A stretch of DNA of 64,000 bases, taken from Rahnella laticis. GTDB taxonomy: Bacteria > Pseudomonadota > Gammaproteobacteria > Enterobacterales > Enterobacteriaceae. Numbering within the stretch: position 1 is the stretch's first letter; the number at the start of each line of letters is the position of its first letter. Under the pieces are notes generated by a model, which was not told the origin of the DNA, ran no database searches, and was given only the letters and a program-made list of their open reading frames with translations. Both the position numbers and the translations under genes were made by a program. Below, piece by piece: positions 1 to 64,000 of this stretch. Where the stretch lies: assembly GCF_015644585.1 (NCBI RefSeq), contig NZ_JADOBI010000004.1:310001-374000 (forward strand), written 5' to 3'.

Positions 1-1
1 C

Positions 2-808
2 CAGCTCTTTCACGGTGAACCTAAAAACCGTGGCGATTTGGTTGAGCTGATCCGTGACTCAGAACAAAACGATCTGATCGACCCCGATACCCGTGACATG
101 CTGGAAGGCGTGATGGATATCGCCGAGCAGCGCGTCCGGGACATCATGATCCCACGTTCTCAAATGATCACGCTCAAACGCAATCAGCCGCTGGAAGAGT
201 GCCTCGATGTCATCATCGAATCCGCACACTCCCGCTTCCCGGTGATCAGCGAAGATAAGGATCACATTGAAGGCATCCTGATGGCCAAAGACCTGCTGCC
301 GTTTATGCGCACAGAGTCCGAGCCATTCAGCATTGATAAAGTGCTGAGAACCGCCGTGGTGGTTCCCGAAAGCAAACGTGTTGACCGCATGCTGAAGGAG
401 TTTCGCTCCCAGCGTTACCATATGGCGATTGTTGTCGATGAATTCGGCGGCGTATCCGGCCTGGTCACTATCGAAGATATTCTTGAACTGATTGTCGGCG
501 AGATCGACGATGAGTATGACGAAGCTGAAGATCTGGATATCCGCCAGCTTAGCCGCCATACCTACACCGTCCGGGCGCTGGCACCGATTGAAGATTTTAA
601 CGAGGTCTTCCAGACCCATTACAGTGACGACGAAGTCGATACGATTGGTGGTCTGGTTATGCAGTCCTTCGGTCATTTACCGGCACGAGGCGAAAGCATT
701 GAAATTGACGGTTACCTGTTCAAGGTTGCGATGGCAGACAGCCGCCGTATTATTCAGGTTCACGTAAAAATACCGGACGACGCGCCGCAACCGATACTGG
801 AAGAATAA
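2..808 (+). CDS. corC: CorC/HlyC-family CBS-pair protein, 5' end cut by the window
   Basis: The reading frame is open from base 2, and the residues before the first in-frame TTG (base 38) already match CorC, so the true start lies outside the window. The visible part (about 268 residues) holds the two CBS domains, including [11 protein letters not shown] and the [17 protein letters not shown] stretch, followed by the C-terminal CorC/HlyC transporter-associated domain ([16 protein letters not shown]). The family is linked to magnesium and cobalt efflux and, in some bacteria, to membrane stress. Its stop lies 7 bases before lnt, as in E. coli, so the two are probably co-transcribed. E. coli CorC has 292 residues, so only about 25 residues are missing. 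Confidence 0.95.
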
Positions 809-815
809 TTACTCC

Positions 816-2345
816 ATGGCAATTGCCTCTTTATATCAACGCCAGCGGGTTCGCGCCCTGCTGGCGCTCTTATTCGGTGCCTGTGGCACCCTCGCTTTTT
901 CCCCCTATGATTTCTGGCCTGCCGCAATCGTCTCACTCTGCGGTCTGCTGGCATTAACGCTGGATCGCCGTCCGGCGCAATCCGCGTGGATAGGTTTCTG
1001 CTGGGGATTTGGCCTGTTTGGAACAGGCGTCAACTGGGTTTACGTCAGTATCGCCACCTTTGGCGGCATGCCGGAAGCCATCAACCTGTTCCTGGTGATT
1101 TTGCTGGCGGCTTATTTGTCGCTGTACACCATGCTGTTTGCCGGTATTTTCAGCAAACTCTGGCCAAAAACCACCTGGTGGAAACTGGCAATTGCCGCGC
1201 CTGCACTGTGGCAAATTACTGAATTCCTACGCGGTTGGGTACTGACCGGCTTCCCGTGGCTTGAATTCGGTTACAGCCAGATCAATGGCCCCCTGAAAGG
1301 CCTTGCGCCAATCACCGGTGTGAACGGCATTACGCTGTTACTGACTTCACTGAGCGGTCTGCTGGTGTATGCCATTTACCAGCGCCGGAAAGCCCCGGGG
1401 ATTATTGCGCTGGCAATGTTGTTGCTGCCATGGCCGCTGCGCTATATCCACTGGTATCAGGAACAGCCAGAGAAAGCTGTGGATGTTGCACTGGTTCAGG
1501 GCAACATTCCGCAGTCCATGAAATGGGATCCGAAGGCGCTGGAAAGCGCACTGCAAACGTATCTGGATCTCAGCCGCCCTTATCTTGGCAAATCCAGCAT
1601 GATCATCTGGCCGGAATCCGCAATTTCCGATATTGAGTCCGATCAGCAGGGCTTCCTGAGCATGGTGGATAATATTTACCGTTCTCACGGGACTCAGCTG
1701 GTCACCGGGATTATCGACGCACGCCGCAATGAAGAAGGCATGAAGGTGTACAACAGCGCCATCGTGCTGGGCGGTGAACAAACTTATCGCTACCCGGACG
1801 ACAACCGTTTCAACAAACACCATCTGGTGCCCTTTGGTGAATTTGTTCCTCTGGAAACGCTGCTGCGCCCTCTCGCGCCGTTCTTCGATTTGCCAATGTC
1901 GGGCCTGACCAGCGGGGATTATGTGCAGAAGCCGTTGTTTGTCAGCGGGCTCAATCTGACCACCGCCATTTGCTATGAAGTGGTATTTGGCGAACAGGTG
2001 CGCGACAACCTGCGCCCGGACACCAACTTCCTGCTGACCATTTCCAACGATGCCTGGTTCGGACATTCGATTGGCCCGTGGCAGCATTTCCAGATGGCGC
2101 GTATGCGTTCGCTGGAATTAGGCCGCCCGTTGCTGCGCAGCACCAACAACGGTATTACTGCCGTAGTGAATGCTCAGGGCGATGTGACCGCCCAAATTCC
2201 GCAGTTTACCCGTCAGGTGCTGAACGTGAAGGTCACGCCGACAACCGGTATGACGCCGTATGCTCGCGTTGGCTGGTGGCCGGTGTGGATAGTAACCCTC
2301 ATCATGGCCGTCGCGGCACTGTGGCTGGGCCGTCGCAAAAATTGA
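816..2345 (+). CDS. lnt: Apolipoprotein N-acyltransferase
   Basis: This is the inner-membrane enzyme that adds the third acyl chain to the N-terminal cysteine of lipoproteins. It has 509 residues (512 in E. coli). The N-terminal half is a series of hydrophobic helices; the C-terminal half is a periplasmic nitrilase-like domain. The catalytic triad is readable as E267 (in IIWPESA), K334 (in [11 protein letters not shown]) and C386 (in TAICYEV), matching E. coli E267/K335/C387 within one residue. The ATG lies just after the corC stop. A hairpin with a TTCG loop follows the gene. It supplies mature lipoproteins such as LptE and RlpA encoded downstream, but is not in their operon. Confidence 0.97.
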
Positions 2346-2367
2346 GTTTTCTTATTTTCTCTTTAAA

Positions 2368-2400
2368 TCAGGCGTCTTCGGGCGCCTGAACTGTTTTGTC
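2368..2400 (+). terminator. Terminator after lnt
   Basis: A 9-bp stem (one G-T pair) closes a TTCG loop between 2368 and 2389. It is followed by a broken T-rich stretch (ctgttttgtc), so termination is likely but not perfect. Confidence 0.6.
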
Positions 2401-2510
2401 GCATCTTCTTTTTAACCCCCGCAATCTTCCCCTTTTACCTGCTGTCGTTTGTGATAAACCCGGCATTAAGCGCTGATTATCTGACCGGTAATGAAGTTAA
2501 ATCAGGCTTT

Positions 2511-2528
2511 CTGGCATGACTCTTGCTA
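2511..2528 (+). promoter_or_regulatory. Sigma-54 (RpoN) promoter of gltIJKL
   Basis: The sequence TGGCATGACTCTTGCT fits the -24/-12 consensus TGGCACG-N4-TTGCW with one mismatch. GG at 2513-2514 and GC at 2525-2526 have the required 10-base spacing. E. coli gltIJKL is a known member of the nitrogen (Ntr) regulon, which supports the call. The transcript would start near 2537, giving a leader of about 245 bases before gltI. Confidence 0.75.
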
Positions 2529-2605
2529 CATCTAATTGAAAGATATCTGATTAGTTACTTTTTATGACGTCGTGCATCATTTTGGAACAAAAAGGCTATT
2601 CCTCA

Positions 2606-2622
2606 TGCACTTTCTAAGTGCA
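2606..2622. promoter_or_regulatory. NtrC-like binding site 1
   Basis: TGCAC-N7-GTGCA is a perfect match to the published NtrC half-site pattern TGCACY-N5-RGTGCA. It also forms the tip of a possible RNA hairpin in the gltI leader (GGCTAT at 2594-2599 against ATAGCC at 2622-2627), so an RNA role is an alternative. It lies downstream of the sigma-54 promoter rather than upstream. Confidence 0.5.
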
Positions 2623-2634
2623 TAGCCCGTTAAT

Positions 2635-2651
2635 TGCTTTCAATTGGTGCG
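2635..2651. promoter_or_regulatory. NtrC-like binding site 2 (weaker)
   Basis: TGCTT-N7-GTGCG keeps one good NtrC half-site. Its centre is 29 bp from the centre of site 1, close to three helical turns, the phasing seen for paired NtrC enhancer sites. Confidence 0.35.
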
Positions 2652-2782
2652 TGTCTCGTCTCAAAAAAGAAACAATGTGGTTTCATAAAATTCACATTCA
2701 GTTATTTTCTAGCTTCATATGACGAGGCATTAGCACTTTCTGATCCGTGATTTGGATCCCTAATGACAGCAAGGAGTTGGAC

Positions 2783-3679
2783 ATGCAATTGCGCAAATTG
2801 GCGTTATCCGTAGTGTTGGCAAGCGTTGCCGTAAGCAGCTTTGCTCACGCAGAAGAACTGACCGGCACCCTGAAAAAAATCAAAGACAATGGCGTTATCG
2901 TGGTAGGTCACCGCGAATCCTCAGTGCCATTCTCTTACTACAATAACGAACAGAAAGTCGTAGGTTATTCACAGGACTATTCCGACGCCATTGTTGACGC
3001 GGTTAAGAAAAAACTGAACCTGCCAAACCTGCAGGTCAAAATGATGCCAATCACCTCGCAGAACCGTATTCCGTTGCTGCAAAACGGCACCTATGATTTT
3101 GAGTGTGGTTCTACCACCAACAACCTCGAGCGCCAGCAGCAAGCCGCTTTCTCCGACACTATCTTCGTTATCGGCACCCGTCTGTTAGTGAAGAAAGGCT
3201 CTGAGATTAAAGACTTCGCTGATCTGAAAGGCAAAACCGTTGTGGTGACTTCCGGGACAACCTCTGAAGTGCTGCTAAATAAGCTTAACGAAGAGAAAAA
3301 ACTGGATCTGCGCATCATCAGCGCCAAAGACCACGGTGACTCGTTCCGTACTCTGGAAACCGGTCGTGCCGTTGCCTTCATGATGGATGACGCCCTGTTA
3401 GCCGGTGAACGTGCGAAAGCCAAAAAACCAGACAACTGGGAAATCATCGGGACTCCGCAGTCCAAAGAAGCGTATGGCTGCATGATGCGTAAAGATGATG
3501 CCGACTTCAAAAAACTGGTCGATGACACCATCGTGAAAGCACAGACTTCCGGTGAAGCGACTAAGTGGTTTGAAACCTGGTTCAAAAAACCGATTCCTCC
3601 GAAGAATCTGAACATGAACTTTGAACTGTCTGACGACATGAAAGCCCTGTTCAAAGCACCAAACGATAAAGCACTGTAA
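2783..3679 (+). CDS. gltI: Glutamate/aspartate ABC transporter, periplasmic binding protein
   Basis: This protein captures L-glutamate and L-aspartate in the periplasm for the GltJK-GltL permease. It has 298 residues (302 in E. coli). The start was set at the ATG at 2783 because AAGGAG lies 6-7 bases before it and the protein then begins with a normal signal peptide (MQLRKLALSVVLA, cleavage near HAEE); an upstream GTG at 2747 would add an unneeded leader. Family landmarks include GHRESSVPFSYY, FECGSTTNN and VVTSGTTSEVLL. It is the first gene of gltIJKL, under a sigma-54 promoter. An SroC-like RNA follows it. Confidence 0.96.
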   Translation: MQLRKLALSVVLASVAVSSFAHAEELTGTLKKIKDNGVIVVGHRESSVPFSYYNNEQKVVGYSQDYSDAIVDAVKKKLNLPNLQVKMMPITSQNRIPLLQNGTYDFECGSTTNNLERQQQAAFSDTIFVIGTRLLVKKGSEIKDFADLKGKTVVVTSGTTSEVLLNKLNEEKKLDLRIISAKDHGDSFRTLETGRAVAFMMDDALLAGERAKAKKPDNWEIIGTPQSKEAYGCMMRKDDADFKKLVDDTIVKAQTSGEATKWFETWFKKPIPPKNLNMNFELSDDMKALFKAPNDKAL

Positions 3680-3805
3680 AAAATACCAGACAGACGGGTA
3701 TAACCAAGAGAAGTGTAATTAAAGAATAAGGCTGGACCACCAGCCTGTGATGATGCAGACCGGATGCGGGGTGGTCGTTCCCCACCCCGCATATCCTCCC
3801 AATCA
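3680..3805 (+). ncRNA. sroC: SroC-like small RNA in the gltI-gltJ gap
   Basis: The 189-base gap between gltI and gltJ holds two stable hairpins: AGGCTGG (3729-3735) with CCAGCCT (3740-3746), and an 11-bp perfect stem at 3764-3774 / 3782-3792 (ATGCGGGGTGG). The second is followed by a pyrimidine-rich run ending in TTTTT near 3809. In E. coli and Salmonella this position yields SroC, a fragment of the gltIJKL mRNA that sponges the small RNA GcvB. The call rests on position and structure; I could not align the primary sequence. The 5' end is arbitrary. Confidence 0.6.
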
Positions 3806-3868
3806 TTTTTCACGCGGATCACGTCATCACTCAGATGGGTAGTTCATTACCCGGTTTACGGAGTTTTT

Positions 3869-4609
3869 ATGTCAATAGATTGGAACTGGGGCATATTTTT
3901 GCAACAAGCCCCCTTTGGGAATACCACCTACCTGGGCTGGATTTGGAATGGATTTCAGGTCACCGTCGCGCTGTCGATTTGCGCCTGGATTATCGCGTTC
4001 TTCGTCGGTTCACTTTTCGGGATACTGCGTACCGTTCCCAATCGGATCCTTTCCGGTATCGGCACCTGTTACGTTGAACTCTTCCGTAACGTGCCACTCA
4101 TTGTGCAATTCTTTATCTGGTATCTGGTTGTGCCTGAACTGCTGCCCGAAAATATCGGTATGTGGTTTAAATCAGAGCTGGCACCGAATGTGCAATTCTT
4201 CTCCTCGTCAGTAATCTGTCTCGGGCTGTTCACCGCTGCCCGCGTGTGCGAGCAGGTGCGTGCGGCCATTCAGTCACTGCCAAGCGGCCAGCGTAATGCC
4301 GGTCTGGCAATGGGCCTGACGCTGCCTCAGACCTATCGTTATGTTTTGCTGCCAAACGCGTACCGCGTGATCGTGCCACCGATGACATCCGAAATGGTTA
4401 ACCTGGTGAAAAACTCGGCTATCGCGTCCACCATCGGTCTGGTCGATATGGCGGCACAAGCCGGCAAGTTGCTTGATTACTCCGCTCATGCGTATGAATC
4501 ATTTACTGCGATTACCGTTGCCTACGTCCTTATCAATGCCGTCATCATGCTCCTGATGCATTTTGTAGAACGTAAAGTCCGCCTGCCGGGCAACATGGGA
4601 GGTAAATAA
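3869..4609 (+). CDS. gltJ: Glutamate/aspartate ABC transporter permease GltJ
   Basis: This is one of the two inner-membrane subunits of the glutamate/aspartate importer. The start at 3869 gives 246 residues, the same as E. coli, beginning [10 protein letters not shown]; the frame is open upstream to 3764 but that part is the SroC-like hairpin region. Several hydrophobic helices and the amino-acid-permease EAA-type loop ([23 protein letters not shown] region) are visible. It ends 2 bases before gltK, so the two are translated in tandem. Confidence 0.96.
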
Positions 4610-4611
4610 GA

Positions 4612-5289
4612 ATGCATGAATTTGACTGGAGTTCTATCGGCCCCGGCCTGCCGTATTTGTGGCAGGGCATGGTTATCACCCTGAAAATTACGTCGCTGTC
4701 GATTGTTGTCGGTATCCTCTGGGGTACGCTGCTGGCGGTCATGCGTTTATCGTCTTTCAAACCGGTCAGCTGGTTTGCCTCGGCTTATGTCAACCTGTTC
4801 CGCGCCGTGCCGCTGGTCATGGTGTTGTTGTGGTTCTATCTGATTGTGCCCGGCTTCCTGCAAAAAGTGCTCGGTTTATCCCCTAAGACGGATATCCGCC
4901 TGATTTCAGCGATGGTTGCGTTCGCCTTGTTTGAAGCGGCCTACTATTCCGAAATCATTCGCGCCGGGATTATCAGTATTGCCCGCGGGCAATCTTCTGC
5001 CGCGCTGGCGCTGGGCATGACCCAATGGCAGTCCATGCAACTGGTGATTTTGCCGCAGGCCTTCCGCGCGATGGTGCCGTTGTTACTGACCCAGGCGATT
5101 GTTTTATTCCAGGATACCTCGCTGGTGTATGTTCTGGGCCTCGCCGACTTCTTCCGCAGCGCATCCAATATCGGCGACCGTGACGGTACGCTGGTAGAGA
5201 TGGTGCTGTTTGCAGGACTTATTTACTTTGTTATCAGCCTTTCCGCTTCCTTGCTGGTGCGTTATTTGAAGAAAAGGACCGTTTCATGA
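4612..5289 (+). CDS. gltK: Glutamate/aspartate ABC transporter permease GltK
   Basis: This is the second membrane subunit of the importer, 225 residues (224 in E. coli). The His/Glu/Gln/Arg-type permease family signature is seen in the [19 protein letters not shown] stretch. The stop overlaps the gltL start (ATGA at 5286-5289), which indicates translational coupling of permease and ATPase. Confidence 0.96.
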
Positions 5290-6011
5290 TTTCACTGAAG
5301 AATGTTTCTAAATGGTACGGGCACTTTCAGGTGCTGACCGAGTGCAGCACCGAAGTTAAAAAAGGTGAAGTTGTGGTTGTTTGCGGGCCTTCCGGGTCGG
5401 GTAAATCGACGCTAATCAAAACCGTTAACGGACTGGAGCCGATTCAGAAAGGCGAGATCCTGGTTAACGGCACACCGGTCAATGACAAAAAAACCAATCT
5501 GGCTCAGCTGCGCGCAAAAGTCGGCATGGTGTTCCAGCATTTTGAGCTGTTCCCGCATTTGTCGATCATCGACAACCTGACGCTTGCTCAGGTAAAAGTG
5601 CTGAAACGCGATAAAGCAGCCTCGAAAGAAAAAGGCCTGAAACTGCTGGAACGTGTGGGCTTATCCGCTCACGCCAACAAATTCCCCGGCCAGCTTTCCG
5701 GCGGACAGCAGCAGCGTGTCGCTATCGCCCGCGCATTATGTATGGATCCTATCGCCATGCTGTTTGACGAACCGACTTCAGCGCTTGATCCGGAAATGAT
5801 CAACGAAGTGCTGGACGTAATGGTTGAGCTGGCAAACGAAGGCATGACAATGATGGTGGTCACCCACGAAATGGGCTTTGCCCGTAAAGTGGCGAACCGC
5901 GTGATTTTCATGGATGAAGGTAAAATTGTGGAAGACCGTAATAAAGACGACTTCTTCAATAATCCGGAATCTGATCGTGCCCGCGATTTCCTGGCGAAAA
6001 TCCTGCACTAA
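5286..6011 (+). CDS. gltL: Glutamate/aspartate ABC transporter ATP-binding protein
   Basis: This is the ATPase that powers GltIJK. It has 241 residues, identical in length to E. coli GltL. Walker A is GPSGSGKST near residues 34-42, the ABC signature LSGGQQQR begins at residue 137, and Walker B ends in D161-E162 ([11 protein letters not shown]). The switch histidine is in VVTHEMG. It is the last gene of the operon and is followed by a 14-bp hairpin that separates it from the convergent ybeL. Confidence 0.97.
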
Positions 6012-6019
6012 AACGTGAA

Positions 6020-6053
6020 TTGCCTGCTTCCGGTCTGCTCCGGAAGCAGGCAA
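6020..6053. terminator. Hairpin between gltL and ybeL
   Basis: A perfect 14-bp inverted repeat (TTGCCTGCTTCCGG, 6-base loop) sits between the convergent gltL and ybeL genes. T-runs are weak on both sides, so it may terminate in both directions or act mainly as an mRNA 3'-end stabiliser. Confidence 0.65.
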
Positions 6054-6060
6054 TCAAACA

Positions 6061-6558
6061 TCACGGTTCAAACGGACGACGGCTAAATTCGGTATTTCCG
6101 CATTTTGGACAGCGGCTCAGAATTTCCGGCGTGTATACCGCCAGATGGAAATGACAATTTTCACAAACCAGATTTCCCAGCCCCACCACTTCCCCGCTGT
6201 GATAAATGCCATGATGGCTGACGTCTTTAAACACTTCTTTCCATTCCAGCTGCGTTTTGTCCGTCAGGTCAGCCAGTTCTTTCCACAGACTTTCTTTAAT
6301 CACACGTAAAAATACGCTGTCGGTTCCGTCATCTTCCGCCACCGCGCGCTGACTTTCGCCGTAACTGCGCGCGAACTCATGCAGGTCGCGCCTGACGGCG
6401 GAGGTTAACTGTTCAATCTGAATTTCTGACAACTTGCCTTCATGTTGCAGACGGACACGGGCATCCTGCACCAGTGCGCTGATATCACGTTCGCCATTTT
6501 TTAACCGCTCGGTCAGCGAAGACACTAACTGGCGGTAAGATTGCGTAATATTGCTCAT
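6061..6558 (-). CDS. ybeL: YbeL-family zinc-ribbon protein of unknown function
   Basis: This is a 165-residue cytosolic protein, close to E. coli YbeL (160). The N-terminal part is helical and charged; the C-terminus carries a zinc ribbon with paired cysteines (NLVCENCHFH and LSRCPKCG) and the family ending RRPFEP. The start was set at the ATG at 6558 because AAGGAGAGG lies just before it; a start at 6582 would bury that ribosome site. The function is not known. In this genome it sits directly beside gltL, without the hscC/rihA block found between them in E. coli. Confidence 0.9.
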   Translation of the reverse strand: MSNITQSYRQLVSSLTERLKNGERDISALVQDARVRLQHEGKLSEIQIEQLTSAVRRDLHEFARSYGESQRAVAEDDGTDSVFLRVIKESLWKELADLTDKTQLEWKEVFKDVSHHGIYHSGEVVGLGNLVCENCHFHLAVYTPEILSRCPKCGNTEFSRRPFEP

Positions 6559-6642
6559 AACTTCCTCTCCTTGAACTGACATGACCGTTTGCCCGGCGGG
6601 AGCGTATTGTCTTTATTTTAGACGTAAATCCCTGATACGTTG

Positions 6643-6674
6643 CGCAGATTATCCCGGGCTGGCTCGCAGATTAT
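6643..6674. repeat. Two direct repeats of CGCAGATTAT in the ybeL-leuS intergenic region
   Basis: CGCAGATTAT occurs at 6643-6652 and 6665-6674, exactly 22 bp (two helical turns) apart, between the divergent ybeL and leuS genes. The phasing would suit a regulator dimer, but no protein can be named. Confidence 0.4.
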
Positions 6675-6827
6675 GAATAATGCGTCAGAAGAAGGCAGAA
6701 ATCCCCGTTAGCCCTTCAGCGGGTGTTGTTGCACCCTCCGCTTATCGGCTATGCTATGCGGATCTTTTGATTAAAACTTTTTGAGCTACAGGCGTAGCTG
6801 TTTTCACTCACAGGACCACCGGCCGCC

Positions 6828-9410
6828 ATGCAAGAGCAATACCGTCCAGAAGACATTGAGTCACACGTTCAGCTTCACTGGCAAGAGAAGCAAACCTTCA
6901 AAGTTACCGAACAGCCTGGTAAGGAGAAATATTACTGTCTCTCCATGTTGCCTTATCCGTCAGGTCGTCTCCACATGGGACACGTGCGCAACTACACCAT
7001 TGGTGACGTGATTTCCCGTTACCAGCGCATGCTCGGTAAAAATGTTCTGCAGCCTATCGGCTGGGATGCATTCGGCCTGCCAGCCGAAGGTGCCGCGGTG
7101 AAAAACAACACAGCACCGGCGCCGTGGACTTACGAAAACATCGAATACATGAAGAACCAGCTGAAACTGCTGGGCTTCGGCTATGACTGGGATCGCGAAA
7201 TCGCGACCTGCAAACCTGATTACTACCGTTGGGAACAGTGGTTCTTCACCAAGCTTTATGAGAAAGGCCTGGTTTACAAGAAGACTTCCGCCGTCAACTG
7301 GTGCCCGCATGACCTGACCGTTTTAGCGAACGAACAGGTTATCGACGGTTGCTGCTGGCGTTGTGACACCAAGGTTGAGCGTAAAGAAATTCCACAGTGG
7401 TTTATCAAAATCACCGATTACGCCGATCAGCTGCTCAACGATCTGGACACGCTGGAAAGCTGGCCTGAGCAGGTTAAAACCATGCAACGTAACTGGATTG
7501 GCCGTTCCGAAGGTGTGGAAATCACTTTCGACGTGGCAGACAGCGACGAAAAAGTCACGGTTTACACGACCCGTCCTGATACTTTCATGGGCGCAACCTA
7601 TGTGGCTGTTGCCGCCGGTCACCCGCTGGCACAACAGGGCGCTATCAATAATCCAGCCCTGAACGATTTCATCGACGAATGCCGCAATACCAAAGTTGCC
7701 GAAGCAGAAATGGCAACCATGGAGAAAAAAGGCATGGCAACGGGCCTGTATGCGGTTCATCCGCTGTCAGGTGAAAAATTGCCGGTTTGGGTCGCCAACT
7801 TTGTCCTGATGGAATACGGCACAGGCGCAGTAATGGCCGTTCCGGGCCACGACCAGCGCGACTGGGAATTTGCCACCAAATATAACCTGCAGATTAAGCC
7901 CGTTATTTTGAATCTGGATGGCAGCCAGCCGGACGTCAACGCAGAAGCCATGACCGAAAAAGGCACTCTGTTCAATTCCGGCGAATTCGACGGTCTGAAT
8001 CACGAAAATGGCTTCAATGCGATTGCCGATAAACTGGTCGCTCAGGGCGTGGGCCAGCGTAAAGTGAACTATCGTCTGCGCGACTGGGGTGTTTCCCGTC
8101 AGCGTTACTGGGGTGCGCCAATCCCGATGATCACACTGGAAGACGGTACTGTTATCCCGACACCAGAAGATCAGTTGCCGGTTATCCTGCCGGAAGACGT
8201 CGTCATGGACGGCATCACCAGCCCGATTAAAGCCGATCCTGAGTGGGCGAAAACTACAGTGAACGGTATGCCGGGTCTGCGTGAAACCGACACTTTCGAT
8301 ACCTTCATGGAATCATCCTGGTACTACGCGCGTTACACCTGCCCGCAGTATGACGAAGGCATGCTGGATCCGGCTGCGGCAAACTACTGGCTGCCGGTTG
8401 ATCAGTATGTTGGTGGTATCGAGCACGCCATCATGCACCTGATGTATTTCCGCTTCTTCCACAAACTGATGCGCGATGCGGGCCTGGTCGATTCTGACGA
8501 ACCGGCTAAACGCCTGCTGTGTCAGGGCATGGTTCTGGCGGATGCGTTCTACTACACCGGCAACGGCGGCGAGCGCGTCTGGGTTTCTCCGGCCGATGCT
8601 ACCGTTGAGCGCGACGAAAAAGGCCGTATCACCAAAGCGACTGACCCGCAGGGCCGCGAGCTGGTTTATGCCGGCATGAGCAAGATGTCCAAGTCTAAAA
8701 ACAACGGCATCGACCCGCAGGTCATGGTTGATAAATACGGCGCGGATACCGTACGTCTGTTCATGATGTTCGCTTCTCCGGCAGAAATGACGCTGGAATG
8801 GCAGGAATCTGGCGTTGAAGGGGCGAACCGCTTCCTGAAACGTGTCTGGAAACTGGCTTACGAACATTCAGAAAAAGGCCCGACCGTTGCCCTTGATGCG
8901 GCTTCCCTGAACGAAGCGCAAAAAGATCTGCGTCGCGACCTGCATAAAACTATCGCCAAAGTCACCGACGATATTGGCCGTCGTCAGACCTTCAACACCG
9001 CAATCGCAGCGGTGATGGAGCTGATGAACAAGCTGGGCCGCGCACCTCAGGAAACTGAACAGGATCGCGCACTGCTGCAGGAAGCTCTGCTGGCCGTTGT
9101 CCGCATGCTTTATCCGTTCACCCCGCACGTTTGCTTCAGCCTCTGGCAGGCGCTGAACGGTGAAGGTGATGTGGATATCGCGCCGTGGCCACAGGCTGAT
9201 GAGCAGGCCATGGTGGAAGATTCCAAACTGGTCGTTGTGCAGGTGAATGGTAAAGTACGTGCTAAAATCACCGTAGCCGCTGATGCTACCGAGCAACAAG
9301 TGCGCGAGCGTGCGGCAGAAGAACATTTGGTCGCAAAATATCTGGATGGGGTTACGGTCCGCAAAGTAATCTACGTCCCGGGCAAACTGCTTAACCTGGT
9401 TGTAGGTTGA
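6828..9410 (+). CDS. leuS: Leucyl-tRNA synthetase
   Basis: This class I enzyme charges tRNA-Leu with leucine. It has 860 residues, as in E. coli. The HIGH motif is HMGH at residues 49-52 and the KMSKS motif starts at residue 619. Between them lie the CP1 editing domain ([24 protein letters not shown] with its aspartate) and the zinc-binding insertion ([21 protein letters not shown]). A GC-rich hairpin at about 6718-6741 precedes it in the leader. It heads leuS-lptE-holA-nadD. Confidence 0.98.
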
Positions 9411-9424
9411 GTCAAGGAGGATCT

Positions 9425-10054
9425 GTGCGACATCCTATAATGACGCTGCTGCTGACCGCGGCAGTGCTGGTAACAGCAGGCTGTGGTTTTCACTTACGTG
9501 GAAAAACCAACGTTCCGGACGAGCTGAGAACCATCGTTCTGGACAGTAGTGACCCGTACGGTCCGTTGATGCGTAACATACGAACTCAGTTACGTCTGAG
9601 TAACGTGACCATTGTTGATGATCCAACCAAAGAACAGCGTAAGAATATTCCGTCGCTGCGCATCGGTGGTGAAGTCGTCGGGCAAAGTACCGCGTCAATC
9701 TTCCAGGACGGTAAAACGGCTGAGTACCAGATGGAAATGAATGTCAGCGCAACGGTTCTGATGCCGGGTAAAGACCTCTATCCGATCCATGTAAAAGTAT
9801 TCCGCTCCTTCTTTGACAACCCGTTAACGGCGCTGGCAAAAGATAACGAGCAGGACATTATTATCGGGGAGATGCGTCAGCAGGCGGCTCAGCAGTTGAT
9901 CCGTAAGTTACTGACGGTTCATGCGTCAGAACTGCGTAAAGCGGATGAAGTGAATGGCGAGGTAGAAGTGATTTCTACCCGTTCATCTGCCAGCACGTCG
10001 TATGATACCTCTGAAGTATCGACCCCGGCTCCGGCCAGCACTTCCGCAAAATGA
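9425..10054 (+). CDS. lptE: LPS-assembly lipoprotein LptE
   Basis: LptE is the outer-membrane lipoprotein plug of the LptD translocon that inserts lipopolysaccharide. The GTG at 9425 was chosen: AGGAGG lies 4 bases before it and E. coli lptE also starts with GTG; an ATG at 9407 overlaps the leuS stop and would lengthen the signal peptide. The product is 209 residues, with a signal peptide and lipobox ending VTAGC, cysteine 20 being the lipidated residue. FHLRGKT and [15 protein letters not shown] match the family. It overlaps holA by 4 bases (ATGA). Confidence 0.93.
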
Positions 10055-11091
10055 TCCGAATTTACCCGGAACAACTTGCCGCGCAGCTCCGTGAGGGGCT
10101 GCGCGCCTGTTATCTGTTATGTGGAAACGATCCTCTGCTTTTGCAGGAAAGTCAGGACAGCATCCGTAAAGCGGCTCAGCTTTCTGATTTTCAGGAACAC
10201 TACACTTTTGCCCTCGACACCCACACCGAATGGGAGTCAATTTTCAGTATCTGTCAGGCGCTGAGCCTGTTTGCCAGCCGCCAGACCCTGATGCTGATCC
10301 TGCCTGATAATGGCCCGACTGCGCCGATGGCAGAACAATTACTCAAGCTGACTACCCTTTTGCATGACGACATCTTACTGTTGCTGCGCGGAACCAAACT
10401 GACCAAAGCGCAGGAAAACAGCGCATGGTTTAAAGCGCTGAGTGATAAAGGCGTGTTTGTCAGCTGTCAGACGCCGGAACAGGCGCAGCTTCCCCGCTGG
10501 GTCACACGCCGCGCTCAGGCGTTATCGCTTGAACTGGATGAACCGGCAAACCAGCTTTTATGTTATTGCTATGAAGGCAATCTGCTGGCGTTAGCTCAGT
10601 CCCTCGAGCGGCTTTCCCTGCTTTATCCTGACGGAAAACTCACGCTGCCACGCGTTGAAACGGCCGTCAACGACGCCGCGCACTTTACGCCCTATCACTG
10701 GCTCGACGCACTGCTGGCAGGTAAAAGCAAACGTGCCTGGCACATCTTGCGTCAGCTACAGCAGGAAGACAGCGAACCGGTTATTTTGCTGCGAACCGTG
10801 CAACGCGAACTTCTGATGCTGCTTAACCTGAAGCGTAAAATGGATTCAACGCCATTGCGCACGCTCTTTGATCAGCAAAAGGTCTGGCAAAACCGCCGGA
10901 CGCTGGTGACGCAGGCGTTACAACGTTTATCACTCGAACATCTGACGCAGGCTGTCCGTTTACTGACTCAAATGGAAATCACCCTGAAACAGGATTATGG
11001 TCAGTCTGTCTGGTCAGAACTGGAAAGCCTCTCCATGTTATTGTGTGGAAAACCCCTGCCGGTTGATTATGTAGGTTCGGGTTCGTATTGA
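10051..11091 (+). CDS. holA: DNA polymerase III delta subunit
   Basis: The delta subunit of the clamp-loader complex opens the beta sliding clamp. The product has 346 residues (343 in E. coli) and the family's opening [23 protein letters not shown] followed by [10 protein letters not shown]. The gene overlaps lptE by 4 bases and is followed closely by nadD, as in E. coli. No oddities were seen. Confidence 0.95.
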
Positions 11092-11105
11092 AGCAGGACA
11101 CCGGT

Positions 11106-11783
11106 ATGTCACTCACCACTTCACATTCTTTCTCACGCCCGCCACCATTACTGGCTTTTTTCGGCGGAACCTTCGATCCGATTCATTTCGGGCACCTGAA
11201 ACCGGTGACCAGCCTGGCCGGACAGGCCGGATTTGATCAGGTCATTTTGTTGCCAAACAACGTGCCGCCTCATCGCCCGCAACCGGAAGCCAGCTCGCAA
11301 CAGCGTCTGCACATGGTTGAGCTGGCCGTTGCAGGTAATCCGTTATTTTCCGTGGACTCACGTGAGCTGAATGTCGATACGCCGTCCTACACCATTGAGA
11401 CACTTGCAACGTTACGTAAAGAACATGGCGATGATTGCCCGCTGGCGTTTATCATTGGCCAGGATTCATTGCTGACCTTGCACAAGTGGCACCGCTGGGG
11501 ATCGCTGCTCGATTTTTGTCATCTGGTGGTGATGGCGCGTCCGGGATATCAGGAACAGCTCGATACGCCGGCGCTCCAGCGCTGGTACGACGCACACCGG
11601 GTGGCCGATGCGGAGAAACTCAAACAGAAACCCGCCGGATTCATTTATCAGGCCAATACACCACTGCTGGATATTTCAGCGACGGAAATCCGCGAACGAC
11701 GCCATGCGGGGCTTGATTGCTCAGATTTGCTGCCATCTGCCGTTGAGCGCTATATAGAATCACAGGGCTTGTACCGCGAGTAG
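11106..11783 (+). CDS. nadD: Nicotinate-mononucleotide adenylyltransferase
   Basis: NadD makes nicotinic acid adenine dinucleotide in NAD synthesis. The nucleotidyltransferase motif [14 protein letters not shown] and the C-terminal [10 protein letters not shown] motif are intact. The ATG at 11106 gives 225 residues; a TTG at 11088 that overlaps holA is possible. The protein is 12 residues longer than E. coli NadD at the N-terminus, and internal stretches such as [19 protein letters not shown] look Yersinia-like. cobC, which follows nadD in E. coli, is absent here. Confidence 0.94.
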
Positions 11784-11791
11784 CTAACGCG

Positions 11792-11800
11792 TGGTATACT
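11792..11800 (+). promoter_or_regulatory. Extended -10 promoter candidate for rsfS-rlmH-mrdA
   Basis: TGGTATACT contains a TGN extended -10 motif and a good -10 hexamer (TATACT at 11795-11800) just after nadD. No convincing -35 box was seen, as expected for this class. It would give a leader of about 180 bases before rsfS, with a small palindrome CAATAC-N3-GTATTG at 11843-11857. Confidence 0.5.
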
Positions 11801-11989
11801 GCGCCGCTTAATTTCGGCTCTCGATAACGCTGCGTGATTAACCAATACAATGTATTGATTGTTAGACGTTTTCAGTTGTTTTCCTGATGACCGCTATGTG
11901 TATCCATCATGAGACGGGCTTTTACTTCGGTGATTCACCGTCGGCTGTCTTGTGAGGTCAATTGTTTCAAACATCCCCAGGGGGAACCT

Positions 11990-12307
11990 TTGCAAGGTAA
12001 AGCGCTCCAAGATTTTGTTGTCGATAAAGTCGACGACCTGAAAGCACAAGACATCATTGCCATTGATGTTAAAGGTAAATCCAGTATTACTGATTGCATG
12101 ATTATTTGTACCGGTACATCCAGCCGCCATGTAGTGGCTATCGCTGGACATCTGGTTGAAGAAGTGAAAGCGGCCGGTATGGACGCAATGGGCGTGAAAG
12201 GCATCAACGAAGCCGACTGGGTTGTTGTCGATCTGGGCGAAGTCATCGTTCACGTCATGCAGGAAGAAAGCCGTCAGCTTTATGAGCTCGAGAAACTCTG
12301 GGGTTAA
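11990..12307 (+). CDS. rsfS: Ribosomal silencing factor RsfS
   Basis: RsfS binds ribosomal protein uL14 and blocks joining of subunits in starvation. The TTG at 11990 was chosen because AGGGGGA lies a few bases upstream and the product (105 residues, [20 protein letters not shown]) then matches E. coli RsfS from end to end; the frame is open further upstream to 11909 but without family similarity. [18 protein letters not shown] and [11 protein letters not shown] are family motifs. It is followed 3 bases later by rlmH. Confidence 0.93.
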
Positions 12308-12310
12308 TGC

Positions 12311-12781
12311 GTGAAACTGCAACTTGTCGCCGTCGGCACAAAAATGCCTGACTGGGTACAAACCGGTTTTAACGATTACCTGCACCGTTTTCCGAAAGAT
12401 ATGCCGTTTGAACTGACTGAAGTTCCGGCAGGGAAACGCGGTAAGAACGCTGATATCAAACGCATTCTTGAAAAAGAAGGCGAACAGATGCTGGCTGCTG
12501 TCGGTAAAGGTAATCGCATTGTGACCCTGGACATTCCGGGCACACCGTGGGAAACCCCGCAACTGGCGCAACAACTGGAACGCTGGAAACAGGACGGACG
12601 AAATGTCAGCCTGTTAATCGGCGGCCCGGAAGGGCTGGCACCGGCCTGTAAAGCCGCAGCGGAACAGAGCTGGTCGCTCTCTCCGTTGACTCTTCCTCAC
12701 CCGCTGGTTCGGGTTCTGGTCGCGGAAAGCCTTTACCGCGCCTGGAGTATTACCACTAATCATCCATACCACCGCGAATAA
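12311..12781 (+). CDS. rlmH: 23S rRNA (pseudouridine-1915-N3) methyltransferase
   Basis: RlmH is a SPOUT-class methyltransferase acting on helix 69 of 23S rRNA in assembled 70S ribosomes. It starts with GTG and has 156 residues (155 in E. coli). The SAM-binding knot motif [14 protein letters not shown] and the C-terminal [16 protein letters not shown] region, ending TTNHPYHRE, are intact. It forms a pair with rsfS and precedes the rod-shape genes. Confidence 0.97.
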
Positions 12782-12819
12782 CGGGTGGTGAATGTCAGCA
12801 ACATGAATTAAGTAGTGGG

Positions 12820-14724
12820 ATGAAAATAGATCGTAACCCTTTTCGCGACTATACGGCTGAATCAGCCCTCTTTGTGCGCCGTGCACTGGTGGCGTTCATC
12901 GGCATTCTGCTACTTAGTGGTATCCTGGCTTTCAATTTGTATAACCTGCAGATTGTCCGTTTTCAGGATTATCAGACCCGTTCCAATGATAACCGGATCA
13001 AGCTGGTGCCGATTGCGCCAAGCCGCGGCATTATCTATGACCGCAACGGAACCCCGCTGGCGTTAAACCGCACTATTTATCAGCTCGAACTTGTGCCCGA
13101 AAAAGTCGATGATCTTCAGGCCACGCTCGAAGGGCTGAAACCTATCGTCGATTTAACCCCGGACGATATCGAGAACTTCAAAAAAGAGCGCCAGCGTTCG
13201 CGACGCTTTACGTCTATAGCGGTGAAAACGGCACTGACTGAAGTTCAGGTCGCGCGTTTCTCCGTGAACCAGTTCCATTTCCCCGGCGTTGAAGTCAAAG
13301 GCTATCAGCGCCGCTATTACCCGTACGGCTCAGCCCTCACGCACGTTATCGGCTACGTCTCGAAAATTAACGATCGTGACGTTGAGCGTCTGGATAAAGA
13401 CGGCATTCTGGCAAACTACGCCGCCACGCATGATATCGGCAAACTCGGCATCGAACGTTTTTACGAAGACACGCTTCATGGCAAAACCGGCTATGAAGAA
13501 GTGGAAGTTAACAACCGTGGTCGCGTGATCCGCCAGTTGCATGAGGAGCCGCCTCAGGCCGGGAAAGATATTTATCTGACCATCGACCTGCCGCTTCAGC
13601 AATATATTGAAGTCCTGCTGACCGGCAGCCGCGCCGCCGTGGTGGTGACTGATCCGCGTGACGGCGCAATCCGCGCGCTGGTGTCTAACCCAAGCTATGA
13701 TCCGAATCTGTTCGTCGACGGGATTTCCAGCAAAGACTACAGTTCGTTGTTAAACGATCCGAACAAACCGCTGATCAACCGTACCACGCAAGGCGTTTAC
13801 CCGCCGGCGTCAACGGTGAAACCGTATATTTCCGTGTCGGCGCTGACGACCGGCGTGATCAACAAAAATACCTCTTTGTTTGACCCCGGCTGGTGGCAGT
13901 TACCCGGCTCAGACAAGCGCTATCGTGACTGGAAACACTGGGGTCATGGCCGCCTGAATGTGACCAAAGCCCTTGAGGAATCCGCGGATACCTTCTTCTA
14001 TCAGGTTGCGTACGACATGGGGATTGACCGTCTTTCTGAATGGATGGGGAAATTCGGCTATGGTCAGTACAGCGGTATCGACTTATCCGAAGAGCGCAGC
14101 GGCAATATGCCAAACCGCGACTGGAAATTTAAACGCTTTAAAAAACCGTGGTATCAGGGTGACACTATTCCTGTCGGCATCGGTCAGGGTTACTGGACCG
14201 CAACGCCGGTGCAAATCATGAAAGCCATGACCACGCTGATTAATGACGGCAATGTCAAAACGCCGCACCTGTTGCTGAGCACGAAAGTGGATGGCAAACA
14301 GGTGCCGTATCAGCAGCAGGAAACCACACAGATTGGCGATATCCATTCCGGTTATTGGGAAATTGCGAAAGACGGGATGTATGGCGTTGCCAACCGTCCG
14401 AACGGTACGGCCCGTAAATATTTCGCCGACGCGCCTTACAAAGCGGCCGCAAAATCCGGGACAGCACAAGTTTACGGTTTGAAAGCCAATGAAATCTATA
14501 ATGCGCATAAGATTGCTGAGCATCTGCGTGACCACAAACTGATGACCTCTTTCGCGCCGTATGACAAACCGACCGTCGCCGTTGCTGTAGTGCTGGAAAA
14601 CGGTGGTGCAGGCCCGGCGGTAGGGACAATTTCGCGGCAGATACTCGACCATATTTTACTGGGCGATAACACGACACAACTGCCGGCTGACGCACCCGCG
14701 CCACCGGGAACTGAAGGTGATTAA
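12820..14724 (+). CDS. mrdA: Penicillin-binding protein 2 (peptidoglycan transpeptidase)
   Basis: PBP2 is the class B transpeptidase of the elongasome that crosslinks side-wall peptidoglycan. It has 634 residues (633 in E. coli), with a single N-terminal membrane helix (FIGILLLSGILAFNLYNLQI), a pedestal domain and a transpeptidase domain. Active-site motifs are S331-T-V-K, the SAD triad in EESADTFFYQ, and K545-S-G. It lies 6 bases upstream of mrdB, its glycosyltransferase partner. Confidence 0.97.
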   Translation: MKIDRNPFRDYTAESALFVRRALVAFIGILLLSGILAFNLYNLQIVRFQDYQTRSNDNRIKLVPIAPSRGIIYDRNGTPLALNRTIYQLELVPEKVDDLQATLEGLKPIVDLTPDDIENFKKERQRSRRFTSIAVKTALTEVQVARFSVNQFHFPGVEVKGYQRRYYPYGSALTHVIGYVSKINDRDVERLDKDGILANYAATHDIGKLGIERFYEDTLHGKTGYEEVEVNNRGRVIRQLHEEPPQAGKDIYLTIDLPLQQYIEVLLTGSRAAVVVTDPRDGAIRALVSNPSYDPNLFVDGISSKDYSSLLNDPNKPLINRTTQGVYPPASTVKPYISVSALTTGVINKNTSLFDPGWWQLPGSDKRYRDWKHWGHGRLNVTKALEESADTFFYQVAYDMGIDRLSEWMGKFGYGQYSGIDLSEERSGNMPNRDWKFKRFKKPWYQGDTIPVGIGQGYWTATPVQIMKAMTTLINDGNVKTPHLLLSTKVDGKQVPYQQQETTQIGDIHSGYWEIAKDGMYGVANRPNGTARKYFADAPYKAAAKSGTAQVYGLKANEIYNAHKIAEHLRDHKLMTSFAPYDKPTVAVAVVLENGGAGPAVGTISRQILDHILLGDNTTQLPADAPAPPGTEGD

Positions 14725-14730
14725 CCGGCA

Positions 14731-15843
14731 ATGACTGAGAACCAACAAAAAAGATCATTGTGGTCGAAAATGCACATCGACCTGACCATGTTGCTGATCA
14801 TACTTGCGCTGCTGACGTACAGTGCGTTCGTGATGTGGAGCGCCAGCGGTCAGGACATGGGCATGATGGAACGTAAAATCGGCCAGATCCTGATGGGTCT
14901 GGTGATTATGCTGGTGATGGCGCAAATTCCCCCGCGCGTTTATGAAAGCTGGGCGCCTTATCTCTATATATTCTGCGTTTTCCTGCTGGTGCTGGTCGAT
15001 GCGTTTGGCAGTATCAGTAAAGGCGCGCAACGCTGGCTGGATTTAGGGATTATCAAATTCCAGCCGTCAGAGCTGGCGAAAATAGCCGTTCCGCTGATGG
15101 TCGCCCGCTTTATCAACCGCGACGTTTGCCCGCCATCGTTGAAAAATACCGCCATTGCACTGGCGCTGATTTTCATCCCTACCCTGCTGGTTGCTGCGCA
15201 GCCAGATCTCGGGACGTCAATTCTGATTGCCGCATCAGGCCTGTTTGTTCTGTTCCTGTCTGGCATGAGCTGGAAACTGATTGCCGTCGCCGCCATTCTG
15301 GTCGCCGCCTTTATTCCGATATTGTGGTTCTTTCTGATGCACGATTATCAGCGAGACCGCGTCATGATGCTGCTTGATCCGGAAAGCGATCCGCTCGGGG
15401 CGGGCTATCATATTATTCAGTCGAAAATTGCAATTGGCTCAGGCGGCCTCTCAGGCAAAGGCTGGCTGCACGGAACGCAGTCACAGCTGGAATTCTTGCC
15501 AGAGCGTCATACCGACTTTATCTTTGCCGTACTGGCCGAAGAACTGGGCCTCATCGGCGTGCTGGTTTTGCTCGGGCTTTACCTGTGCCTTATCATGCGC
15601 GGACTGGTGATCGCGGCCAATGCGCAGACCACATTTGGGCGCGTAATGTCCGGTGGTTTGATGTTGATTCTGTTCGTTTATGTGTTTGTTAACATCGGTA
15701 TGGTCAGTGGTATTGTCCCGGTAGTTGGGGTACCTTTGCCTCTGGTCAGCTATGGCGGGTCGGCACTCATCGTGCTAATGGCAGGGTTTGGTATCGTCAT
15801 GTCGATACATACTCATCGAAAAATGTTGTCAAAAAATTTATAG
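14731..15843 (+). CDS. mrdB: Rod-shape peptidoglycan glycosyltransferase RodA
   Basis: RodA is the SEDS-family polymerase that works with PBP2 in cell elongation. It has 370 residues, as in E. coli, with about ten hydrophobic helices. Family signatures include [43 protein letters not shown] and the C-terminal [16 protein letters not shown]. It ends 9 bases before rlpA, within the same operon. Confidence 0.97.
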
Positions 15844-15852
15844 AGGTGAGCA

Positions 15853-17004
15853 ATGCGTAAGGAGTGGCTTGGAGCTGTCATTATCGGTTTGCTGTTAAGT
15901 GGCTGCGCCACTGATGAAACTCGGCAACAACAACCGGCACCGCAACAAGCCTACAATGGCCCTGTGGTGGAAATCGGCGGGGCTGATCCGCGTTACGAAC
16001 CTTATAATCAAGGCACGATGCAGGATTATACCGTCAACGGTAAAACCTATAAAATCGTCAAAGATCCGTCAAACTTCTCACAAGTCGGTCAGGCAGCCTG
16101 GTACGGTCAGGAAAATGGCGGCAATACCACGGCGATTGGCGAAGAATTCGACCCGACAGCCATGACGGCGGCGCATCCTACCCTGCCAATTCCAAGCTAT
16201 GTGCGCGTTACCAATATGGCAACCGGACGTATGCTGGTGGTGCGTGTAAATGACCGCGGCCCGTATGTTCCGGGCAAAATCATTGATTTGTCTCAGGCTG
16301 CTGCAGATCGTCTGAACCTGACTAACAGCACCAAAGTCCGCGTTGATTTCATTAACGTTGCACCGGACGGAACGATGTCAGGCCCGGGCACCATCGGTAC
16401 CACCGTAGCCAAGCAATCCTATGCCCTGCCATCACGCCCGAGCCTGGGTGCCAGCAGCATGGGTACGCCGACACTGTCCTCAGAACCGGTCAACACGTCT
16501 GACGTGCGTCCGATCAGCAACAGTACGCTGAGCAATCCGAACGCAGCACCGCTGACCAATGACGAAGACAGCAGCAACGCAAATGTGCCTGCGGCCACCA
16601 CAATGTCCGGCAACAGCGGCGGCGGCGGTTTTCTGAGTGCGCCAACGCCATTGCGCTCGGGCGTTCTTGAAGGCAGCGAACCTGTCGCGCCGGTGGTAAC
16701 AGCCAGCGCGGCGCCAGTTATCGCGGCTTCTTCCGCGCCTGTTGCCGCCGCACCCGCGCATACTACTTCCATTCCGAGCTCTGGTTATATGGTACAGGTC
16801 GGCGCGCTGAGTAATCCTCAGAACGCGCAGTTATGGCAGAAAAGCCTGAGCCAGCGCTTCAACGTTCCGGGCAAAGTGCAGGCCAATGGCAGCACTTACC
16901 GCGTTCAGCTTGGGCCTTTCAGCACGCGCCAGCAGGCGGTACAGCTGCAACAGCGGCTCGCCAGCGAAGCCCAGCAGCAGTCTTTTGTCACTGCCAGCAT
17001 GTAA
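15853..17004 (+). CDS. rlpA: Septal-ring lipoprotein / lytic transglycosylase RlpA
   Basis: RlpA is an outer-membrane lipoprotein that binds denuded glycan strands. It has 383 residues (362 in E. coli). The signal peptide ends in LLLSGC with cysteine 18 as the lipidation site. A double-psi beta-barrel domain spans about residues 80-165 (AAWYGQE to IIDLSQAAADRLNL), a low-complexity Ala/Ser/Pro linker follows, and a C-terminal SPOR domain begins near SGYMVQVGAL (about residue 312). The linker is longer than in E. coli, explaining the extra length. A strong hairpin follows the stop. Confidence 0.95.
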   Translation: MRKEWLGAVIIGLLLSGCATDETRQQQPAPQQAYNGPVVEIGGADPRYEPYNQGTMQDYTVNGKTYKIVKDPSNFSQVGQAAWYGQENGGNTTAIGEEFDPTAMTAAHPTLPIPSYVRVTNMATGRMLVVRVNDRGPYVPGKIIDLSQAAADRLNLTNSTKVRVDFINVAPDGTMSGPGTIGTTVAKQSYALPSRPSLGASSMGTPTLSSEPVNTSDVRPISNSTLSNPNAAPLTNDEDSSNANVPAATTMSGNSGGGGFLSAPTPLRSGVLEGSEPVAPVVTASAAPVIAASSAPVAAAPAHTTSIPSSGYMVQVGALSNPQNAQLWQKSLSQRFNVPGKVQANGSTYRVQLGPFSTRQQAVQLQQRLASEAQQQSFVTASM

Positions 17005-17010
17005 TACCCC

Positions 17011-17055
17011 TCCGGGGCTCAGGCCCCGGACTTATAAGTCCCTTTTCTTATAAGT
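17011..17055 (+). terminator. Terminator and second inverted repeat after rlpA
   Basis: TCCGGGG (17011-17017) pairs with CCCCGGA (17024-17030) around a 6-base loop. Immediately after it, ACTTATAAG (17030-17038) is repeated in inverted form as CTTATAAGT (17047-17055). The first hairpin probably ends the mrdA-mrdB-rlpA transcript; the second could be an operator or a second hairpin upstream of dacA. Confidence 0.6.
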
Positions 17056-17158
17056 AAAAGTCAGTAAGCGCCGGTAATCGAAGATGTCTGACTTATGACT
17101 CTTCTGCTATAGTGGCGCACGTTTATCACTTACCTCCACGGATGTTGTTGTCCCGATC

Positions 17159-18367
17159 ATGAAACTTGTAAACACTTCACGTTTAGTCAAAAGCCTCGCA
17201 TTTGGCACCGTAATCACTTTCAGTGCAGCGTCCGCCTATGCCGACGATGTTAATTTAAAAACAATGATCCCTGGCGTTCCGCAAATTGATGCAGAAGCCT
17301 ACGTCCTGATCGACTACAACTCCGGCAAAGTTCTGGCAGAAATGAATGCCGATGCGCGTCGTGATCCCGCCAGCCTGACCAAAATGATGACCAGCTATGT
17401 TATCGGTCAGTCCATCAAAGCCGGCAAAATCTCTCCGACCGATATCGTCACCGTGGGCCCGGACGCATGGGCAACCGGTAACCCGGTGTTCAAAGGTTCT
17501 TCCCTGATGTTCCTCAAACCCGGCGATCGCGTGCCGGTTTCTGAACTCAACCGCGGCATTATTCTGCAATCAGGCAACGATGCCTGTGTGGCAATGGCCG
17601 ATCACGTCGCAGGAAGTCAGGATGCTTTCGTTGCTATCATGAACAACTACGTGAACGCGCTGGGCCTGAAAAACACCCATTTCGGTACCGTTCATGGTCT
17701 GGATGCCGCCGGTCAGTACAGTTCTGCTCGCGACATGGCGTTGATTGGTCAGGCACTGATCCGCGATGTACCGGAAGAGTACGCAACCTATAAAGAAAAA
17801 GAGTTCACGTTCAACAACATCCGCCAGATGAACCGTAACGGTTTGCTGTGGGATAACAGCCTGAACGTTGACGGCATCAAAACCGGCCATACCGATTCCG
17901 CGGGTTATAACCTGGTGGCATCCGCAACAGAAGGCCAGATGCGTCTGATTTCTGCTGTCATGGGCGGCCATACTTATAAAGGCCGTGAAGTTGAAAGCAA
18001 AAAACTGCTGACCTGGGGCTTCCGTTTCTTCGAAACCGTTTCTCCGCTGAAAGCAGGTAAAGAATTTGCCTCTGAGCCAGTCTGGTTTGGTGATACCGAT
18101 CGCGTTGCGCTGGGCGTTGAGAAAGATGCTTATCTGACCATCCCGCGCGGCCGCATGAAAGATTTGAAAGCCAGCTATGTGCTGAACACACCTGAACTGC
18201 ACGCGCCATTGCAGAAAAATCAGGTCGTGGGTTCAATCAATTTCCAGCTTGATGGTAAAACCATTGATGAACGTCCGCTGGTCGTGATGAACGAAGTGAA
18301 AGAAGGCGGTTTCTTTGGCCGCATCGTCGATTATATCAAGCTGATGTTCCACCACTGGTTTGGCTAA
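17159..18367 (+). CDS. dacA: D-alanyl-D-alanine carboxypeptidase (PBP5)
   Basis: PBP5 trims the terminal D-alanine of peptidoglycan stem peptides in the periplasm. It has 402 residues (403 in E. coli) with a signal peptide cleaved near AYADDV. Active-site motifs are S72-L-T-K, S138-G-N and K241-T-G. The C-terminal amphipathic helix that anchors it to the inner membrane is present ([16 protein letters not shown]). A TATAGT -10-like hexamer at 17108-17113 suggests its own promoter. A TTCG-loop hairpin follows. Confidence 0.97.
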
Positions 18368-18422
18368 GTTGCCCGCTTGAAAAAGTTTGCAACAATCCCC
18401 ATATAATCGGTATAGATTATGG

Positions 18423-18440
18423 CTCCCGCTTCGGCGGGAG
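18423..18440. terminator. Hairpin between dacA and ybeD
   Basis: CTCCCGC-TTCG-GCGGGAG is a perfect 7-bp stem with a stable tetraloop 55 bases after dacA. The following sequence (ttatacttt) is only weakly T-rich, so it may be a partial terminator or a processing site before ybeD. Confidence 0.5.
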
Positions 18441-18492
18441 TTATACTTTCAGAGATAAAACTTAATACGCTGTACAACACGCTGGAGTGCAC

Positions 18493-18756
18493 ATGAAAAC
18501 CAAACTGAACGAACTGCTCGAATTCCCTTGCTCCTTTACCTACAAAGTAATGGGCCTGGCACAACCCGAGCTGGTGGACCAGGTTGTGGAAGTCGTGCAA
18601 CGCCATGCGCCTGGCGACTACAATCCTCAGGTAAAACCGAGCAGTAAAGGGAATTACCACTCCGTTTCAATTACGATCACCGCCACCCACATCGATCAGG
18701 TCGAAACCCTGTATTCTGAACTGGGTAATATCGAAATTGTCCGCATGGTGCTGTAA
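18493..18756 (+). CDS. ybeD: YbeD, lipoate-associated regulatory protein (DUF493)
   Basis: This is an 87-residue cytosolic protein with the same length as E. coli YbeD and nearly the same sequence ([33 protein letters not shown]). It has a ferredoxin-like ACT-type fold; its biochemical role is not settled. The ATG at 18493 was preferred to one at 18487 on family length. It lies between dacA and lipB, the conserved position. Confidence 0.93.
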
Positions 18757-18828
18757 GCCCTTTCTGACCGACCCGCGCGAGAGAAATTCTGTCGCGCGTT
18801 TTCCCTCCTCCTACTGACGATAACTGCC

Positions 18829-19512
18829 GTGCAATCACATAATCCGCAAGAACGTATCGTACTGCGCCAGCTTGGCCTTCAGCCGTATGAGCCTGTCTCT
18901 CTGGCCATGCACCATTTCACTGAGCACCGGAACGCCGACTCGCTGGACGAAATCTGGCTGGTTCAGCATCCGCGCGTCTTTACTCAGGGTCAGGCAGGAA
19001 AGGCAGAGCACGTTTTAATGCCCGGCGATATTCCGGTGATCCAAAGCGATCGCGGCGGTCAGGTCACGTATCACGGACCGGGCCAGCAGGTGATGTATGT
19101 GATGGTCGATTTGAAGCGGAAAAAACTGGGCGTCCGTCAGTTAGTCACGGCTATCGAACAAACCGTCGTGGATACGCTGGCGCACTTTTCTATCGATGCT
19201 TACCCGCGTGCCGATGCGCCCGGTGTTTATGTTGATGGCAAAAAGATTTGCTCCCTCGGCCTGCGCATTCGAAAAGGTTGTTCATTGCACGGACTGGCAT
19301 TGAATATTGATATGGATCTCGAGCCGTTTCACCGGATTAACCCGTGCGGATATGCAGGTCTGGAAATGACACAAGCCAGCCAGGAAAAGCCGGGGCTGAC
19401 CGTTGATCAGGTTATGCCGGTTCTGGTGAAATCCTTCAATCACCGTCTTGATTATCAGCAAGTGGATTATCTGCCCTGGCAAATTGAGCAGTACGCGACT
19501 TCTCCGCTCTGA
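18829..19512 (+). CDS. lipB: Octanoyl-[acyl-carrier-protein]:protein N-octanoyltransferase
   Basis: LipB transfers octanoate from ACP to lipoyl domains, the first step of lipoate synthesis; LipA, encoded at 20.9 kb, then inserts sulfur. The product starts with GTG and has 227 residues. The catalytic cysteine is C173 in INPCGYAG and the lysine lies in [28 protein letters not shown] is the family signature. The N-terminus is a few residues longer than in E. coli. Confidence 0.95.
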
Positions 19513-19672
19513 TTTCTGTGCTTTACCATCAGACTTATCAACGTTTTAGCAGTTTTACTTCGCATTCTGGTTTACTATCACCCGCTGAACTTTTTAGCAT
19601 TTTATCGCTTACGGATAAGCACACTTCCCGGCTCATAACCGGGACAGTCCTTCACACTGCCGGGAAATATTT

Positions 19673-20614
19673 ATGGATGATAAAGATATTAGTGCCAGCC
19701 TGAATAAGCTTCGTAACCTTGATCTCAATTTGCTCACCGTTTTCGAAGCGGTATATCTGCATAAAGGCATTGTTCACGCCGCCAAAGCGCTGAACCTGAC
19801 GCCGTCGTCAGTCAGCCAGTCCATTCAGAAATTACGCAATACCTTTCCCGATCCGCTGTTTATCCGCAACGGACAAGGTATCAGCCCGACGGCGTACGCC
19901 ATTAATTTGCATCAGCACATCAGTCAGGGATTGAGCTCGATTCTCACCGGTCTGGACTTCACGCACGATAACGACAAATCCCGTGTACTGACCATCAGCT
20001 GCTACCCGTTTGTTGCACTACAAACGTTTCCGCTGATCCTCAAAGAGCTGATGAAAATCAACAGCAACTACACGCTGAAACATCTGCCCCTCAGCGATCC
20101 GGAAGATACGCTGATCCAGCATCGTGCTGATTTAGTGATTGATACCAGCCCGCTGTTTAACAAGTCGCTGAAAGGTATCCGGCTGATGTCAGATACCGCG
20201 GTATTTGTGTGCAGAAAGAATCATCCGACGCTGGATAAAACCATTACGCTCGAACAGGCGCTGGCCATGCCGCAGACCACCGTGGTGACAAACGCCAGCG
20301 ATCTCAAACGTATACAGTTTGAAATCAGCGGCTCCCTGCCCGACCGCCCTATTGTGTTTACCAGCTATAACGCGATCAATACTCTCTCGATGGTTGCCAA
20401 CACGGATTTGCTGGGCATATTGCCGAGAAAAATGGTCGAACTGCTGCAAAAGAGTTTTCCGGTCGATATCCTCCAATCGGATATTCCAGCGGTGTCATTT
20501 GATATCATCATGTATTACAACAAAACGGCAAAAAGCGACAAAACGCTGAGCATGATTATTGATGCGATCAAACTGGCTTTCTCACAAGATGAACCGCTGA
20601 CGTCTTCCGGCTGA
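19673..20614 (+). CDS. ybeF: LysR-type regulator YbeF
   Basis: The 313-residue product has an N-terminal winged helix (LRNLDLNLLTVFEAVYLHKG, then HAAKALNLTPSSVSQSIQKLR) and a C-terminal effector domain, as in LysR-type regulators. The N-terminal half closely resembles E. coli YbeF, which also sits between lipB and lipA. The target and effector are unknown. A 160-base gap separates it from lipB, so it probably has its own promoter. Confidence 0.88.
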   Translation: MDDKDISASLNKLRNLDLNLLTVFEAVYLHKGIVHAAKALNLTPSSVSQSIQKLRNTFPDPLFIRNGQGISPTAYAINLHQHISQGLSSILTGLDFTHDNDKSRVLTISCYPFVALQTFPLILKELMKINSNYTLKHLPLSDPEDTLIQHRADLVIDTSPLFNKSLKGIRLMSDTAVFVCRKNHPTLDKTITLEQALAMPQTTVVTNASDLKRIQFEISGSLPDRPIVFTSYNAINTLSMVANTDLLGILPRKMVELLQKSFPVDILQSDIPAVSFDIIMYYNKTAKSDKTLSMIIDAIKLAFSQDEPLTSSG

Positions 20615-20923
20615 ATTTTCGGTATAGACGAAAATATTTACACACCATTAACACCGGAAGAAGATAACAAGAGACGCACTTAAAAGATCATATTTATCAA
20701 AAAATTAAGTGTTAAATAAGAATGATTTTTAAAGAAAAAAGTCTTCTTCAGGTTAAATAAATGCAGCATTTAGCACTTCAGGCTATGTGTAAGGGCTGAA
20801 TCCGGTGATGCTTCAATGATATAATTTCCGCATTATTTCTACTTTTTTTGATGAATCAGCCAGTTCATTGAATGTCCTGAAAAAACTCGAGTTACGAGAG
20901 ACGAACCTGGAAGCTGCAAGATT
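20615..20923. other. AT-rich intergenic region before lipA
   Basis: No open frame of note was seen. The first 150 bases are strongly AT-rich. TATAAT at 20820-20825 is a good -10 hexamer for lipA, with only a poor -35 (around TGAATC, 17 bases upstream), giving a leader of about 90 bases. Confidence 0.45.
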
Positions 20924-21889
20924 ATGAGTAAACCGATTCAGATGGAACGCGGCGTTAAATACCGCGATGCAGATAAGATGGCGTTAATCCCGGTGAAAAC
21001 CGTGGTCAGTGACCGGCAGGAAATGTTACGTAAGCCGGCATGGATGAAAATCAAGTTGCCTGCGGACTCAACGAAAATTCAGGGCATTAAATCCGCACTG
21101 CGCAAGAATGGCCTTCACTCCGTTTGTGAAGAAGCCGCATGCCCGAACCTTTCAGAGTGCTTCAACCACGGCACCGCGACCTTCATGATCCTCGGCGCAA
21201 TCTGTACCCGCCGCTGCCCGTTCTGCGACGTGGCACACGGTCGTCCGACCGCGCCGGATACCAATGAGCCGGAAAAACTGGCACAAACCATCGCGGATAT
21301 GGGATTGCGTTACGTCGTCATCACCTCGGTTGACCGTGATGATTTACGTGACGGCGGCGCGCAGCACTTTGCCGACTGTATCACGGCGATCCGCGCTAAA
21401 AATCCGACCATCAAAATCGAGACACTGGTACCCGATTTCCGTGGCCGTATGGATCGCGCGCTGGATATTCTCAACGCCAGTCCGCCGGATGTGTTTAACC
21501 ACAACCTGGAAAACGTGCCGCGTGTTTACCGTCAGGTTCGTCCGGGCGCTAACTACGAATGGTCACTGACACTGCTGCAACGTTTCAAAGAAGCGCATCC
21601 GGAAATCCCAACCAAATCAGGCCTGATGGTCGGTCTGGGTGAGACAAACGAAGAAATCATCGAAGTGATGCGTGACCTGCGCCGCCACGGCGTCACCATG
21701 CTGACGCTGGGTCAGTATCTGCAACCCAGCCGTCACCACCTGCCGGTGCAGCGTTACGTCAGCCCGGAAGAGTTTGACCAGATGAAAGAAGCGGCGATGG
21801 AAATGGGCTTCACGCACGCCGCCTGTGGTCCGTTCGTGCGTTCGTCTTATCACGCCGATCTGCAAGCCAAAGGGTTAGAAGTGAAGTAA
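20924..21889 (+). CDS. lipA: Lipoyl synthase
   Basis: LipA is the radical-SAM enzyme that inserts two sulfur atoms into octanoyl groups on lipoyl domains. It has 321 residues, as in E. coli. The auxiliary cluster motif ([12 protein letters not shown]) and the radical-SAM motif CTRRCPFC are both complete, and the C-terminal serine ligand region [11 protein letters not shown] is present. It is followed by a strong bidirectional terminator. Confidence 0.98.
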
Positions 21890-21919
21890 TATCTCGTTAC
21901 TTCTTGATGCCCAAAATGC

Positions 21920-21951
21920 AAAAAAGGTTGTTCGCAAGAACAACCTTTTTT
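21920..21951. terminator. Bidirectional terminator between lipA and tatE
   Basis: AAAAAGGTTGTTC and GAACAACCTTTTT pair around a GCAA tetraloop, with A- and T-runs on the two sides, giving an intrinsic terminator for both convergent genes. Confidence 0.92.
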
Positions 21952-21991
21952 AATGCCCGAAATGTGTAACCGGAGAAAATTTCGTAAAAAC

Positions 21992-22195
21992 TCAGTCTTT
22001 GTGTTCTACACGTTCGGCTGGTTTTTCTTCGGCAGTGGTTTTTTCAGCAGGTGCCGGATCATCATTCATGGCTTTCTTGAAGCCACGCAGTGCAGCACCG
22101 AGGTCACCGCCCAGAGAACGCAGTTTGCTGGTACCGAACAACAGAACGATCAGCACGCCGACCACCAACAATTTAGTAATACTTAGACCTTCCAT
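21992..22195 (-). CDS. tatE: Sec-independent translocase subunit TatE
   Basis: TatE is a small TatA paralogue in the twin-arginine export system. It has 67 residues, as in E. coli. A single N-terminal membrane helix ([20 protein letters not shown]) is followed by the amphipathic helix [16 protein letters not shown] and a charged tail. The gene is convergent with lipA, its usual place. A 257-base gap with an inverted repeat (TTATGAGC, 22334-22341 and 22353-22360) separates it from the next gene. Confidence 0.95.
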
Positions 22196-22452
22196 ACATA
22201 CCTTCTTTACACTGAGTGCTGGAATACAGCAGTGACAATTTGCCGTTATTAACGGCCATTCGCGACGTTAATACAACCCGAAAATGTAACAGAACGGATC
22301 CAGAACTGTGCGCATTGTGACCAGAGTAAGCTATTATGAGCTTGAATAGCACGCTCATAAAGTCTTTCAGTTTTTAAAATCTGTAAAACACCTTCAAATT
22401 TAATTTCGACCAGATTATTAGCCCGGGTTAACTGACCCTGTAATGAGAACCG

Positions 22453-23517
22453 ATGCCGAAAAAGCTTCATACGACTCTGGTTAACGATACTCATCATTCC
22501 GGAATACGTTTTGCCAAAAGGACTTATTTGCCCCGCATCGTCGGGCTGGGAACGGGCAGTTTTTGTGTCGGCTCGGTGATGATTGAGCACACAACGCCCG
22601 TCTGGCTCTGGCTGTTGCTGTTTTTAAACGGATTCATCTGGCCGCACATTGCCTACTGGAAAGCAAAACGTTCGGCAACCCCGTTTAACAGTGAAATCAA
22701 CAACCTGAAGGCCGACGCGATTTTTGGCGGCATCTGGATTGCGATGATGGGCTTCAACGCCCTGCCCTCCGCCACCATTTTTGCCATGATGGGCATGAAT
22801 AATATCTCCGCAGGCGGCCAGCGGTTATTCTTCCGGTGCGTTATCGCGCAAATCACGGTTGCCATTGCGCTGCTGCTTGTCGCCGATATCCCCTTCATGC
22901 CCGAAACCACACCGTTCCAGCTTTATCTCTGCCTGCCAATGATCATGATTTACCCGATTTTTCTCGGCAACGTCACCTACCGCACATCGCGAAAACTGGC
23001 CGAACATAAACAGGCCATCATGCAAATCAGCGTGCGCGACGGGCTGACCGGGCTGTACAACCGTCGCCACTGGGAATCGCTGCTTAACACCGAGCTGGAA
23101 AGCTTCCGCCGTTACCGGCATAAAACCACGCTGGTGCTGATCGACATCGATCACTTCAAGGCCATTAACGACAATTACGGGCATAGCGTCGGCGATCAGG
23201 CCATTATTCTGCTGGCGCAGGAACTACAGCACACAATGCGCGCCGCCGATATTATCGGCCGGTTTGGTGGTGATGAGTTCGCCGCTATTTTGCCGCACAG
23301 CACGCAGCTACAGGCCCGGCGCGCGATAGAACGTTTGCAAAGCCGGCTCGATAACAGCCTGTTTCCGCAACATCCTGACCTGAGGATCCACATCAGCGCG
23401 GGTATTGCTGAATGTGATGACGTTCAGGAAACCGCGACACACTGGCTGAATGCCGCTGACCACGCATTGTATGAAGCCAAAAAAAACGGGCGGAACCGGG
23501 TGGAAACGGCAAGTTAA
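22453..23517 (+). CDS. MASE2-GGDEF diguanylate cyclase (DgcC/AdrA-like)
   Basis: This 354-residue membrane protein should make cyclic di-GMP. The N-terminal 180 residues are a MASE2 sensor domain with several membrane helices (GFIWPHIAYW, NNLKADAIFGGIW), similar to E. coli DgcC/AdrA, which controls cellulose. The GGDEF domain looks active: LIDIDHFKAINDNYGH carries the metal-binding aspartate, GGDEF is at residues 272-276, and the product-inhibition I-site R263-AA-D266 is present. It interrupts the ancestral tatE-ybeM order. Orthology with dgcC is likely but not proven, so no symbol is given. Confidence 0.9.
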   Translation: MPKKLHTTLVNDTHHSGIRFAKRTYLPRIVGLGTGSFCVGSVMIEHTTPVWLWLLLFLNGFIWPHIAYWKAKRSATPFNSEINNLKADAIFGGIWIAMMGFNALPSATIFAMMGMNNISAGGQRLFFRCVIAQITVAIALLLVADIPFMPETTPFQLYLCLPMIMIYPIFLGNVTYRTSRKLAEHKQAIMQISVRDGLTGLYNRRHWESLLNTELESFRRYRHKTTLVLIDIDHFKAINDNYGHSVGDQAIILLAQELQHTMRAADIIGRFGGDEFAAILPHSTQLQARRAIERLQSRLDNSLFPQHPDLRIHISAGIAECDDVQETATHWLNAADHALYEAKKNGRNRVETAS

Positions 23518-23566
23518 ACTTGCCCGGTTCCCGGTTTCAGCCCGTCTGGTTTTCCTGCTTTAAGCG

Positions 23567-24364
23567 TCAGATAAAACGGCTGAGAAACGCCTGCGTACGC
23601 GGATGCTGCGGATTGACCAGCACTTCATCCGCCGCGCCCTGCTCGACAACATAACCGCGATCCATAAAGACCACCCGGTCAGCCGCTTCTTTCGCAAACC
23701 CAATCTCATGCGTGACCACAATCATGGTCAGCCCCTGCTGCGCCAGATCACGCATCGTCGCCAGCACTTCCCCCACCAGTTCAGGGTCGAGCGCCGACGT
23801 CGGCTCATCAAACAACATCAGTTTCGGCTTCACCGCCAGCGCGCGGGCAATCGCCACACGCTGCTGCTGACCACCAGAAAGATGACGCGGATAAGCATCC
23901 GCTTTGTCGCTCAGCCCGACTTTCTGCAACAACTCACGGGCATATTTTTCGGCCTCATGGCGGCTTTCCTTATGCACACCGACCGGCGCTTCAATGATAT
24001 TTTGCAAAACGGTCATGTGCGGATACAGGTTAAATTGCTGGAACACCATCCCGATATCACGGCGCTGGCGCGCAATCGCCCGTTCGGACAATTTATGCAA
24101 CCTGTCGCCACGCAGCTCGTAACCAATTTGCTCGCCGCCCACCATGATTGAGCCACGATCGATATCTTCCAGATGGTTAATACAACGCAGGAACGTGGAT
24201 TTTCCGGACCCGGAAGGCCCCAAAATCACCACCACCTCGCTGGGTTTGACATCCAGATCAATGCCTTTCAGCACTTCGTTATCGCCATAGCTTTTATGTA
24301 CATTACGGGCAACAACCAGAGATGCCGTTTCGGATGACTGAGCGTCGGCAGAAAGTTGACTCAT
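23567..24364 (-). CDS. Polar amino-acid-type ABC transporter, ATP-binding protein
   Basis: This 265-residue ATPase is of the GlnQ/HisP class. Walker [10 protein letters not shown], signature LSGGQQQR and Walker [13 protein letters not shown] are intact, and the spacing is typical of amino-acid importers. Its start overlaps the upstream permease gene (ATGA), so it is the last gene of the binding protein-permease-ATPase operon read on the minus strand. The substrate cannot be read from the sequence. Confidence 0.93.
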   Translation of the reverse strand: MSQLSADAQSSETASLVVARNVHKSYGDNEVLKGIDLDVKPSEVVVILGPSGSGKSTFLRCINHLEDIDRGSIMVGGEQIGYELRGDRLHKLSERAIARQRRDIGMVFQQFNLYPHMTVLQNIIEAPVGVHKESRHEAEKYARELLQKVGLSDKADAYPRHLSGGQQQRVAIARALAVKPKLMLFDEPTSALDPELVGEVLATMRDLAQQGLTMIVVTHEIGFAKEAADRVVFMDRGYVVEQGAADEVLVNPQHPRTQAFLSRFI

Positions 24365-25344
24365 AAGTCCTCCTTGCGGGCCAGGCCCGGTGGATTCATA
24401 ACAGGAACCGCTTTTTCTTCCGCATTTTCCTGACGACGCTTGGCGCTCGCCACCGTGCGGCGTGTCCCACGGGAATAATAACGTTCAATCGCCGACTGGC
24501 CGAGGTTCAGCACTGAGGTGATCAGCAGGTACCAGACCACCGCCACCATCAGCATCGGCACCACTTCAAAGGTGCGGTTGTAAATGGTTTGCACCGAGTA
24601 CAGTAAATCGCCCATCGCGATCACGCTGACCAGCGATGTCGCTTTGATCATACTGATCAGCTGGTTACCCGTTGGCGGAATGATCGAACGCATCGCCTGT
24701 GGAATGATAATCCGGCGCAGCGCACGGCCACGGCTCATCCCGAAGGCCTGCGCCGTTTCGGCCTGTCCGTTATCAACCGACAGCAAACCGGCACGAATGA
24801 TTTCCGCCATATACGCCGCTTCATTCAACGCCAGACCGGCAATCGCCGCCGTCAGCGGGGTGATCAGATCATTGGTATTCCAGCTCATGTATTCCGGCCC
24901 AAACGGGATGCCGATCACCACGCGTGGGAACAACGTCGACATGTTGTACCAGAATAAAAGCTGCACCAGCAGCGGTGTACCACGGAAAAACCAGATGTAT
25001 AAACCGGCCAGTTTGCGCAGCAACAGGCTGTCAGACAAACGGGCGATCGCCAGCATCAGGCCGATGAACACCCCGATCAACATGGACACCACGGTAAGGC
25101 CGAGCGTAACGCCCAGGCCTTTGATGATCGTCGCTTCCGTGAACCACTGCGCGACCACATGCCATTCGAAATTCGGATTATGCGAAACGGCCCAAATCAC
25201 ATCGGCGGCAATCAGCAGCACGACAATCCACGCAATCCAGCGGCCAATGTTACGTGGCGCATGGGAGAACTCAACGTTACGTCGTGGATCCTGCGTATAG
25301 TCGTCCTTGACTGCCGGCTTTGAACTATACGTTTTATCAGTCAT
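24361..25344 (-). CDS. Polar amino-acid-type ABC transporter permease
   Basis: This 327-residue inner-membrane protein has a long hydrophilic N-terminal extension (about 35 residues) and then the His/Glu/Gln/Arg permease domain with the EAA-type loop (GQAETAQAFGMSRGRALRR). A charged tail of about 35 residues follows (RRQENAEEK). Only one permease gene is present, so the transporter is probably a homodimer. It overlaps both neighbours by 4 bases. Confidence 0.92.
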   Translation of the reverse strand: MTDKTYSSKPAVKDDYTQDPRRNVEFSHAPRNIGRWIAWIVVLLIAADVIWAVSHNPNFEWHVVAQWFTEATIIKGLGVTLGLTVVSMLIGVFIGLMLAIARLSDSLLLRKLAGLYIWFFRGTPLLVQLLFWYNMSTLFPRVVIGIPFGPEYMSWNTNDLITPLTAAIAGLALNEAAYMAEIIRAGLLSVDNGQAETAQAFGMSRGRALRRIIIPQAMRSIIPPTGNQLISMIKATSLVSVIAMGDLLYSVQTIYNRTFEVVPMLMVAVVWYLLITSVLNLGQSAIERYYSRGTRRTVASAKRRQENAEEKAVPVMNPPGLARKEDL

Positions 25345-26249
25345 TTAGGTTGTGCCTTTGCCAGATTGATCCCCGGCGCCTGGATCATGTTGCCTTCCAG
25401 ACCCCATTTTTTCATGATGATGGCATAGGTCCCGTTATCGAACAGTTTCTGATATCCCGCCAGAATAGCGTCACGCACAGGAGAATCCTTCGCGACCACC
25501 GTTCCCTGGAAAATATCGCCAAAACCGTTGGATTTGCCGGTGCCGGTGAGTTCCAGCTGGCCATTCGCTTTTTCAACAAAATAGGTCAGCGGTGCCTGAG
25601 AAGAGAAGAACGCGTCCGAACGGTTAGAACGCACAGCCAGAATCGAGGTAGGCTGGTCAGAGAACGATTGTACGGTAACCGCCGGTTTACCGTCTTTCAC
25701 GCACACTTCAGACTGCTTGCGGATCACCTGTTCGGCAGAACCACCCGCCATGACGGCGATGCGTTTACCGCAGGCATCATCCAGAGAATTGATGTTTTCC
25801 GGGTTGCCTTTGCGCACGCCGAACACGACGTACTCTTTCACAAAATCAATAAAATCATTTTTCGCCTGACGATCCGGGTAATCACCAATCGGGCCGATAC
25901 CCATCTGATAACGCCCTGCCGCCATTCCGCTGAGGATGCCGGATAAACCGCTTACGGAAGCATGCTCAATTTTCACACCCAGCACTTCTGCCAGCGCATG
26001 CGCCAGATCCGCACTCGCACCGTCCAGGCCATTCGCCCCGGTCACGATTTCGTACGGAGGAAACGAGCCGTTGTTCACAGAGGTCATCACACCGGATTTT
26101 TGAATATCCGCAGGTAATTTGGCGTGAATTGCCGGATCCATCGTCTGAGCCGGGATCGCCACCGTTTCAGCAGCAAAGGCATTCATGGACGTTACGGAAA
26201 GTAATGCAGCGGTCAGTGCAGCAGCCTGACGTAATTTTTTTGCCATCAT
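25341..26249 (-). CDS. Amino-acid-type ABC transporter, periplasmic binding protein
   Basis: This 302-residue protein has a signal peptide (KKLRQAAALTAALLSVTSMNA, cleaved after AFA) and a family 3 solute-binding fold (PPYEIVTGANGLDGASADLAHALAEVLG). Two candidate ATGs lie at 26249 and 26246. It heads the transporter operon. The 182-base gap to the amidase gene upstream leaves room for its own promoter. The ligand is unknown; the neighbouring amidase hints at an amide or amino acid derivative. Confidence 0.92.
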   Translation of the reverse strand: MMAKKLRQAAALTAALLSVTSMNAFAAETVAIPAQTMDPAIHAKLPADIQKSGVMTSVNNGSFPPYEIVTGANGLDGASADLAHALAEVLGVKIEHASVSGLSGILSGMAAGRYQMGIGPIGDYPDRQAKNDFIDFVKEYVVFGVRKGNPENINSLDDACGKRIAVMAGGSAEQVIRKQSEVCVKDGKPAVTVQSFSDQPTSILAVRSNRSDAFFSSQAPLTYFVEKANGQLELTGTGKSNGFGDIFQGTVVAKDSPVRDAILAGYQKLFDNGTYAIIMKKWGLEGNMIQAPGINLAKAQPK

Positions 26250-26431
26250 TCTCTTATTCCTCTGTGTAAAAAGTCGGTCTGTGAGTTTATGAATGTTGTG
26301 TATTTATAATGAAAACCTTCCCTGGCTCAGATCTTGTTTAAGTCTTATGAAAAACGAGTTCCCTGGTGAGGCGCTCGGTACTGCTTTATTCACCGGACGG
26401 TGCAGCCGTTGAGGACCGGCTGCGGTCAGGT

Positions 26432-27226
26432 TCAGTCATTGCGCAGTTGCGGCAAACCGAAGCGGCGGTTTGCCAGCACAGGCAATACTTTGCGGGCATG
26501 CGCCAGACGATCTTTGTCCAGCTCAGCAAAAACCAGTGCAGGGGCTTCAGCCGCGCGTGCAATCGCCACGCCCAGCGGATCGACCACCATACTGTTACCG
26601 ATATTACGTTCGCCACATTCGCCGACGGCGACCATATACGTGGTATTTTCCAGCGCACGGGCCGTGACCAGCACTTCCCAATGCATTTCTTTCAGCGGAC
26701 CTTTGACCCACGCAGCCGGCAAGACCAGCACGTCCGCGCCATCCAGTACCAGACGACGCGCCAGCTCCGGGAAACGCACGTCATAGCAGGTCATCAGGCC
26801 GACTTTAAAACCGGCAACCTCCACCAGCGGCGGTACATCGCTGCCCGGCGTGACGTTTTTGGATTCCTGCGAGGAGAACGCATCGTAAAGATGCAGCTTA
26901 CGGTATTCTGAAATGATTTCACCATTTCTGATAGAAATCAGTACGTTCCACGCGCGACCATCGGGTGCAGGCGTATGAACGCTCATCATGGTCGTCATCT
27001 GATTGCCGCGGCTGGCGGCCACCAGCTGACTGACAAAAGGACCATCCAGCGGTTGTGCGGCTTTCAGAACCAGATCCGGATCGGTAATGTCGCGCGCCAG
27101 AATACCTTCCGGCAGCACCAGTAAATCCACGCCTGCTTCAAGAGATTTCGCCATCAGCGAAAGGCAGGTTTCAACGTTGGCTTCCCATTCGCGGGAAACG
27201 GCAAACTGACCTAATGCAACTTTCAT
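26432..27226 (-). CDS. ybeM: Nitrilase-family amidase (deaminated glutathione amidase type)
   Basis: This 264-residue C-N hydrolase is close to E. coli YbeM, which removes the amide from deaminated glutathione. The catalytic triad is E40 (LLVLPEG), K110 (YRKLHLYDAF) and C147 (LMTCYD). In E. coli ybeM lies between tatE and crcB; here it keeps that order but is embedded in a transport cluster, 13 bases after the NMT1-like gene. Either it is the ancestral repair enzyme left in place or it has been recruited to catabolism of an imported amide. Confidence 0.85.
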   Translation of the reverse strand: MKVALGQFAVSREWEANVETCLSLMAKSLEAGVDLLVLPEGILARDITDPDLVLKAAQPLDGPFVSQLVAASRGNQMTTMMSVHTPAPDGRAWNVLISIRNGEIISEYRKLHLYDAFSSQESKNVTPGSDVPPLVEVAGFKVGLMTCYDVRFPELARRLVLDGADVLVLPAAWVKGPLKEMHWEVLVTARALENTTYMVAVGECGERNIGNSMVVDPLGVAIARAAEAPALVFAELDKDRLAHARKVLPVLANRRFGLPQLRND

Positions 27227-27239
27227 TTTTACTCTCCCG

Positions 27240-28202
27240 TCACTTTTGTGTGGCGAACTGAGGGAACAAATCAGCCGGTGTGAGACGCTGCGCCGTCAGC
27301 TTCTGGGCATGCAATTCATGTGCAAAATCGTCGATCATCTTTTTATTGGCGGCGAAACCGTTTGCGTTCCAGTCCGCAGGTAAATCAACCACCGTGCGAC
27401 GTAAGTCGTCCAGCAACCACGGTGTGGTATCGGCATATTTTGCGCGTTTATCCATCCAGATCTGATAAGAACGGTCGATGATTTCACTCAGCGCCTGCGG
27501 CAGCCACGGATGCTCTTCGGCCAGGGCAGGTTTAATCGCCAGCAGGTGAATGCCGGGGATGTAACCCACGCGGTTGAAATAGGCCAGCTCTGCCGCACGG
27601 AAATCAGGCTGGAACTGACGGAAACCGGAATCAGGCTTGAAGAAACCGTCAGGCATGAATGGCGTGAATACGGCGTCCAGCCAGCCTTCCTGCAACAGTT
27701 CCATCATCGGGCGCTCTTCCGGCACCGCTTCAATGCGCCCTTCGCGACCAAATCCGGCCAGACGATCGACAACCGGATGCGATTGCGTCAGACGTCCAAC
27801 GTACCAGTTTGCGTCTTCGATACCGACGCCTTCCAGCGCCAGCAGCGTGCGGGTCCAGGTGTTGCCGGAATCCTGCCAGCCGGTCAGGCCGATGCGCTTG
27901 CCCGCCAGCTGAGAAAGTTCGGTCAGCGGGCTGTCTTCGCGGGTGATGATGCAGCGCTGGCGGAAGCCGCGCATCAGAAAGTGTGGGATCGCCAGCAGAT
28001 CAGATTCACCGCGAGCCCGCCCCTGCGCATAACGGCTGAAAGAGACTTCACCCGCGTCATATTTATCACTGGTCGCCAGGTTATCCACCAGCGTTCCCAC
28101 GCGATCTATCTCGAGATTAAACCCTTCAGGTTTAAGGTCGCCCAACGCCAGCGGCGTAAAATAATCCCAGTCACGAACAGCCAGCCTGATGGTAATCGTC
28201 AC
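27240..28202 (-). CDS. NMT1/THI5-like or Pht5-like periplasmic-binding-fold protein without signal peptide
   Basis: GTG at 28202 was chosen because AAGGGG lies 6 bases before it and the protein then opens TITIRLAVRDWDYFTPLALG, the usual start of this family; ATG starts at 28226 and 28304 are possible but have no good ribosome site. The 320-residue product has the bilobed fold of NMT1-type binding proteins and 4,5-dihydroxyphthalate decarboxylase-like proteins (CIITREDSPLTELSQLAGKR, GLTGWQDSGNTW). No signal peptide is seen, so a cytosolic decarboxylase or sensor role is as likely as transport. It is the first gene of the minus-strand cluster. Confidence 0.7.
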   Translation of the reverse strand: MTITIRLAVRDWDYFTPLALGDLKPEGFNLEIDRVGTLVDNLATSDKYDAGEVSFSRYAQGRARGESDLLAIPHFLMRGFRQRCIITREDSPLTELSQLAGKRIGLTGWQDSGNTWTRTLLALEGVGIEDANWYVGRLTQSHPVVDRLAGFGREGRIEAVPEERPMMELLQEGWLDAVFTPFMPDGFFKPDSGFRQFQPDFRAAELAYFNRVGYIPGIHLLAIKPALAEEHPWLPQALSEIIDRSYQIWMDKRAKYADTTPWLLDDLRRTVVDLPADWNANGFAANKKMIDDFAHELHAQKLTAQRLTPADLFPQFATQK

Positions 28203-28412
28203 ATCTATCCCCTTAAGTGTCAGCATGGTTGATATGCAGAAAGACAACTGTGCGTTAACAAACCTTATCGGAAACGCACCAAATTCTTTTACGAAGGAGA
28301 TCATGTTCAGCGCAATGTGATTATTTTATCGCCTCCGTTGGCTAAGTTTGATACTAATGGCATAAATTAATATGTACAATAGAATCTTTGTTACTGAACA
28401 AAAGGCAAAAAC

Positions 28413-29759
28413 ATGGCAGATAAACCCCTCGAAAAAACGCTGGATGCAGAATGGTTAGCGACACAACTACAGGATCGTTCGATGCGGGGCATTGCAATTG
28501 AAACAGCGGCGATGATCCGTTCCGGCGTCATCGAGATCGGCACGCATCTGCCCGCCGTCCGTGAACTGGCGCAGGCGCTGGGCGTCAGCCCGGCCACGGT
28601 ATCGGCCGCCTGGGGTCAGCTCCGTCGCCAAAAAGTGATTGCCGGGCGAGGCCGCAACGGCGTCTGGGTGTGCGGTGACATGCTGTCACCCCGGCCGGCA
28701 AGGTTTGAAAAAATCGGTAACTTTGGCGAGCATATTATTGCGGATCTGGCGCTGTCATCGCCCGATCCGGCGCTTTTGCCTGATTTGCGAGAAGCCATGC
28801 AGCACGGCGTTGGCGCAGATAATCTGAACAGCTATCAGCGCGAAGCCATCGCGCCTTCTCTGCTGGAGGCCGCGCGTCACGACTGGCCTTACGACGCACC
28901 GGCGTTTATGTCTGCCGACGGCGGATTTGACGGCATGAATCTCACGCTGCAAACCCTGCTGATGCAAGGCTCGGTCGTGGCGATTGAAGACCCTACCGCC
29001 ACGCGTTTGCTCGATATGCTGGATAATCTCGGCGCGCAGGTGATCCCGGTAAAATGCGATGAGTTCGGTCCGACGCCGGAATCACTGAGTCTGGCGTTGT
29101 CCAAAAATCCGTCCGCGTTTATTTATCAGCCGCGTACCCATTCACACTGCGGCCACGCCATGAATGCTGAGCGTTACGCGGAGCTTGCCGAAATTCTCCG
29201 CCACACGAATACGCTGATTATTGAGGATGACGGCATCGGGCAATTATCCCGTTACGCGCCCGTCAGCATGGGCAGCGTATTGCCGGATCGCACGGTACAT
29301 GTCCGTTCGTATTCCAAAGCCTACGGGCCGGATTTACGGCTGGCGGTGATTTCCGGTTCGAAAGATTTAATCAAACAAATCAAATCATTCCGGAATTTCG
29401 GGGCAGGATGGTCGAGCCGTATTTTGCAGGAAGCCCTGGCATGGCTGATCAAAGATTCTAAAACGCAGGAAAGCATTGCCCACGCGAAAGCGGTTTACGC
29501 TCAGCGCCGCAAAGCAATGTCTGACGCCCTGCGCATCCGCGGAGTCAATATCCCGGAACGCGACGGGCTGGCGATGTGGATCCCCGTTCCGTCGGAACAG
29601 TTTGCGCTGGTCACGCTGGCGGCGCGCGGCATTGCTGTTCTGCCCGGCGAGCGCAGCCGCATCGGGCCGGGGCAGTTTATCCGTATCAGCACCAGCCAGA
29701 TTAAACCTGAGAAAGTGGACCTGATTGCCGACGCCATCGTTCTGGCGCTGGGCGCATGA
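28413..29759 (+). CDS. MocR/GabR-type regulator (GntR helix-turn-helix plus aminotransferase domain)
   Basis: This 448-residue protein has a GntR winged helix in the first 85 residues (HLPAVRELAQALGVSPATVS) and an aminotransferase-fold domain after it. The PLP-binding lysine is probably K302 in SYSKAYGPDLRL. Such proteins sense PLP together with an amine or amino acid. It is divergent from the NMT1-like/amidase/ABC cluster across 210 bases, which makes it the likely regulator of that cluster. Confidence 0.88.
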   Translation: MADKPLEKTLDAEWLATQLQDRSMRGIAIETAAMIRSGVIEIGTHLPAVRELAQALGVSPATVSAAWGQLRRQKVIAGRGRNGVWVCGDMLSPRPARFEKIGNFGEHIIADLALSSPDPALLPDLREAMQHGVGADNLNSYQREAIAPSLLEAARHDWPYDAPAFMSADGGFDGMNLTLQTLLMQGSVVAIEDPTATRLLDMLDNLGAQVIPVKCDEFGPTPESLSLALSKNPSAFIYQPRTHSHCGHAMNAERYAELAEILRHTNTLIIEDDGIGQLSRYAPVSMGSVLPDRTVHVRSYSKAYGPDLRLAVISGSKDLIKQIKSFRNFGAGWSSRILQEALAWLIKDSKTQESIAHAKAVYAQRRKAMSDALRIRGVNIPERDGLAMWIPVPSEQFALVTLAARGIAVLPGERSRIGPGQFIRISTSQIKPEKVDLIADAIVLALGA

Positions 29760-29762
29760 TGG

Positions 29763-30194
29763 TCAGCGGGGAGTCAGCTTTTTCATCAGATACTTAGGCG
29801 ATTCTTCATATTCCGCGCGGTCGTAAAACACGTGCGCGCGGACACGGCGCGTATGGCTGTGAACTTCCATCCGGTCACAGCCACGGTCGGCGGCCAGCCT
29901 TTCAGCCTCATCGAGCAATTGTTGCCCGATACCCCCGCCGCGCGATTCACTGCTCACGCATAAATAAGTGATCCGGCAGAATTCACCGGCGAGAGCGATT
30001 TGCGGGATAAAATGCAGCGAAATAAAACCGACGGCGCGGCCTTCGCTCTCGGCTACCCGCAATCGGCTGTCCGGATTGGCGGCCATTGCGACGATCCGCT
30101 CCGCGATCGCTTCCGCCGTATTAGGGTAATCCAGATCACCGAGTAATCCCGCCAGAACCTGCGCGTCGTTCACATCACCTTCTCTGATTAACAT
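29763..30194 (-). CDS. GNAT-family N-acetyltransferase
   Basis: This 143-residue protein has the GNAT fold: an acetyl-CoA loop (SSESRGGGIGQQLLDEAE, a Q/RxxGxG/A-type motif) and the C-terminal HTRRVRAHVFYDRAEYEES strand. It ends 3 bases from the convergent MocR gene. The substrate is unknown. Confidence 0.85.
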   Translation of the reverse strand: MLIREGDVNDAQVLAGLLGDLDYPNTAEAIAERIVAMAANPDSRLRVAESEGRAVGFISLHFIPQIALAGEFCRITYLCVSSESRGGGIGQQLLDEAERLAADRGCDRMEVHSHTRRVRAHVFYDRAEYEESPKYLMKKLTPR

Positions 30195-30276
30195 GGCTAT
30201 TTCCTTGTTAAAATCTGTTTCTTATTCGCGGCTACACAATCGCTATCACACACTGTAAACTTACCGCCTGCAATAT

Positions 30277-30325
30277 GGAGATGACATTCCTCCCAAACCG
30301 CCTTTACCGGCTGATGATGTCTACG
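30277..30325 (+). ncRNA. Fluoride riboswitch (crcB motif)
   Basis: The sequence follows the crcB aptamer: GGAG (30277-30280) can form the pseudoknot with CTCC (30290-30293), GACAT (30283-30287) pairs with ATGTC (30317-30321), a CCCAAAC segment follows, and a short GCC/GGC stem precedes CTGATGATGTCTACG. The order and conserved bases match the structurally solved Thermotoga aptamer. The last five bases (CTACG) can instead pair with CGTAG at 30343-30347, closing a hairpin over CTCGCGAG, a likely switching element. It lies 70 bases upstream of crcB, the fluoride exporter gene. Confidence 0.92.
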
Positions 30326-30394
30326 CAATCTCGCGAGAGGTTCGTAGCGTCGTGCCCGGGCCTTTCTGAATTTCACTTATTTTTAAGGTTTTTT

Positions 30395-30778
30395 ATGTTC
30401 AGTACCTTTCTTGCTGTGTTGATTGGTGGTGCGGTTGGCAGTGTCGCTCGCTGGTATCTCGGGCTTAAAATGAATGTGATCACGCCGGTGGTGCCTCTCG
30501 GTACGTTGGCCGTCAATCTCATCGGCGCATTTATTATTGGCCTGGCCATCGCGATTTTTGGCCGCATGAACAGCGTCGATCCGGTGGTTAAGGCGCTCAT
30601 TACCACCGGTTTTTGCGGCGGCCTGACCACCTTTTCCACGTTTTCCCTTGAAGTCGTCACGCTGTTGCAAATGGGCCGTTTTGGCGATGCCCTGCTCAAT
30701 ATCGCGCTTAATCTTTTCGGTTCAATTGCCCTGACGTTGCTCGGCTTCATGCTGGTCAGCTGGTACACGGCGCACTGA
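30395..30778 (+). CDS. crcB: Fluoride ion channel CrcB (Fluc)
   Basis: CrcB exports fluoride as a dual-topology dimer in the inner membrane. The ATG at 30395 gives 127 residues, as in E. coli; the frame is open upstream to 30275 but that part is the riboswitch. Four membrane helices and the family motifs [24 protein letters not shown] and [14 protein letters not shown] (with the pore phenylalanines) are present. In E. coli crcB lies next to cspE; here a small ORF and a TetR-MFS pair intervene. Confidence 0.97.
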
Positions 30779-30933
30779 TCCTACCTTCCGGCGATGCCTT
30801 TTTTATGACAACGGGCATCGCCTTAACAAATTTGTGACACTGCTTCACCTCTTCCCTGCGTTTCTTAATGTTTCCTTCATATTATCTGCAGATAATGGCA
30901 AAACCCGCTCAGGTTTCTAAATTGAGGTATGCC

Positions 30934-31026
30934 ATGTTTTCTGTTCCAAAAACGTCTTCTGAATTTCTGGTTGTTGCCCTGTGTATTCTTACTGTAGTGG
31001 CTTTTTTACAGGCATATTTTGGTTAG
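30934..31026 (+). CDS. 30-residue single-pass membrane peptide, unannotated type
   Basis: An ATG at 30934 preceded by TTGAGGT (spacing about 6) opens a 30-codon frame ending at TAG 31024-31026. The product starts MFSVPKTSSEF and continues with a strongly hydrophobic segment LVVALCILTVVAFLQAYF, enough for one membrane helix. A terminator-like hairpin follows at 31070-31094. It resembles the class of small enterobacterial membrane proteins but I do not recognise it. It could also be a chance frame. Confidence 0.55.
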   Translation: MFSVPKTSSEFLVVALCILTVVAFLQAYFG

Positions 31027-31069
31027 ACAGATGCGCCCTGCGCGCCTGTAATACTCCCCTTTCCGCCGA

Positions 31070-31103
31070 CGGCGCATTCCTGATGGATGCGCCGTTTGCC
31101 TTT
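31070..31103 (+). terminator. Terminator-like hairpin after the small membrane peptide gene
   Basis: CGGCGCAT (31070-31077) and ATGCGCCG (31087-31094) form an 8-bp stem with a 9-base loop, followed by TTTGCCTTT. Confidence 0.6.
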
Positions 31104-31166
31104 CTGAATCCCTGCAAACCGCACTGAAACGAAACGTCACTTTTCATTCCATTCATAATACAAATA

Positions 31167-31195
31167 TTTACCTGTTCCTCCTTATTGCCTATAAT
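31167..31195 (+). promoter_or_regulatory. Promoter of the tetR-MFS pair
   Basis: TTTACC (31167-31172) and TATAAT (31190-31195) are separated by 17 bases. The downstream operator-like palindrome begins at the next base. Confidence 0.65.
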
Positions 31196-31217
31196 TGAGA
31201 ATGATCGTTCACACTCA
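31196..31217. promoter_or_regulatory. TetR-type operator palindrome
   Basis: The 22-bp element reads TGAG-N2-TGA-N-CG-N-TCA-N2-CTCA, an inverted repeat with 16 of 22 bases symmetric. It covers the expected transcription start of tetR, so the encoded repressor would block its own promoter and the MFS gene. Confidence 0.6.
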
Positions 31218-31242
31218 TTTTCAACAGAGGTGCCAGGTATCC

Positions 31243-31899
31243 ATGCTTCACCCACAACTTTGCAGTAAAGACGCACGTATCAGTGCACGACGCGACCAGA
31301 TCATTGCTGCCGCCCGGCTGTGTTTTCGCAAACACGGTTTTCATGGTGCAGGCATGGCCGAAATCGCCAAAACGTCGCAGCTCAGTGTGGGGCAGATTTA
31401 CCGGTATTTCGCTAATAAAGACGCCATCATCGAAGAAATTGTTCGTCGCATCGTGATGAAGAAAATCCGCCTGATGACCGGCAACGCGCATAACTTGCAG
31501 CAGGTTGCTCACAATCTGGCACACCGCCGGATTGGCAATTTAAGCGCGCCTTATAAAGAAGATCAGTGTATCGAACAAAAAGAACAGGCAGAGATTGACC
31601 ACGCGCTGATGCTTGAGGTTGCCGCAGAAGCGACCCGCAATCCTATCGTGGAAAAAATCTGGCGCGATTCAGAAAAACAACTGTTCAGCGAAGCAAAATC
31701 CCTTCTCAGTGCCACTTTCCCGCAATTTTCAGAGGCTGAAATGACGGCGAAAGTCGAATCTCTGGCGGTGATCTGTGAGGGCACCGCATTCCGACGTATG
31801 ACTACCGTTCACGCCGACGCAGAGCATCTGGAAGCTTTATACAATCGCTACTTCCAGGATCTCTTTGAAACGGATTTAACCACCAGCAAACTGGAATAA
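31243..31899 (+). CDS. TetR-family transcriptional regulator
   Basis: The ATG at 31243 gives 218 residues; starts at 31195 and onwards would overlap the operator. The N-terminal TetR helix-turn-helix is clear (ARRDQIIAAARLCFRKHGFH, then IAKTSQLSVGQIYRYFANKD). The C-terminal ligand domain is not assignable to a subgroup. It lies 9 bases before an MFS efflux gene, its likely target. Confidence 0.9.
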   Translation: MLHPQLCSKDARISARRDQIIAAARLCFRKHGFHGAGMAEIAKTSQLSVGQIYRYFANKDAIIEEIVRRIVMKKIRLMTGNAHNLQQVAHNLAHRRIGNLSAPYKEDQCIEQKEQAEIDHALMLEVAAEATRNPIVEKIWRDSEKQLFSEAKSLLSATFPQFSEAEMTAKVESLAVICEGTAFRRMTTVHADAEHLEALYNRYFQDLFETDLTTSKLE

Positions 31900-31908
31900 A
31901 CTTTCACC

Positions 31909-33096
31909 ATGAGCGCTCATCTGCAAGAAAAACGCCTCGGTTATGCCCTGGTTCTCGGCTCGCTTGCCGCCCTCGGCCCGTTATGTACAGATTTATATCT
32001 GCCTGCATTGCCTGAAATGGCCGGCGATCTCAACACTTCCACCGCCAGCGCACAGCTGAGCCTGACCGCCGGTTTACTCGGCCTCGGTTTCGGCCAGCTC
32101 TTGTTTGGCCCGCTCAGCGATCGCTATGGCCGCATGCGTCCTTTGCTATGGTCGCTGGCGTTACTGCTCGCGGCATCGGTCTGGTGCGCCGTCGCGCAGG
32201 ACATCAATCAGCTGATTGTCGCCCGTCTGTTGCAGGGCATTGCGGGCGCAGGCGGCGCTGTGCTTTCACGCGCCGTCGCCAGGGATTTGTACAACGGCCA
32301 TGAACTCACACGGTTCTTCGCGCTGCTGATGCTGGTAAACGGACTGGCGCCGATTATCGCGCCGGTGCTGGGCGGCGCCATGCTCAGCTGGATGAACTGG
32401 CGGGGGATTTTCGCCGTGCTGGCCTTTATTGCCATCCTGCTGTTCAGCTTCTCATCCCTGAAACTGCATGAAACCTTGCAGCCGGAACGCCGTGCGCAAG
32501 GCGGTATTTTCAGCATGCTCGGTTCCGTATTCAGCCTGCTGAAACACCGTCCGTTTATGGGGCTATGCCTGACGCAAGGTTTTATCATGGCGGGAATGTT
32601 TGCCTACATCGGCGCTTCGCCTTTCGTACTGCAACAGATTTACCATCTCAGCCCGCAGATGTTCAGCCTGTGTTTTGCCATTAACGGCATCGGGCTGGTG
32701 ATTTCTGCGCAGGTTTCCACGCGCCTCAGCCGTCGTTTCGGTGAAATGGCGCTGGTTAAAGCCGGTTTAGTGATTGCGGCCGTGGCATCTGTTGCGCTGG
32801 TGATTGCTGCCAGCCTGAATGCGCCGCTGGTGACGTTGCTGGTTCCGCTGTTCTTCTCGGTGATGGTGATCGGGATTATCGGACCGAACGCCGGGTCGTT
32901 GGCGATGCAAAGTCAGGGGAAAAATGCGGGGAGCGCGTCGGCACTGCTGGGCGTGTGTATGTTTGCGCTGGGTGCGATTGCCGTACCGGTCACCGGTTTT
33001 GGCAGCATGCCTGCGCTGTCGATGGGCCTGACGATTTTAGGTTGTTACGCGATCGCCATTTTGATGTTCGTAACGCTGGTGCGCAAAACCGCGTAA
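31909..33096 (+). CDS. Bcr/CflA-family MFS drug efflux transporter
   Basis: This 395-residue protein has 12 predicted membrane helices. The DHA1 motifs are visible: motif D1 near the N-terminus (LGPLCTDLYLPALPEMA), motif A GPLSDRYGRMRPL, motif B around RLLQGIAGAGGAVLSRAVARD, and motif C GLAPIIAPVLGGAM. This pattern fits Bcr/CflA-type proton-coupled drug exporters. Substrates are unknown. It is co-transcribed with the TetR regulator and ends at a bidirectional terminator. Confidence 0.9.
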   Translation: MSAHLQEKRLGYALVLGSLAALGPLCTDLYLPALPEMAGDLNTSTASAQLSLTAGLLGLGFGQLLFGPLSDRYGRMRPLLWSLALLLAASVWCAVAQDINQLIVARLLQGIAGAGGAVLSRAVARDLYNGHELTRFFALLMLVNGLAPIIAPVLGGAMLSWMNWRGIFAVLAFIAILLFSFSSLKLHETLQPERRAQGGIFSMLGSVFSLLKHRPFMGLCLTQGFIMAGMFAYIGASPFVLQQIYHLSPQMFSLCFAINGIGLVISAQVSTRLSRRFGEMALVKAGLVIAAVASVALVIAASLNAPLVTLLVPLFFSVMVIGIIGPNAGSLAMQSQGKNAGSASALLGVCMFALGAIAVPVTGFGSMPALSMGLTILGCYAIAILMFVTLVRKTA

Positions 33097-33130
33097 GGTT
33101 TGCTGTTATACGCACCAATGTAAAGGCAAA

Positions 33131-33156
33131 AAAAAACCCGCTTCGGCGGGTTTTTT
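33131..33156. terminator. Bidirectional terminator between the MFS gene and cspE
   Basis: CCCGC-TTCG-GCGGG is flanked by A6 and T6 runs, giving a classical intrinsic terminator for both convergent genes. Confidence 0.92.
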
Positions 33157-33172
33157 AAGAAATCGGCTAAAG

Positions 33173-33382
33173 TCAGATAGCGATAACGTTAGCAGCCGAC
33201 GGGCCTTTGGCACCATTGGTGATTTCGAACTCTACGCGTTGGCCTTCAGCAAGGGTTTTGAAGCCGTTGCTGGAAATAGCAGAGAAATGAACGAAAACAT
33301 CTTTGCTGCCATCTTCAGGGGTAATGAAACCAAAACCTTTAGATTCATTGAACCACTTAACGCTACCTTTAATCTTAGACAT
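33173..33382 (-). CDS. cspE: Cold-shock-family RNA chaperone CspE
   Basis: This 69-residue protein is nearly identical to E. coli CspE/CspC. RNA-binding motifs RNP1 (KGFGFITP) and RNP2 (VFVHFSAI) are intact. CspE melts RNA hairpins and acts as an antiterminator. The ATG at 33382 follows AAAGGTAAG; a frame extension to 33412 is not needed. Position next to the crcB region and the residues [19 protein letters not shown] favour CspE over CspC. Confidence 0.93.
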
Positions 33383-33531
33383 CAAACTTACCTTTACGTG
33401 AATGTTGGACACAAAACGTGTGTCAAATACAGTACAGCAACAGATTTAACTTTTGTCCAGAATTCTGATGGCAATAAGCGATAAAGCTCTCACTCTTCAC
33501 TTTCTGCCGCCGTTTTCTGCTGTCAGAACGG

Positions 33532-33560
33532 CCTTTAATAGCCGTCTGACATCAAGCGGT
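33532..33560 (-). terminator. Hairpin after the DUF2076 gene
   Basis: On the minus strand GTCAGACGGC pairs with GCCGTTCTGAC (one bulged base) directly at the stop codon of the DUF2076 gene. The T-run is weak. Confidence 0.5.
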
Positions 33561-34297
33561 TAGAAAAACGAATCGTCGTCGTTGCTGTAATCGTCGGAAT
33601 TAAAGTCGTCAGAACCAAACCCCAAATCCGAATTATCGTTACGCAGTGAGGCATCTTCCCAGGACGGCACATTGCTGTCGAAGCCCTGCGAGTTGTCGAG
33701 GAAGCTGCTGTCGGCAGGATTCAGATCCTGCACCGGCGGCTCTTCAATGATATTGACGATTTCCTGCGGCTGACTGCGATGGAACATTCCGGTCAGCATA
33801 TCTGCCAGCACAACCCCGCCCGCAACACCGGCGGCAGTCCGCAGCGCGCTGCCCAGAAAGCCGGGTGCCTGTGGCGCGGCCTGAGCCGGAGCCTGCTGTT
33901 GTGGCGCGTATTGTTGCTGCTGAGGCTGTGCGCCCCAGGCCTGCGTGCCCGGGATCGGCTGGCTGCCTTGCGAGGACTGACGCGCAGGTTCAGGTTGTGC
34001 CGAACCGCCGCCAAACAGCCCGGCGAGGAAACCGGTACTTTGCGGTTTCGCATTTTGCGCCTGCTGTTGCAGCTGTTCGTTTTGCTGTTGCAGTTCCTTC
34101 ACCTGAGCATTCAGCTTAGTCAGCGCCGCTTCCTGAATAATCATCGCCTGCGCCATGTAATAAGGGGCAGACGGTTGCTGGAGGATATGGGCCTGAATCA
34201 CACGTTCAGCTTCCGCATCGCGCGGTGCCGTATTGGACTCAGCCTGTTGTAAGCGACTAAAAAGCCCGTCAATTAAACGCTGTTCTTCAGATTGCAT
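33560..34297 (-). CDS. DUF2076 family protein
   Basis: This 245-residue protein starts MQSEEQRLIDGLFSRLQQAE, typical of DUF2076. A short coiled coil (about residues 58-82, VKELQQQNEQLQQQAQNAK) is followed by a Gln/Pro/Ala-rich linker, a Gly/Ala-rich hydrophobic stretch (FLGSALRTAAGVAGGVVLADML) that could be a membrane hairpin, and a very acidic Asp/Ser/Asn tail ending DDDSFF. The function is unknown; DUF2076 has been described as periplasmic ligand-binding sensor-like, but no signal peptide is visible. Confidence 0.85.
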   Translation of the reverse strand: MQSEEQRLIDGLFSRLQQAESNTAPRDAEAERVIQAHILQQPSAPYYMAQAMIIQEAALTKLNAQVKELQQQNEQLQQQAQNAKPQSTGFLAGLFGGGSAQPEPARQSSQGSQPIPGTQAWGAQPQQQQYAPQQQAPAQAAPQAPGFLGSALRTAAGVAGGVVLADMLTGMFHRSQPQEIVNIIEEPPVQDLNPADSSFLDNSQGFDSNVPSWEDASLRNDNSDLGFGSDDFNSDDYSNDDDSFF

Positions 34298-34439
34298 AAA
34301 TTCACCTTATTGATGTGTCGTACTACGCCAGTCGGCGTTATGCAGATACAGTAATACAGTTATATTTTTGTATGAATTAACGGAGTGTCAACAAATGTGA
34401 CGGAGGTAAAGTTTGTGCAGAAGCGCCGTGGCGGGGTTG

Positions 34440-34466
34440 AAAAACCGCCTGCGAGGCCACAGGCGG
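34440..34466 (-). terminator. Terminator of the siderophore-binding protein gene
   Basis: On the minus strand CCGCCTG and CAGGCGG pair around an 8-base loop and are followed by TTTTT, just after the stop codon at 34481. Confidence 0.8.
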
Positions 34467-34480
34467 GGAGACTCAAAAAC

Positions 34481-35614
34481 TTATTTCTTCGGTGACCAGC
34501 CCAGAATGAAATCCTGATCCGGCAGATTGGTATAGTTACGCACCAGGTCGTGGTAGGTTTTTGCCGGATCCAGATTTTTAAACTGTTCCGGATAAATGAA
34601 TTTCGCCAGATATTCCATCCCGACGATATTGTACGGGTGGTTGTAGAACTGGTGATAAACGCCGTAAACGTGCTGGCTGCTGACCGCCGGGATCTGCGCT
34701 ACGCCGGTGCGGGAAAGCAGAACTTTCGCCTCTTTGTCGATGCTGGCCTCATTCGCGCCATAACCGAACGGCAGAATGTGGGTCACGGAACCGTTTTTAC
34801 TCGGGCGCGCGGAACCGGTCATGATGTAAACATCCGGCTTCATGCTGATCACCTGCTCCAGAGAAACCGTACCTGATGCGCCCGGCAGCAATTTGGTGCC
34901 GATGTTATTGGCGTCTACCGCCTGAATCAGTTTGCCCCAACCCGCGTCGCCGTGGGTAAAGCAGCAGGAATCATCGCGACCGGCAATCGGCTCGATGAAC
35001 ACGTTTGGTTTGTTTTTAATGGCCGCAACGGCTTTCTGAATACTCCGGAAGTGCTCGTTATAGAACGCGGTGTACGCGCGGGCATTGTCTTCCTGATTCA
35101 CGATTTTACCCAGCAGCTCGATGCTCGGTGCCGTGTCTTTCGCCGGATCTGCCTCATAGTCAACAAACACAACCGGGATGTGCAGCGCGGCAAGTTTATC
35201 CAGAACACCCGCCTGCGCCAGAGAATTTTTAGCGCGAACCTGCGCAATCATCAGATCAGGTTTCTTGGAAATCACGGTTTCCAGATCAACCTGCCCTTTG
35301 TCCGTGAAACCCATATCCAGAATTTTGGATGACTCAGGCCATTTGCTTTTCAGCATGTCCCAGGTGCCGCTGTCGGTGGTCTTCAGCAGATTGTTCCACG
35401 CCACGACGCGCTTAAACGGATCGGCTTTATCCAGTACAGCAAGCGCCAGAATATCGCGGCCATCCTGCAAGATGATGCGCTGCGGGGCTTTGTCGAGCGT
35501 CACTTTCTGCCCGCTAAGATCGGTAACAGTCAGCGGATAGGTGCTAGCAAAAGTGGAAAATGAGGCGGCCATCAGACCTGCTACAGACAGCACGCGAGCG
35601 GTGTTCTTTAACAT
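34481..35614 (-). CDS. Iron-siderophore-type ABC transporter, periplasmic binding protein
   Basis: The ATG at 35614 gives 377 residues with a signal peptide (MLKNTARVLSVAGLMAA, cleaved after TFA); the longer frame to 35668 would run over the Fur box. The mature part has the class III binding fold (VTDLSGQKVTLDKAPQRIIL, ISKKPDLMIAQ, ISMKPDVYIMTGS) seen in FepB/BtuF-type proteins. A cysteine pair in GRDDSCCFTHGDAGWG is unusual. A Fur box lies 34 bases upstream. No permease or ATPase gene is nearby, so it must use partners encoded elsewhere. Confidence 0.85.
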   Translation of the reverse strand: MLKNTARVLSVAGLMAASFSTFASTYPLTVTDLSGQKVTLDKAPQRIILQDGRDILALAVLDKADPFKRVVAWNNLLKTTDSGTWDMLKSKWPESSKILDMGFTDKGQVDLETVISKKPDLMIAQVRAKNSLAQAGVLDKLAALHIPVVFVDYEADPAKDTAPSIELLGKIVNQEDNARAYTAFYNEHFRSIQKAVAAIKNKPNVFIEPIAGRDDSCCFTHGDAGWGKLIQAVDANNIGTKLLPGASGTVSLEQVISMKPDVYIMTGSARPSKNGSVTHILPFGYGANEASIDKEAKVLLSRTGVAQIPAVSSQHVYGVYHQFYNHPYNIVGMEYLAKFIYPEQFKNLDPAKTYHDLVRNYTNLPDQDFILGWSPKK

Positions 35615-35647
35615 GCAAATCCCCGAAAATGAGAATGAATAAGAAAT

Positions 35648-35666
35648 GATTTTGATAATTGTTATC
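35648..35666. promoter_or_regulatory. Fur box upstream of the siderophore-binding protein gene
   Basis: GATTTTGATAATTGTTATC matches the 19-bp Fur consensus at 15 positions and contains the perfect palindrome TTGATAA-N3-TTATCAA. It lies 34 bases before the start codon. Confidence 0.75.
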
Positions 35667-35750
35667 AAATGAAGCGGAAATAATAAACAAGGAATGAAGG
35701 GCGAGGCAACGCTTTTGGAAGGGAAAAAGCCTGATAAAACATGTCGAAAT

Positions 35751-35784
35751 ATGACTGAGCGGGAAATTTTCCCCGCTCAGTCAT
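35751..35784 (-). terminator. Hairpin after the prolyl oligopeptidase gene
   Basis: A perfect 13-bp stem (ATGACTGAGCGGG) with an 8-base loop lies 20 bases past the stop of the minus-strand peptidase gene. The T-run on the minus side is short (atattt). Confidence 0.6.
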
Positions 35785-35803
35785 GTCACGCCGTGCGCGG
35801 AAG

Positions 35804-37921
35804 TTACGGTTTACGCCCGATGAAATGCAGCAGGAACTCGCTCACCAGCGCACGTTTAAATGCAGACTGCGTTTTGTCCGCCGCCGCGCTGTGCCCGCCT
35901 TCGGTGTTCTCGTAGAAATACACGTCAGGAATACCCAGCGCCTGCATCTTCGCGGCCATTTTACGTGCATGATCCGGCCCGACGCGGTCATCGCTGGTCG
36001 CGGTCGAGAATAATACCGGCGGATATTTTTTCTGCGGGTCGATATTGTGATACGGCGAAAATTCGCGGATAAACGCCCACTCTTCCGGCTTTTGCGGGTC
36101 GCCGTATTCGGCAATCCACGATGCCCCCGCGGAAATCTGTGTGTAGCGCTGCATATCCAGCAGAGGCACTTCGCAGACTATCGCACCGAACAGTTCCGGA
36201 TATCGTGTCAGCATATTGCCCACCAGCAGGCCTCCGTTACTGCCGCCCTGCGCCGCCAGATGCGCCGGTGACGTGATTTTGCTGGCAATCAGCGCCTTCG
36301 CCACTGAAGCAAAATCTTCATACGCACGCAGGCGCTTTTCTTTCAGCGCGGCTTTATGCCACTCAGGCCCGTACTCGCCACCGCCACGGATATTCGCGAC
36401 CACGAAAACGCCGCCGCGATCCAGCCACGACACGCCGCTCACGCCCAGATAATAAGGCTCCAGCGACACTTCAAAACCGCCATAACCGTATAACAGCGTC
36501 GGATTTTTACCGTCATAAACCACATCTTTGCGGCTGACGACGAAATAAGGCACGCGCGTCCCGTCGTCAGATTGCGCAAAATGCTGGCTGACCTGATAGC
36601 GGGAGGCGTCAAAATGCGACGGATCCTGTTTCAGTAATTCGGCTTCGGCATCAGCGCCGTTGTCCAGATTGCCCAGTGAGAGGCTCGCGGGTTGCAGGAA
36701 ACCGCTGACGCTCATGAAGTATTCGTTGGTTTTATCATCCACGCCCCAGGCGCTGATTTTACTCAGCGCCGGCACATGCCCGAACGGTTCACGCTGCCAT
36801 TCGCCGTTGTCTGGCGTCAGCACTTCCAGACGATTCACCACATCACGGGTAAGACTGAGAATGATGTGATCGCGGGTATGTGAATAACCGTTGAGCTGAT
36901 CGCGGGTTTGCGTCACGCCGCTGAGCGCTGAACCGGTATCCGGAACAAACAGCGGTTTCAGCGTGCGTTCTCCGGCCATAAAGGCGTCGAAATTCATCGT
37001 CAGCAGCGAACCGGACGGCCAGCGCTGGCCATTCACCTGCCATTCGCTGGACGGTTCGATAAGGATCCATTCCTGCCAGGTGGTGAATTTAGCATCGTCC
37101 GGAATGTCGATTTTGACCAGCGCGCGGGTGTCGTCCACCAGAAAAACTTCGCGATGATAGAAGTCGATAACCCGCACCACGTAATTGCGTTTGATGTCCC
37201 CGCCGGATTCCTGATAACCCGCAGCCATCATGTCTTTTTGCCCGGCGCTGTAAACTGTCACCGCTTCGCTGAGCGGTGTTCCGCGTTGCCAGATTTTCAC
37301 GATACGCGGATAGCCGGAATCGGTCATCGAGCCTTCGCCAAAATCGGTGGCGACAAAAATATGGTCGAAATCAATCCAGCTGATGCGGCTTTTGGCAACC
37401 GGCAGATAAAAACCGCCGGTGACAAATTCTTTGGCTTTCAAATCAAATTCGCGGACTTCGCAGGCATCGCCGCCGTCCGGTGAAAGCACCACGAAAGCGC
37501 GCTCAAAGCCCGGTTTCAGGTTCCAGAAACCTGAGAAAACCCATTCAATGTTTTCGGCTTTTCCCAGCGCGTCGACGTCGAGCACCGTTTCCCAGCGCGG
37601 CTCGGCTTTGCGGAATTCATCGAGCGTGGTTTTGCGCAGCAATCCTTTTGGATTTTTCGCATCCTGCCAGAAGTTGTACCAGTCGTTATCGCATTTCCAG
37701 ACACCCGGAATTTGCTCGGGGGAATTCAGCCCCTGAAGCACTTTTTCGCGGATCGGGTCAAAATCTTTTCCGTGCGTGAAAGCAGAAAGTGTGACCGAAT
37801 TTTGCTCATGTGCCCAGGCCAGCGCTTTTTCATTGCGCAAACCTTCCAGCCAGATAAATTCGTCCTGCCCGTTTTCTGGCACTGTTTTGCGTAAATCTGT
37901 TTCGCGTGAATCTGTGGTCAT
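35804..37921 (-). CDS. Prolyl oligopeptidase family (S9A) serine peptidase
   Basis: The ATG at 37921 follows GGAAGGA and gives 705 residues; an upstream frame to 37957 is possible. The N-terminal two thirds are a beta-propeller and the C-terminal part an alpha/beta hydrolase domain with the nucleophile S561 in GGSNGG, an aspartate in SDDRVGPDHA and a histidine in EGGHSAA. GYGGFEVSLEPYY and ANIRGGGEYGPEWH are S9A signatures. No signal peptide is seen, so it is probably cytosolic and cuts short proline-containing peptides. Confidence 0.93.
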   Translation of the reverse strand: MTTDSRETDLRKTVPENGQDEFIWLEGLRNEKALAWAHEQNSVTLSAFTHGKDFDPIREKVLQGLNSPEQIPGVWKCDNDWYNFWQDAKNPKGLLRKTTLDEFRKAEPRWETVLDVDALGKAENIEWVFSGFWNLKPGFERAFVVLSPDGGDACEVREFDLKAKEFVTGGFYLPVAKSRISWIDFDHIFVATDFGEGSMTDSGYPRIVKIWQRGTPLSEAVTVYSAGQKDMMAAGYQESGGDIKRNYVVRVIDFYHREVFLVDDTRALVKIDIPDDAKFTTWQEWILIEPSSEWQVNGQRWPSGSLLTMNFDAFMAGERTLKPLFVPDTGSALSGVTQTRDQLNGYSHTRDHIILSLTRDVVNRLEVLTPDNGEWQREPFGHVPALSKISAWGVDDKTNEYFMSVSGFLQPASLSLGNLDNGADAEAELLKQDPSHFDASRYQVSQHFAQSDDGTRVPYFVVSRKDVVYDGKNPTLLYGYGGFEVSLEPYYLGVSGVSWLDRGGVFVVANIRGGGEYGPEWHKAALKEKRLRAYEDFASVAKALIASKITSPAHLAAQGGSNGGLLVGNMLTRYPELFGAIVCEVPLLDMQRYTQISAGASWIAEYGDPQKPEEWAFIREFSPYHNIDPQKKYPPVLFSTATSDDRVGPDHARKMAAKMQALGIPDVYFYENTEGGHSAAADKTQSAFKRALVSEFLLHFIGRKP

Positions 37922-38221
37922 ATCGTCGCGTCCTTCCCGTCCTGAGAAATAAATCAAAAATCAGACTTGGGGTTTAGATAACTGTTTTGCTCACGCCATT
38001 TCAAGCGTTTTTCAAACAGGGATGATTCGCAATCTTTCCGAAAAATCCGAATATGCGATCCCGGAGGGCTCTCTCGCCTTCTTTTTGTGAGTCAGTTCAA
38101 GCATTCAAATTATCTGAACGCCTATAAAGAAATCATTACCTTGTGATGACAAAAAATGACGTGGATCTGAGGTAGAAAAGGGGACACAGAAATCAGGCAG
38201 CAACAGGAAAGGAGCGAGAAT
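37922..38221. other. 300-base intergenic region between divergent genes
   Basis: It separates the minus-strand peptidase from a plus-strand small ORF. No strong hairpin, operator or additional frame was recognised. The final bases hold a good ribosome site (AAAGGAG) for the gene at 38222. Confidence 0.5.
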
Positions 38222-38467
38222 ATGGAATGGAAAATCATAGATATCCTGAGTATCCCACAGACCGGACTGAAATATATCTGCATTCAGGCATTCAAAAACC
38301 TGAAGTTGATCCTGTCTGTCGATAACGATTTTACACTGCAAACCGGCGACACTTTAGAGATTACGCCGGAGGGTTATTCCCTGAACCGCCACCAGGCGCA
38401 GAGCCTGAAAATTCATCGCATGATGCCGTATTGTCAGCAACGCTGGCAGTCACTGGGGATCCAGTGA
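38222..38467 (+). CDS. Uncharacterised 81-residue protein
   Basis: The ATG at 38222 is preceded by AAAGGAGCGAGAAT, an excellent ribosome site, and the gene ends before a bidirectional terminator, so it is very likely real. The product (MEWKIIDILSIPQTGLKYIC at the start) has alternating hydrophobic strands and a basic C-terminal third. I do not recognise the family. Confidence 0.7.
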   Translation: MEWKIIDILSIPQTGLKYICIQAFKNLKLILSVDNDFTLQTGDTLEITPEGYSLNRHQAQSLKIHRMMPYCQQRWQSLGIQ

Positions 38468-38496
38468 GCGTCTCTTCAATTTCATGAATGAATTCC

Positions 38497-38524
38497 AAAA
38501 AGCCGGTTTTTACACCGGCTTTTT
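38497..38524. terminator. Bidirectional terminator overlapping the end of the cupin gene
   Basis: AAAAAGCCGGT and ACCGGCTTTTT pair around a 6-base loop. The minus-strand cupin stop codon (38510-38512) lies inside the loop. Confidence 0.85.
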
Positions 38525-39028
38525 GTTTGCTTCCCTTAGGGAATCTGAAATCCCGTCGTGGCCACCAAACTCCTGTTCCGGCACATCCAGCCAGCGGTCT
38601 TTACGCGTCGCTTCATATTCCTGATTCAGCGGATAATAAATGCGGTTTTCCGGCTTATTCGCTTCGCCAACGACCAGCAGACGCACTTCATCTTCACTGT
38701 TATTGATGAAGGTATGGCAGATGCCGGTGCCGTGCGGAAACGCCACCGCGTCGCCGGGTTTGAGCCGGTGCAGGTGGCCATTTATCCACGCATCAGGCTG
38801 CCCTTCCAGCACATAAACAAACTCATCCTCAGAACTTTCAGCATGCGCGTAACAGGTACGTCGCCCCGGCAGCAGACGTTCATGATGAATGCCGATACGC
38901 GTCAGCCCCAGCGCTTTGCCGAGCGGTGCACCAATCGACATCAGTTCATCATCGCCCGGATAACTGCTGTCGTCCGGCCCTTCGAGCTCACGCCAGCTGG
39001 CGATAAAGTCGGGTCTTTCCTTGCTCAT
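38510..39028 (-). CDS. Cupin-domain protein
   Basis: This 172-residue protein has a double-stranded beta-helix: metal-ligand motif 1 around YAHAESSEDEFVYVLEG and motif 2 around PGDAVAFPHGTGICHTFIN. Such small cupins bind a metal and often act on sugar or aromatic substrates; none can be assigned. The C-terminus (REANKKPV) runs into the terminator hairpin. Confidence 0.82.
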   Translation of the reverse strand: MSKERPDFIASWRELEGPDDSSYPGDDELMSIGAPLGKALGLTRIGIHHERLLPGRRTCYAHAESSEDEFVYVLEGQPDAWINGHLHRLKPGDAVAFPHGTGICHTFINNSEDEVRLLVVGEANKPENRIYYPLNQEYEATRKDRWLDVPEQEFGGHDGISDSLREANKKPV

Positions 39029-39078
39029 CGTTGACTCCGTTTCCCGCCGGTCGCTGCATGTGTTTTACGCAGTCAGCC

Positions 39079-39444
39079 TCAGTACAGCGACGGGGATTTT
39101 TGTTGAATTGAGTAAGTGCTTTGGTTTGAATACGTGCTTTGCGTCGCCGGTTTCGGCAGGCACGCAAATCTTATGTGTACACGGTCGCCGTCGTTGCTTT
39201 CACCCAGCGTCTGGAATTTACCTGTACAAAAATCGAAGATCTTTTTATAAGTATCCGCACGACGCTGACGTTCTAGAATAGAGAATACGGAAGACGCATA
39301 GCTCGCCTGCCCCTGCGCAAATGAAGCATCAAAGTTTGCAGGCCGGTAGACTTCCGCGCCAACGGGTTCATCAATCGATGAACATCCTGCCAGTAAAGTT
39401 GCTGCTGCCACCGCTGCTACCATCATTATTTTGATATTTTTCAT
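39079..39444 (-). CDS. Small uncharacterised lipoprotein
   Basis: The 121-residue product has a lipoprotein signal peptide (MKNIKIMMVAAVAAATLLAG with cysteine 21). The mature part is short with two further cysteines (FDFCTGKF and RFACLPKP) that may pair, and the tail contains a duplicated QSTYSNQSTYSIQ segment. Serine follows the lipidated cysteine, predicting outer-membrane sorting. The family is not recognised. Confidence 0.75.
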   Translation of the reverse strand: MKNIKIMMVAAVAAATLLAGCSSIDEPVGAEVYRPANFDASFAQGQASYASSVFSILERQRRADTYKKIFDFCTGKFQTLGESNDGDRVHIRFACLPKPATQSTYSNQSTYSIQQKSPSLY

Positions 39445-39494
39445 TATTTATCCCGAGACATCTTCCATTCTATTCAGTGTAGATGAACAACGGC

Positions 39495-40550
39495 CTAAGC
39501 CCTGCCCGCGCTGCCAATGCTGTTTTTTCCATTCTTTTTCACGCTCACCAATGCCCGTTCCGCGGCGGCCAGCCACTGGTTGTAATTCTCATGATTTCTG
39601 GATGTCGCCACGCCAATGCTCAGCGAGCACTGAAAACCGGAATCCTGCGACAGGCGAATTTCCGATGTTTTCAGCAGCAGCCGGTATCCGACCGCATACG
39701 CTTCTTCTTCGGAAATGCCCGGCAGTATCACCACAAATTCGTCACCGCCCAGTATGGCCGGAAAATCGTGCTCAGCCGTTTCCTTACGCAAAATAGTCGA
39801 TACCGATCGTAAAACGTAATCGCCCGCTTCGCGTCCAAACAGATCATTCACCATTTTCAAATCATCGACGCCCAGCACCATCAGACAGGCCAGATCCTGC
39901 TTTGAACGTTCAAATTCCAGCATCAGGCGGCGATCGAGCAAACGCCGGTTTGGCAGGCCAAGAAAAGGATCCATCAGCGCCGATTTCTCTAGTTCGTGCT
40001 GCTTATCGCGCAGTTTGCGGGAAATGGAATAATTGGCAGCGCTGAACGCGATAATGTAAATCGTGGAAAGCGGCAGCGTCAGCCATAACGTCCGGTCGCT
40101 CACTTCGGTATAAAGGCTCATCCCGGAAAGCGGCCAGCACAGGATAAATCCGGCACAGTAAAACAGCGCGGCGCGGCGCAGTAATTGCCAGCCACCGGCA
40201 GAAAACCGGTCGGCAACCAGAATAGACGTAATGATCGCAGAAGGCAGCGGACATACGCCCATCAGCGCGACCCACGCGCCACCGGCAATGGCGTCGAACG
40301 CCAGGTTTCTGAATTCAGCCTGATTGGGATGTTTGGAGCGGCGGGAAATCAGCATCGCAACGTGCGGCCAGACAAACGCGTTCAGCACCAGAAAACCCAG
40401 CGGGATCCAGGAAACTTCGCGTTCTAAAAGCACCGAGGCGATAGGGAAAAAACAGAGAAAAGTGCCAAGTATGCGCATTAAGTACATTCGTCGTAAGAAA
40501 CGATCAGAACGCTCACGAACGAGACTTTCATCTGTAGAAAAATATGCCAT
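39495..40550 (-). CDS. MASE2-GGDEF protein with degenerate active site
   Basis: This 351-residue protein shares the architecture of the cyclase at 22.5 kb: an N-terminal MASE2 membrane domain (LNAFVWPHVAML, LAFDAIAGGAWVALMGV) and a GGDEF domain. The GGDEF motif itself is kept (ILGGDEFVVI), but the first metal-binding aspartate is replaced by glycine (LGVDDLKMVND where the usual text is LIDIDHFKxIND), the GH after it is GR, and the inhibitory I-site arginine is alanine. It may be inactive or a c-di-GMP/GTP sensor. Confidence 0.85.
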   Translation of the reverse strand: MAYFSTDESLVRERSDRFLRRMYLMRILGTFLCFFPIASVLLEREVSWIPLGFLVLNAFVWPHVAMLISRRSKHPNQAEFRNLAFDAIAGGAWVALMGVCPLPSAIITSILVADRFSAGGWQLLRRAALFYCAGFILCWPLSGMSLYTEVSDRTLWLTLPLSTIYIIAFSAANYSISRKLRDKQHELEKSALMDPFLGLPNRRLLDRRLMLEFERSKQDLACLMVLGVDDLKMVNDLFGREAGDYVLRSVSTILRKETAEHDFPAILGGDEFVVILPGISEEEAYAVGYRLLLKTSEIRLSQDSGFQCSLSIGVATSRNHENYNQWLAAAERALVSVKKNGKNSIGSAGRA

Positions 40551-40746
40551 ACCAGAAAAGACTCTATGATTGATTTTTATTTATAGTAGTCGAGTTAGAT
40601 ATCACAGAGCTACTGAAAGCACCGGTTTTAATGGGCCGAACATCGGGGTTTTTTAGGCTTAAATAAAACGGGTCAGCGAATAAGGCGGTAATTTAGGATA
40701 AAAAGTCGAAAAGCTAAATCAGACGTGCAGAATTTATCGTGAGGGA

Positions 40747-40774
40747 GAAAACGGGCAGCTTATTTGCCGCCCGT
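40747..40774 (-). terminator. Terminator of the TonB-dependent receptor gene
   Basis: On the minus strand ACGGGCGGC pairs with GCTGCCCGT (one mismatch) around a 6-base loop, followed by TTTTC. Confidence 0.65.
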
Positions 40775-40792
40775 CCTGAATTGCCTGAGAAG

Positions 40793-42979
40793 TTAAAATT
40801 CGAATGTCGAGGAAAGAAGTAACGTTCTTGGCATCCCGACCGCCAGCTGGCCGCTGCCTGCCGCGCTCCAGTAACGTTTATCGGTGACATTATTCACGGT
40901 TGCCTGGAATGTGGCCTTGGTTCCGGCCAGTTTTGTGGTGTAACTCGCGCCCACGTTGTACGTCGTATAGCCCGCCACAAACGCCTGATTCTGGGCATTC
41001 ACCGGCCGTGAACCGACATAATACGCGCCACCATTAACCGCAAGGCCGTCGATGAAATCCAGCTTGTGGTTGATGAAAATGTTCGCCACTTTTTTCGGCG
41101 TATTTTCCGGCGTTTTCCCCAGCAGCTTTTCATTGGTGGTTGAGGTGACTTCCGCACTCAGCAACATGACAGAACCCATCACCGACGTATTTTCCGTGAC
41201 GTCGCCCTGAAGCGAGAATTCCCCGCCGCGGAATCGTGCTTCGCCGTTAAGGGAGTAAATCAGATCATCGCCGGTACTGGCAGACGGTTGTTTAAGCTCG
41301 AAATAAGCCGCCGACGCATAAAGTTCACCGTAAACCCGAGTGCGGATCCCCACTTCTTTCTGTTTGCTGACCGCCGCTTTCAGGGATTCCCCGGCGTTAG
41401 CCGCGGTTGATGGTGCCGTTCCCGCCGATTCCAGACCTTCCACATAACTGGCATACAGGCTGATATCCGGCGTGACTTTATAAAGTACGCTGACGGCTGG
41501 CGTAACCGCGTGAACATCTTCGGAAGCCGCATCAAGCTGCTGGCTGGTATAGCGTCCGTAACGTACAGCGCCGGTCACCTGCCACTGATCGTTGAGCGTG
41601 ATCCAATCCTGCAGGAACAGGCCGCCGTCGCGGATAGTCTGTTCTTTAAAGCTGCGGTCAGTCAGCGTTTTTTTGCTGTTTTTAGCCGCGCGCGTCAGCG
41701 ATGTAATGGTCACCGGGTCATACATATTCTGCGCGGCAGAATACATGTAGGTCTCAAAACTCGGCTGGTAAAGGCGGTTCTGGCTACCGCCAAACAGCAG
41801 TTCATGCTCAACGGAACCGGTATCAAATGTGCCTTTAATTTCCGCCCGGACGTTCTGGTTCAGATAATCCTGGCCGGGCTGATCGGCACCATAAACCGTT
41901 CCCTCGCCGGTCTGCGCATTGTAATTATCAAATACCCACAACCAGCGGTCACGCTTGGTACGCGATTGCCCGGCGCTGACTTTACCCGTCCAGTTATCGG
42001 TCAGGGCATATTCAGCCTGAAGTAAGTGCGTTTCTGCCGAGGAATGTGTGTCTTTTCCTTTCATCGATAACAACTTTTTCGGATCAGGTATCGAAGGAAT
42101 GGTCATGACGCCGTTAACGGCGGTCGGTGTGGCGATTGCTGCCTGCTCGGTAATGCGCGCGCGGATTGACTCATAGTCATATTTGAGTAAAAGCCGGTCC
42201 GTCGCCTGCCAGTCCAGCGCAGCGCTGAACATCCGGCGGTTACCATTATCGCCGTCTATCGGCGTATGGATATTATTGGTGACGGCATTGATACGCACGC
42301 CAAAATTCTTGTCTTCACCAAATCGGTCAGCCAGATCGACGTGCGCGAGGGACGAGCCATTATCATCGGTCGAAAACGTTACCGCTCTGACAGGCTGCTG
42401 CCCCGCCCGTTTGGTCACCATATTCACCACGCCGCCGGGCGCGACAAAACCATAATAAAGTGCCGATGCGCCCTTCAGCACTTCCATCCGCTCTTTATCT
42501 TCCATCGGGATCGGCAGGTTATTATCAAAAGGCAGAACGCCGTTAAACATATAACTTGAGCGGTTATCCAGATTAATACCGCGAACGGAAAGCTGGTCGT
42601 AAGCAATTCCGCTTTGTTGCTGGCGAACAATACCCGCCACATTTCGCAAAGCGTCAAATAAGCCGGTGCCCTGCTGCGCCTGAATAATGTCTTTGGAAAC
42701 GACGCTGACTGACGCGGGAACATCCATCATATCGCGTCCCTGATAAGCCCCTACGTCAGCATAGCCGGGAATATATCCTGAAGGTTCGCTGTAAGAAGTT
42801 CCGTTAACTTCAATGGTGTCATCTTTTTGCTGATTTTTATTATCACTACTTTGAACAGGGTGATTAACGCTATTTTCGCCGGAAAGCGTTTCAGCCAGAC
42901 TTTCCCTGACAGGCAATAAAACAGGAACGCTGGCAATTAACAGCGCCAGCGCATTTTTTTTCATTTTGTTGAAGTTCAT
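40793..42979 (-). CDS. TonB-dependent siderophore receptor
   Basis: This 728-residue outer-membrane receptor has a signal peptide (MKKNALALLIASVPVLLPVR core), a TonB-box-like DDTIEVNG, a plug domain (VPASVSVVSKDIIQAQQ, GINLDNRSSYMFNGVLPFD, EVLKGASALYYGFVAPGGV) and a 22-strand barrel ending in phenylalanine (STFEF), as needed for BAM insertion. The ATG at 42979 follows GGGGA. FhuE/FpvA-like plug features suggest a ferric siderophore, but the ligand is unknown. A Fur-like box lies 195 bases upstream. It is divergent from two leaderless binding-protein genes. Confidence 0.92.
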   Translation of the reverse strand: MNFNKMKKNALALLIASVPVLLPVRESLAETLSGENSVNHPVQSSDNKNQQKDDTIEVNGTSYSEPSGYIPGYADVGAYQGRDMMDVPASVSVVSKDIIQAQQGTGLFDALRNVAGIVRQQQSGIAYDQLSVRGINLDNRSSYMFNGVLPFDNNLPIPMEDKERMEVLKGASALYYGFVAPGGVVNMVTKRAGQQPVRAVTFSTDDNGSSLAHVDLADRFGEDKNFGVRINAVTNNIHTPIDGDNGNRRMFSAALDWQATDRLLLKYDYESIRARITEQAAIATPTAVNGVMTIPSIPDPKKLLSMKGKDTHSSAETHLLQAEYALTDNWTGKVSAGQSRTKRDRWLWVFDNYNAQTGEGTVYGADQPGQDYLNQNVRAEIKGTFDTGSVEHELLFGGSQNRLYQPSFETYMYSAAQNMYDPVTITSLTRAAKNSKKTLTDRSFKEQTIRDGGLFLQDWITLNDQWQVTGAVRYGRYTSQQLDAASEDVHAVTPAVSVLYKVTPDISLYASYVEGLESAGTAPSTAANAGESLKAAVSKQKEVGIRTRVYGELYASAAYFELKQPSASTGDDLIYSLNGEARFRGGEFSLQGDVTENTSVMGSVMLLSAEVTSTTNEKLLGKTPENTPKKVANIFINHKLDFIDGLAVNGGAYYVGSRPVNAQNQAFVAGYTTYNVGASYTTKLAGTKATFQATVNNVTDKRYWSAAGSGQLAVGMPRTLLLSSTFEF

Positions 42980-43173
42980 ACAATCCCCAAAAACATCCGT
43001 AAAAGTATTTAAATCAAAATTAATTTCAGGCCGGCTTTTATTATTCTGTCAGCACATCCGCGCCGACTTTCTCAGGAAGAAAACCTGATTACTGACCCGG
43101 TTATTGCGCGAAACACCGGGCGCCGCTGGCCAGTTCCTGCTCAATCTTACAGGAATCAAAGGGCTCACTAAAT

Positions 43174-43192
43174 TAGAATGATTATCATTCCA
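43174..43192. promoter_or_regulatory. Fur-like box on the TonB receptor side
   Basis: The site contains the palindrome GAATGATTATCATTC (43176-43190) and matches the Fur consensus at about 13 of 19 positions. Confidence 0.65.
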
Positions 43193-43201
43193 TCATACGG
43201 G

Positions 43202-43384
43202 ACTGTAGTAGTAAACGTCAGGCGGTGAAGTGAAAAAAAGAGAAGTCCTGCGGGGTAAAAATCGGGATTTTATTTTTTATATCCCTCTGATATTGAATAT
43301 ATTATTTTCATAATCTGTTCTGCAAAACCCGCACGGGGAAGCCCTGATTTTCCGGCACACCTTCGTAGCGTTGACTACTACAGT
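43202..43384. repeat. 15-bp inverted repeat pair flanking the divergent control region
   Basis: ACTGTAGTAGTAAAC at 43202-43216 recurs in inverted orientation as GTTGACTACTACAGT at 43370-43384 (14 of 15 bases). The copies lie 153 bases apart, each just inside one of the two Fur-like boxes. They may be operators of the RpiR regulator encoded at 45.3 kb. Confidence 0.6.
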
Positions 43385-43410
43385 TACGTACTTCATCATG
43401 ATTTTTAAAA

Positions 43411-43429
43411 GATAATGATAATTCTTCTC
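43411..43429. promoter_or_regulatory. Fur-like box on the binding-protein side
   Basis: GATAATGATAATTCTTCTC matches the Fur consensus at 16 of 19 positions, with a perfect left two thirds. It lies 68 bases before the TTG start of the PstS-like gene at 43498. Confidence 0.7.
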
Positions 43430-43497
43430 ATGCAAAATCGGGAAGAGTTCCACACGATCGCGCAAGTTTCAAAGACTCAGCCAGAAGGAATAACAGA

Positions 43498-44343
43498 TTG
43501 AACCCGGACAGCTCCCTGCCCGCTCCAGCGCAGTACCCCACTGAAAAGAAAAGCGTTATCAGAATTACCGCAAAGCCAGAACTCGCGCCGCTGGTTGATA
43601 AAATCATTACGGCATTCCGTCGCGCTCACCCTGATATTGCAGTCGCCGCCACTTTTTGCCATGACGATGCCGCGTTTGCCTTTCTGATTAACCGTCGTGC
43701 CACGATGGCGCTGATTGATAGAGAAATTACGCCCACGGAGTCCGTGCCGTATAAAAAGCAGCGCGGCTCAGCACCGTTTTCTGTGAAGCTTGCGGTCAGT
43801 CCGGCAACGCCAGCCGTGTACGTGCATCACAGTAATTCGCTGACTGAAATTTCGGTGACCCAGCTTTCACAGATTTTCACGCGCGGAAATGCACAGGGTG
43901 ATTTTTCGAACTGGGGACAACTCCTTACGTCTTCTCACGATGCCAGTATTCTGCCGCTGAGCCTGCCGGAAGACAGCGCCCTTCAGGTGTTCTTACAAAA
44001 GCATTTATTTGCCGGACGTGAGCTGACTGCGCGGACTGAATATGTGGCGGATTCGGCCACGCTTCTGGCGCGGCTTGAGAATACGCCAGACGGCATTGGC
44101 ATTGCTGACACCGCCGGAGAACATCCGCTTTTACGTAAAGTGCCTCTGCGCGGTCAGGCGCGCGACCCGCTTACCCGTTTTCTGCATCTTTATCTGCCCG
44201 CCGGTGAAGGCCCCGACGCACATAAACTGGCCGGTTTCCTGCTTTCCGATGAAGGTCAGGCAGTTATCGCAGATACAACCTGTCTGCCTCTGGAACCTGC
44301 TGAACTCGCTCAGCAGCGTGCAATAATCGCGGTGCATTCATGA
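43498..44343 (+). CDS. PstS-like substrate-binding-fold protein without signal peptide (copy 1)
   Basis: The TTG at 43498 follows AGAAGGAATAACA and gives 281 residues. The fold resembles the PstS/PBP-like domain (SVIRITAKPELAPLVDKIIT, AVYVHHSNSLTEISVTQLSQ, GFLLSDEGQAVIAD) but it begins within 20 residues of the mature-protein start of PstS and has no signal peptide; no alternative upstream start adds one. It overlaps copy 2 by 4 bases (ATGA). The protein is therefore predicted to be cytosolic, unlike transport-binding proteins. A Fur-like box precedes it. The function is not known. Confidence 0.75.
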   Translation: MNPDSSLPAPAQYPTEKKSVIRITAKPELAPLVDKIITAFRRAHPDIAVAATFCHDDAAFAFLINRRATMALIDREITPTESVPYKKQRGSAPFSVKLAVSPATPAVYVHHSNSLTEISVTQLSQIFTRGNAQGDFSNWGQLLTSSHDASILPLSLPEDSALQVFLQKHLFAGRELTARTEYVADSATLLARLENTPDGIGIADTAGEHPLLRKVPLRGQARDPLTRFLHLYLPAGEGPDAHKLAGFLLSDEGQAVIADTTCLPLEPAELAQQRAIIAVHS

Positions 44344-45260
44344 ATTCAAACACACTTAATCTCCCGCTGCCGGTTGTCGGAAATGACGGCATGGCTTCTC
44401 TGGTTCTTCCGTGGTGCGCACTTTTTTGCGAAGCGAATCCGGCAATTTCTTTCGACTGCACGCTGGAAGGCTCGTCCACGGCGATTATGGCACTGGCGGC
44501 TGACGCCAGCTGGCTGGCACCGATGTCACGCGCGCCATGGCCTCATGAACTGGCAGCTTTTGAGCGCGTAAAAGGCTACCGGCCAACGGAAATCCATGTC
44601 GGATATACCGGCCACGGGCCGCGTCCGGAAGCCAAAAGTCCGCCTGCGATTTATGTTCACCGCGATAATCCTTTGCCGGGGCTGACCATGGCGCAGCTGG
44701 CCTCGGTTTTCTCTTCAGGGCATAGCAGCGGAGATATCACTGACTGGCAACAACTGGGGCTGGAAGGCAAATGGCACAACCGGCGCATTCATCTTTATGG
44801 CCTGCGGGATAACGGGAAATACGCTACCGCATTCCGGCACGCACATCTGGCCGGTCGTCATTATCCTGCGCATTATGAAGGTCTCGCCGATCGCCGCGCC
44901 GTGATTGAAGCCTTGGCGCAAGACCCGTTCGGGGCGGGCTGTCTGGGCTGGTGCAACGCGGCACTGTTCTCTGACGACGTGCGTATTTTGCCGCTGGCCT
45001 CAGAAGCAAATACCGCATTTTATTCGCCGGATTTAGTCAATGTGGCGCAGGGGAATTATCCGCTTTCAAGCTATGTTTCGCTCTTCTTTGACCTGCCGCC
45101 GGGAGCCACGCTGGATCCGCTGGTTAAAGCCTGGCTGGAAATGGCGCTGTCTGATGCCGGACAAGCTATTGTGGCCGCGCAAACTCACAGCCCGGAAGGA
45201 TACGTACCGCTTGAACCGTCAATGCTGGCTCATCAGCGGCAAAGACTGGCAAGCCTGTAA
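44340..45260 (+). CDS. PstS-like substrate-binding-fold protein without signal peptide (copy 2)
   Basis: This 306-residue product is a diverged tandem paralogue of the preceding gene: compare AIYVHRDNPLPGLTMAQLAS and SGDITDWQQLGL with the matching segments of copy 1. It also lacks a recognisable signal peptide, although a short hydrophobic patch (MASLVLPWCALF) lies near residue 18. It has several cysteines (CALFC, AGCLGWCNA). It is translationally coupled to copy 1 and followed by an RpiR regulator 57 bases on. It could bind a phospho-ligand or iron-related metabolite in the cytosol; this is inference. Confidence 0.75.
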   Translation: MNSNTLNLPLPVVGNDGMASLVLPWCALFCEANPAISFDCTLEGSSTAIMALAADASWLAPMSRAPWPHELAAFERVKGYRPTEIHVGYTGHGPRPEAKSPPAIYVHRDNPLPGLTMAQLASVFSSGHSSGDITDWQQLGLEGKWHNRRIHLYGLRDNGKYATAFRHAHLAGRHYPAHYEGLADRRAVIEALAQDPFGAGCLGWCNAALFSDDVRILPLASEANTAFYSPDLVNVAQGNYPLSSYVSLFFDLPPGATLDPLVKAWLEMALSDAGQAIVAAQTHSPEGYVPLEPSMLAHQRQRLASL

Positions 45261-45317
45261 GGCGCTCCCGAAGTACACTGTAAAAAATGGCAGCAATGTG
45301 AATGAACAGGCGTAACT

Positions 45318-46223
45318 GTGAAAAACCTGAAGACTAAACCCAACCGCTCCGGCCCGGATCTCTACGGCGAACGTTTCCGCCTGCGTAAAAACCAGTTATC
45401 ACCGAGCCTGTTTGCCGTCGCGCAGTATATTCATACTCACCGGGGCGCAGTGCTGGATAAAACCGCCATGGAAATCGCAGCAGATACCCAAAGCTCGGAT
45501 GCTACGGTCGTGCGTGCCATTCAGGCGCTGGGATTTTCCGGCCTGCGCGATCTGAAAAATGTGCTGGCCAGTTATCTCGGGGAGACGCTGACGTCGTCGG
45601 CAAAGATGGCAACAACGGTGAGTTCCCTGACGCCGGATACCAATTCCAGCATTGATTTCGTGCTCGAGGGCTACCTTTATACCTGCCAGATGCTGTCGGA
45701 GGAGAAGAACCGGCTGGCGCTTTCGCGTGCCAACGCGTTGTTGCAGGCCGCCGACCGGATAGCCATTTTTGGCATCGGGGCTTCCTCGCTGCTGGCGGAA
45801 TATACCGCCCGTCTGTTCAACCGTAACGGGACGCCCGCATATGTGCTTAACCGCACCGGCGCGTCGCTGAGTGAGCAACTGATCGGCATGCGTCCGGGCG
45901 ATGTGCTGATTATGATGGCGCAACGCAGCGCCCATCGGGAAGGTGTCACAACGCTGGCAGAAGCCAAACGCCTGGGGATTTCAACTATTTTACTGACCGG
46001 CTCGGCCGAATCCGTTTTTATCAAAGAAGCGGACTGCGTGGTGTTTATTCCTCGCAGCGCAGATGCGGAAAAAATCCCCGTCCACGGCACGTCTGTCATT
46101 TGCCTTGAAATTCTGGTGCTGGCGCTGGCCGCCTCTTCACCAAAAGTCCCGCTTCAGACCATGAACCGGCTTTATGAGCTGAGTAATTCCATGACTAAAC
46201 CCCGCAAAAATCCGCGCGGATGA
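45318..46223 (+). CDS. MurR/RpiR-family regulator (HTH plus SIS domain)
   Basis: The GTG at 45318 gives 301 residues. The N-terminal 80 residues are an RpiR helix-turn-helix (LDKTAMEIAADTQSSDATVV, then RAIQALGFSGLRDLKNVLAS) and the rest a SIS sugar-phosphate-binding domain (RIAIFGIGASSLLAEYTARL, GDVLIMMAQRSAHREGVTTL). Such regulators sense phosphosugars. It lies at the end of the operon with the two PstS-like genes, so it may control the divergent promoters and bind the 15-bp inverted repeats. Confidence 0.88.
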   Translation: MKNLKTKPNRSGPDLYGERFRLRKNQLSPSLFAVAQYIHTHRGAVLDKTAMEIAADTQSSDATVVRAIQALGFSGLRDLKNVLASYLGETLTSSAKMATTVSSLTPDTNSSIDFVLEGYLYTCQMLSEEKNRLALSRANALLQAADRIAIFGIGASSLLAEYTARLFNRNGTPAYVLNRTGASLSEQLIGMRPGDVLIMMAQRSAHREGVTTLAEAKRLGISTILLTGSAESVFIKEADCVVFIPRSADAEKIPVHGTSVICLEILVLALAASSPKVPLQTMNRLYELSNSMTKPRKNPRG

Positions 46224-46237
46224 AAAAACGCAGAAAT

Positions 46238-46260
46238 CCCGTCCGGCACAACCGGACAGG
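46238..46260. terminator. Hairpin between rpiR and the cupin gene
   Basis: GTCCGG and CCGGAC pair around CACAA between convergent genes; T-runs are weak on the plus side and modest on the minus side. Confidence 0.45.
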
Positions 46261-46287
46261 ATCGCGTTCATTTCAGATGCCTAAAAA

Positions 46288-46695
46288 TCACTTCTGATAC
46301 TGAGCGTCTGTCACTTTTTCCAGCCACTCAACCGGGCTGCCGTTAAGAGATTCGGCAATCGCAATGTGGGTCATTGCATTTTCCGGCGTCGCACCGTGCC
46401 AGTGTTTAACCCCTTCAGGGATCCACACGATATCGCCGACATTCATTTCGCGAATTTCACCGCCCTCTTCCTGCAACCACCCACGGCCGTGAGTGATGAT
46501 CAGCGTCTGGCCCAGCGGATGCGTGTGCCATGCCGTGCGCGCGCCCGGTTCAAACGTCACGGTTGCGCCGCCAACACGCGCAGATTCAGTACCGCTGAAC
46601 GGCGCATCGATGCGCACTTTGCCGGTAAAATAGCTTTCCGGGCCATTCTGCGAAGGAACAGAACCGCTTTTGGTAATTCTCATTTTGTCAGACAT
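46288..46695 (-). CDS. Small cupin of the (R)-mandelonitrile-lyase-like group
   Basis: This 135-residue single-domain cupin carries [20 protein letters not shown] followed by [14 protein letters not shown] (two histidines, one glutamine) and [19 protein letters not shown]. These metal-site motifs are typical of small Mn-binding cupins often annotated as cupin or mandelonitrile-lyase-like proteins. A cyanogenic role is not implied; many homologues have no known substrate. Confidence 0.83.
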
Positions 46696-46830
46696 TTTAT
46701 TCTCCGTTTGCTCGTTCTGATAAAAGGTACAGACATTCCGTTTAAACGACTAGATGACAAAATATGAAAGGAGTTATGAGCGGGATTCATAAATAAAACA
46801 CAAGGTACGGCTGATGCAATATTAGAAAAA

Positions 46831-46858
46831 TTGATAATTTATTGATTTTTATTAGAAT
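46831..46858 (+). promoter_or_regulatory. Near-consensus promoter with no ORF downstream
   Basis: TTGATA (46831-46836) and TAGAAT (46853-46858), spaced by 16 bases, each differ from consensus at one position. The only plus-strand element downstream is an intrinsic terminator at 46910-46932. Confidence 0.5.
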
Positions 46859-46864
46859 TTCATT

Positions 46865-46932
46865 CATCCTTTGCGGACTTTAAGAAATATTGTATTTTTC
46901 GCATTTGCGGCCCGCCTGGAGCGGGCTTTTTT
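46865..46932 (+). ncRNA. Candidate small RNA, about 68 nucleotides
   Basis: A transcript from the promoter above would end at GCCCGC-N5-GCGGGC-TTTTTT (46910-46932), a textbook terminator. Both flanking genes are on the minus strand and the T-run faces plus, so the terminator serves neither. The body holds an AU-rich stretch (ATATTGTATTTTTC), a possible Hfq region, and two copies of TTTGCGG. No known RNA family was recognised. Confidence 0.4.
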
Positions 46933-46977
46933 ATGTTTTTAACACTTAAATTTGACTTAGGAATTTCTTTAACACAA

Positions 46978-47532
46978 TTAATCTACCCGACGAACTACCC
47001 GGCACGGATTACCACAGGCAATAACGCCCTGTGGAATAGAACGAGTCACCACGCTGCCAGCACCAATTGTACTTCCCGCTCCGATAGTGACGCCCGGCAG
47101 AACGATGCACCCTCCGCCAATCCAGACATCATCCCCGATTGTGACCGGCTGCGCGCTCCCGATATGTTCCCTGCGTAAATCAATATCCAGCGGATGTTGG
47201 GCGGTATAAATTTGCACGTCCGGCCCGATAAAAACGTTATTCCCAATACACACCGGCGCGCAATCGAGCAGGACAAAATTGAAATTGATAAAAACGTTGT
47301 CCCCGATCGTCGTATTAATACCGTAATCGATGCGCATGCCTTTTTCAAAATGAACGTTGTTCCCAACCTGACCGAATATTTTTCTGATCAGGCTGTCTTT
47401 CTCAGCCACCTGGCGCGCACCGAGTGCATTAAACTCATCCACCTTGTCCCGGGTCTTGTAGCGGATTTCAATAAGTTCCTCATCATTAATCGGATAATCC
47501 AGACCGTTAACCATGCATGTCAGCGCAGACAT
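46978..47532 (-). CDS. Sugar O-acetyltransferase (Maa/NodL/LacA type)
   Basis: The ATG at 47532 follows AGGGAGAAG; a TTG at 47550 would overlap this site. The 184-residue product has the N-terminal maltose-acetyltransferase cap and left-handed beta-helix hexapeptide repeats (IGDNVFINFNFVLLD, IGNNVFIGPDVQIYT, IGDDVWIGGGCIVLPGVTIG). The catalytic histidine is in TAQHPLD. It follows araE by 33 bases on the minus strand, so a role in detoxifying non-metabolised sugars taken up by the symporter is plausible. Confidence 0.9.
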   Translation of the reverse strand: MSALTCMVNGLDYPINDEELIEIRYKTRDKVDEFNALGARQVAEKDSLIRKIFGQVGNNVHFEKGMRIDYGINTTIGDNVFINFNFVLLDCAPVCIGNNVFIGPDVQIYTAQHPLDIDLRREHIGSAQPVTIGDDVWIGGGCIVLPGVTIGAGSTIGAGSVVTRSIPQGVIACGNPCRVVRRVD

Positions 47533-47565
47533 AATCTTCTCCCTATTCAAAAATTTATAACCGGC

Positions 47566-48981
47566 TTACTGCCCGATATCCCGCAGTTTTTTCCCTGCCA
47601 TCAGATTTCTTTCAATCTGTTCAAGCGTTACGTTTTTCGTTTCAGGAATGAGAATAAAAGTAATCACAACAAACGCGAGATTCAGCGCGGTGTAAAGCCA
47701 GAATGTTCCGGCGGCGCCAATATTGTCCATCAGCGTCAGGAACGTCGCACCGATAATCATGTTGGAAATCCAGTTGGTGGTCGTTGAGCAGGTGATCCCA
47801 AAGTCGCGGCTTTTGAGGGGCTGAATTTCAGAACAAAGGATCCACACCACCGGCGCAGCACTCATGGCGTACCCGGCGATACACATCATCGTCATCCCCA
47901 CCGACAGCCAGGAAAGCCCGGCTCCCGCCGTTCCGTGATTAAACTGCTGAAGGCAGTATCCCAGCACCAGCGTCCCGAGCGCTATCACGCTGAAACCTAT
48001 TTTCAGCGCAGGTTTACGCCCCGCTTTATCAACCATGCCGATGGCAATAAAAGTCGCCAAAACAAACGTCAGGCCGACAATAATCGTGGCAATCATCTGT
48101 TCCCGCGTGCTGGTAAATCCGGCCAGATTAAAAATTTTCGGCGCGTAATACATGATGATATTCATGCCGGTAAATTGCTGCATGGCCTGCAATAACATGC
48201 CGAGATACACCGCCCGACGCACATTGCTGTTGGTCTTAAATAAATTCCAGCCGCCCTGTTTTAGCTTCAAACTTTCACGAATTTCATTCAGTTCCTGACG
48301 GGCCTTTTCAGAAGTATCGCGCAACATCCGCAGCACACGTTCTGCTTCAATATGTTGCCCTTTCGCCGCAAGCCAGCGCGGGCTGTTGGGTAAAAAGCAG
48401 ACCGCGAGCATCAGAACTAATGCAGGGATCGCCAGAACCCCCAGCATGGCGCGCCAGTCGCCGCTTGCGCTGAACGCCGTATCAGACAAAAAGGCCAGCA
48501 AAATACCGAGAGTTACCATCAGCTGATACATCGCGATCATTTTGCCGCGGATAGTTTCTGATGCCATTTCAGAGAGATACAGAGGCGCAGTATAAGAGGC
48601 GATGCCAACTGCAAATCCGAGGATCAGACGAGAAACCATCAGAATTTCAACACTCGAAGCAAACGCTGAGCCAAGCGAACCGAAAACAAACAATAATGCT
48701 GCGGCCATCAGGCTGTATTTGCGCCCCAGCCGGAAAGAGAGCCAGCCATTGGCAAGCGCCCCGAACGCCGCACCGAGCATCATAATGCTGACGACCCATT
48801 CCTGCTGCCGGCTGGTAAGGACGAAATGGTCAGTAATAAAGGGAAGCGCCCCCGAAATCACACCGATATCAAGGCCGAACAACAGCCCGGCCATTGCCGC
48901 CGCAAAAGACACAAAGAGGTTCATCACTTTGGTATTTTTCAGCGGGTTTTCAGTCAGTTTTGCTACATCAGATGACGACAT
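47566..48981 (-). CDS. araE: L-arabinose:proton symporter
   Basis: This 471-residue MFS sugar porter is very close to E. coli AraE (472) along its whole length, including [36 protein letters not shown] and [20 protein letters not shown]. Twelve helices, the LGRKYSLM and PESPR-like (PNSPRW) motifs are present. It stands alone without other arabinose genes. A CRP site and an AraC-like half-site lie upstream. Confidence 0.92.
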
Positions 48982-49090
48982 TTTTTTCTCCGGATAGAAG
49001 GAAATACAGCGACGGACATCAGAAAAAAATAAATCCGATCTTCACGATAAGCACAACTCAACCCGGCAGTGAGAGCAGGACGGGTACATA

Positions 49091-49107
49091 TATAAACAAT
49101 CGTGCTG
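49091..49107 (-). promoter_or_regulatory. AraC-like half-site upstream of araE
   Basis: On the minus strand CAGCACGATTGTTTATA resembles the AraC I1 half-site (TAGCATTTTTGTCCATA) at about 11 of 17 positions, including AGCA, TTGT and ATA. It lies between the CRP site and the gene. Confidence 0.4.
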
Positions 49108-49116
49108 CGCCGGATT

Positions 49117-49138
49117 TTTTGTGATCAAGATCACCAGC
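49117..49138. promoter_or_regulatory. CRP site upstream of araE
   Basis: TGTGATCAAGATCACC (49120-49135) matches the CRP consensus TGTGA-N6-TCACA with one mismatch. It is 136 bases upstream of araE, consistent with catabolite control. Confidence 0.75.
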
Positions 49139-49336
49139 CCCCAGCAATCACAGCAATCACAGCAAGAAAACATGTCAGCCGAACCCTCATGATTTGCGAG
49201 GCACTTTCCAGATTTGAATTAAAAATACTGTAAATACATACAGGCTATTTCTTTATTTTCCGGTCAGGAATAGAGTCAACGCGATTAAAGGCGGCCCGGA
49301 AAGCTGCTTCAATTTTACTGACGCGGGATAAACATC

Positions 49337-49672
49337 ATGATGAATTTCGAAAGCGGCACAGCATTTCAGCAAAACTCAGTCACCGTTTTTCGCTCGCTGG
49401 TTGCCGGGCTGGATCTGGGGAATTTTAACGAGGGGCAGCTTTACGACCTGAGCGCCCTGGCGTCCGAATCCGCCGAAGGTTTGTGTCAGGGTTTGCTGTG
49501 CCTGAGTGAAGGGCTGGAGAACGGAGAATTGTTGCCGCCCGAAGGCATTTTGCAGGTCAGCGCCTACCTGAAAGCCTCAGCGCATATCCTGCCGGTTCTG
49601 TTTGAGCTGTCGGAGAAGGCCAGCGACAAACTGGGGAAAGTGAAGAAAAAGATAACTTATCCGATGATGTGA
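49337..49672 (+). CDS. Uncharacterised 111-residue protein
   Basis: The product (MMNFESGTAFQQNSVTVFRS at the start) is acidic and probably all-helical. It lacks a signal peptide or membrane segment. A ribosome site is weak (GGGATAAACATC). Its last 16 bases overlap the convergent LysR gene. Codon use resembles the neighbours, so it is probably real, but I do not recognise it. Confidence 0.6.
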   Translation: MMNFESGTAFQQNSVTVFRSLVAGLDLGNFNEGQLYDLSALASESAEGLCQGLLCLSEGLENGELLPPEGILQVSAYLKASAHILPVLFELSEKASDKLGKVKKKITYPMM

Positions 49673-50580
49673 CCATCACCAGCAGGCACTCCCCGCTGCG
49701 GGACTAATTCCTGCATAAAATATTCAAAGAAAGATGAAACCACGGTAGCGGCGGGCCTTATGGGCAAACGGAGTAAATGCATTGGTCTGGATACCGGCGC
49801 GTAATCAGGTAATACGCGGTTCAGCCGTCCGGCGTCGATATCATCTTGCAGCGTGACGCAGGAATGCATAACGACGCCCAGGCCAGATAACGCGGCCTGA
49901 CGGATAGCTTCACCGGAATCCACGGTAAGGCGCGGGACGATATCGACATCAACCTGCCCTTCCGGCCCCAGAAGTTGCCAGCGGTGAGCAGAGCGCCACT
50001 GGCTGAAACTGACACAATTATGTCGGGCTAAATCAGTGGGCGTTACCGGTGTTCCGTGAGTGTCCAGATACAACGGTGAGGCTGCCAGCACCATCTCATA
50101 AGGCGGCAAAGGAACGGCGACATAACCTTCGTCCTGAAGATTACCAATGCGTATCGCTATCTGAAAACGCTCTTCAATCATATCCACCCGGCGGTCGCTC
50201 AGAACCAGATCGGCGTTGACGGCGGGATAGTGTTGCAGAAATTTCGACAATATTGGCGTGAGAATGCGCTGGCCAAACGCAACCGGCGCGCTGATGCGCA
50301 GCATGCCAGTGACCTGTTCGTTAAGATGACGCGCCAGAGAATCGGCATCTTCTATCGTTGCGAGGATCTGCACTCCGTAAAGATAAAAACGGTGCCCAGC
50401 TTCCGTCAGCCCCTGACGCCGGGTGGTCCGGTTAATCAGCACGCAGCCCGTGCGCGTCTCCAGCATCTGGATGTGCTTACCGACCATTGCAGGCGTGATA
50501 CCCAGTTTATCGGCGGCGGCCGTAAAACTACCGGATTCTGTCGCGGTGATGAACGATTCGACACACTTTAAGTAATCCAT
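49657..50580 (-). CDS. LysR-family transcriptional regulator
   Basis: This 307-residue protein has the LysR winged helix (MDYLKCVESFITATESGSFT, AAADKLGITPAMVGKHIQML) and a substrate-binding domain. It is of the common subgroup that controls a neighbouring oxidoreductase. It is divergent from the quinone oxidoreductase gene across 137 bases, its likely target. Confidence 0.92.
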   Translation of the reverse strand: MDYLKCVESFITATESGSFTAAADKLGITPAMVGKHIQMLETRTGCVLINRTTRRQGLTEAGHRFYLYGVQILATIEDADSLARHLNEQVTGMLRISAPVAFGQRILTPILSKFLQHYPAVNADLVLSDRRVDMIEERFQIAIRIGNLQDEGYVAVPLPPYEMVLAASPLYLDTHGTPVTPTDLARHNCVSFSQWRSAHRWQLLGPEGQVDVDIVPRLTVDSGEAIRQAALSGLGVVMHSCVTLQDDIDAGRLNRVLPDYAPVSRPMHLLRLPIRPAATVVSSFFEYFMQELVPQRGVPAGDGHIIG

Positions 50581-50717
50581 TGCTCTGCTCTGTGAAGGTA
50601 AAGTGAGCCATTATAAATTTTTATTATCGAATAAATAAAGCAGACCTCTGTTTATCTCCTGCGCCCGCTTCACGATAATCGCCGCGATATTCACAAAGAT
50701 TGAGTTAAGGAAAGGCA

Positions 50718-51677
50718 ATGAAAGCACTGGTTTTTGAAAATCCGGGTTCGGCCGATGTATTACATCTGCATGAGGCGGCGGATCCCGTTCCGTCTTCAGG
50801 AGAATTACTGGTCGCGGTCTCCGCAGCCGGGCTGAATTTTGCTGATATTTACCGCCGTCAGGGCCGTTATCCGCTGGCCGGGACCTCACCGTATATCGCA
50901 GGTTATGAAGGGGCTGGCCGGGTCATTGCGGTCGGGGAAAATGTAACAGGCTGGAAAACTGGTGATCGCGTTGGTTTTGCTGATGTTCCGCTTGCGCATG
51001 CCAGCCATATCCGCGTGCCGGTCGACCACGCAATCCGCTTACCGGAATGGCTGTCCGAAACCGATGCTGCTGCTGTTTTGCTGCAAGGCCTGACCGCCGA
51101 TTATCTGCTTCACGATGTACTGCCTTTGCGGGCCGGAATGCACGTCGCCGTACTGGCCGCCGCGGGTGGCGTCGGGCGTTTACTGCTTCAGATGTTAAAA
51201 CATCAGGGCATCCACACCTTTGCTGTGGCATCGAACCAGGAAAAGCAGAAAGCGTGTCTGGAGCTTCGTGCAGATGCTGCTGCAAATTATGACACCTGGC
51301 CTGAGCGGGTACGCTTGTGGCAGAGCGCGGGTTGCGATGTGGTATTCGACTCCGTAGGAACAACGCTTACCCAAAGTCTGGATTCTCTGAAAGACGGCGG
51401 CCGCGTAGTGCTGTTCGGTATGTCCGGCGGCGCGCTTGCTGAATTCGATCCGTCCCGCCTCCAGCTCAGCTCTCACGGCATACTGGGTGCCGATCTCTGG
51501 ACGTATCTGACCTCTGCCGAAGAGCGTCAGCGCCGCGCAGACCGGCTTTTTGCCCTGATTAAAGAAGGCAGCGTCGTTCTTCCGCCGGTCACTCAGTTTG
51601 CATTATCATCCGGCGCAGATGCGCACCGCCTGCTGGAAACCCGAAGCTTCAGCGGCAAGATTGTATTGGTACCATAG
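50718..51677 (+). CDS. Quinone oxidoreductase / zinc-independent medium-chain dehydrogenase
   Basis: This 319-residue protein has the QOR-type fold: GLNFADIYRRQGRYPL in the catalytic domain, YEGAGRVIAVGENV, and the nucleotide motif AAAGGVGRLLLQM in the Rossmann domain. Zinc-ligand cysteines are absent. It should reduce quinones or enones with NADPH, in redox stress. AAGGAAAGGC precedes the ATG. It faces a LysR regulator. Confidence 0.9.
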   Translation: MKALVFENPGSADVLHLHEAADPVPSSGELLVAVSAAGLNFADIYRRQGRYPLAGTSPYIAGYEGAGRVIAVGENVTGWKTGDRVGFADVPLAHASHIRVPVDHAIRLPEWLSETDAAAVLLQGLTADYLLHDVLPLRAGMHVAVLAAAGGVGRLLLQMLKHQGIHTFAVASNQEKQKACLELRADAAANYDTWPERVRLWQSAGCDVVFDSVGTTLTQSLDSLKDGGRVVLFGMSGGALAEFDPSRLQLSSHGILGADLWTYLTSAEERQRRADRLFALIKEGSVVLPPVTQFALSSGADAHRLLETRSFSGKIVLVP

Positions 51678-51723
51678 GGGAAATTGTTTAGCGGATTTTT
51701 GAAGACGTTAAAACAAGTAAGGA

Positions 51724-51800
51724 TGGTACGCCCTACAGGGCTCGAACCTGTGACCTACGGCTTAGAAGGCCGTTGCTCTATCCAACTGAGCTAAGGGCGC
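51724..51800 (-). tRNA. argU: tRNA-Arg (UCU anticodon)
   Basis: The minus strand folds as a 77-nt tRNA with encoded CCA: acceptor GCGCCCT/AGGGCGT, D-arm GCTC/GAGC, anticodon stem ACGGC/GCCGT around loop CTTCTAA, and T-arm ACAGG/CCTGT around TTCGAGC. The anticodon TCT reads AGA. It resembles E. coli argU, the minor arginine tRNA that also lies near folD. The first acceptor pair is G-U and the discriminator is A, where E. coli has G-C and G. Confidence 0.97.
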
Positions 51801-51836
51801 ATTGCTTGTCCCAAATTTGGAGCGTTGCGGGTTCGG

Positions 51837-51864
51837 ATTATACGGGCAGACCGGGTTGAGTCAA
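51837..51864 (-). promoter_or_regulatory. Promoter of tRNA-Arg
   Basis: On the minus strand TTGACT and TATAAT are spaced by 16 bases, followed by a GC-rich discriminator (CCGAACCCGC) typical of stringently controlled stable RNA promoters. Confidence 0.85.
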
Positions 51865-51947
51865 TGGCTTTTGAACTCTCTGCTTAATGCCTGAACAATT
51901 AGCCGTTATTCCCGGTATGCCTGATAAGACGATGTCATCAGCGGTGG

Positions 51948-52865
51948 TTATTTTTCGTGCTCAGATTTCAGTGCAGCGGTTATAACGCGCGCGGAGGCGT
52001 GGTACGCCACGCCTTCGTAGGCGGTCAGTTCCGGTTGCAAAGTTTGTACGATACCGTTTTTGCCGATCACCGCTGGTTGCCCGATATACACGCTAAGTTC
52101 TTCATCCCACGCGGAAACCGGGTATACGCTCTGCGCATTGGATAGCACGGCATCCACCAGACGCGCCGTCGCGGTCGCAATACCAAAGCTGGTCCAGCCC
52201 TTCCCTTGCAGGATTTCCCAGCCGCCGCCGCGAACGGCGTCGTCCATTTTTGCCCAGTCAACATCGCGATCGCCTGCAAGTTCAGCGACCGGACGTCCGC
52301 CGAGCGTGACGGTGCTCCAGGCGACAAACTGCGATTCACCGTGTTCGCCCATCACGTAGCCCGTGACGCTTTTCGGGTCAAAACCGAAAAACTCGCCGAC
52401 GACGCGTTTCATCCGTGCGGTATCCAGAGACGTGCCGGTGCCGAATACCTGCGAGTCCGGCAGGCCGCTGGTTTGCTGAATAATCTGGGTGATCACGTCA
52501 CACGGGTTGGTGATATTGATAATAACGCCGCCAAAACCGCTGGCGATGACACGGGGAATGACTTCACGGACTGCCGCACGGGTTTCGGCCAGCTCTTCTA
52601 AACGGTCTTCGCGTAACAGCGTTTTAGGGCCGACGGCGATGACCAGCACGTCGGCGTCATGCAATTCGCTGTAATCATTTGCGATGACCTGAACGCGCGA
52701 AGCAGTCAGTGAAGCCATATCGCGCAGTTCGAGCGACTGGCTCGCAGCCTTCTTTTCATTTTCATCCAGCAGAACAATGATGTCGCACAGGCCCTGTGTG
52801 ACCAATGAAAACGCGACGTCAGCGCCCACGTGCCCGGCACCGATGATTCCCACTTTACGTGTCAT
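51948..52865 (-). CDS. L-lactate/malate dehydrogenase-family 2-hydroxyacid dehydrogenase
   Basis: This 305-residue enzyme has the NAD motif GAGHVGADVAF, D34 favouring NAD, the substrate arginine region NITNPCDV...LDTARMKR, and the catalytic histidine H175 in MGEHGESQF. The specificity loop reads GPKTLLREDRLEEL, one residue longer than in lactate or malate dehydrogenases and without the diagnostic Gln or Arg. It may therefore be an L-2-hydroxyisocaproate-type enzyme. It is a single gene with no obvious operon. Confidence 0.85.
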   Translation of the reverse strand: MTRKVGIIGAGHVGADVAFSLVTQGLCDIIVLLDENEKKAASQSLELRDMASLTASRVQVIANDYSELHDADVLVIAVGPKTLLREDRLEELAETRAAVREVIPRVIASGFGGVIINITNPCDVITQIIQQTSGLPDSQVFGTGTSLDTARMKRVVGEFFGFDPKSVTGYVMGEHGESQFVAWSTVTLGGRPVAELAGDRDVDWAKMDDAVRGGGWEILQGKGWTSFGIATATARLVDAVLSNAQSVYPVSAWDEELSVYIGQPAVIGKNGIVQTLQPELTAYEGVAYHASARVITAALKSEHEK

Positions 52866-53050
52866 TTATTCCTTTCCTCATGATTTAAAAAGAGTCACCT
52901 CTAAAATAGACACTTTTTTCGCCACTGTCTCAGGTTAAATTCTCACCCGCCGATAACAAGTTATTCGCATTCAACGCCTGACAGCGCCCGCCGCTTCTGA
53001 CAAAATAGGCGCATCCCCCTGCATTTTTTAATTGATGGATTTATTCCCTG

Positions 53051-53923
53051 ATGGCAGCAAAGATTATTGACGGTAAAACGATTGCGCAGCAAGTCAGAAA
53101 CGAAGTTGCGGCGCGTGTTAAACAACGACTGGCGGAAGGGAAACGTGCTCCCGGGCTGGCTGTCGTGCTGGTCGGTGAAAATCCGGCATCGCAGATTTAT
53201 GTCGCCAGCAAGCGCCGTTCTTGCGAAGAAGTCGGGTTTATTTCCCGCTCTTACGATTTACCGGCGACGACCACCGAAGGCGAACTGCTTGGCCTTATCG
53301 ATCAGCTGAATAACGACAACGAAATCGACGGTATTCTGGTTCAGCTTCCGCTGCCTGCGGGCATTGATAACATCAAGGTGCTCGAGCGTATTCATCCTGA
53401 CAAAGACGTCGACGGGTTCCATCCGTACAACGTAGGTCGTCTGTGCCAGCGCGCGCCAACGCTGCGCCCTTGTACGCCACGCGGTATCGTGACCCTGCTC
53501 GAACGTTATGGCGTTGATACTTTCGGGCTGAACGCCGTGGTGATCGGCGCATCCAATATTGTTGGCCGTCCGATGAGTATGGAATTACTGCTGGCGGGCT
53601 GCACCACGACGGTCACGCACCGCTTCACTAAAAACCTGCGCCATCACGTCGAAAACGCCGATCTGGTGGTGGTTGCCGTCGGCAAACCGGGTTTTATTCC
53701 GGGCGAATGGATTAAACCGGGCGCGATTGTCATTGATGTCGGTATAAACCGTCTGGAAAGTGGTAAAGTTGTCGGCGATGTGGAATATGATGCCGCCGCT
53801 GAGCGTGCTTCCTTTATCACACCGGTGCCGGGCGGTGTTGGCCCGATGACGGTCGCGACGCTGATCCAGAATACCTTGCAGGCTTGCGAGGAATATCACG
53901 ACATCAGCGCCAATAAGTCTTAA
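53051..53923 (+). CDS. folD: Methylenetetrahydrofolate dehydrogenase/cyclohydrolase
   Basis: FolD interconverts one-carbon forms of tetrahydrofolate using NADP. It has 290 residues (288 in E. coli). The catalytic tyrosine and lysine ([15 protein letters not shown]), the QLPLPAGID motif and the nucleotide motif [11 protein letters not shown] are intact, and the C-terminus carries [14 protein letters not shown]. It lies 32 bases upstream of ybcJ, as in E. coli. Confidence 0.97.
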
Positions 53924-53955
53924 ACAATTAGCACTACACAAAAAGTCAGGAATAC

Positions 53956-54174
53956 ATGGAAACTTTTTTTCTCGAAAAACATCCGCACGTTGAACTGTGC
54001 GACCTGCTCAAATTTATGGGCTGGTGTGACAGTGGCGGTACCGCTAAAGCGGTGATTGCTGAAGGCCAGGTTAAGGTCAACGGTAAAGTCGAAACCCGTA
54101 AACGCTGCAAAATCGTTGCTGACCAGAACGTTGAGTTCGCCAGCAATAAAGTCGTGGTGAAGGCGTCAGTTTAA
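53956..54174 (+). CDS. ybcJ: S4-like RNA-binding protein YbcJ
   Basis: This 72-residue protein has the S4-type RNA-binding fold (LCDLLKFMGWCDSGGTAKAV and GQVKVNGKVETRKRCKI), matching E. coli YbcJ, a ribosome-associated protein. It forms a two-gene unit with folD and ends at an intrinsic terminator. Confidence 0.93.
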   Translation: METFFLEKHPHVELCDLLKFMGWCDSGGTAKAVIAEGQVKVNGKVETRKRCKIVADQNVEFASNKVVVKASV

Positions 54175-54204
54175 TCTTCTGTCCCAATCCGGCTTCAAAA
54201 AAAT

Positions 54205-54239
54205 GCCCTGCAAGCTTCACGCTGACAGGGCTTTTTTTT
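54205..54239 (+). terminator. Terminator of folD-ybcJ
   Basis: GCCCTG/CAGGGC and an inner AGC/GCT pair (two-base internal loop) form a hairpin followed by eight T residues. Confidence 0.9.
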
Positions 54240-54265
54240 ATGTCTGATTTAGGGCAAAGACCAGG

Positions 54266-55336
54266 TTACGGAGCCTGTGTGACCCACAACACCGGCCATT
54301 CCCCGCCGCTGCTGTAGCCGTCACAGCTTGGCTCTGACGCAAACGCGGCCAGGCGGAATGCTTTGCCATCAAATATCCAGCGGGAAGAGACGCCGCAATC
54401 TCCGACGCCACGGCCTTTGTCGTAGGTCGTCAGCAATCCTGTTTTCGGATCAAAATCAGCATTGATGAGTTCCGGAGACTGGTCGTCTTCGCCCAGTTTG
54501 AACGGCATGCTCAGCGCCAGATCGTCCATTTTATACGGTGACTGACGCGAAACCAGGAATCCCAGCGCGTAAAGGTTATACGCGCCCATATCGCAATTCA
54601 CCGTCATCAGCGCTTTCTCGTTGCTGAGTGCAAAGATATGCACTTCGCGCTCCGACGGGTCGAGGCTGCAATCGTTGTTCTCAATGGTCGTCGCGGCATT
54701 CTGCGTAATCGCCGAAATCTCAGTTTCAGAAAGCGCATGAGGTTCGCTGAAACGCGGCAGAACTGGCGTTGCCGGGATCGGCGGAACGGTATTGACCGGC
54801 TTCGTTCCGCGGTTCGCCCAGGCAGTTTTCGTGCCAACGCGTCCCTGCTGTGCATCGATTGCCAGCAAAGCGGCCTTCAGCCCTTTGAGTGAAATAACCG
54901 GCCTGACCGGCTGCGCGGTATCGGCTTTACCGGCCAGCTGAATGCTGCTGCCTTCACGGATAGCGGCAATAAAATCATTTACCACCAGACGGTTACCGGT
55001 AGAAAGGTGTTTTTTGCTGACATCCCATTCGCGATGATTAAAGCTCAGCGTTTTGCCATTCATCTGCAAACGGCTGGCGATTGGCGCTTCAGCAGACCGT
55101 TCATCGCTGTTGCGCTGGTAATCAATGCTGACAGTCGATTTACCTTCCGGCCCGGCTTCGCGGGTAATTTTCATCACCAGCTCCTGCCCGTCCTGAGAAT
55201 TTCGGGCGACGCAGTGATTGAGATTATCGCAGCTGACCTGCCAGTCGTTATAAATTGCCTGCGTTGGCTCGGCCTGCGCGCTGAAAGCCAGCATTCCGGC
55301 CAGCAGGCATAAAGGGGCGGTAATCCATCTGCTCAT
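54266..55336 (-). CDS. Exported DUF1176 protein
   Basis: This 356-residue protein has a signal peptide (MSRWITAPLCLLAGMLAFSA, cleaved after AQA). Paired cysteines CDNLNHC near the N-terminus and the C-terminal signature GDCGVSSRWIFDGKAFRLAA then GYSSGGEWPVLW are typical of DUF1176. It is periplasmic and probably disulfide-bonded. The function is unknown. A 256-base gap divides it from the next, oppositely oriented gene. Confidence 0.87.
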   Translation of the reverse strand: MSRWITAPLCLLAGMLAFSAQAEPTQAIYNDWQVSCDNLNHCVARNSQDGQELVMKITREAGPEGKSTVSIDYQRNSDERSAEAPIASRLQMNGKTLSFNHREWDVSKKHLSTGNRLVVNDFIAAIREGSSIQLAGKADTAQPVRPVISLKGLKAALLAIDAQQGRVGTKTAWANRGTKPVNTVPPIPATPVLPRFSEPHALSETEISAITQNAATTIENNDCSLDPSEREVHIFALSNEKALMTVNCDMGAYNLYALGFLVSRQSPYKMDDLALSMPFKLGEDDQSPELINADFDPKTGLLTTYDKGRGVGDCGVSSRWIFDGKAFRLAAFASEPSCDGYSSGGEWPVLWVTQAP

Positions 55337-55592
55337 TATGAGTTTCTGCTCTGTTCGAAATTATCTTTTTTGATAATAGCGTAACCGCCGCCAAGACTCT
55401 GCCAACAATGCAGCATTTTTTATTCGAAATAAGAAAGAGATACTTTGCCGGATTTATTTTTTTGCAGGCATTTATTTTTCACCACTTACGAAATCACGTA
55501 ATGGTGACGTAACGAAACTTTCAGTACACTGACTCCGCCAATAACGAAAAAAAATGGCGAAAGGATGATGTTCATTTCTCCGGGAGATTCAG

Positions 55593-56768
55593 ATGAAGTT
55601 ATGGATTTGGCTGATAACGTTGTTCTCTCTGTCCGCGTGGGCGGAAGAGCCGCCGGTGGTGTACACCGGCACACTGGGAAAAACCAGCATAGTGGTTGAG
55701 CTGGACATGAATAAACCTGACGAAGTGACGGGCCGTTACTTTTATCAGAAGTACCATCTGGATTTGCCACTCAACGGCGCGCTGGACGGGCAGGAACTCA
55801 AACTTCAGGAAGGGCTGGACGATTTTGACGATACGCCACGTCCTGAATTTACCCTGACCAAAGATGAAAACGGTGGCTTGCAAGGCAACTGGACCAACCC
55901 GCAGGGCAAAACGCTGCCGGTGACGCTAAAACCTGCGCAACTTCCGGCGGCGGCTACCGACGACAGCTACCTCGGTTCGCTGATTCATACCGATCCTTAC
56001 GAGTATCTGCGGTTATCTGAATTGCAGCTGAAGGCCGGTAAAAGCGAGAACTTCATGGGTTATCAGCTGCAATGGTGGGTTGAGCCTCAGTCGAAAATCA
56101 CGCTTTTTGAGATTGTGTCCGGTTATCCGGATGCCAGTTTGCAGGCGATGAACCAGAAACTGCGCACCCGTTTATGGCAGGAAGTCAGCGGTTGGCATGC
56201 GTGTATGCTCGGCGCCAGCCGGTTTGGTCAGGGCGAATATCAGCAGACGGTTACGCCGGAATTCATGAGCCCGGAAGTCGTCAGCGTCAGTCTGTTCACG
56301 TCCTATGATTGCGGCGGTGCGCATCCTGATTTCGGCGAAGCGCCGGTCAATATGAACGCCCAAACGGCGGATACACTGACGCTGGAAGATATCGTGTGGG
56401 TCGGTGACGGCACGCCGTTCCATTATCTTAATGCGGAAGATCGCGCCTCACCGGGCAAAAATGACGTGGATTTCGATACCTTCGCCGCGTACCGCGATAA
56501 AAAATGGGCACCGTGGCTGGTGAAACAGCTTACAGCGGCGCATCCGGAACAGATGAAGAAGCCGACCGACGATAGTGACGACGACTGCGATTATTCGGAT
56601 CCGTCCGTCTGGCAGTTCCCGGCGTGGTATTTCACACCGAAGGGCCTGTATTTTGATCCGACGTTCGCCCGCGTACAACGTTCGTGCGAAAGCCCGGAAT
56701 GGTCAGTCTTGCCGTGGTCAGCGCTGAAAGGCCACGCAGGGAGCACCGCCATCAGTCTGGAACACTAA
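55593..56768 (+). CDS. Uncharacterised exported protein, RsiV/DUF3298-like C-terminus
   Basis: This 391-residue protein has a signal peptide (MKLWIWLITLFSLSAWAE). The first 120 residues look like a beta-rich lipocalin-like domain (VVYTGTLGKTSIVVELDM, TGRYFYQKYHLDLPLNGALD). The C-terminal half has DUF3298-like features (YDCGGAHPDFGEAP, TADTLTLEDIVWV, WYFTPKGLYF). Several cysteines may form disulfides. I cannot assign a role; cell-envelope function is inferred. Confidence 0.75.
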   Translation: MKLWIWLITLFSLSAWAEEPPVVYTGTLGKTSIVVELDMNKPDEVTGRYFYQKYHLDLPLNGALDGQELKLQEGLDDFDDTPRPEFTLTKDENGGLQGNWTNPQGKTLPVTLKPAQLPAAATDDSYLGSLIHTDPYEYLRLSELQLKAGKSENFMGYQLQWWVEPQSKITLFEIVSGYPDASLQAMNQKLRTRLWQEVSGWHACMLGASRFGQGEYQQTVTPEFMSPEVVSVSLFTSYDCGGAHPDFGEAPVNMNAQTADTLTLEDIVWVGDGTPFHYLNAEDRASPGKNDVDFDTFAAYRDKKWAPWLVKQLTAAHPEQMKKPTDDSDDDCDYSDPSVWQFPAWYFTPKGLYFDPTFARVQRSCESPEWSVLPWSALKGHAGSTAISLEH

Positions 56769-56773
56769 AACAA

Positions 56774-56803
56774 CAAAGGCACCTGCGGGTGCCTTTGACT
56801 TTT
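56774..56803 (+). terminator. Terminator after the exported DUF3298-like gene
   Basis: CAAAGGCACC and GGTGCCTTTG pair around TGCG and are followed by ACTTTT. Confidence 0.85.
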
Positions 56804-56835
56804 AAGATAACAATGCCTTTTCGGGATTAAAACTT

Positions 56836-57426
56836 TTACGCCAGCCAGCCCTGCAACTGCGCGTATTGCAGCAACATAATCGTTTTACCGTCTTTGATGC
56901 GGCCATCTTTGATCATCGCCAGCGCTTCGGTGAACGGCACTTCCAGCACGTCAATATCTTCATCTTCCACGCCACCGCCAGCATTCGCCCGCTGCGATTC
57001 ATCATATTCTGCGGCAAAAAAGTGAACGATTTCCGTCACACTGCCCGGTGACATGTAGCATTCGAAGAGTTTCTCGACGTGCCCGACGGCAAAACCGGTT
57101 TCTTCAATCGCTTCTTTACGGATGCAGTCTTCCGGCGAATCGTCGTCCAGCAAACCTGCGCAGGTTTCCAGCAACATGCCGGTCGGGTTACCGTTGACAT
57201 AGGTTGGCATACGGAACTGATTGATCAGCAGAACGGTTTTCTTTGGCCGGTTATAAAGCAGAATGGTCGCACCGTTTCCCCGGTCATACACTTCACGGGA
57301 TTGCGGCTGACGTTCACCGTTGCGTTTGATTAAGTCGTAGGTGAATTTTCGAAGAACATACCAGTTATCAGAAAGTAACTCGGTCTGTACGTTTTCGATT
57401 TTAGATGACCTGCCATGAGATGACAT
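56836..57426 (-). CDS. nudK: GDP-mannose pyrophosphatase NudK
   Basis: NudK hydrolyses GDP-mannose. The 196-residue product (191 in E. coli) has the family opening [35 protein letters not shown], and a complete Nudix box from G90-like [21 protein letters not shown]. The segment [19 protein letters not shown]-like ([19 protein letters not shown]) is nearly identical to E. coli. It is convergent with the exported gene before it. Confidence 0.93.
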
Positions 57427-57498
57427 TTAGCGTGCCTCCGCTCAGAAGTGGTGAGAGAAGCCGCGTATCATAGCCGCATTAGTACGCCCCTGCCAGCG

Positions 57499-57789
57499 TC
57501 AGCCGTGCTCAATTGCGTCGAGAAGTTGCCCGCGATGTCGGGCAATCCATTGAGGATCCAGCGGTCCCCAGCCGGAAATCTGATAGTAGCCGTCGTTGTT
57601 GCGCACGCCCTGCTGCACAAACTCCAGTTCGATACCCATACCCGGTAACGCTTTCAGTACGTCCTGTAAAGTGCGGCGCGGCCAGCCGGTAATCTCCATT
57701 AGCTTAGGCACATTCGGTTTTTGTTCATTATCGAGCAACCAGCAAAGATAGAGACGGCGCGCAAACACCGAATTCAAAGTCAAACTCAT
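57499..57789 (-). CDS. Winged-helix DNA-binding protein, 96 residues
   Basis: The product has a winged-helix pattern (PNVPKLMEITGWPRRTLQDV, LKALPGMGIELEFVQQ, NNDGYYQISGW) and no other domain. It is likely a small transcription factor conserved in enterobacteria. The gene lies divergent from acrD across 315 bases, so control of acrD is possible but unproven. Confidence 0.78.
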   Translation of the reverse strand: MSLTLNSVFARRLYLCWLLDNEQKPNVPKLMEITGWPRRTLQDVLKALPGMGIELEFVQQGVRNNDGYYQISGWGPLDPQWIARHRGQLLDAIEHG

Positions 57790-57889
57790 CTGGACGACCC
57801 CTGCGTATTGTCATAAAAAGAAGATAGCCAAAGCGTAGACTGTTTCAGCGAATACGTGTGAGACATAACCCTGTGTGCGGGGAGGCTTT

Positions 57890-58030
<141 letters not shown>

Positions 58031-58104
58031 GTCAGATTACTGACGCTCTGTTTGTTTGCTGATGTTAGTCACTCACGCCAGAGTGACAACGAGGTTCTTG
58101 ACGC

Positions 58105-61100
58105 ATGGCTAACTTTTTTATCGATCGCCCGATCTTTGCCTGGGTTTTAGCGATCATCATTTCCTTGTCCGGCGCACTGGCTATCTATTCTTTGCCCGTT
58201 GAACAGTACCCCGATCTGGCTCCGCCAAATGTGCGTATAACCGCCACTTATCCGGGCGCATCAGCTCAGACGTTAGAAAACACGGTGACACAAATCATCG
58301 AGCAGAACATGACCGGGTTAGACAACCTGATGTACATGTCTTCTCAGAGCAGCAGCAACGGCAAATCACAGATTACCCTGAGTTTTGTGGCCGGAACCGA
58401 CCCGAATGAAGCCTTGCAGCAGGTACAAAACCAGCTGCAACAGGCGATGAAACGATTGCCGCAGGCGGTGCAAACACAGGGGGTCACTGTCTCAAAAACC
58501 GGTGATACCAACCTGATGACCGTCGCATTCGTGTCCACCGACGGCAGCATGGATAAGCAGGATATCGCCGACTATGTGGCCTCCAATATTCAGGATCCGT
58601 TAAGCCGTATCGACGGCGTCGGCAGCATTACCGCTTATGGCTCGCAATATGCGATGCGTATCTGGCTCGATCCGAACAAGCTGACTAACTATCAGTTGAC
58701 CACCAGCGATGTGGTGACGGCGATTGAAAACCAGAACAGTCAGGTGGCAGTCGGACAGCTCGGCGGCGCGCCGTCGGTTGATTTACAGGCGCTCAACGCA
58801 ACGGTTAACGCACAGTCGCAGCTGCAAACGCCGCAACAGTTTCGCGATATCACCCTGAAAGTGAATCAGGACGGTTCGCAGGTCAGACTCGGCGATGTCT
58901 CAACCGTCGGTCTGGGTGCCGAAGACTACAGTATTCTCAGCCGCTATAACGGCCAGGCCGCATCCGGTATGGGCGTGCAGCTGGCGTCCGGCGCCAACGA
59001 ACTGCAAACCGACAAGCTGGTTCGCGCACGTCTGACGGAACTGGAAAAATACTTCCCGCACGGGCTCGAAACCCGCATCGCCTATGAAACCACGCCATTC
59101 GTCAAAGCAGCGATCACCGACGTGGTGAAAACGCTGTTCGAAGCGATCGTGCTGGTGTTCCTCGTGATGTACCTGTTCCTGCAAAATATCCGCGCCACGC
59201 TGATCCCGACCATTGCCGTCCCGGTGGTTTTGCTGGGGACGTTCGTGGTGCTGCATCAGTTCGGTTACACCATCAACACCCTGACGATGTTCGCGATGGT
59301 GCTCGCCATCGGGCTGCTGGTCGATGACGCCATCGTGGTAGTCGAAAACGTCGAGCGCGTGATGAGCGAGGAAGGGCTTAGCCCCAGAGACGCAACGCGA
59401 AAATCGATGGGGCAAATTCAGAGTGCGCTGGTGGGTATTACCATGGTGCTGTCGGCTGTATTTATCCCGATGGCGTTTTTTGGCGGTACAACCGGGGCGA
59501 TCTACCGTCAATTCTCCATCACGATTGTTGCCGCGATGGTGCTTTCCGTCTTTGTCGCGCTGACCCTCACACCGGCGCTGTGTTCAACCATTCTCAAGCC
59601 GATTGCCAAGGGCCATCACCACGGCAAAACCGGTTTCTTCGGCTGGTTTAACCGCACGTTCGATAAGAATGCGCACCGTTATGAACGCGGCGTTGGCAGT
59701 ATTCTCCGTCACAGCGTGCGTTATATGCTGGGTTATCTGCTGATCCTCGGCATTCTGGCGTTCCTGTTTGTGAAGCTGCCGACGTCATTCCTGCCGCAGG
59801 AAGATCAGGGCGTACTGACCGTTCAGGTTCAGCTGCCGCCGGGTTCAACGCTGCAACAGACGCAAAAAGTGGTCGAAAAAATCGAGCACTACTTCCTGAC
59901 GCAAGAGAAGAATGATGTGGTTTCCGTGTTCTCCACGCTGGGCGCAGGCCCGGGCGGTAACGGTCAGAACGTTGCCCGACTGTTTATCAGCCTGACGGAC
60001 TGGGACAAACGCACCTCCGGCCATAACTCTGTCTTCGACATTATTGACCGCGCGACCAAAGAATTCCGTCACATCCGCGAGGCACGCGTTATCGCCAGCG
60101 GACCACCGGCCATCAACGGACTGGGGACGTCTGCCGGTTTCGATATGGAATTACAGGATCACGCCGGGAATGGTCATGACGCACTGATGGCCGCGCGCGA
60201 TCAGCTTCTGGAAATGACCAGCAAAGACAGCTCGCTGAGCCGCGTTCGTCATAACGGTCTGGACGACAGCCCGCAGTTGCAGATCGACATCGATCAGGTA
60301 AAAGCGCAGGCACTGGGGGTTTCCGTTGCGGATATCAACAGCACGCTGAGCACCGCCTGGGGTTCCACGTACGTAAATGACTTCGTTGATCGCGGACGTG
60401 TGAAGAAAGTTTATGTTCAGGCCGCCGCGCCGTTCCGTATGCTGCCGGACGACGTGAATAAATGGTACGTACGCAATTCCAGCGGAACGATGGTGCCGTT
60501 CTCCGCATTCACCACGTCGCACTGGCAGACCGGTTCGCCGCGTCTGGAGCGTTACAACGGTTATTCTGCGGTAGAAATTGTCGGTGAAGCTGCAACGGGC
60601 GTCAGCAGCGGTACGGCGATGGATGAGATGGAGAAACTGGTGGCGAAACTGCCTGCCGGATTCGGCCTCGAATGGACGGGGCTTTCGTATCAGGAGCGCC
60701 TTTCCGGTGCACAGGCTCCGGCGCTGTACGCCATCTCCCTGCTGGTCGTATTCCTGTGTCTGGCGGCGCTTTATGAAAGCTGGTCGATTCCGTTCTCGGT
60801 CATGCTGGTGGTGCCGTTAGGCGTAATCGGTGCGGTGATTGCAACGTGGCTGCGCGGGCTGGAAAACGACGTGTACTTCCAGGTCGGGATGTTAACCATC
60901 ATCGGTTTGTCGGCCAAAAACGCCATTCTGATCGTCGAGTTTGCCAATGACCTTAACCACAAAGGCAAAGCGCTGGTGGAAGCCACGCTCGAAGCCTCAA
61001 GGATGCGTCTGCGCCCTATTCTGATGACGTCGCTGGCGTTTATCTTCGGGGTTTTGCCGATGGCGACCAGCACCGGCGCGGGTTCTGCGAGTCAGCACGC

Positions 61101-61260
61101 AGTCGGCACCGGGGTTATCGGCGGGATGATTTCTGCTACCGTTCTGGCAATCTTCTTCGTTCCGCTGTTCTTTGTGCTGGTCCGCCGCCGCTTCCCGGGG
61201 AAAACCGGTGAACCGGTCATCTCGGATATCGTCGCCACCGCGCCGCACGAACACAAATAA
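58105..61260 (+). CDS. acrD: RND-family multidrug efflux transporter AcrD
   Basis: AcrD is the inner-membrane pump for aminoglycosides and anionic drugs and works with AcrA and TolC. It has 1,051 residues (1,037 in E. coli). Twelve helices with two large periplasmic loops are present; the proton-relay aspartates are D407-D408 in [16 protein letters not shown]. Similarity to E. coli AcrD is high throughout ([27 protein letters not shown]), closer than to AcrB. The C-terminal tail is about 14 residues longer. No membrane-fusion gene is adjacent, as usual for acrD. Confidence 0.96.
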
Positions 61261-61268
61261 CAGGCACA

Positions 61269-61301
61269 AAAAAGGCGTTAATGTGAATTAACGCCTTTTT
61301 T
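61269..61301 (+). terminator. Terminator of acrD
   Basis: GGCGTTAAT and ATTAACGCC pair around GTGA, flanked by A and T runs (six T). Confidence 0.92.
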
Positions 61302-61434
61302 ATTAATGATTTATTGGCTGGTGTAAATCGTCGCTTAATGGACGTAATGGTCTTCCTGAACAAACGTTTTTATTATGACGCGCTGACACGGTGAATAAAT
61401 CTTCTCTTTGCTTTGTCGCTGGTATTGTGGGCAA

Positions 61435-61494
61435 TTACGCTTTCAACATACGGTCGATAAAGTCTTTCCAGTGACCTAATTCTTGCTCTAACAT
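61435..61494 (-). CDS. ypfM: Small protein YpfM, 19 residues
   Basis: On the minus strand an ATG at 61494 preceded by AAGGGGAG opens a 19-codon frame MLEQELGHWKDFIDRMLKA. E. coli YpfM, also 19 residues and also between acrD and yffB, reads almost the same (ELGNWKDFIEVML core). The gene is too short for standard ORF lists. Its function is unknown. Confidence 0.9.
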   Translation of the reverse strand: MLEQELGHWKDFIDRMLKA

Positions 61495-61693
61495 TTTACT
61501 CCCCTTGATTGGACGGCGTCATTATACGTCTATTTTTTGTACACGCAAAAATTCATTCGCGATTGTTTAATCGCGATCACAATCCCGCCCCGTCTGGATC
61601 CTGCCCGCGTTTTGCCTCATTATGTGAATTATTCGTGTCCCGCTTTTTGCGCTGGTCAAAAGTTCCTTTATTACTCACAGGTTATGTTTTTTT

Positions 61694-62077
61694 ATGGCAA
61701 CGACGTCTGCTCAAACCACGTTTATTCTTTACGGCATTAAAAATTGCGATACCGTCAAAAAAGCCCGCCGCTGGCTGGAAGAAAATGGCGTTGAATGCCA
61801 GTTCCACGATTATCGGGTTGAAGGCCTGGACGACGCGCTGCTGCAAAACCTCATCAGCAAACAGGGTTGGGAAGCGATGCTCAACACGCGCGGCACCACC
61901 TGGCGCAAGCTGGATGAATCCACGCGCACGGCCTGTGATAACGAAGCCAGCGCCAAAGCCGTGATGCTTGAACATCCGGCTGTGATCAAACGCCCTTTCT
62001 TACTGGCGCCAGATGGCCAGTCTCTGCTGGGATTCAAACCAGAAAGCTATCAGCAATTTCTCGCACAGGTGAAGTAA
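61694..62077 (+). CDS. yffB: ArsC/Spx-family protein YffB
   Basis: This 127-residue protein has a thioredoxin-like fold of the ArsC/Spx family: [20 protein letters not shown] with a single cysteine, [12 protein letters not shown] and [17 protein letters not shown]. It is close to E. coli YffB (118), with about 8 extra N-terminal residues. Arsenate reductase activity has not been shown; a glutathione-dependent thiol reductase role is proposed. It is followed 1 base later by dapE. Confidence 0.93.
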
Positions 62078-62078
62078 C

Positions 62079-63206
62079 ATGAGTTGTCCGGTTCTCGATT
62101 TAGCCCAGCAGTTAATCCGCCGCCCTTCCCTCAGCCCGGACGATGCAGGCTGCCAGGAAATTATGATTGCCCGCCTGCAGGCCATTGGTTTTCATATTGA
62201 GCCAATGAATTTTGGCGATACCCTCAATTTTTGGGCGACGCGCGGTGAAGGCAAAACCCTGGCATTTGCCGGGCACACTGACGTCGTACCGACCGGCGAT
62301 CACAATCTGTGGGTGACCGGCCCGTTCGAGCCGACCCTGCGCGATGGCATGCTGTATGGCCGTGGCGCTGCCGATATGAAAGGTTCGCTGGCGGCGATGG
62401 TGGTCGCGGCTGAACGTTTTGTGGCAGCAACCCCGAATCACAAAGGCCGTCTGGCGTTTCTGATCACTTCCGATGAAGAAGCCAGCGCCGTGAACGGCAC
62501 CGTCAAAGTGGTTAACGCCCTGATGGAACGCAAAGAGCGCCTGGATTTTTGTCTGGTCGGCGAGCCGTCCAGCACCACCCGCGTGGGCGATATTGTGAAA
62601 AATGGCCGTCGCGGCTCGATGACCGCTAACCTGCACGTGCATGGCGTTCAGGGGCACGTTGCCTATCCGCATCTGGCCGATAATCCGGTACACCGCGCAA
62701 TGCCTGCGCTCAACGAACTGGTCGCGACGGTCTGGGATAACGGCAACGAATTCTTCCCGCCGACCAGCATGCAAATCGCCAATATCAATGCCGGTACCGG
62801 CAGCAATAACGTGATCCCCGGCGAGCTGTATGTGCAGTTTAACTTCCGCTTCAGCACGGAACTGACCGATGCCATCATTAAGCAGCGCGTCGCTGAACTG
62901 CTGGATCGCCACAATCTTCAGTACACCCTGAACTGGGTGGTGTCCGGCCAGCCGTTCCTGACGTCGCGCGGTGAACTGGTTGACGCCGTCGTGAATGCCG
63001 TTCGCCACTACAGCGAAATCACGCCAGAGCTGCAAACCACCGGCGGAACCTCCGACGGGCGTTTCATCGCGCTGATGGGTGCTCAGGTGGTTGAACTGGG
63101 GCCGGTGAATGCCACCATCCACAAAATCAACGAATGCGTACATGCCGCCGATTTGCAGGTTCTCAGCCGTATGTATCAGCGCATCATGGAACAGCTAGTC
63201 GCATGA
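62079..63206 (+). CDS. dapE: Succinyl-diaminopimelate desuccinylase
   Basis: DapE is the dinuclear zinc enzyme of lysine and peptidoglycan precursor synthesis. It has 375 residues, as in E. coli. Metal and catalytic residues are H66 and D68 (AGHTDVVP), D99 (GRGAADMKG) and E133-E134 (SDEEASA); GGTSDGRF and the C-terminal NATIHKINE histidine are present. It overlaps the following peptidase gene by 4 bases. Confidence 0.97.
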
Positions 63207-63877
63207 TCAGCCACGAAATGCTGACCGGTCGCTCAGACGCGCATCTGGTCACATTGGGCGAAGGCCCGCACCGGTTACAAAAAGCCGCCGCCGGTGCCTT
63301 TGCAGAAATGCAAAAAGCAGCGGCGCAGGCCGGGTTTAATTTGCAGCCCGCCAGTACTTTTCGAGATTTCAGTCGCCAGCGGGCCATCTGGAATGGCAAA
63401 TTTCGCGGCGAGCGACCAGTATTAGATAAGAACAGCCAGCCGGTGGACATCAGCACGTTGTCTGCCGCTGAACGTTGTGAACTGATCCTGCGCTGGTCGG
63501 CACTGCCGGGCGCAAGCCGCCATCACTGGGGCAGCGATCTGGATGTTTACGATCCGTCTCTGCTGCCGGAAGGCCGGACGCTGCAACTGGAGCCGTGGGA
63601 ATACGAGGAAAACGGCTATTTTCATCGGCTGAACCTCTGGATGTCGGCGCACATGGAAGCGTTTGGCTTTTACCGGCCTTTTGCGCAGGATCGTGGCGGC
63701 GTTGCCGTTGAACCCTGGCACCTGAGTTATCGTCCTCTGGCACAGCAGTGCGAATCACAGCTGACGCCGGAGGTGCTTATCAGCGCGTGGCAGGGCCAGG
63801 ATATCGCCGGCTCTGACTGGGTCATCAGTGAGATAGCGACAATTTTTCCACGTTTTATCGCCCTAAACCCTACATAA
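63203..63877 (+). CDS. M15-family D-alanyl-D-alanine carboxypeptidase-like protein
   Basis: The ATG at 63203 overlaps the dapE stop (ATGA) and gives 224 residues. The zinc site of the VanY/M15B family is clear: [15 protein letters not shown] (HxxxxxxD) and [11 protein letters not shown]. No signal peptide is seen, so it may act on cytosolic peptides, or be exported otherwise. E. coli has no such gene between dapE and ypfN. Confidence 0.85.
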
Positions 63878-63892
63878 ATTAAGGAGCACGCC

Positions 63893-64000
63893 ATGGAGTG
63901 GATTAAAGATTACTGGTGGATCGTTCTGATCATTCTGATCGGCATGTTTATCAGCGGGATGAAAGAGTTACGCCGTGTGGACGTGAAGAAATACCTGAAA
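63893..64000 (+). CDS. ypfN: YpfN (UPF0370) small membrane protein, 3' end cut by the window
   Basis: The ATG at 63893 follows AAGGAG. The visible 36 residues (MEWIKDYWWIVLIILIG, then MKELRRVDVKKYLK) match E. coli YpfN, a 66-residue single-pass membrane protein of unknown function that follows dapE. The frame runs off the end of the window. Confidence 0.92.
   Translation, partial: MEWIKDYWWIVLIILIGMFISGMKELRRVDVKKYLK

Follow-up and report, generated by a model that had tools for sequence, protein, structure and literature searches.

A leaderless PstS-derived protein pair in a FitR-type iron-carrier locus: gene anatomy, relatives and a possible cytosolic role

The locus described here raises the question of what a pair of periplasmic-type binding proteins does in an iron locus where it carries no export signal and yet has remained intact. 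It lies within a 64-kb stretch of DNA, which was analysed as a whole and is called the window below, and comprises four genes. A TonB-dependent siderophore-type receptor of 728 amino acids is encoded on the minus strand (40793–42979); it contains the Plug and beta-barrel domains and scores 345.6 bits against TIGR01783, for which the cut-off is 223.5. On the opposite strand, 518 nt from the receptor gene, begins the gene for P1 (43498–44343, 281 amino acids, TTG start), which is followed by those for P2 (44340–45260, 306 amino acids) and for a FitR-like regulator of the RpiR type (45318–46223, 301 amino acids), both also on the plus strand. The P1 and P2 genes overlap by 4 nt and a gap of 57 nt separates P2 from the regulator, which suggests one P1-P2-regulator transcript. 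The first-pass annotation had proposed a receptor, a tandem PstS-like pair and an RpiR-type regulator without a local importer; all four genes were found on the strands and at the positions that it gave, with the families confirmed by Pfam, and neither a permease nor an ATPase is encoded between receptor and regulator. There is also no pstCAB set near P1 and P2.

Both proteins match Pfam PBP_like_2 (PF12849), P1 with 44.1 bits and P2 with 37.4 bits against a curated cut-off of 27, and by sequence they belong to the same family as PstS (4omb, 4pqj) over nearly their full length. P2 aligns to 4pqj with an E value of 4.7e-34 and to 4omb with 7.6e-34, both of which we take to be P. aeruginosa entries. 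With the curated PstS-family model TIGR02136 (NCBIfam), P1 reaches 46.8 bits and P2 81.9 bits, both far under the cut-off of 206.6, and P1 is the more diverged in its ligand stretches (see below).

The earlier statement that no described system has this set of genes needs correcting, since the locus matches the arrangement of E. coli fit in the divergent position of its receptor gene, in its promoters and in having the regulator placed last in the operon. In this iron system (fitA/fitBCDE-fitR), FitR represses fitA and fitB and binds their intergenic DNA, and Fur, acting independently of FitR, represses as well (PMC2593036). The exact FitR site was left to further work in that 2008 paper, which is the sole one treating FitR among the matches listed from the open-licence literature. 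Sixteen of the 18 fit primers printed there were tested after removal of their cloning tails, and 16/16 map to the E. coli locus used here (L216) with 0–2 mismatches, which identifies it as the published fit. The window locus resembles fit in its receptor gene, divergent from an operon that ends in a FitR-family regulator, in the same intergenic TTKACTACTACA pair and, at the sequence level, in Fur boxes that point to a similar Fur repression. It differs in that the FitBCDE ABC importer is absent; judging from gene content, the slot that the importer has in these relatives is filled by the leaderless PstS-derived pair. Its receptor, only 26% identical to E. coli FitA, is not of the FitA type, and its regulator falls in a separate clade.

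At E ≤ 1e-65, regulators of this family were found at 54 places, distributed over 52 of 392 genomes; 50 of these places were surveyed as loci chosen by the regulator and not by any motif. Homologues of FitB, FitC and FitD lie alongside the regulator in 42 of the 50, and in 39 of these 42 a receptor gene was recognised as well, while five loci combine a receptor with an SBP2-type binding protein without the FitBCD set and three have other layouts (L166, L210, L212). E. coli carries the FitBCD kind, and a near-match search with the DNA of a neighbour returned 1840 of 5426 genomes. Loci in which a different binding protein accompanies the receptor, such as L097 in the window's own genome and L217 and L218 in Pantoea, are similar to the window in their FitR-family regulator; unlike P1 and P2, their binding protein is of another family (PF01497 in L097, the one locus for which the family was tested) and has a leader-like N-terminus by eye. 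The same element stands before the receptor gene in 11 of 13 FitR-type loci that have a receptor and a binding protein but no FitBCD set, L217 having only a variant of it.

The regulator itself is 57% identical to E. coli FitR. In a quick tree, which carried a long-branch warning that includes L217 and L031, it belongs to a clade of five that is split from 58 other FitR-family rows with an SH-aLRT value of 99, and it is hence FitR-like rather than FitR itself. It possesses the RpiR domains HTH_6 and SIS. The S-x-S-G-x-T stretch of SIS domains, which is their phosphate loop, is however replaced: AQRSAHRE is found where 4ivn, which we take to be the sugar-phosphate sensing NanR, has SSSGSTKE and 8k3b has SQSGRSKD, and the Q, H, E and G of the resulting QxxxHxEG motif are invariant in 12 of 12 FitR-family proteins aligned. 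Phosphosugar sensing by the regulator was rejected on these grounds, and with the phosphate loop gone the proposed link between iron supply and a phosphosugar signal was not upheld. As read from the alignment, the replaced loop speaks against ordinary phosphosugar sensing and names no ligand; another solved RpiR protein, 3sho, is also without an S-G-x-T loop, so that such a loss has a parallel and gives no indication of what is sensed.

The order receptor, P1, P2, regulator is common to the window, Rahnella sp. AA (L003) and G043 (L031), a genome of another genus. Compared with the window, the identities in Rahnella sp. AA are 93% for the receptor, 58% for P1, 79% for P2 and 92% for the regulator, and those in G043 are, depending on the stretch compared, 71–73%, 39–41%, 63% and 57–61%, respectively. 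The linkage to the receptor on which the earlier interpretation depended is thus conserved in relatives, yet rare: of the 392 family genomes, three have P2 at E ≤ 1e-45, and a close regulator occurs in 2 of 14 genomes of the genus, the window's own genome being included in both counts. G087 (L030) has kept P1 and P2 but only a 53-residue remnant of the receptor, and the pair has no regulator next to it; the nearest one, 70% identical, is elsewhere in that genome. Five congeners were chosen among genus genomes without a close regulator, and in all five the site is empty, a diguanylate cyclase gene directly adjoining a cupin gene, with no match to the receptor, P1, P2 or the regulator in the 13-kb stretches compared. 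On this comparison, the four-gene set is a discrete presence/absence cassette. The G+C content of the four genes (52.3–57.2%) is near that of the window (52.7%), and composition therefore gives no sign of a foreign cassette.

From the three loci returned by the related-locus search of genome contigs, L003 alone was taken further. Single PstS-like matches in Enterobacteriaceae were considered as members of the same system and rejected; 18 of 20 fetched neighbourhoods were of this kind and, judged from the sizes and order of open reading frames alone, appear to have a phoB-phoR-PstS-brnQ-like order (the gene names are presumed). Ten of these 18 proteins were placed in the tree of binding proteins, where they form a separate clade (support 100/100), apart from the groups that contain P1 and P2. 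One profile search picked up ordinary PstS proteins in 250 of 394 genomes and does not enter the counts, and searches at class and phylum level gave mostly PstS-like matches, from the loci of which only that of G1270 was followed.

The absence of a signal peptide from both proteins, which had been noticed from the sequence at the outset, was borne out. In the four genomes found to carry both (the window, Rahnella sp. AA, G043 and G087), neither P1 nor P2 has a leader-like N-terminus, as judged by hydropathy and reading rather than by a dedicated predictor, whereas a leader is borne by all ten phoBR-linked PstS paralogues that were taken as controls from the 18 fetched. The best 12-residue hydropathy of P2 (1.97) is close to the lowest control value (1.95); the patch concerned comprises residues 19–30 and falls within the stretch that aligns, from residue 10, to the mature PstS fold. 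A missed upstream start supplying a leader, against which the first-pass annotation had cautioned, was rejected, as the pair is leaderless in all four genomes and three loci, read in every frame from the promoter on, contain no 12-residue stretch above 1.9, a threshold set by the analyst. By hydropathy, P1 and P2 therefore lack the export signal of PstS.

Relatives that do carry a leader were found outside the cassette. The G1270 protein (L239, 8118–10043) has 642 amino acids, a leader and two halves that both belong to PBP_like_2, and its gene begins 11 nt downstream of one for a TonB receptor. The C half shares 42% identity with P2. For the N half, the match to P2 (32%, 5e-44) scores better than that to P1 (26%, 1e-28), yet in the tree this half joins P1 with a support of 99/98. 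P2 groups, with weak support (80/74), with three C halves, namely that of G1270 and two from Novosphingobium; the tree did not include the N parts of the latter two. The tandem binder of G1270 is thus similar to the window pair in having P1-like and P2-like halves and an adjoining TonB receptor gene, and differs in being one polypeptide with a leader instead of two leaderless proteins; no match to a FitR-type regulator was found in 19 kb around its locus. The Novosphingobium proteins, encoded on megaplasmids (L050, L051), also bear a leader, have a C part 38% identical to P2 and resemble it in an HGPR signature and a nearby TonB receptor gene; besides the leader, their short N part sets them apart. 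A P1-like N half was at first assumed for them and was then rejected, since the one N part tested gave no match to P1 (E 0.17). The G1270 protein is the only true two-domain fusion found. No FitR-type regulator was matched in the Novosphingobium stretch fetched. In L050, a 242-amino-acid product without a Pfam match is encoded between the P2-like protein and the receptor gene.

The leader of the G1270 fusion makes leader loss the likely history of P1 and P2, and the splitting of an exported tandem binder with loss of its leader is probably the simplest reading, although it rests on one fusion, from which the direction of change is inferred. Given the leader-bearing relatives, a cytosolic role of P1 and P2 would be a change of compartment, and the case for it rests on hydropathy. 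The same relatives could be taken to mean that P1 and P2 have kept a function beyond the inner membrane, through an unrecognised export route or a missed start, as periplasmic binders for the receptor: all three that were examined (G1270 and the two from Novosphingobium) lie close to TonB receptor genes and probably serve receptors in this way. The leaderless N-termini and the lack of a hydrophobic stretch from the promoter onward argue against this, as do the overlap of P2 with P1 and the start of the PstS match of P2 at residue 10, and we consider such export improbable.

The ligand sites have changed as well. The GSST and SGT stretches are presumably the ligand- or phosphate-binding sites of PstS. 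In P2, GSST is kept, GLRDNGKY replaces the GRNSVSGTY of PstS and a conserved HGPR insert replaces its AVDAL stretch, whereas P1 has kept neither ligand stretch. Among the loci compared, HGPR is limited to the four P2 proteins and the two from Novosphingobium, with a GCGQR variant in G1270. The altered or lost stretches make inorganic phosphate an unlikely ligand of the pair. P1 and P2 also differ from their neighbours in rate. Between the window and L003, dN/dS is 0.158 for P1 and 0.116 for P2, compared with 0.035 for the receptor, 0.041 for the regulator and 0.052 and 0.046 for the flanks; these values come from one genome pair with dS of 1.1–2.1 and the ratios are accordingly rough. P1 and P2 are under purifying selection and evolve faster than their neighbours, for which weaker constraint is a possible reason.

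The faster rate, highest in P1, could also mark a relic that was disabled by leader loss and has persisted through its position before the regulator in the operon, and the loss of both PstS ligand stretches in P1 and the seemingly decaying locus of G087 agree with this. The frames are open in four genomes, however, and dN/dS is well below 1 in the pair measured, albeit at high synonymous distance; a plain relic was set aside on the two ratios and is kept as a rival that is unlikely. Equally doubtful is a cytosolic enzyme-like or storage part that helps to free iron from its carrier without any role in gene control, which would suit a pair placed, within an iron locus, where relatives have an importer but finds no catalytic family in P1 or P2, PBP_like_2 being the sole match above its cut-off.

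The explanation that we favour, tentatively and with somewhat less than even confidence, is a four-gene FitR-type iron-carrier cassette in which the leaderless PstS-derived pair is a cytosolic ligand binder beside a repressor. Gene order, absence of leaders, empty sites, a regulator clade next to FitR and a common promoter element can all be read directly from the sequences, and the anatomy and the kinship to FitR-type loci are well supported at that level. The two promoters would be under the joint repression of the regulator and Fur, with TTKACTACTACA and the Fur boxes as the sites of action, and the ferric carrier would enter by the receptor, after which either an importer encoded elsewhere in the genome would take it onward or its iron would be released in the periplasm. 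Probably descended from an exported tandem binder, P1 and P2 would form a cytosolic two-part binder, keeping hold of the ligand that comes in or of a product of that ligand. The pair may then set how much ligand reaches the co-transcribed FitR-like repressor, by sensing or by buffering, which is the weakest step of the scheme. A pair in the cytosol that holds the ligand or reports it to the repressor is the preferred reading, of modest probability. That a periplasmic, receptor-serving pair moved to the cytosol and forms, as a PstS-type heterodimer and together with the FitR-like SIS repressor, a ligand-sensing module seems rather unlikely. If the pair does sense a ligand in the cytosol, the iron carrier would be perceived in a manner unlike FecIR-type surface signalling, which is used by some other receptors.

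As to the repression step, a candidate site is present in both promoters. The putative receptor promoter (43187–43215, minus strand) consists of TTTACT and TGGAAT hexamers 17 nt apart and contains TTTACTACTACAG; the putative P1-P2-regulator promoter (43371–43399, plus strand) has TTGACT and CATCAT at the same spacing and contains TTGACTACTACAG. In both, TTKACTACTACAG overlaps the -35-like hexamer, which lies 17 nt from the -10-like one, and it has only two occurrences in the 5.7-Mb genome, both at this locus (reversed control, 0). On the receptor side, TTTACTACTACA is kept in L003, L031 and at FitR-type loci; on the operon side, TTGACTACTACA is found in L003, L031 and L030 and, in E. coli fit, on the side of fitB. 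The shared TTKACTACTACA is kept on both sides in L003 and L031, on the P1 side in L030 and in both copies at E. coli fit, and TTTACTACTAC is present at the six paralogous loci read. Across the 50 surveyed loci (816 kb in total), every one of the 87 exact T[TG]ACTACTAC sites falls within 700-bp windows upstream of the receptor gene, or of fitB in loci without a recognised receptor, and none in the other 781 kb. At least two such sites occur in 39 loci, one in nine and none in two (L166, L204).

The TTKACTACTACA element shared by the divergent promoters is therefore proposed as a candidate, putative FitR operator. FitR would thereby gain a specific and testable site, upstream of the receptor gene or operon in 48 of 50 FitR-type loci. 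The Fur-like boxes that had been reported on both sides were recovered on scoring against the 19-nt Fur consensus: one at 43174–43192 (minus strand, 14/19) overlaps the -10-like hexamer of the receptor promoter, and the other, at 43411–43429 (plus strand, 16/19), is the best in the window and lies downstream of the operon promoter. The same intergenic region holds an inverted 22-nt pair (43196–43217 and 43369–43390) that is 86% complementary.

The cassette, which comprises the TonB receptor, the leaderless PstS-like pair P1 and P2 and the FitR-like regulator, is flanked in the window by a gene for a MASE2-GGDEF diguanylate cyclase (39495-40550) on one side and, on the other, by a cupin gene (46288-46695) whose product scores as (R)-mandelonitrile lyase. 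These two genes adjoin each other in all five congeners examined. In G087, another genome carrying the pair, P1 and P2 are retained (L030, 7795-10335) and the receptor is reduced to a remnant; the stretch from promoter to P1 is longer there, and the locus looks to be in decay.

A second FitR-type regulator is encoded in the same genome as the cassette (L097, C12:416001-436000), adjoining genes for a TonB receptor and for a binding protein of the PF01497 family; inspection of this locus for fit-type importer genes revealed no FitBCD set. The locus carries the same promoter element, a candidate FitR operator, as the cassette, and cross-talk between the two regulators is possible. In Pantoea SOD02, a close regulator adjoins FetB-type export genes (L217, 6578-6985), and the element is a variant with CTACTACTACA.

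PstS-like genes also share a single cluster with TonB receptor and PepSY genes on Paraburkholderia and Azoarcus plasmids (L134 and L136). On the Novosphingobium sp. RL4 megaplasmid, a 242-aa protein with a leader-like start, for which a Pfam search gave no match, is encoded between the receptor and the leader-bearing P2-like protein (L050, 7718-8446). A single PstS paralogue is present at each of 18 Enterobacteriaceae loci (L032-L049), where the gene order, judged from ORF sizes alone, looks like phoB-phoR-PstS-brnQ.
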